DNA of 21,032 nt from a virus. The DNA lies in IMG/VR virus record IMGVR_UViG_3300003690_000120, positions 1 to 21,032 of that record; one strand, 5' to 3'. The notes beneath the pieces are model-generated. The model was not told the origin of the DNA. It worked only from the letters and a program-made list of their open reading frames with translations, and searched no databases. Shown here piece by piece: positions 1-21,032 of this stretch (position 1 is the stretch's first letter; every line of letters starts with the position of its first letter). Made by a program: the position numbers and the translations under genes.

Positions 1-3
1 CAT
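1..3 (-). CDS. Start codon of next baseplate-region gene (truncated by window edge)
   Basis: The minus strand reads ATG at 3 to 1, six bases after the stop codon of the LysM-like gene. A GGAGG-like element lies about 11 bases upstream, inside the end of that gene. The tight spacing matches the rest of the cassette, so this is probably the start of another baseplate gene. Only the start codon is inside the window, so no product can be named. Confidence 0.35.
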
Positions 4-9
4 CTTCTC

Positions 10-345
10 TTAAACCTCCAGTACTTTGAGCGCGTCTGAGATATTAACCGGAATCTCGATCACATCCCCGGGAAAGATGTCAGCTTCTGTGGGCATGCTA
101 TTATACCATGCTATGACCCACCAATATCTCACGTCTCCGTAATATTTGGCGGCCAAGTTGTAATACCTATCCCCATATTTCCAAATATGAGTAGTGGTAA
201 GAAGAGTGGCACGCTGCAGGATGGTGGGATTATGAAGTATGGGGGTGGCGTATTGAACCACTCTTTTGAGGCCTCGTTTTCGTCGCAAATATTCATAATA
301 TTCGAGTGAATTCGAGAGGATATCTGTTCTGTTATATCGTGACAT
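10..345 (-). CDS. Baseplate wedge protein with LysM-like domain (T4 gp53-like)
   Basis: This 111-residue protein probably builds the baseplate wedge at the distal end of the contractile tail. The second half (about residues 52-101) has the LysM-like pattern W..GDRYYNLAAKYYGD..YWWVIAWYN followed by a PGDVIEIP-type ending. This pattern is typical of phage baseplate proteins such as T4 gp53, where the fold is structural rather than used for binding host wall. T4 gp53 is longer (about 196 residues), so this is a compact version. The gene follows the tube-junction protein by 32 bases. AAGGAG lies about 12 bases before the ATG, a rather long spacing. A general LysM-domain tail protein is the alternative. 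The fold is fairly clear; the exact gp53 equivalence is inferred from position. Confidence 0.7.
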   Translation of the reverse strand: MSRYNRTDILSNSLEYYEYLRRKRGLKRVVQYATPILHNPTILQRATLLTTTHIWKYGDRYYNLAAKYYGDVRYWWVIAWYNSMPTEADIFPGDVIEIPVNISDALKVLEV

Positions 346-377
346 GTTTAAATATGACTCCTTGTGATAAGATTTTA

Positions 378-1433
378 TTAAACAACAATATCGACCACCT
401 CTTCATAGCCCCCTTCCGTCTCCGCGTATGCGGTCAACATCTCGGTCTCGTAGTCTCCCAATTTGTTTTTGCTCAATTTTTTCAGATCTCGCTTGAGGCG
501 CCCTGAGCCTCCCATTCCCATATATCTTGCTTTCGCATTGTCAATTACAGCTTGAGCTAACTGTCTGTTATCTTCTGTTTTTTGAATTTCCGCTATTCTT
601 TCATTGAAATATTTGCCTTCGTCGTCAGGGGTTTCCGTGTCTGATTTTAAGTATATTCCATAAGGAAACGATATGGAGGTGGGAACCATGTCGCCCTTGT
701 TATTGAACTCCCACCCTATAGTCCTCTGATGAATAACTGCAAATGTGATGGTAATATCTATGCTTTTGGGCAAAACGGTATTTGGGGCTTTCTCTAAACT
801 TCCCTTTTCAGCAAGGTTGTGATTAACTTGAAGTGATTGGATTGCTCCGAGCGCACCATACGTTGCCGCGGCATCAGATGTGTATCCGTCATACAGATCT
901 TGTTCCGACGAGGCGCCGTGCACACCCTCCGGATATCCCGGTAAGTGGTCGAAGCTTGCTAATAAATTCATCACCTTTAATTTAATTAATGGGGACTGTG
1001 CTATCGTATTTGCTGCTACCGCCTCTGTCGTATTTTTTAATGTTCCTGTTATTCCATGATAAGCGGGGTATAAAAATTGAATCAGTTTTTGAACTCTCCC
1101 CAAGTTTTCATATGCTTCCCCTTCAGAAGCGGCGGGGACTTGAAAGTTTAAACTAATTTGACGCTGATTTCCTTTAAATAAGTAAATGGGATCGGTGCGG
1201 CCGAAAATCGGTTCGGACGCCCAGTCACAGTTATAGCTTTCATTAAAAGCCGTGATAAAGGCTTTAAAAAATACTTCTTGTCCTGACGGGACATGTTGAA
1301 AAGATATTACTTGTCGGCCATGATTGGCCAATGCATCGCTTCCATCAACCATTTGAACAACTCTGTTATTTACAAGAGTCGAGTTATATTTGCTTTGCCA
1401 AAAAAAGTCAGTGTCATTTTTAGGATCTGCCAT
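378..1433 (-). CDS. Tail tube/baseplate junction protein (possibly T4 gp48/gp54-like)
   Basis: This 351-residue protein has no signal peptide or membrane segment. It lies between the tape measure gene and the LysM-like baseplate gene, where T4-related phages place the proteins that start the tail tube on the baseplate (gp48 and gp54). Beta-rich stretches such as QISLNFQVPA and DITITFAVIHQ resemble tube-type folds, which alternate strands around a short central helix (about residues 115-130). The C-terminal third is charged and helical. The ATG is preceded by AAAGGAG at 7 bases, a good ribosome binding site. The junction role is inferred mostly from gene order. A generic baseplate hub protein is the alternative. 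Confidence 0.5.
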   Translation of the reverse strand: MADPKNDTDFFWQSKYNSTLVNNRVVQMVDGSDALANHGRQVISFQHVPSGQEVFFKAFITAFNESYNCDWASEPIFGRTDPIYLFKGNQRQISLNFQVPAASEGEAYENLGRVQKLIQFLYPAYHGITGTLKNTTEAVAANTIAQSPLIKLKVMNLLASFDHLPGYPEGVHGASSEQDLYDGYTSDAAATYGALGAIQSLQVNHNLAEKGSLEKAPNTVLPKSIDITITFAVIHQRTIGWEFNNKGDMVPTSISFPYGIYLKSDTETPDDEGKYFNERIAEIQKTEDNRQLAQAVIDNAKARYMGMGGSGRLKRDLKKLSKNKLGDYETEMLTAYAETEGGYEEVVDIVV

Positions 1434-1456
1434 TTTATTTCTCCTTTAGTGGGCTC

Positions 1457-4189
1457 CTAACCCCGAGCAGCCGCGAAGGCTTCCCCTCCTATAATATCTA
1501 TTACTTCGGTAGCAAGTGTTTTTCTATCAAGCTGTAAATTCACAGTTATTTGGTACGGGCGTTCTCCTCCGGCCCGGGCAGTTCCGGGGGCGGCTGCTAC
1601 TGGAGCCGCGGCGGCCTCGATGCCCACAGTTGTGGCTGCTTTCAGAACCTCTTTGGTGGCGCCCACATCTATACCTATCACCTGTAGGCCGGTCTTGGCC
1701 CACTCGGGGATGGCTTCTCGGGCAATCTTTAACGCGTTGATGGCCAATTCTGCTAGTTCTGGGCCAAGATTCCCAAAAGCGTTCACAATTCCCTGTCTCA
1801 TAGGATCTCCAATCTGCTTCTCCATTTCGGACGAAGGAGAGCTGATTCCAAGGAATGACTTAATTCCGGCCACTCCTTCACTAAAGCTGGTTTTCCAAGA
1901 ATTTATACCCTCTGTAATTTTATTGCCCATGCTTTCAAAGCTGAAGGCCTCTCCAATGCCGATCATTATTTCCCTAATCTTACCTGGAATTGAAGTTTTT
2001 AGTGAGTCCCATGTGTTTAAGAAGCTCTCGTGCCATGCGTTAAACTTCTCTTTGATGATATCAAACATGGCGCCCAGTATCTTGAGGGGGGTTAATAACG
2101 CATCGATGGCAGGGCGCGCCAAATTTAACAATTTGGGAATTAAAGCGAAGCCTTCCAGGAAAGAGAGGCTAGACTTTTTGTTCATGGCTTCGGAGGTACC
2201 CGTGATCGCATCCGTGATTCGTACCAATCCACCCCACATACTTTTCAGGGGGTCCACAATACCATCTAGCATCCCCTTCCAAAACGTCAAGAGGGTTTTA
2301 AACGTGAATCCTTCTTTTACTATCGCCGAGATGGCTTCCCATGTAACCCAGAAGATCATTGTAACGGGGCTTAACTTAAAACCCAACTCAGCCATAGCAA
2401 AGCCGAACTGCACAAACCCCGCTATAATGTCGTATACCATCATCAAAGTATCTACAGCCTTGGATACTTTTTCCATGGCGGTCGCGACCTTATTGAGCGC
2501 ATCGACAGCTTCCGTCATCTTTGCAACTGGATCAAACTTTTCGATCCCCGTAAGAATGAATGAATTGATGATGGTTTCAAAGCTAGTTCGAAGCTTGGCC
2601 ACACCATCCTCGCTCTCGACAAATTCATTCATCATATCGTTGATCACTCTGCCAATGAGAGAAAATGCCGGGGCGAGACTGGCCAGTGTGTTTTTGAGGA
2701 TTTCCATGGTAGATTGCCAGCGCTGGGCGTCTTTACGCGCGTCGGCGTATTGCTTGGAGGTTTTACCAATATTGCCGGCCAGACCTTCCATGTCTCCGGA
2801 CATCATTTGAGCTAGCTGGCTTTCGTCTTTAAACCCTAGCATTTCAGTAAACATCTTCTTTTGGTGATATCCCATCTCATCAAAGGAAAGCCCAGTATCA
2901 GTAATCGATTTTCTAATCATCTCGAAACGCTTCGCAGGATTAGTCTCCATCATCATATCCATCGCATTCACAAAGTTTCCACCAAGAGCAGCATTAAGCT
3001 TTCCGGTCATTGCGGCGGCATCTTCAAAAGTATCAAACTTGCCTGTGAGTTGAAGGATACTGTTCAAGTCCATGCCCGTGATCTTGCTGATCATTGAGAG
3101 ATCTTTGAACGCTTTCACTCCCTCTTTACCAAACTGAGCCATGCTACCAGCAGCATTAGCAAATTGGCTGGCCAAAATGCCCACATCGACGCCTATATCC
3201 ATAGCATGCGCGCGCATTTCAAGCATTACGTTGTCGGCATCACTTAGGGAAACCCCGAGGCCTTTCACCGCACCTTGTATACCTTTCGCATAGTCCTGGG
3301 CGCTAACTCCTAATTCCGCAAGAACCGCGCCTGTTTTAGCCATTTGCTTCTGTTGGGCCGACGAGGCTTCTGTAAAAATCGTGGTTTCTCGATATAAGCT
3401 CGTGTACTGTTGCCGCATTTCGTTCATGTCCACGCCGGTGGATTGAAGCTCTTTTTGGGCTATCGCCATCTGTTCACCCATAGCATAAGTGGCACCGGTC
3501 ATTCGCTGCAAGCTAACTGCTGCATCTCGCGTGGCTGTTGCTAATTCAAAGATCCATTTTACGAGCTTAACTATCAGCATTATAACAAATATAATAATCC
3601 CGATTCCGAATGCCGCCATTAATGCCTGAGCCGAGATTGCGCCCGCATCCAAGGCTTTCTTGAGCAATTTGGCACCTTTAACAAACTTCTGCATGCCCCC
3701 TATGCCACTCATAATCATTTGGCCCATTTTTCCTTGACCTATCATCTGTTGGCCCATAGTTTTAAGCATATCGGTGCCAAGTTTGTTCACTTGTTTCTTA
3801 AGCCCGATGCGCACGCGTTCTTTGCGTATAAGTAAGTCCTGTTTTTCCAAAAAGGCGGCTTCGTCGGCAGTTATGCTCTTTCCCAAGTCTAGACGCGTCT
3901 CATACAAGCGCACGCGTTCTCTATCTATCTCGCGTTGTGCATCTGCGATTTCTTTGGCCATTTGGCGTCTAACATATTCACTCTCCGCGGTAGCAAGTGC
4001 GCTTTCTTGTAGGGCCTGTTCTTCTTTGAGGGCGTCAATGCGAGCTTGGATTAGCTCTAAACCGGCTGCAGATGCTCGTGGGCCTATAGTACCTCCAGGG
4101 GCGCCAGCGCCGCCGTCTTCTCTCATTGCGCCGGCAGCTTCTTTAAAGCCTTCTCTAATAGCTCTTTTGATCTCGTCAAATTCGGCCAT
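1457..4189 (-). CDS. Tail tape measure protein
   Basis: This 910-residue protein is expected to fill the tail tube, set tail length during assembly and help DNA pass into the host. An N-terminal coiled coil (about residues 44-135, rich in Glu, Arg and Lys) is followed by a clear membrane-spanning helix (about 191-212). A long helical region then carries Met- and Ala-rich amphipathic stretches (about 220-480), with a second hydrophobic zone near 580-620. Near residue 780 is the sequence FLGISSPSSEMEKQIGDPM, a form of the FLGI.SPS motif common near the C-terminus of tape measure proteins. Size and position downstream of the tube and chaperone genes agree. At about 0.15 nm per residue (rule of thumb) the tail would be near 130-140 nm, longer than T4. 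The ATG follows AGAGGA at 6-7 bases. Confidence 0.92.
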   Translation of the reverse strand: MAEFDEIKRAIREGFKEAAGAMREDGGAGAPGGTIGPRASAAGLELIQARIDALKEEQALQESALATAESEYVRRQMAKEIADAQREIDRERVRLYETRLDLGKSITADEAAFLEKQDLLIRKERVRIGLKKQVNKLGTDMLKTMGQQMIGQGKMGQMIMSGIGGMQKFVKGAKLLKKALDAGAISAQALMAAFGIGIIIFVIMLIVKLVKWIFELATATRDAAVSLQRMTGATYAMGEQMAIAQKELQSTGVDMNEMRQQYTSLYRETTIFTEASSAQQKQMAKTGAVLAELGVSAQDYAKGIQGAVKGLGVSLSDADNVMLEMRAHAMDIGVDVGILASQFANAAGSMAQFGKEGVKAFKDLSMISKITGMDLNSILQLTGKFDTFEDAAAMTGKLNAALGGNFVNAMDMMMETNPAKRFEMIRKSITDTGLSFDEMGYHQKKMFTEMLGFKDESQLAQMMSGDMEGLAGNIGKTSKQYADARKDAQRWQSTMEILKNTLASLAPAFSLIGRVINDMMNEFVESEDGVAKLRTSFETIINSFILTGIEKFDPVAKMTEAVDALNKVATAMEKVSKAVDTLMMVYDIIAGFVQFGFAMAELGFKLSPVTMIFWVTWEAISAIVKEGFTFKTLLTFWKGMLDGIVDPLKSMWGGLVRITDAITGTSEAMNKKSSLSFLEGFALIPKLLNLARPAIDALLTPLKILGAMFDIIKEKFNAWHESFLNTWDSLKTSIPGKIREIMIGIGEAFSFESMGNKITEGINSWKTSFSEGVAGIKSFLGISSPSSEMEKQIGDPMRQGIVNAFGNLGPELAELAINALKIAREAIPEWAKTGLQVIGIDVGATKEVLKAATTVGIEAAAAPVAAAPGTARAGGERPYQITVNLQLDRKTLATEVIDIIGGEAFAAARG

Positions 4190-4215
4190 AAAAAATCCTC
4201 TTTAATTCCCTAAGA

Positions 4216-4223
4216 TAATTAGT
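4216..4223 (-). promoter_or_regulatory. Intergenic motif ACTAATTA, possible late promoter element
   Basis: The coding strand reads ACTAATTA, starting about 8 bases after the T-run of the chaperone terminator and ending 26 bases before the tape measure ATG. It is one of ten ACTAHTTA copies in intergenic gaps of this window. A terminator followed directly by this motif suggests a new transcription unit starting at the tape measure gene. The promoter role is inference. Confidence 0.45.
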
Positions 4224-4231
4224 TGCTACAT

Positions 4232-4259
4232 AAAAAAGGCAGAACTATTCAGTTCTGCC
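4232..4259 (-). terminator. Intrinsic terminator overlapping the end of the gp51-like gene
   Basis: On the minus strand GGCAGAACT and AGTTCTGCC form a perfect 9-bp stem with a four-base GAAT loop, followed at once by six T. The TAG stop of the gp51-like frame lies inside the hairpin, with its T in the loop and its A and G in the stem. The terminator therefore sits on the coding sequence, so ribosomes finishing the gene should affect its folding. Confidence 0.85.
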
Positions 4260-4493
4260 AAATTGGCTGTTCATCTGCGGGGGAGAATTGGGTTGATTGT
4301 GGGAAGAAAGGACCTGTGTGTTGGAGCTACTGCCACCCGATCCCTTCTCCATGGCATCCTTTTCATCTTGTAGCTGCTGTACAAGCCTATCTACAAACCA
4401 CATCCGCAACCCGACGGGGAGATTGTATGCTTCTGAGAAGGACCAGCCTCCTGCATATTTCAAAAAGAAGAAGTGTTCATACACTCCTTCCAT
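4245..4493 (-). CDS. Tail assembly chaperone downstream part (T4 gp51-like), probably made by frameshift
   Basis: From its first ATG this frame encodes 82 residues. The core (EHFFFLKYAGGWSFSEAY and then NLPVGLRMWFVDRLVQQL) matches the small helical protein that follows the gp26-like gene in T4-related phages, where gp51 acts in baseplate hub or tail assembly. The Gln/Ser/Asn-rich tail is probably disordered. The ATG at 4493 has no good Shine-Dalgarno sequence. The same frame is open upstream through the end of the gp26-like gene and reads GLTDEY directly before the ATG, joining smoothly to FF of the upstream protein. The likely main product is therefore a fusion of about 370 residues made by +1 (or -2) frameshifting, as in other phage tail assembly chaperones. 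Independent initiation at 4493 is the alternative. Confidence 0.65.
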   Translation of the reverse strand: MEGVYEHFFFLKYAGGWSFSEAYNLPVGLRMWFVDRLVQQLQDEKDAMEKGSGGSSSNTQVLSSHNQPNSPPQMNSQFGRTE

Positions 4494-4497
4494 GTAC

Positions 4498-5358
4498 TCA
4501 TCGGTCAGGCCAAAAAAATTCCGCCCCTAGCGGAACCTCCATATCAGCACTGTAATCACATTCTTCGCACTCAAAGTGCTGTGTGAGGTCGACGTTGGGA
4601 GCGGCGGCCTTATATGCTAGCCGGAGGTGCCGAGAATCTTTAGAGGGGATGTTGGCTATCACATAACTTAAAGCTTCGTCTTCCGTATTGTCGTTAACGG
4701 CCACTATTATACTTTTAAGTTGCTGTGTTATCAGGGATTCTGTCTTCTTGGTTTTCTTCTCGCGTTCGATGGCCTTAGTCACCCGCGTTTCATCATAACC
4801 ATCGAGAAGTCTAAATGTAACATCTAGTTTGGTCTGGGGTAATTGAACGTTGAACGTCCCATCGTCGTTATATTTAACGGACATTGTGCCCAGTTCATCT
4901 CCCTGATAAATTAAAGCTTCATTTAAGTCAAATTGATAATCTTGTGTTTCTCCGCAAGCAGGACACGTTGTTTTTGTGGTGTATTCGGGCCCATAGCCAG
5001 CAACTCGGGTGGCAATAATAATGGCATTTCTATCACCCACTAATAGGGAGTCGGGATCGATGCTCTTATCAACAATCAAATTGCGAATAACGCGATCTAA
5101 AGCAACGCCCTTTTTAAGAAGAGTTCGTGACGTGAGAATATCCTCTTCTCGCGCGGTCATTTGTTTGATTTCGATACTTCCTTCATTGTGCAAGGGGTGA
5201 CCTTGGGGGTAATATCTCCCGCCAGAAGGCAACTCTACAAATTCAGTAGGAACTACAAAGGAAAAAATCGCGCCCCCGGGGTCGTTGTTCACCATTTGTG
5301 AGACAGGGGGGGTTGTGTTGGCCTGTTTAGCGCCTACACGATCTTTATTTCGTGACAA
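4498..5358 (-). CDS. T4 gp26-like baseplate hub/tail assembly chaperone with zinc ribbon
   Basis: This 286-residue protein belongs to the T4 gp26 (Pfam T4_baseplate type) group. Recognisable parts are VVPTEFVELPSGGRYYP (about residues 35-51), the MTAREEDIL block (67-75) and two CxxC pairs (C132/C135 in CPAC, C264/C267 in CEEC) that probably bind one zinc ion. It is thought to help assemble the baseplate hub or to act as a tail assembly chaperone; its position between tube and tape measure is the classic chaperone slot. The start is TTG at 5358, with AAGAGGT about 5 bases upstream. The first in-frame ATG (residue 22) lacks a ribosome binding site. The gene ends FFWPDR, and the seven-T run encoding the FF is the likely frameshift point. 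Confidence 0.8.
   Translation of the reverse strand: MSRNKDRVGAKQANTTPPVSQMVNNDPGGAIFSFVVPTEFVELPSGGRYYPQGHPLHNEGSIEIKQMTAREEDILTSRTLLKKGVALDRVIRNLIVDKSIDPDSLLVGDRNAIIIATRVAGYGPEYTTKTTCPACGETQDYQFDLNEALIYQGDELGTMSVKYNDDGTFNVQLPQTKLDVTFRLLDGYDETRVTKAIEREKKTKKTESLITQQLKSIIVAVNDNTEDEALSYVIANIPSKDSRHLRLAYKAAAPNVDLTQHFECEECDYSADMEVPLGAEFFWPDR
4510..4521 (-). promoter_or_regulatory. Probable programmed ribosomal frameshift site (run of seven T)
   Basis: The zero frame of the gp26-like gene reads GAA TTT TTT TGG and stops at TGA 4500-4498. Skipping one T (+1) or slipping back two bases gives TTT TTT GGC CTG ACC GAT GAG TAC ATG, which continues into the gp51-like frame without a stop. A -1 slip would end after two codons at TGA. 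Phe codons in a seven-T run allow slippage with re-pairing. The tail chaperone position is where phages commonly use recoding. A one-base sequencing error in the homopolymer would give the same picture. Confidence 0.6.
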
Positions 5359-5383
5359 TATACACCTCTTATTTTAATATTGG

Positions 5384-5983
5384 TTAGCTAGATCTAACAC
5401 CGAAGAATTCATTTCCACCCGTGGGACCAGCGGACTTGCTTTGGGGCGTTTCAATACGCGCCCAATCATACCGAAGCTTTACCGTCAATTCGGTAAGTTC
5501 GTTCGAACCATATTCAAGTGAACCGTAATTCACTTCTGTAATGAAGCCATTCCAGAGTGTCCATTGCTCCAGGGGATTACCATCGGCATCAATTTGAGTA
5601 ATGATAACGGTCCCGAGAGCGCCGGCGGACTTAGCCTTTGACATCGTAGTCATGCTTTCGTTGGTTGCATCAGTGGGAGGCTTATAGCCAGAAGCCGTAA
5701 CAATGTCGGAAAGGGTGGCTGCGGTGTCGGGATCTACTGGATCGACGAGTGTAACACTTATCTCGCCCCACGTAACTGATCCAGGATACCAAAAGGTATG
5801 GTTCAAGTATTTGTGATCTTGAGCTTCAATTGTAAAACTGGGCTTGTCGGTGGTTTTTGCATACCACAGAACTGCCCCACCCTGTGCAGCGGTTACCCCG
5901 GTAAAAGATATCGTAAACCTAAATTTCCGCTTGGGATCCTTTAGGGTGGTGTCTTCTCCGAAATTTGTTGACCAAAATGCCAT
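5384..5983 (-). CDS. Tail tube protein (T4 gp19-like)
   Basis: This 199-residue protein should form the stacked hexameric rings of the inner tail tube. It fits the T4 gp19 family in size (T4 about 163) and in sequence pattern. It opens with NFGEDTTLKDPKRKFRFTISF, then WYAKTTDKPSFTIE, the HTFWYPGSVTWGEISVTLVDP strand pair, and a late block around QWTLWNGFITEVNYGSLEYGSNEL ending in TVKLRYDWA. Alternating strands around a short helix match the tube fold. It lies directly after the sheath gene, as in T4. AAGGGAG stands about 10 bases before the ATG, and a copy of the intergenic ACTAATTA motif lies 27 bases before it, so it may be transcribed separately from the sheath. Confidence 0.93.
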   Translation of the reverse strand: MAFWSTNFGEDTTLKDPKRKFRFTISFTGVTAAQGGAVLWYAKTTDKPSFTIEAQDHKYLNHTFWYPGSVTWGEISVTLVDPVDPDTAATLSDIVTASGYKPPTDATNESMTTMSKAKSAGALGTVIITQIDADGNPLEQWTLWNGFITEVNYGSLEYGSNELTELTVKLRYDWARIETPQSKSAGPTGGNEFFGVRSS

Positions 5984-6010
5984 TATTTAGTTTCTCCCTT
6001 GGTTCTAATT

Positions 6011-6018
6011 TAATTAGT
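6011..6018 (-). promoter_or_regulatory. Intergenic motif ACTAATTA, possible late promoter element
   Basis: The copy lies 27 bases before the tail tube ATG. It is embedded in an odd palindrome CTAATTTAATTAG (6006-6018). It belongs to the ten-member ACTAHTTA set. It could give the tube gene its own promoter, which fits the high copy number needed for tube protein. Function is inference. Confidence 0.45.
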
Positions 6019-6032
6019 TCATTTTTAATTTA

Positions 6033-9029
6033 TTAGTCGTCAAATGATGCGCCAGTGCGAGCAACCACGAAGTCAATTGCAATAAATTCAATCGCTCTGG
6101 CCGGCTTAATCATAATTTTAGCATACAAAATGTTCTGATCAATCAAGTCTGGGGTGGTCGTAGTCTCGTCAAGAATTAGTCGATAGTCAGTAATACCATA
6201 CTTCACCATGACGTTCGCCAAGAACGGCTCAACCAGAGACTTAAATCGATCCCAAGTTGCTTGAACGTTCTGCTCAAATAGAATCTGAGAGGCGATAATG
6301 GAGATTTGCTTCTTGAGGAAAACTACCAATCTTCTCACATTAATTCTATCGAGCGCAGAAGCTCTTTCTTGAAGCGTCTTCTGACCGAATACCACAATCC
6401 CGGTGGAGGGGAAGGAGGCAATTGGGTTAATGCGTGCTTCATACAGTAAATCTCTTTCTTTAGAGGTTAATCTTTCAGTTACGTTCGTAATCGGAATACC
6501 TGCCGCACCATTGGTTAGGCCACCGCGGTTAAATCCGGCGGGAGCAAACCACAGAGCGGTCTTCGCCTCTGAACTTGCAAGAACGCCCATCATTGCTACG
6601 CTTGGGGGAATCCACAGCATGCGGCCAGTTCCCTCATCCCGAGTCTGAACCCAGGGATAGAAGGTACAACCATAGCTCGAATCTATTCTACGATTACGTA
6701 AATCGTTTGCCGCTTGAACCGGCGTCGTGCCAATTCTGTCGGCCTTATTAGATTGATATGATTCCTGCACTGGGATGTACACGTTAGGCAAATCAATCAA
6801 GGATAGTGCGTCTGCGCGAGCCTCACACAAGGCGACCATTTGATCAGCCAGAGATGTCTGAGTAATGCCCGGAACTGCCAACAAGTTCATATCTACCACT
6901 TCGGGATCTGCGATTGTATCAAGTGCTCGCTTAATGGTGTGATATGCATAGCTGGTATTTTCTGTTGATCCATCGGGCATGCCCGCGTTATACACAGGAT
7001 CGGGTTTGGTAATGTCCCAGCCGTCGAACGCGCTGTGTAGAGGTAGTGTAAACTGGTTATAATCTGCATCAAGCAAATCCTTCCAAGATGTGCTGCCATA
7101 GCTAGTGCCGGCGAGGCGCGAACCTGAAAGATAGTAGAAGCCCGCGGCCTGGGAAGAGCCTGAAACAACATCGTCCAAAGTGAAGATATATGAATATGCA
7201 TCGACTCCGGTACCGCTTGGCTGATCGCTGGCGATTCCACCATATAGAAGTCGATGGAAATCGGCAATACTGGCATCGGAAATCGTGCTTCCGCTAGCGC
7301 GTGTAGTGGCCATTCCAAAGTAAGCTTCCGTAGGATCGGACGTGCCACCAGCGGATGCAGACCTTCTAAGTCGTACTACTGGGAACTTCATCTTAATGCG
7401 CGCGTACTCGCCGGAACCGGTTAGAAGGGCTACCGCGGCACCCGCCGCAACGGAGCAAGTTAGAATGGTCTGGGGGGTTCCCCACGCTGTATACATGCCG
7501 GTGGTTGGCGAGCCGATGAACAGCGAGGCGGCCTCCGAGGTTAAGTCCATGACCCCGCCGACCTCGGCGACCGAGCGCTCGGTCTGGATTTCGTTTCCAT
7601 CTTTAAACTTCGGAGGACCAAAGTAGCCGAAGGGGAGCAGTTCTGGATCTGCAGCACCAGCATCAACGTCTGCATTTGTTTGCACATATACATATCTCGA
7701 CAGATTGTCGTATTCTCCATAAGTGCGGAGCCTCTTTTGTGTGGTGTCCCATGCTGTATAGCGGTCGCCAATCTTCTTGCCAACGAAATTGGGGGAAGCC
7801 GGATCAAGAGTGCAATTATCAAACCTTTCTAGTACTTGGATAGCATTGTCTGTGTCGTGTAGGCTGCGTATAACTACTGAAAACGTGCCATAAGATGTGA
7901 TAGAGCTATTAGACTGTCTAATCTTCTCGATTGAAACCTTTGCGTTCCTTTGCAGCCACTCTCCGTGGCCGCGGCCAACAAGACGGAAAAGCTTTTGCAT
8001 GTTCTCCGCCGTGAAACTTGTATAAACCCCTGTGTCCTGTCCGATAATCCATCCGGAGTTGGCCTCAACAGAAGGCTGAGACGCCATGTTCTGTGGACCT
8101 GTGCCAACCGTGCCGCTGAGGGATAGTGGCCACACCCAAGCTACAGTATTAACGGTGCTTCCAATAAGCCCATCGTCTCGTAATTGCTGCTCGTAGCTCT
8201 CGCCTAGCCAATAATCTTTTTCTACTGCGTCGGGATAGAAGCTTCCTGAACTGATTAGCTGCGGGTTAGTGTTGATCTTTCTGCGAATAAAGTGCTCCGA
8301 CGAATCGTCGAAGTTAAACTTAACAGTGTCATCATTGGTATTGGTTAGGATTCTCATTGTGTATAGACCACCACTCTTGTTAAGGAGCGCGCCGATACTG
8401 GCGGTCGTGGCGATGGAATCATCGATGTGGCCGCCGTCCAAACGGGTGCCACCAAAAATGCTTCCCGAAAGAAGGGGGGCACCAGATTCCGTGTAAATGA
8501 CTGCCGCAAGGCTCGCAGTAAGGGAGGTGACGTTGGTCGAGGATGGCGTGCCGGCTTGGCTGGCAGATGCTGCCACCCAAATGCCCCAAGCGCCGCCGGT
8601 CCGGGCTGGGAATGTCGTACCTATGCGCGAGGCTGGCTGCGTTCCACAGTTAAGCTCGGTCTTCCAGCCTGCCGCGGCGCCGCCGCCCTTGGCTGCGCCG
8701 GCGGTGGTGTTTTGGCCGAGAAGGCGTACATAGGTGAGGGGCGCGACGTTTGCTCTTAAGAATGCTCTGGCTGCGTAGAGGCCGTACATGGGTGACTTAA
8801 GGTTACCATCGCGGGATACATCGCTGCCGGCGCCTCCTGGCACCGTTTCGCCAAACATTTCTACAAATTGTGAATATGATTCGACTTTAATGGGATGCAT
8901 AGCAATGCCGCGCGTGGCTCTACCAACCACCACGGGGCCGATATCTTCGGCCTTCTTTGGCATAAAGGAGTTGTCAATTTCATTAATGAAAACTCCAGGA
9001 GATACAAACTTAAAATTCTTTACTGACAT
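6033..9029 (-). CDS. Contractile tail sheath protein (T4 gp18-like)
   Basis: This 998-residue protein should form the outer sheath that contracts to drive the tube through the host envelope. The N-terminus (VSPGVFINEIDNS, then VVVGRATRGIAM and YSQFVEMFGE) and the C-terminal domain (NRGGLTNGAAGI, NPIASFPSTGIVVFGQKTLQ, INVRRLVVFLKKQI, FEQN..TW..F, ending with PARAIEFIAIDFVV) are standard sheath signatures. The conserved penultimate domain (about residues 650-740, with LLAVPGITQ) is also present. T4 gp18 is 659 residues, so the middle region, roughly 110-620, carries large extra surface domains. GGGAG lies about 11 bases before the ATG and an ACTATTTA motif 51 bases before it. Confidence 0.97.
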   Translation of the reverse strand: MSVKNFKFVSPGVFINEIDNSFMPKKAEDIGPVVVGRATRGIAMHPIKVESYSQFVEMFGETVPGGAGSDVSRDGNLKSPMYGLYAARAFLRANVAPLTYVRLLGQNTTAGAAKGGGAAAGWKTELNCGTQPASRIGTTFPARTGGAWGIWVAASASQAGTPSSTNVTSLTASLAAVIYTESGAPLLSGSIFGGTRLDGGHIDDSIATTASIGALLNKSGGLYTMRILTNTNDDTVKFNFDDSSEHFIRRKINTNPQLISSGSFYPDAVEKDYWLGESYEQQLRDDGLIGSTVNTVAWVWPLSLSGTVGTGPQNMASQPSVEANSGWIIGQDTGVYTSFTAENMQKLFRLVGRGHGEWLQRNAKVSIEKIRQSNSSITSYGTFSVVIRSLHDTDNAIQVLERFDNCTLDPASPNFVGKKIGDRYTAWDTTQKRLRTYGEYDNLSRYVYVQTNADVDAGAADPELLPFGYFGPPKFKDGNEIQTERSVAEVGGVMDLTSEAASLFIGSPTTGMYTAWGTPQTILTCSVAAGAAVALLTGSGEYARIKMKFPVVRLRRSASAGGTSDPTEAYFGMATTRASGSTISDASIADFHRLLYGGIASDQPSGTGVDAYSYIFTLDDVVSGSSQAAGFYYLSGSRLAGTSYGSTSWKDLLDADYNQFTLPLHSAFDGWDITKPDPVYNAGMPDGSTENTSYAYHTIKRALDTIADPEVVDMNLLAVPGITQTSLADQMVALCEARADALSLIDLPNVYIPVQESYQSNKADRIGTTPVQAANDLRNRRIDSSYGCTFYPWVQTRDEGTGRMLWIPPSVAMMGVLASSEAKTALWFAPAGFNRGGLTNGAAGIPITNVTERLTSKERDLLYEARINPIASFPSTGIVVFGQKTLQERASALDRINVRRLVVFLKKQISIIASQILFEQNVQATWDRFKSLVEPFLANVMVKYGITDYRLILDETTTTPDLIDQNILYAKIMIKPARAIEFIAIDFVVARTGASFDD

Positions 9030-9080
9030 GCTTTAGGTCACTCCCTCTCTTAGTAATTTAAATTGATGTACAATCATACA

Positions 9081-9088
9081 TAAATAGT
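9081..9088 (-). promoter_or_regulatory. Intergenic motif ACTATTTA, possible late promoter element
   Basis: The coding strand reads ATACTATTTATG in the 115-base gap before the sheath gene, 51 bases before its ATG. The rest of this gap is AT-rich. It contains only a weak hairpin (about 9101-9119) that I do not call a terminator. One of ten ACTAHTTA copies; promoter role inferred. Confidence 0.5.
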
Positions 9089-9144
9089 ATTCGGAACGTC
9101 AAAAGTCTTGAAGAGAAACAAGAAATTGTATTTTAGGTCAGGAA

Positions 9145-10023
9145 CTACTTCATAAAAAAGCCATCGTTCCCAGGAACAGGGCTGAGTTCTCGTGGGAAGG
9201 TCACTTCCACCGTATTTTCTTCAACTCTTACGATGGGTCGATCATCATTTTCGCCTTCACCCATTAAATACCCCAAAACTCTAATGGTAATCTCTGTACT
9301 AAAAAGGCGTGTGTCTTCGGCTAAGTTGTTTATATTATTAGAATGATTAAAGTTTTGATCAATGAAGGCTTCATATAAGTGACCATTTCTCTTCATAACG
9401 AAAGCATCAATTTGACCGGTGCGACCTATAAAGGGCTGTATAAGCTCGTTCATTTGCTGTTGGTATTCGGTTTTAATCACTATTTTATAATCTACATTAA
9501 TATAAATGGGAATAGGTACGGATAAGGACTGGATAACAACTTTACGGTTGATGCGGGGATAATACTTTTGGTAGGTTCCCTCTTTGGGAAGCTGACGCAT
9601 TGATGCCGCCACTGCAAAATTACGTGTCTTGTCTTGCACAATTCTTTTAGCTATAACCCACCGACCGACGCGGCCATTCCTATCGCTCGAATATAGGTTA
9701 GCTTGAAATCCTCCTTTGCGGGCCGGGTCTTTGGTGATACCCGTCCTTTCTATGCTTATAAGAGGAAGTTTGAGAGCGCCGCCGTCATCGCGTAAGTCTT
9801 TCTTGTTTTTAACCTGATAGGAGCGCTCAGGCACTTGCCAGAGAACGGGTACTCGGCGATATCCCTCGTTGGTGAGAGCGCTCAACTCCAAATCTTCTTT
9901 TACCCATGATGTAATAGCATAGTCGATTGTCTCAATAGTAGATGCAAGCATCCCCAAAGATTGAAGAGTGTGTTCTGAACTGCCAGAAGGCAGTAACGCG
10001 AAATTAAAATTATCAGGTAGCAT
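9145..10023 (-). CDS. Tail completion/sheath stabiliser protein (T4 gp15 or gp3-like)
   Basis: The protein is 292 residues from the ATG at 10023. AAAGGGG lies 7 bases upstream, and the gene overlaps the previous one by 11 bases, which suggests translational coupling. A longer form from TTG at 10089 lacks such support. The sequence is mixed alpha/beta without membrane segments. The block VDYKIVIKTEYQQQMNELIQPF (about residues 182-203) resembles the shared core of T4 proximal tail terminator proteins (gp15, gp3), which cap the tail and fix sheath and tube to the neck. Position between the neck gene and the sheath agrees. The alternative is another neck protein. Family assignment is moderate and rests on pattern memory plus gene order. 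Confidence 0.55.
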   Translation of the reverse strand: MLPDNFNFALLPSGSSEHTLQSLGMLASTIETIDYAITSWVKEDLELSALTNEGYRRVPVLWQVPERSYQVKNKKDLRDDGGALKLPLISIERTGITKDPARKGGFQANLYSSDRNGRVGRWVIAKRIVQDKTRNFAVAASMRQLPKEGTYQKYYPRINRKVVIQSLSVPIPIYINVDYKIVIKTEYQQQMNELIQPFIGRTGQIDAFVMKRNGHLYEAFIDQNFNHSNNINNLAEDTRLFSTEITIRVLGYLMGEGENDDRPIVRVEENTVEVTFPRELSPVPGNDGFFMK

Positions 10024-10501
10024 CGAATAACCCCTTTCTTGCTCTTCTGCAGCGTGCAGAAATCTCGAAACTATAGTCAACTTGACCAAAAAGCTTTTTA
10101 GGCTCTGATAGTTTAACTATCTCGTAATAAAATTCTCCGTACAAAACAAAATCGCCTTCACGCACATATAAGTCCTGATCGGCCGTCAGTCGACGCCTAT
10201 GAAAGTGTATATTTATCTCCCAGGTCTTATCAATACCGGCGCCTTCCATATAGTCGGTTGAATATTCCGTAAATTCCACCAATGCATAAACACGGACGGG
10301 GGGCAAGTATGTTTTCTCGATTGCTTCGCCATAAAGACGATGAAAATCGGTTCTTTCGAGATCGATGGGATAATAAAGGATTTGTTGGCCAATAACATTT
10401 TCAATTAATTCATCATTAACCTGTTTAACCAGATTTCGTTCTTTTTCACCGAAAAATAACGGAGGGGGAGGATTTTTGGGACGGCTCCATTCGTTAGACA
10501 T
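10013..10501 (-). CDS. Neck/head-completion protein (T4 gp14-like)
   Basis: This 162-residue soluble protein has the layout of T4 gp14-type neck proteins: ILYYPIDLE, then LYGEAIEKTY and a beta-rich stretch, then REGDFVLYGEFYYEIVKLSEPKKLFGQ near the C-terminus, comparable with KEGDLIYFPM..LFEI..VE in T4 gp14. Such proteins help seal the filled head and join it to the tail. The ATG lies 6 bases after the TGA of the upstream connector gene. The GGGGTG that spans that stop codon probably acts as ribosome binding site, implying coupling. The C-terminus overlaps the next gene by 11 bases. The gp14 link is a remembered pattern and has not been aligned. Confidence 0.55.
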   Translation of the reverse strand: MSNEWSRPKNPPPPLFFGEKERNLVKQVNDELIENVIGQQILYYPIDLERTDFHRLYGEAIEKTYLPPVRVYALVEFTEYSTDYMEGAGIDKTWEINIHFHRRRLTADQDLYVREGDFVLYGEFYYEIVKLSEPKKLFGQVDYSFEISARCRRARKGLFDAT

Positions 10502-10507
10502 CTTTCA

Positions 10508-11779
10508 TCACCCCACAAATATCGGCAGCGGTGAATTTTTAAATGTGGTTGCTGCCGAGTCCGCCTTCTCAGAATCTTGTTTGGCCAACTGAAGGTATTC
10601 TGTCTCCTTCAAGATTTCCATCAATTTATCTTTTAACTGTGTTTGTTCCTCTTTAGCCTGCGACAGCAAATCTGCATGATTCAAAGTTACACTATCGCCG
10701 GGAATCGGGATGGTCTGAAACTTTCCGCGAATTTGGCCCAACATCTCCTTACAGAGAGCTAGCGTATATTTGCGAATCCACTGTTTACCAATAGCGTTGA
10801 TGTTTTTATATGGCACATTGTCGTAAGGCAGCGTATTAAGGTTGTTTACCCCTGAAATACCGTCATCGATGGTAGAGTACTCTTCCCACGCATCCGGTTT
10901 AACATAAAATTTCACCCATATTCGCGTTTGTTCCGAAAATCCCCAATAAGTGGGATTTGGGAAAAGCCGCAGCATGTTATCTATCAATTCATAAGAATAA
11001 TGCGACGTTCGTGTAAAAATAGAGTCTTCATACATGATAGCCTGCATTTTGTTCTGCCATGTGGGAATAATTTCAAAGGTGGAGTCGTCCGCAAATTGAC
11101 CATATGTGCTATAATTGCCTACGACGTTAATACCACCATAATAGCCATAAAACCGCCATGTTGCGCGGGGTGATATATAAAAGACCTTAGTTACATAAAT
11201 GCGCTGGTTGGTCACTTTACCAGCATATCCTACGGGTGTCCCTTTGTCATCAACTCCCGATAGAGAGGAGCTAGAGATGATGGATTGAATGTTATAATCC
11301 TGTTTGTTCTCGACTGCTTTGAAAGACGCCGAATATTGGGGCACACTGCCACCGAAGCCAGCAATGGAAGAAAGTCCATCGCCCACTCTTTTAGCATATG
11401 CCATTTGGAATCTCTGGAACTTCAGATTGCTTCCAGATGGACCTGTTTTGATGTCTCCCTTATGATCAAAGGTGCCGGTGGTGTTGCCCAAAGCGTCGGA
11501 GAGCATGTTTTTGCCTTGGTGCAAGTTGAGGATGTAAGAATACTCTAATACGCCTTCTTCGTAGGCCGCATAGACGTTTTGGGCGGTCAGTTCGATGTCC
11601 ACCACGTCTCCGCCTAGCTTCTTATAGACGTAGGCTACTTGCATGCTGGCGCCGCTTAAAAAGTCGACGGATCCGGTGTATACTCCAAAGGGAACGGCCG
11701 CGGCTACTGAGCTAGCGCTTCCGGTCTTCGGTAGAATAATGGCGCTCGTTTGGGATTTAGGACTTAGGTTGGTTGGCAC
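10508..11779 (-). CDS. Probable head-tail connector/neck virion protein
   Basis: This protein of 423 residues is read from GTG at 11779, which has GGAGG 8 bases upstream. A TTG six bases earlier is too close to that site. Visible features: NVYAAYEEGVLEYSYILNLHQ (about residues 65-85), which looks like the helical start of head-tail connector proteins; a Trp/Tyr-rich centre (ATWRFYGYYGG); and a C-terminal helical part with WIRKYTLALCKEMLGQIRGKF followed by a PIPG turn and a long charged helix. I do not recognise a T4 gene equivalent. Between the capsid genes and the gp14-like gene a neck or connector role (gp13-like place) is the best inference. It is transcribed after an ACTATTTA motif. Confidence 0.5.
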   Translation of the reverse strand: MPTNLSPKSQTSAIILPKTGSASSVAAAVPFGVYTGSVDFLSGASMQVAYVYKKLGGDVVDIELTAQNVYAAYEEGVLEYSYILNLHQGKNMLSDALGNTTGTFDHKGDIKTGPSGSNLKFQRFQMAYAKRVGDGLSSIAGFGGSVPQYSASFKAVENKQDYNIQSIISSSSLSGVDDKGTPVGYAGKVTNQRIYVTKVFYISPRATWRFYGYYGGINVVGNYSTYGQFADDSTFEIIPTWQNKMQAIMYEDSIFTRTSHYSYELIDNMLRLFPNPTYWGFSEQTRIWVKFYVKPDAWEEYSTIDDGISGVNNLNTLPYDNVPYKNINAIGKQWIRKYTLALCKEMLGQIRGKFQTIPIPGDSVTLNHADLLSQAKEEQTQLKDKLMEILKETEYLQLAKQDSEKADSAATTFKNSPLPIFVG

Positions 11780-11799
11780 GCACAATTCCTCCTACTAAG

Positions 11800-11807
11800 T
11801 AAATAGT
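11800..11807 (-). promoter_or_regulatory. Intergenic motif ACTATTTA, possible late promoter element
   Basis: Coding strand AACTATTTACT lies directly upstream of the strong AGGAGG site of the connector gene, 20 bases before its GTG. The gap before it (11808-11863) is AT-rich with no clear terminator. One of ten ACTAHTTA copies. Confidence 0.45.
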
Positions 11808-11863
11808 TAATTAAACCCAAAGCTCGGGCATATGTAAAGCTTCACTTTAATTAATAAAGAAAT

Positions 11864-12094
11864 TTACCATTTTTTCTTAGTAGTGGCAGTTTTTCGAGTG
11901 TTTCTTCCCTTCTTGACTTTTCTGGGGGGAGCCACCGCTTCGGTCGCTATCTCTTCCTTAACCTTTGTTACCACCTCTTCAATGGTGGGTTCAGAAACGG
12001 TGCTCGGGGTTACACTGGCAACCACGACATCGGGTGTGCTTTTCTTGGCGGCACGTGCCTTCGTTTTCCACATTAATCTTCTACGAGGATTCAT
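11864..12094 (-). CDS. Small charged hypothetical protein
   Basis: The ATG at 12094 has AAAGGAG 7 bases upstream and gives 76 residues; an in-frame TTG at 12112 would put the ribosome binding site inside the gene and is rejected. The chain has a basic start (MNPRRRLMWKTKARAAKK), an acidic centre (EPTIEEVVTKVKEE) and a very basic C-terminus (KVKKGRNTRKTATTKKKW), with no hydrophobic core. It is probably disordered or a short helix and could bind DNA, RNA or the acidic scaffold inside the head. I do not recognise a family. It sits between capsid and neck genes behind its own terminator and ACTACTTA motif, so it may be a separately transcribed late gene. Confidence 0.7.
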   Translation of the reverse strand: MNPRRRLMWKTKARAAKKSTPDVVVASVTPSTVSEPTIEEVVTKVKEEIATEAVAPPRKVKKGRNTRKTATTKKKW

Positions 12095-12112
12095 GATGTT
12101 TCTCCTTTCCAA

Positions 12113-12120
12113 TAAGTAGT
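12113..12120 (-). promoter_or_regulatory. Intergenic motif ACTACTTA, possible late promoter element
   Basis: Coding strand AAACTACTTATT is 18 bases before the ATG of the 76-residue gene, directly upstream of its ribosome binding site. It follows the terminator at 12201-12236 by about 80 bases. One of ten ACTAHTTA copies. Confidence 0.5.
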
Positions 12121-12129
12121 TTTAAAACA

Positions 12130-12189
12130 CCAAAAACGAAAATCTCAAAAAATTGGAGGCGAAAAAATTTGGCAAATCGGCGTTTTTGG
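12130..12189. repeat. Inverted repeat CCAAAAACG / CGTTTTTGG in AT-rich gap
   Basis: Perfect 9-base arms at 12130-12138 and 12181-12189 flank about 42 bases of A/T-rich sequence. That spacer contains two similar CCAA(A)TTTTTT blocks on the minus strand. It lies between the terminator after the capsid-associated gene and the motif before the 76-residue gene. It could be a protein-binding region or a secondary transcript structure. No function can be assigned. Confidence 0.4.
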
Positions 12190-12200
12190 GGCTTGGTCTC

Positions 12201-12236
12201 CAAAAGAAAAACCCCACCCCGTAAAGGGTGAGGTTT
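12201..12236 (-). terminator. Intrinsic terminator after the 175-residue capsid-associated gene
   Basis: On the minus strand AAACCTCACCC pairs with GGGTGGGGTTT (11 bp with one G-U pair) around a six-base loop, followed by TTCTTTT, which extends the T-run. It starts about 33 bases after the stop codon of the gene ending at 12270. Stem strength and T-rich tail make this a convincing factor-independent terminator. Confidence 0.85.
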
Positions 12237-12269
12237 AAAAGTGAAGATAAAATCTTCAATAAGGATGAC

Positions 12270-12797
12270 TTAACCAACTAATCTATACGTAATCCAGAAT
12301 TTCACTGCACCAGAGGTAAAGCCGGAGCCGCTAGTCGTTAGGGCGCCATATATGGTTCGTGCCGATGTGCTATAAGCGCTGTCAGCTACAAACGCCAATG
12401 CGGTGAGGCCGCCCATCGCGACGGTCTCGTGAGAGTGCGAACTAACGCCTTTCCCTGCGGCAAGTGCTTCCACGGTGCCAACCAGACTGTTGGGATCATC
12501 AGCCACAATCTGCACGCCGGCTGCGGCGGTACCGAATGTAACTCCCATTGTTCCGGACCCGGCAGCGAGCACGGTGCTAACCACAACTCCGGCGCCGGTG
12601 ATGATACTGTTTGCCGGCACAATAAGGCCCGTTTGATCCTCGATGTGGGTGTTGGTGATAGACGTAACGGCATCCGAATAGACACACATCTCCACTCCTT
12701 TTACATTGGTAAAGCGCGTGCCGTTCATAGCCAAATCTCTTTTTAATCCTTGTATTAATGCTTGGGTTCTCGCCAAGCCTACTCTTTTTGTTCCCAT
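12270..12797 (-). CDS. Capsid-associated virion protein (possible decoration protein)
   Basis: This 175-residue protein starts at ATG with GGAGGG 9 bases upstream. The opening GTKRVGLARTQALIQGLKRDL is a basic helix, followed by a Gly/Ala/Thr/Ser-rich beta-type region to the end (SGAVKFWITYRLVG). This design, a short N-terminal helix and a compact beta domain immediately after the major capsid gene, is common for abundant head decoration or vertex-associated proteins of marine T4-related phages. It has its own upstream ACTACTTA motif and strong downstream terminator, consistent with high separate expression. I recall similar proteins in marine phage genomes but cannot name the family. A neck or tail role is possible. 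Confidence 0.65.
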   Translation of the reverse strand: MGTKRVGLARTQALIQGLKRDLAMNGTRFTNVKGVEMCVYSDAVTSITNTHIEDQTGLIVPANSIITGAGVVVSTVLAAGSGTMGVTFGTAAAGVQIVADDPNSLVGTVEALAAGKGVSSHSHETVAMGGLTALAFVADSAYSTSARTIYGALTTSGSGFTSGAVKFWITYRLVG

Positions 12798-12865
12798 AAT
12801 TTAAAACCCTCCATTTATGTGTTTATAATTTAGGTGAGACAAAAGATATACTCCTGCCTCACATA

Positions 12866-12873
12866 TAAGTAGT
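12866..12873 (-). promoter_or_regulatory. Intergenic motif ACTACTTA, possible late promoter element
   Basis: Coding strand AAACTACTTATA lies 68 bases before the ATG of the 175-residue gene, just downstream of the terminator that follows the major capsid gene. One of ten ACTAHTTA copies; the terminator-motif pairing favours a promoter. Confidence 0.5.
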
Positions 12874-12883
12874 TTTTTCCATA

Positions 12884-12913
12884 AAGAAGACCCCCTCCCT
12901 TTTGGGGAGGGGG
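12884..12913 (-). terminator. Intrinsic terminator after the major capsid gene
   Basis: The minus strand has a perfect 9-bp GC-rich stem (CCCCCTCCC with GGGAGGGGG) around a five-base loop rich in A, followed by TCTTCTTT. It starts about 57 bases after the capsid gene stop. The T-rich tail is interrupted by C, so read-through into the next genes is likely. Confidence 0.75.
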
Positions 12914-12970
12914 CTTTCTGTGTCACGTTTAGCCGTGCTTTTTACCTAATATGTAACAATTGTTTATGTA

Positions 12971-14815
12971 TTAGGCTGTAGCTCCAGACTCACCGAGTAG
13001 ACCACGTACGATAACCAAACCATACATATCAGGTCGAACCATCTTCTTCGCATAACGCGTCATGACACCCTTACGTGGCACGAAATCGTCCGGTCCGAAG
13101 ATTGTGGGAGTAGTTTGTAGCGGCACATAAGGTGCATACACGTATCCGCTTTCAAGGAAAGAAGAGCCGCGGCGGCCAACTAGGACCACGTTGCGTAGGA
13201 AGTACGGGTCAACAATGACGTCGAACTTCTTACTCAATGAGCCAACCTTAACGGCGCCCACTGACCCCTTATCATCATCATGAGTGACGGAGGCACGGAA
13301 CCCAGCGGTAAACTCAAGGATGTTGGCAACTTCAGGTCCGCAGACGATGAAATTAGCACCACCTCGTAGAGTCTTACGATGGATTTGTGCAGATACGTCG
13401 TTAATGGTCTCGATAAGAGTCTCATACCATTCACTGACAGTACCGGTGAAGTCGGGAGCAGCAGAGCTAGCCCCAATTTCAGCACCAGTATCGCGACGAA
13501 CGAAGAGACCCGGAGCACGAGCCCAATAGTACGTACTAGCGGTAGCACCATTGATAAGGTCCGCAAGGATCTCACGATCAATCTCAAGAGCAATTTGCTC
13601 AGAGAGGATGCTCGTAAGCTCCACCTCAGCATCAAGGTTGTGATAGGCGTTGAGGTCTTGACCCAACTCCGGTGTCCACTTAGCCTTGAGCTTCTTGGTT
13701 TGCGCGGTGACAGCCACCGAGTCGACCTTGATGTCGATCTCTGGGATGTCATCGTTCCCTTCGAGTCCCCACTCAGTCTGGCCCTTAATAGAACCAAGAC
13801 CAGTACCAGTTGTAAGATCATCTACAATCGGCACCTGAGCAACGAGCGAAGCCGCAGTTGTCATCGTACTTGTGGAAGAAGTAGTAGTAATAACAAAACG
13901 GATTGAAGAGGCCGAAACAGCAGAATCTTCTGGGCCGCCCGTAGTGCCAGAACCACTCGACAATGTAGTCAAACGACGAATAAGGTTATAAGCAGTGTTA
14001 CTGTCGCCTGTCCCGGCGATAGCCGTGTTAAGGGCTGTTCCGCCAATCTGAAAAGCACCCAGGTTATTAAGATCAGCCTGAGCACCTGCGCTGGGATTGT
14101 TGAGATTACCAAAAACGCTACGAAGCGCATCGATTACAAGAACCCTATATTGTGCCGTACCTGTGCTAGAGGACAGCGAAAGAACATCGGGGTCATAAAC
14201 AATAAGCTTCTTATTGGCATTGCTAACATTCCCGTCCACATCAAATTGAGACTTGATATTCCACTGGCCCAATGTCGCAGTGGCTGAACCCGTCGGAGAC
14301 GAGTAGGAATAACCACGCGGCGATGCAGTACGCGGACCTGAAAGGTCTTGTGCTTCAGGGCCGTATAGTCCCACACCACCTGTGATCTGGGAACCTACTT
14401 GATTCGTACCATAAATGGACTTCTCAACGAGGTTACCAAATCTATCGGTTTGAGTTCCTGATGCTCCGAGGTTCGGGGAGAACACGAAGTCCAGGAAGAA
14501 AATGAGACCTGAAGGCAGGCTCATCGGTTGTACACTAACGAGATCGTTAGAAATCAACCCCGCAAAAACACGCCGAACGATGGGGAATGCGACGGCCGCA
14601 AAGCCTTCAACATCACCAGCACTCATGCTGCTATTCTCACGAAGTAGTTCTTTAGCTTGGTTCTCAAGAAGTCGCGCCATACTTGTACGTTGACGTTCGT
14701 TAGTGAGTCCTTCTAAAAGTCCGGTTTTTTCCCACTTAGATAGTAGGGCGTGACCTTCGGCACGCATATCTCGATTGACCAAACCTTCGGTCAATCTTTC
14801 TACAATGCTAGACAT
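12971..14815 (-). CDS. Major capsid protein (T4 gp23-like)
   Basis: This 614-residue protein forms the head shell. Near residues 89-110 it has SNDLVSVQPMSLPSGLIFFLDF, the conserved block of T4 gp23-type capsid proteins, where the signature is VQPM..PTG.. in T4. Further hallmarks are the helical ELTSILSEQIALEIDREIL stretch (about 400-418) and the late GVMTRYAKKMVRPDMYG block. The first 60 residues look like the removable delta domain: LLENQAKELLRE at 49-60 resembles the T4 region before the maturation cut. An LxE site at E60 is a candidate for the prohead protease. T4 gp23 is 521 residues, so there are insertions, mainly Ser/Gly/Thr-rich at about 210-330. The very strong AAGGAGGT, 9 bases before ATG, fits the most abundant virion protein. 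Confidence 0.97.
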   Translation of the reverse strand: MSSIVERLTEGLVNRDMRAEGHALLSKWEKTGLLEGLTNERQRTSMARLLENQAKELLRENSSMSAGDVEGFAAVAFPIVRRVFAGLISNDLVSVQPMSLPSGLIFFLDFVFSPNLGASGTQTDRFGNLVEKSIYGTNQVGSQITGGVGLYGPEAQDLSGPRTASPRGYSYSSPTGSATATLGQWNIKSQFDVDGNVSNANKKLIVYDPDVLSLSSSTGTAQYRVLVIDALRSVFGNLNNPSAGAQADLNNLGAFQIGGTALNTAIAGTGDSNTAYNLIRRLTTLSSGSGTTGGPEDSAVSASSIRFVITTTSSTSTMTTAASLVAQVPIVDDLTTGTGLGSIKGQTEWGLEGNDDIPEIDIKVDSVAVTAQTKKLKAKWTPELGQDLNAYHNLDAEVELTSILSEQIALEIDREILADLINGATASTYYWARAPGLFVRRDTGAEIGASSAAPDFTGTVSEWYETLIETINDVSAQIHRKTLRGGANFIVCGPEVANILEFTAGFRASVTHDDDKGSVGAVKVGSLSKKFDVIVDPYFLRNVVLVGRRGSSFLESGYVYAPYVPLQTTPTIFGPDDFVPRKGVMTRYAKKMVRPDMYGLVIVRGLLGESGATA

Positions 14816-14846
14816 TTTAATATTACCTCCTTAAATGTAATTGTGT

Positions 14847-16118
14847 TTATATTATTCCAGCTAGTTTCTTCATACGATCCGCGTAGGGATCCTGTGAAGA
14901 TGACTCTCGACGAGTCGCATGAATAACAGAAGATCGACGACTAATTGCTTCGCTCAGCGATTGTGGGCGGCTCGTGCGAGCAGGAGTCGCCTCCACTGTG
15001 CTTTGAAGCGTTTCATAAATCATTTTTGCTTCTGTAACTGAACCGGCGCTAGAAATAGCTTCGACAATTTTTGTTTTTTGTCGCTCATTCAAGGAGGCAC
15101 TTCTTAATACCCGGTTCGTATAAAGCAAGCGAGCATTAGAAAGATTTACATCTTGTAAATTTTCCTTCAACTCTTGAAATGCTTGCTTATATTGAGTGTT
15201 TTGCTCATTAAGTTGTTTATTCTCAAAAACTAACTCTTCTTGAGCTTTCTTCAAAACTTTTAAATCTTCTTCGACGTCTGTGCTGCGTCGGTGTGCGAGG
15301 GCCCTTTCAAGCTCCCACTTCATATCTTCAGATGAGCGTCCTGCCCATCCAGATAGGTCGGCGCCCATGTCAACGGTGAGCTTTTCCATGATGGAATCGA
15401 CTATTTCGTCTAGAGGATCGTCTTCTTCCTCTTCTTCCTCTGGCACGGGAGTTCTTTTGTAGGGAGAGCGGCGTGGCGTGCGTTTTGGCGCCACTCCCTC
15501 AACTTCTTCCAAGCCGGCGCGTTGCATGGCTTGCGAATCGGCTTCTTCTTCTTCGGCTGATGGATCTTCTTCCTCGCCGGGCTTTACTTGCCACGTTTGA
15601 GAGGAAGGGTCATCGTCTTTGCCGTCTTCGGCGAGCATGGCTTCTAATTCTTCTTCATTGAGATCAATTTCGGAGTTGTGGTTCATGTTTTCGATGGCTT
15701 CTTGAAGCGCGCCTAAATCAATGGAAAGTTCCACTTCTTCTCCGTCAGCAGGGAAGCCCTTTAAATTCTTTCCGTCGAGATTGGCGAATCCGTCGGTCGC
15801 GGCAAGCGGGATATCTCCCTTTTCATCGATATCTTCAACCTCACCTTCGCCTTCGGCGCCTTCTGCGGGAATGGCGGCCATGGGATCTCCCATTGGATCT
15901 TCGGCCGGCATGTCGAGACCTCCTTCTGGGGCTCCCGTTGCGTCTGCACCCATTTCTCCTCCCATATCGAGAGACATCTCATCTTGTTCTAACATCTGAT
16001 CAAGAGTTTGTCTCACTTCGCCGGAATACTTTTCAATAATTGCTGTCTCTGCGTTTTTTAAGGCGGCGGCGCGCAACATGTTGGCGTCGATAATAGCCTC
16101 TCTCAGCAAATCGGACAT
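14847..16118 (-). CDS. Prohead core/scaffolding protein (T4 gp22-like)
   Basis: This 423-residue protein probably forms the internal core on which the capsid shell assembles, then is degraded by the prohead protease. It lies directly upstream of the major capsid gene, the gp22 place in T4. It starts with a helix (LLREAIIDANMLRAAALKNAE), continues with a long acidic Glu/Asp/Met/Gly-rich region (about 45-240, including a run of Glu near 225), and then a coiled coil (about 280-330, LKVLKKAQEELVFENKQLNEQ). It ends in RMKKLAGII. Acidic low complexity plus coiled coil is typical of such scaffolds. AGGAG lies 7 bases before the ATG. Only 31 bases separate it from the capsid gene, with no motif or terminator between, so the two should be cotranscribed. 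Confidence 0.85.
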   Translation of the reverse strand: MSDLLREAIIDANMLRAAALKNAETAIIEKYSGEVRQTLDQMLEQDEMSLDMGGEMGADATGAPEGGLDMPAEDPMGDPMAAIPAEGAEGEGEVEDIDEKGDIPLAATDGFANLDGKNLKGFPADGEEVELSIDLGALQEAIENMNHNSEIDLNEEELEAMLAEDGKDDDPSSQTWQVKPGEEEDPSAEEEEADSQAMQRAGLEEVEGVAPKRTPRRSPYKRTPVPEEEEEEDDPLDEIVDSIMEKLTVDMGADLSGWAGRSSEDMKWELERALAHRRSTDVEEDLKVLKKAQEELVFENKQLNEQNTQYKQAFQELKENLQDVNLSNARLLYTNRVLRSASLNERQKTKIVEAISSAGSVTEAKMIYETLQSTVEATPARTSRPQSLSEAISRRSSVIHATRRESSSQDPYADRMKKLAGII

Positions 16119-16150
16119 AAAATAACTCCTAAAATGATACTAATTCAAAA

Positions 16151-16171
16151 TAAATAGTACTCTTAAATAGT
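16151..16171 (-). promoter_or_regulatory. Two tandem ACTATTTA motifs, possible late promoter of scaffold-capsid unit
   Basis: The coding strand carries TACTATTTAAG and TACTATTTATT 13 bases apart (16164-16171 and 16151-16158). The nearer copy is 32 bases before the scaffold ATG. A doubled element in front of the scaffold and major capsid genes fits strong late expression. A TATAAATG sequence just upstream (16178-16185) is one base off the T4 late promoter TATAAATA. Function is inferred. Confidence 0.5.
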
Positions 16172-16246
16172 AAAACCCATTTATAATATCCCCAAAAGGG
16201 GCGGGATCGCAAAATTAACCAAATATCATCAATACAATCGCTCAAT

Positions 16247-17725
16247 TTAGAAGATCATCCAAATATCAGGGCCTACATAACAAAGAGAGACTGCTGCATA
16301 ATCGGCATTAAGAACAATCGTGGTATCCCCATCAATTAATTGTGATCCAGAACCAGAAACGGTAAGTGAATACAGATCGCTATTCATTGGTGCCTTAACA
16401 TAAACCATGTCGCCATTCGTACCCGAAGGCAATGTCCAAGTGCGGGCCAAGGTAAAGCCGAGGGAACTTGTCATATAATTGAAGCCTACCGACAATACGG
16501 CATTTCCGTCTCCATGCTCTGTCGTCTGTGAACCGACCGCAGTTATTATGCCCCCGGCCGCAGACAGCCCAGAACCTGCCATGGCAGTAACAAGATCGGC
16601 AATGCTTTCTTTTTTAGAAAGATTGGCTGGAACGCTATCAGCATCAATAATGGCAATACTATCTGCAGCCACGTCAACGGTTCCGGCGCCGAGTCCATTA
16701 AGGTCGAGAACCAGTGCACCGACTGCGCCGGCTAGCCCTTCACCGGCCAAAACAGTAGCATAATTACTAAATGAATCACTCTTCATAAGCCCATCTGTAA
16801 CGTCTAGGTAGTAAACAGAATCATTGGCAGCATCTATAACAGCACCTGCGACTCCGTCTAGTTGGACGGTGCCACCTATTTGCAGAGTGCCAGAGCCAGA
16901 GATACTTGTGGCATGTAGAGCAGAACCAGTAATACCTAGAGACGCAGATATATTCCCCGCGACAATCAGATCAGTGCCATCATACGTTAAACCACTTTCA
17001 CCTTGAACAGTGGTGCTATTTACCGAAGTGATGACGCGATTATCTGCTGCGCTATTGTAGGTGGTGATTGCAGCCGACGCCAGTCCCGTCAGGTTGGAAC
17101 CGTCACCATAGAAAGCAGAACCAGACACATTTAAGGAACTTGAAACATGGGTGCTGTCAATAGTGGTTGTGGCTGTATATAGAGCGGAGCCAGTGATGCC
17201 AAGTGAGGCAGAAATATGACCACTTAAAACAGTAATATCACCAGAATAAATCACCAGCGCAGGGCTAGATGCTGTAACTGTTATAAGGCCCGGGGAAATA
17301 TCTACTACGCCATCAGAACCAGAAGTGTAAGAACCGCTTGTGGAAGTAGTAGTATAACCGTCAGACCCGCTATAAGTTGTTGAGCTTGATCCTCGATCAG
17401 TAGCGCCGTCAGAGCCCGACGTATAAGATCCGCTAGCCGAAGTGCTTGAGTGGCTCGCGCCAGTCCATGTCGTGACGCCACCCTCAGTGGTGGTTGTGCC
17501 ATCGGATCCAGAAGTGTAAGAACCACTGGTAGAAATAATAGTATGGTTGGTGTCTCCACTATAAGTTGTTGAACCAGCAGAGCCCGAGGTTACACCATCG
17601 GAACCAGAGAGGTAGGAACCAGAAGTAGAGAGGGTTGTGACACCATCAGAACCAGAAACTTCAAGAGAGCCGGTGACCGTTACGGTTCCATCAGAACCTG
17701 ATATTGAAGTGGTTACAACACCCAT
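16247..17725 (-). CDS. Gly/Ser/Thr-rich repeat fibre protein
   Basis: This 492-residue protein starts at an ATG overlapping the previous stop codon (TAATG), a sign of translational coupling. Residues 1-140 hold imperfect repeats of 30-33 residues built on SGSY[LT]SGSDG (at 35-44, 68-77, 98-107 and 130-139). Residues about 170-300 have repeated SASLGITGSAL units, the look of trimeric beta-helical fibre shafts. The C-terminal part (TARTWTLPSG-like block at about 425-435, ending CYVGPDIWMIF) resembles a fibre tip found in several phages. It is probably a tail or head fibre that touches the host surface. No enzyme motifs are seen. The repeats suggest length variation by recombination. Confidence 0.7.
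   Translation of the reverse strand: MGVVTTSISGSDGTVTVTGSLEVSGSDGVTTLSTSGSYLSGSDGVTSGSAGSTTYSGDTNHTIISTSGSYTSGSDGTTTTEGGVTTWTGASHSSTSASGSYTSGSDGATDRGSSSTTYSGSDGYTTTSTSGSYTSGSDGVVDISPGLITVTASSPALVIYSGDITVLSGHISASLGITGSALYTATTTIDSTHVSSSLNVSGSAFYGDGSNLTGLASAAITTYNSAADNRVITSVNSTTVQGESGLTYDGTDLIVAGNISASLGITGSALHATSISGSGTLQIGGTVQLDGVAGAVIDAANDSVYYLDVTDGLMKSDSFSNYATVLAGEGLAGAVGALVLDLNGLGAGTVDVAADSIAIIDADSVPANLSKKESIADLVTAMAGSGLSAAGGIITAVGSQTTEHGDGNAVLSVGFNYMTSSLGFTLARTWTLPSGTNGDMVYVKAPMNSDLYSLTVSGSGSQLIDGDTTIVLNADYAAVSLCYVGPDIWMIF
17309..17704 (-). repeat. Imperfect tandem coding repeats, 90-99 base period
   Basis: Four SGSY[LT]SGSDG units and extra SGSDG motifs repeat every 30-33 codons within the repeat fibre gene. 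The DNA is similar but not identical between copies (for example the coding-strand GGTTCTTACACTTCTGG element recurs with changes). The units are coding, not a CRISPR array. Confidence 0.65.
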
Positions 17726-18534
17726 TAGTCTATTTCCTCCATCAAGAGCTTATATCTTTTTCCAGTTTTATTGTTTCGCAAGGTTAAATAGTTTTCTTCT
17801 TCAACTACTGTCCAGTTACCTCTTTCATTTTTAAGATGTAAATCGGCTGTATATATATTGGCCCATCGTTTACTGGCGGATCCTAAGTTTCGCGTGTTAT
17901 CACCATCCGGCAGCACATCACCGCCGGCGGGTGCAATAATAATATCTGCGCCCGAGGCGATGGTTAAATCCGTTCCGTCACTGACAATATATTCGCCGCC
18001 ATCGGCAAACCGAAGTTTCTTATCAGTTTTCATTAATAGTGTTCGTGCTGAGCCATCAAATCTAGCAATTTCAGTCCCAGCATCGCCATGAAAAATAATG
18101 TCGCCGTTGTGATTTGAAGAACTCATAATACTATCATTACTACTTTGAATAACGTTAAGATTTGCGGCCAAGGTTGTCATCCCAGATACTACCAAGGTGC
18201 TTCCTAGTATGGTTGCTCCCACGATTTCTAGAGTTGAGGAGCCGGAAATACTACCTGCGACTGTAAGTGTGTCTGTTGGGTTCGTCGTTCCAATACCGAC
18301 TTTGCCATCACTGGTAATTCGCATTTTTTCGCGATCAGTTTCGGGCGTCTGATCGTCAGTCGCAGTATGAAAAACCATAGCAGCATCAGAGTCAGCATCG
18401 CTGGCTTCTTCTCTAACAACCGCCACTGTGCCGCCGTAATTAGAACCACCAGTTTCTCCAACATAGAAATCAATTCCGGGCCCGGAACCAATATTCATGT
18501 CAACGCCTTCGTCTGCTACTTGAAGCCTCATCAT
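17725..18534 (-). CDS. Tail fibre-like protein, downstream frame of a split gene
   Basis: This frame encodes 269 residues from ATG 18534, but it is open further upstream and reads IGTSPSAPVHVYKAATTSPQ before that ATG, homologous in style to the GIGTT.P...L.V repeats of phage fibres. A second such unit follows (GKVGIGTTNPTDTLTVAG, about residues 76-93). The C-terminus (DGDNTRNLGSASKRWANIYT and then NWTVVEEENYLTLRNNKTGK) resembles conserved fibre ends in marine phages. The ATG has no ribosome binding site and lies two bases after the stop of the upstream frame. The most likely original is one 411-residue protein joined to the frame that starts at 18959. Alternatively the two are separate coupled proteins. 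Confidence 0.7.
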   Translation of the reverse strand: MMRLQVADEGVDMNIGSGPGIDFYVGETGGSNYGGTVAVVREEASDADSDAAMVFHTATDDQTPETDREKMRITSDGKVGIGTTNPTDTLTVAGSISGSSTLEIVGATILGSTLVVSGMTTLAANLNVIQSSNDSIMSSSNHNGDIIFHGDAGTEIARFDGSARTLLMKTDKKLRFADGGEYIVSDGTDLTIASGADIIIAPAGGDVLPDGDNTRNLGSASKRWANIYTADLHLKNERGNWTVVEEENYLTLRNNKTGKRYKLLMEEID

Positions 18535-18536
18535 TT

Positions 18537-18959
18537 CTACCGTCTGGGGGGACGTAGTTGCTGCCTTATATACGTGAACTGGCGCAGATGGGGATGTTCC
18601 GATTTCCCGCTTGGCGAATCAATTTTAAATACTTGTGCACTATCTGAATATAGTTGGAAGCTTCCGGTTCGCGAGTGGTTGTCAGTTTGGTCATCGCCAA
18701 AATAAGTGGAACCCGTTGCATCAATAAGCGCGATGTCCTCAACGTGGTACATGCTCGCAGAGATGGTACCAGAGACAGCAAGCGTCCCTGTAAGGACGAG
18801 AGTGTTGGCAGCGTATCCGGATTCGGATGCGCTGTAATACATAAAATTGACTGAGCCGGTGGTGTTGCCCGAACCCGACATGTACTGAACGGATCCAGTG
18901 GGCCCGAAGGCCAAGCCTGAATCGGCGCAGTCTATATATGCCCAGCCAAACTTAGCCAT
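18537..18959 (-). CDS. Tail fibre-like protein, upstream frame of a split gene
   Basis: This frame encodes 140 residues. Up to K119 the sequence is fibre-like (GSVQYMSGSGNTTGSVNFMYYS, LVLTGTLAVSGTISASMY, YFGDDQTDNHSRTGSFQLYSD, ending VFKIDSPSGK). The last 21 residues, rich in His, Arg, Gln and Pro, do not look like fibre sequence and are probably out of frame. In the other frame the same DNA reads as fibre. The gene starts 4 bases after the stop of the 144-residue protein, with only a weak ribosome binding site. It may supply an N-terminal attachment domain of a host-contact fibre. See the frameshift site at 18600-18609. Confidence 0.65.
   Translation of the reverse strand: MAKFGWAYIDCADSGLAFGPTGSVQYMSGSGNTTGSVNFMYYSASESGYAANTLVLTGTLAVSGTISASMYHVEDIALIDATGSTYFGDDQTDNHSRTGSFQLYSDSAQVFKIDSPSGKSEHPHLRQFTYIRQQLRPPRR
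18600..18609 (-). other. Apparent one-base frameshift splitting the fibre gene
   Basis: The coding strand reads GGG AAA TCG GAA. The fibre-like sequence leaves the first frame after GGG AAA and resumes as ATC GGA ACA TCC, so one A appears to be missing from an A-run (AAAA to AAA), or two bases gained. The site is not a standard X XXY YYZ slippery heptamer. A real mutation, phase variation or a sequencing/assembly error are all possible. Confidence 0.65.
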
Positions 18960-18963
18960 GGGC

Positions 18964-19398
18964 TTACCCTACTCCGGCCGAACCTGACCAACTGGGTTTC
19001 GAAACAGGACCAGCGGCTCCAGAGAGAGCTATCTTCTGAGGCCTAATTGACGTTAGACCGGCGACTACACTAACGGTACCGGCATTTCCCCCATTAAGAT
19101 ACAGTCGTGATATCTTGAGTTCCAGGCGCCCACTTGAGCCGGTACCGGGAAGCTGGAAATAATTGCCAGCGCCGGAATCATCAATTCCATTTTTAGAAAA
19201 ACCAACCTTAAGGGTGGCCGGCCCGTTGTTATATACTTCAACCCAGCGCGTCACATACGGAAAGGAAAGTTCTTGAGTGGTAGAGGTTGCGTCAATAGCA
19301 CCGCTAGCAAACGGAATCCCACTTACTTGATATGCGGGGGTATGATTCATCCCAACTTCCATGTGCCAGGATGGTGTAAAGTTTTTTCCTTTAGCCAT
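18964..19398 (-). CDS. Hypothetical virion protein, beta-rich
   Basis: This 144-residue protein has no signal peptide or membrane segment. The sequence alternates short strands and Gly/Ser turns (TQELSFPYVTRWVEVYNNGPATLKVGFS, then RLELKISRLYLNG and GTVSVVAGLTSI), which suggests a compact beta-sandwich such as a head decoration or fibre-adaptor domain. The C-terminal 20 residues are Gly/Ser/Pro-rich and probably flexible. TAGGAG lies about 11 bases before the ATG and two ACTAHTTA motifs stand in the gap before it. It opens the fibre cluster and ends 4 bases before the fibre gene. I do not recognise a named family. Confidence 0.65.
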   Translation of the reverse strand: MAKGKNFTPSWHMEVGMNHTPAYQVSGIPFASGAIDATSTTQELSFPYVTRWVEVYNNGPATLKVGFSKNGIDDSGAGNYFQLPGTGSSGRLELKISRLYLNGGNAGTVSVVAGLTSIRPQKIALSGAAGPVSKPSWSGSAGVG

Positions 19399-19422
19399 AA
19401 TGAAATAAATCTCCTATCTTTT

Positions 19423-19444
19423 TAAGTAGTTCACTGTAATTAGT
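19423..19444 (-). promoter_or_regulatory. Two intergenic motifs ACTAATTA and ACTACTTA, possible late promoter
   Basis: The coding strand has ACTAATTA at 19444-19437, overlapping the last base of the bS21 stop codon, and ACTACTTA at 19430-19423. The second ends 24 bases before the ATG of the 144-residue gene. The doubled arrangement is like that before the scaffold gene. It would start the fibre transcription unit. Inference from position and repetition. Confidence 0.5.
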
Positions 19445-19692
19445 CACCTTTTTTTTCTATTGCGCCTTTCTTGTGCTTTAAGGCGTTTTAAGGCTTCTCG
19501 CTGGCGTAAGCGAATTGCCTTTAATTTCTTTTCTTTTCTTTTAACCGAGGGCTTTGTGTAATAGCGGCATTCTTTGTATTTCTCGATTATCTTTTCTTTT
19601 TTGACTTTTTTAATAAATCGACGAATCATTCTTTCGTGATTGCCGCGGCACTCTTTTGCTGTTACTTTTACGTTTGCACGTTTGTGGGCCAT
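19444..19692 (-). CDS. rpsU: Phage-encoded ribosomal protein bS21 homologue
   Basis: This 82-residue, very basic protein matches bS21: a helical N-terminal half (ERMIRRFIKKVKKEKIIEKY), then the signature CRYYTKPSVKRKEKKLKAIR, comparable with [20 protein letters not shown] of E. coli bS21 (71 residues). After that comes an Arg/Lys-rich helix. bS21 joins the 30S subunit near the anti-Shine-Dalgarno region and aids start-site choice. Homologues are known in some phages, including a pelagiphage and several huge phages, where they may replace the host copy and favour phage mRNAs. The gene starts 8 bases after the previous stop, with AAGGTGAGG just before the ATG. The surrounding genes are virion genes, so expression is probably late. 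It lacks any metal-binding or extra domain. Confidence 0.88.
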   Translation of the reverse strand: MAHKRANVKVTAKECRGNHERMIRRFIKKVKKEKIIEKYKECRYYTKPSVKRKEKKLKAIRLRQREALKRLKAQERRNRKKR

Positions 19693-19700
19693 TCCTCACC

Positions 19701-20096
19701 TTATTTTAGAGCGTTCCACATGCGGCCGGCTCCCCCTACTAAAGAGCTAATATCTACGCCAGCGGATGTGGGATCGCCGAGATCAACGGAGCCCGGTTTA
19801 GAGTCGGCGGCTTCATAAGAAGTCATCGCCTCCGTTCCTTCAAATAAATTAACACCGTTATATGCGTCAGCACCAACCGCCTTCATTAGTTTTTGGCGCT
19901 GCGCTGGGTTTTGTTTGGGTCGTGGTGGCAGGGACCGTGGGACCTGTGGTTGTTGAGTTTCCATCACAAGGTTGCCTTGCATGCCTTTCACAACTTCCGC
20001 AACCACATTGGATAGAAGGCCTTCTTCAAGAAGGACTTCATGAATGCATTCTTTAACGAGAGGCTTGATAAGCTGCTTTAAATCTGCCTTGTTCAC
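19701..20096 (-). CDS. Small hypothetical protein of the head region
   Basis: This 131-residue protein is read from GTG at 20096, which is preceded by GGGGTGATAA and lies 3 bases after the upstream stop, suggesting coupling. The N-terminal third is an amphipathic helix (DLKQLIKPLVKECIHEVLLEEGLLSNVVAEV). The centre is Pro/Gln/Arg-rich (about residues 48-68). The end (about 105-131) contains VDISSLVGGAGRMWNALK, another possible helix. No membrane segment. I recall similar helical openings in marine phage hypothetical proteins but can give no function. The tight link to the upstream membrane-anchored gene and downstream bS21 gene marks one operon. Confidence 0.65.
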   Translation of the reverse strand: MNKADLKQLIKPLVKECIHEVLLEEGLLSNVVAEVVKGMQGNLVMETQQPQVPRSLPPRPKQNPAQRQKLMKAVGADAYNGVNLFEGTEAMTSYEAADSKPGSVDLGDPTSAGVDISSLVGGAGRMWNALK

Positions 20097-20099
20097 TTA

Positions 20100-21032
20100 T
20101 CACCCCTTGATGATGCCGGCTATCTTCTGCCAACGATTGAGGGTTTCTCGAAGCTGTTGTTCTCCCATGGACACCCCCGTACCAACGTCCTTCATTCCTT
20201 TGGGTCCGCGCGGGATTAGCCTGCTTCCCTTCTTCTTCTTCTCTTCCTCATCTTCTTCCGTGTCACGGTCCCATAGGCCGCCTCCCGCATCAGTGGGGCC
20301 CATAGGTTTTTCTCCACCAATATCGGCACCTCCACCGGGCACATCAGGCAAGTCAGACTGTCCAGGATCAGTTTGAAGACCTTGTGCCATTTTCGCATAC
20401 TTAGCGTGACGAGGATCCTCTTTTCCTGGGGCGGCGGCTGGTGCTTTCAATTCTGGGGAACTTGTCTTGACTCCGTGTTGGCGCAACAAATTAACCACGG
20501 CACTCCGAGCGGCTTCTTTTTGAGCAGGATCTTGAATCTGGCCTAGCGCCGCAATCGTTTGATCTAGGGGAATTTCATCCCTCTGCTTTCTTTCCATAAC
20601 ATTAAAACCAGCAACAGACAAATCTGCACGTAGTCCCTTCAGAAGTCGAGACATGTCCTTTCCTTGGATACCAGCTTTTGCTAGTTGAGATTGCATGCCT
20701 TTGCCGGCTCCGCCGCGGAATACATTAATGTCTCCTCTGCCGGCGCCTGCTGCTGCTCCGGTTGGTTCTGCGCCTGTTGCTTCTGCACCGCCGGCGGCAT
20801 CGGGATCGCCCACGATATCTCCGCCTCCGGGTGGGGCCTCTTCGGGGGCGCCGGGCGCGGCCTTGATGGGCTTAAGGTTGCTGGCTAACGACTTAAGCAT
20901 TCCTTCGCGGCTATCGCCCTTCGCTCTCTTGCTCTTGAAATATCTATAAGCTCCGTAAGCCAAAGCGCCGACGGCCAGTGCTCCGGCACCGACGCCTAGG
21001 CCTATGGCCAAATTCTTGGCTATGGGAATTCC
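20100..21032 (-). CDS. Membrane-anchored hypothetical protein, 5' end beyond the window
   Basis: The frame is open to the window edge and encodes at least 310 residues. A TTG at 21011 is only a formal start, so the real start is probably outside. At the visible N-terminus a Gly/Ala-rich transmembrane helix (IGLGVGAGALAVGALAYGAY) is followed by the basic stop-transfer YRYFKSKR. The rest is soluble and low in complexity: Pro/Ala/Gly/Glu-rich (about 50-90), a helical part (SQLAKAGIQGKDMSRLLKGL, about 115-135), and a Lys/Glu-rich linker. It ends with LRETLNRWQKIAGIIKG, which resembles the RMKKLAGII end of the scaffold protein. Function unknown; it may be an internal head or membrane-docking protein. 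Upstream genes are not visible. Confidence 0.7.
   Translation of the reverse strand, partial: GIPIAKNLAIGLGVGAGALAVGALAYGAYRYFKSKRAKGDSREGMLKSLASNLKPIKAAPGAPEEAPPGGGDIVGDPDAAGGAEATGAEPTGAAAGAGRGDINVFRGGAGKGMQSQLAKAGIQGKDMSRLLKGLRADLSVAGFNVMERKQRDEIPLDQTIAALGQIQDPAQKEAARSAVVNLLRQHGVKTSSPELKAPAAAPGKEDPRHAKYAKMAQGLQTDPGQSDLPDVPGGGADIGGEKPMGPTDAGGGLWDRDTEEDEEEKKKKGSRLIPRGPKGMKDVGTGVSMGEQQLRETLNRWQKIAGIIKG

Follow-up and report, generated by a model that had tools for sequence, protein, structure and literature searches.

A probable G/GT-type tail assembly chaperone gene, decoded by a +1 slip, in T4-superfamily myoviruses

Organization of the locus

The stretch of DNA analysed here, called the window, covers positions 1 to 21,032 of the viral record IMGVR_UViG_3300003690_000120 of IMG/VR. 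The locus lies on its minus strand, among genes for the phage tail, and comprises the following features.

6033..9029, minus strand: tail sheath protein, 998 aa (phrog_23, E=1.3e-64)
5384..5983, minus strand: tail tube protein, gp19-like (phrog_4542, E=1.8e-25)
5363..5369, minus strand: Shine-Dalgarno sequence AGAGGTG of ORF1
4498..5358, minus strand: ORF1, a gp26-like putative short chaperone of 286 aa, with a TTG start at 5358 and CxxC pairs of the zinc-ribbon type
4515..4540, minus strand: predicted stem-loop TGGAGGT(N)CCGC-loop-GCGGA(N)TTTT, with the slippery run forming part of its 3′ arm
4512..4518, minus strand: slippery run TTTTTTT (T7), read GAA TTT TTT TGG in frame 0
4498..4508, minus strand: end of the dual-coding stretch past the slip (frame 0, end of W-P-D-R-stop; frame +1, L-T-D...)
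4248..4511, minus strand: +1-frame tail of 88 codons (GLTDEYMEGVYEHFFFLKYAGGWSF...), with its stop at 4245-4247
4238..4259, minus strand: terminator-like hairpin, GGCAGAACTGAATAGTTCTGCC, which runs into T6 and overlaps the +1-tail stop; it comes from a pattern scan that gave no more such hairpins than chance would
1457..4189, minus strand: tape-measure-like ORF of 910 aa, so called for its position, length and hydrophobic stretches

Upstream of ORF1 are the tail tube, the tail sheath and a gp23-type capsid protein, and downstream is the 910-aa ORF. The order sheath, tube, ORF1, +1 tail and long ORF resembling a tape measure protein (TMP) is kept in relatives. For instance, the records of Flavobacterium phage immuto and of SP-15 are annotated in the order tube, ORF1, TMP, and in relatives the long ORF comes next. 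The 910-aa ORF itself has no convincing family match and shows no similarity to annotated TMPs by BLASTP, and its designation as tape-measure-like is purely positional. This long ORF, 3′ of the terminator-like hairpin, has its own AGAGGA. Elsewhere in the window, two tail-fibre-like ORFs (18959-18537 and 18534-17725, minus strand) abut in different frames, as though a single ORF were interrupted or recoded around 18.55 kb. The window gave no hits in Rfam and tRNA scans.

ORF1 matches the Pfam family PF12322 (T4_baseplate) with E=5e-17 and 62.7 bits, against a curated cutoff of 24.5, and the baseplate hub family phrog_150 with E=7.5e-20. Structures were predicted for the short form and for a T4-like gp51. 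The AF2 model of the short form has a pLDDT of 87.6, and among viral structures it matches T4-like hub assembly proteins, SP-15 and gp26. In the PDB, the best match is the HK97 tail assembly chaperone 2OB9, with a probability of 0.85 but a weak E of 0.3.

In the zero frame, ORF1 ends GGG GCG GAA TTT TTT TGG CCT GAC CGA TGA, with the stop at 4500..4498. In the +1 frame, a TAG shortly before the junction is followed by open sequence that reads FFGLTDEYMEGVYEH... and stops at 4247..4245. A first-pass annotation of the window had proposed that +1 or -2 recoding at the T-run fuses a gp26-like frame to a gp51-like one, and the T-run and the frames are as it described. A -1 slip does end after two codons (L-A-stop), and no Shine-Dalgarno sequence was found ahead of the ATG at 4493, the first of the +1 frame, in contrast to the AGAGGTG ahead of ORF1. 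The predicted products likewise have the lengths it had given, 286 aa for the short form and 370 aa for the fusion of ORF1 with the tail. The stem-loop upstream of the junction is an addition to that description. The +1 tail (4245-4523) also shows a weak match, with E 0.05, to the Pfam family DUF6760, whose function is unknown; this is a possible lead to a wider family.

Conservation of the junction

Hundreds of relatives were found by searches of IMG/VR and of phage records, and 200 distinct junctions from IMG/VR and isolates were inspected. Of these, 193 were usable and 192 entered the re-pairing test described below. The downstream tail is in the +1 frame at every junction inspected (n=200) except in three far relatives, LR756511, Atu_ph07 and PA5oct, which have the tail in another frame and were set aside. 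A YTT-T/C slip codon is present at all 193 usable junctions. The most frequent variant is TTT TTT TGG (150), followed by TTT CTT TGG (28), TTT CTA (5) and CTT TTT TGG (3), with others rarer; at the non-homopolymer sites TTT CTT TGG and TTT CTA, the tail is still in +1.

The length of the run has independent support, as the same T7 is found in two near-identical contigs (L081 and L002) and in a more diverged one (L082, 83% protein identity). Of 264 loci, 213 have seven T as their longest run near the stop, and none has eight. Relatives were also searched for the two arrangements named beforehand as counting against recoding, a simple fused gene with six T and separate, well-initiated genes. No in-frame fused relative and no T6 fused gene occurs among the relatives found, nor do they provide the second arrangement. 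Recoding that joins the gp26-like frame to a gp51-like tail, whether +1 or -2, is supported by deep conservation. It had been expected to be unusual in a T4-related myovirus; it appears less so, and in a large clade of T4-superfamily phages it is the rule.

Among isolates, the T7 site occurs in Microcystis phage Mel-JY01 and Rhodothermus phage RM378, for example, and the junction of Flavobacterium phage immuto reads TTTCTTTGG. No frameshift is annotated in the isolate records that carry the site. With the RM378 protein as query, only RM378 was recovered, and no relative was confirmed in bacterial or archaeal genomes.

The far relatives differ in layout. At the corresponding position, PA5oct and Atu_ph07 carry U UUU UUC and their tail lies in the -1 frame; they may represent a switch of direction from +1 to a classical -1 shift. 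In LR756511, after 5769, the gp26-like gene has a C-terminal extension past FFF, and there is a separate tail ORF with an ATG start just 3′ of the stop.

Selection at the junction and on the tail

Synonymous conservation along the gene reaches its maximum at the junction in three clades, those of the window, of Mel and of Flavobacterium. The conservation of CCT GAC after the run can be attributed to dual coding; that of the T-run is not accounted for in this way. Away from the junction, only 3 of 31 Phe-Phe pairs in these genes are written TTTTTT, as against TTT TTT at no fewer than 150 of the 193 junctions. The +1 tail is under purifying selection, with a pN/pS of 0.30 overall and 0.16 in its core (48 sequences).

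In the window's clade (46 non-redundant sequences), the stem positions of the stem-loop are nearly invariant, whereas variation is free at the third codon positions of bulge and loop. Examples fold with -16 to -19 kcal/mol (z -2.2 to -2.8). As the stem pairs hardly vary, a test for covariation is impossible. This constraint is specific to the window's clade, and other clades are without it. The stem-loop could promote a +1 shift by pulling on the mRNA as it re-forms, or it could act on RNA polymerase.

How the two frames may be joined

The locus is probably a G/GT-type tail assembly chaperone gene of a T4-superfamily myovirus, decoded by a +1 ribosomal slip into two products. Most ribosomes would end at the TGA and yield the 286-aa gp26-like protein. 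A minority would slip by +1 with peptidyl-tRNA(Phe) on UUU, re-pairing to the overlapping UUU, and would resume reading at GGC to make the 370-aa fusion, which would carry a helical C-terminal tail and whose junction peptide would read ...AEFFGLTDEYMEGVYEH... in the +1 view. Lambda, taken as the analogue, suggests a role for each product: coating of the tape measure protein for the short form, and recruitment of tail tube subunits for the rarer long one. The RNA stem-loop of the window's clade, with the T-run in its 3′ arm, probably tunes the shift.

The choice of +1 follows from what each junction permits. By simple re-pairing rules of our own, which scan the whole overlap, a +1 shift is possible at 192 of 192 junctions and a -2 shift at 186, and a homopolymer of at least six is present at only 156. 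Thus, among single events, only a ribosomal +1 shift at YUU_U/C accounts for every junction tested. The argument for +1 over the other events leans on relatives that lack the stem-loop; at the T7 itself, -2 and homopolymer slippage are formally possible. The slip site has neither a stop codon nor a closely spaced Shine-Dalgarno sequence. In RF2-type assays in E. coli, UUU_U shifts far less than CUU_U (PMC5009743), and weak shifting of this kind would suit a minor long product.

Alternatively, RNA polymerase could drop one U, aided by a hairpin, in which case some mRNAs would encode the fusion in a single frame. A GC hairpin does stand 2 nt before the U7, as in intrinsic terminators, its stem positions are almost invariant in the window's clade, and a hairpin in a Roseiflexus IS element makes polymerase drop one base (PMC5009743). 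Nevertheless, the Mel and Flavobacterium clades have no upstream constraint, and 36 of the 192 junctions have no homopolymer of six or more and unchanged frames. Variants such as TTT CTT TGG and TTT CTA TGG speak against homopolymer slippage. Where the same review gives examples of slippage without a context feature, the runs have some nine A or T (PMC5009743). Transcriptional slippage therefore seems unlikely.

A -2 ribosomal shift at the T7, of the kind known for phage Mu (PMC5009743), would produce a fusion with one extra Phe (FFFGL), and most junctions permit the re-pairing. However, the six sites that allow +1 only, including TTT CTA TGG, keep the same tail frame, and at one junction (L096) the sole -2 options fall outside the FF site. 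Such a shift is thus very unlikely, and of the two events first put forward, +1 and -2, the variant sites favour the former.

It is also conceivable that the tail is a separate gene, translated alone by coupled re-initiation near the TGA. At 126 of 193 junctions the +1 frame does contain an ATG, 27 of the 193 show a Shine-Dalgarno-like match ahead of one start codon or another, and in Atu_ph07 and LR756511 a start codon coincides with the stop or lies just past it. Yet only GTG or TTG is available at 50 of the 193 junctions, and at 17 there is no ATG, GTG or TTG in the +1 frame near the junction, which leaves independent initiation of the tail poorly supported. As this explanation also leaves the T-run unexplained and the window's ATG has no ribosome binding site, it is hardly credible. 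Finally, an error of sequencing or assembly in what is in truth one fused gene, conceivable in that homopolymers are error-prone, is ruled out by the recurrence of these frames at more than 190 distinct junctions, which come from isolates (Mel-JY01 and RM378, for example) as well as from many metagenomes, by the conserved zero-frame endings and by the non-homopolymer variants.

Relation to T4 gp26 and gp51

T4 gp26 (208 aa) and gp51 (249 aa) both match PF12322 over most of their length, with E=9e-64 and E=4e-52, respectively, and are thus paralogues. T4 gp51 consists of a gp26-type domain plus an extra C-terminal tail, in which the model of a T4-like gp51 has three helices; a PDB search with this model gave no relative and no match to the HK97 chaperone. 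In HMM-HMM comparison, a profile of all +1 tails scores 23.2 against gp51 tails, with a maximum of 14.7 among shuffles (0 of 120 as high). The profile of the core-clade +1 tails scores only 16.1, which 2 of 120 shuffles equal or exceed. The description gp51-like holds for the whole fusion, and the downstream frame by itself corresponds only to the C-terminal tail of gp51.

Both T4 proteins have been listed as hub assembly chaperones (PMC3004832), and the record of Acinetobacter phage Stupor already names both as tape measure protein assembly chaperones. We infer that gp26 corresponds to the short form and gp51 to the long form, split by duplication, and in T4 the frameshift may thus have been replaced by gene duplication. 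The chances seem evenly balanced for the fuller scenario, in which T4 would have resolved an ancestral G/GT frameshift by duplication into gp26 and gp51, its relatives would keep the +1 shift, and the window's clade would have tuned it with a stem-loop.

Comparison with known systems

In a G/GT pair, the long form is the minority product, both products are absent from virions, and they bind the TMP and the tube. The lambda gpG/gpGT pair (Xu, Hendrix and Duda 2004, as cited in PMC5009743) resembles the present locus in its overlapping frames between the tube and TMP genes, and in having a short form plus a rarer, frameshifted form with a C-terminal tail. Here, overlapping ORFs lie between the tube gene and the positional TMP, and a conserved slip site ends the first of them. 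By contrast, lambda shifts by -1 at a heptamer and the shift here would be +1 at YUU_U/C; in addition, the first domain here is PF12322 with zinc-ribbon motifs, in a T4-superfamily myovirus.

There are precedents for +1 shifts in tail chaperones. The Bacillus megaterium myophage Moonbeam has a +1 frameshifted tail chaperone (PMC4299906), and in HSTV-2 a +1 frameshift in the tail chaperone is likely (PMC5009743). The likeness, a +1 shift in the tail chaperone gene of a myovirus, is drawn from their descriptions. The RF2 (prfB) site, CUU UGA C, also has a P-site YUU that slips to UUU, as UUU UGG C would in the window. However, the RF2 site has a UGA stop in the A site and a Shine-Dalgarno sequence 3 nt upstream, whereas the window has a sense UGG and a GGAGG 19 nt upstream of the second TTT.

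Slippage of the Roseiflexus type would call for a hairpin throughout the family, and the hairpin occurs in the window's clade only; a Mu-type -2 shift would call for re-pairing at all sites, and 186 of 192 permit it. T4 gp26 and gp51 share PF12322 and a gp51 tail resembling the +1 tail with the present locus; the difference is that T4 encodes them in distinct paralogous genes, 26 and 51, and uses no frameshift.

Wide conservation of frameshifted tail chaperones has been reported for long-tailed phages "except T4" (PMC5009743). Searches of open-access literature, which did not extend to subscription papers, gave no account of the YUU_U/C site and none that treats gp26/gp51 as a duplicated G/GT pair. 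As far as that literature shows, novelty lies in the version in gp26/gp51 of the T4 superfamily, in its YUU_U/C site, in the stem-loop peculiar to one clade and in the link to the two T4 genes.

The locus would bring G/GT logic into the T4 superfamily, both in a large clade of uncultured phages and in isolates whose records leave it unannotated, and it suggests how T4 lost its frameshifted chaperone. As natural +1 sites on a sense codon, YUU_UGG junctions preceded by a conserved stem-loop would, in turn, be a clean model of +1 shifting, and gp26 and gp51 become testable as a G/GT pair.
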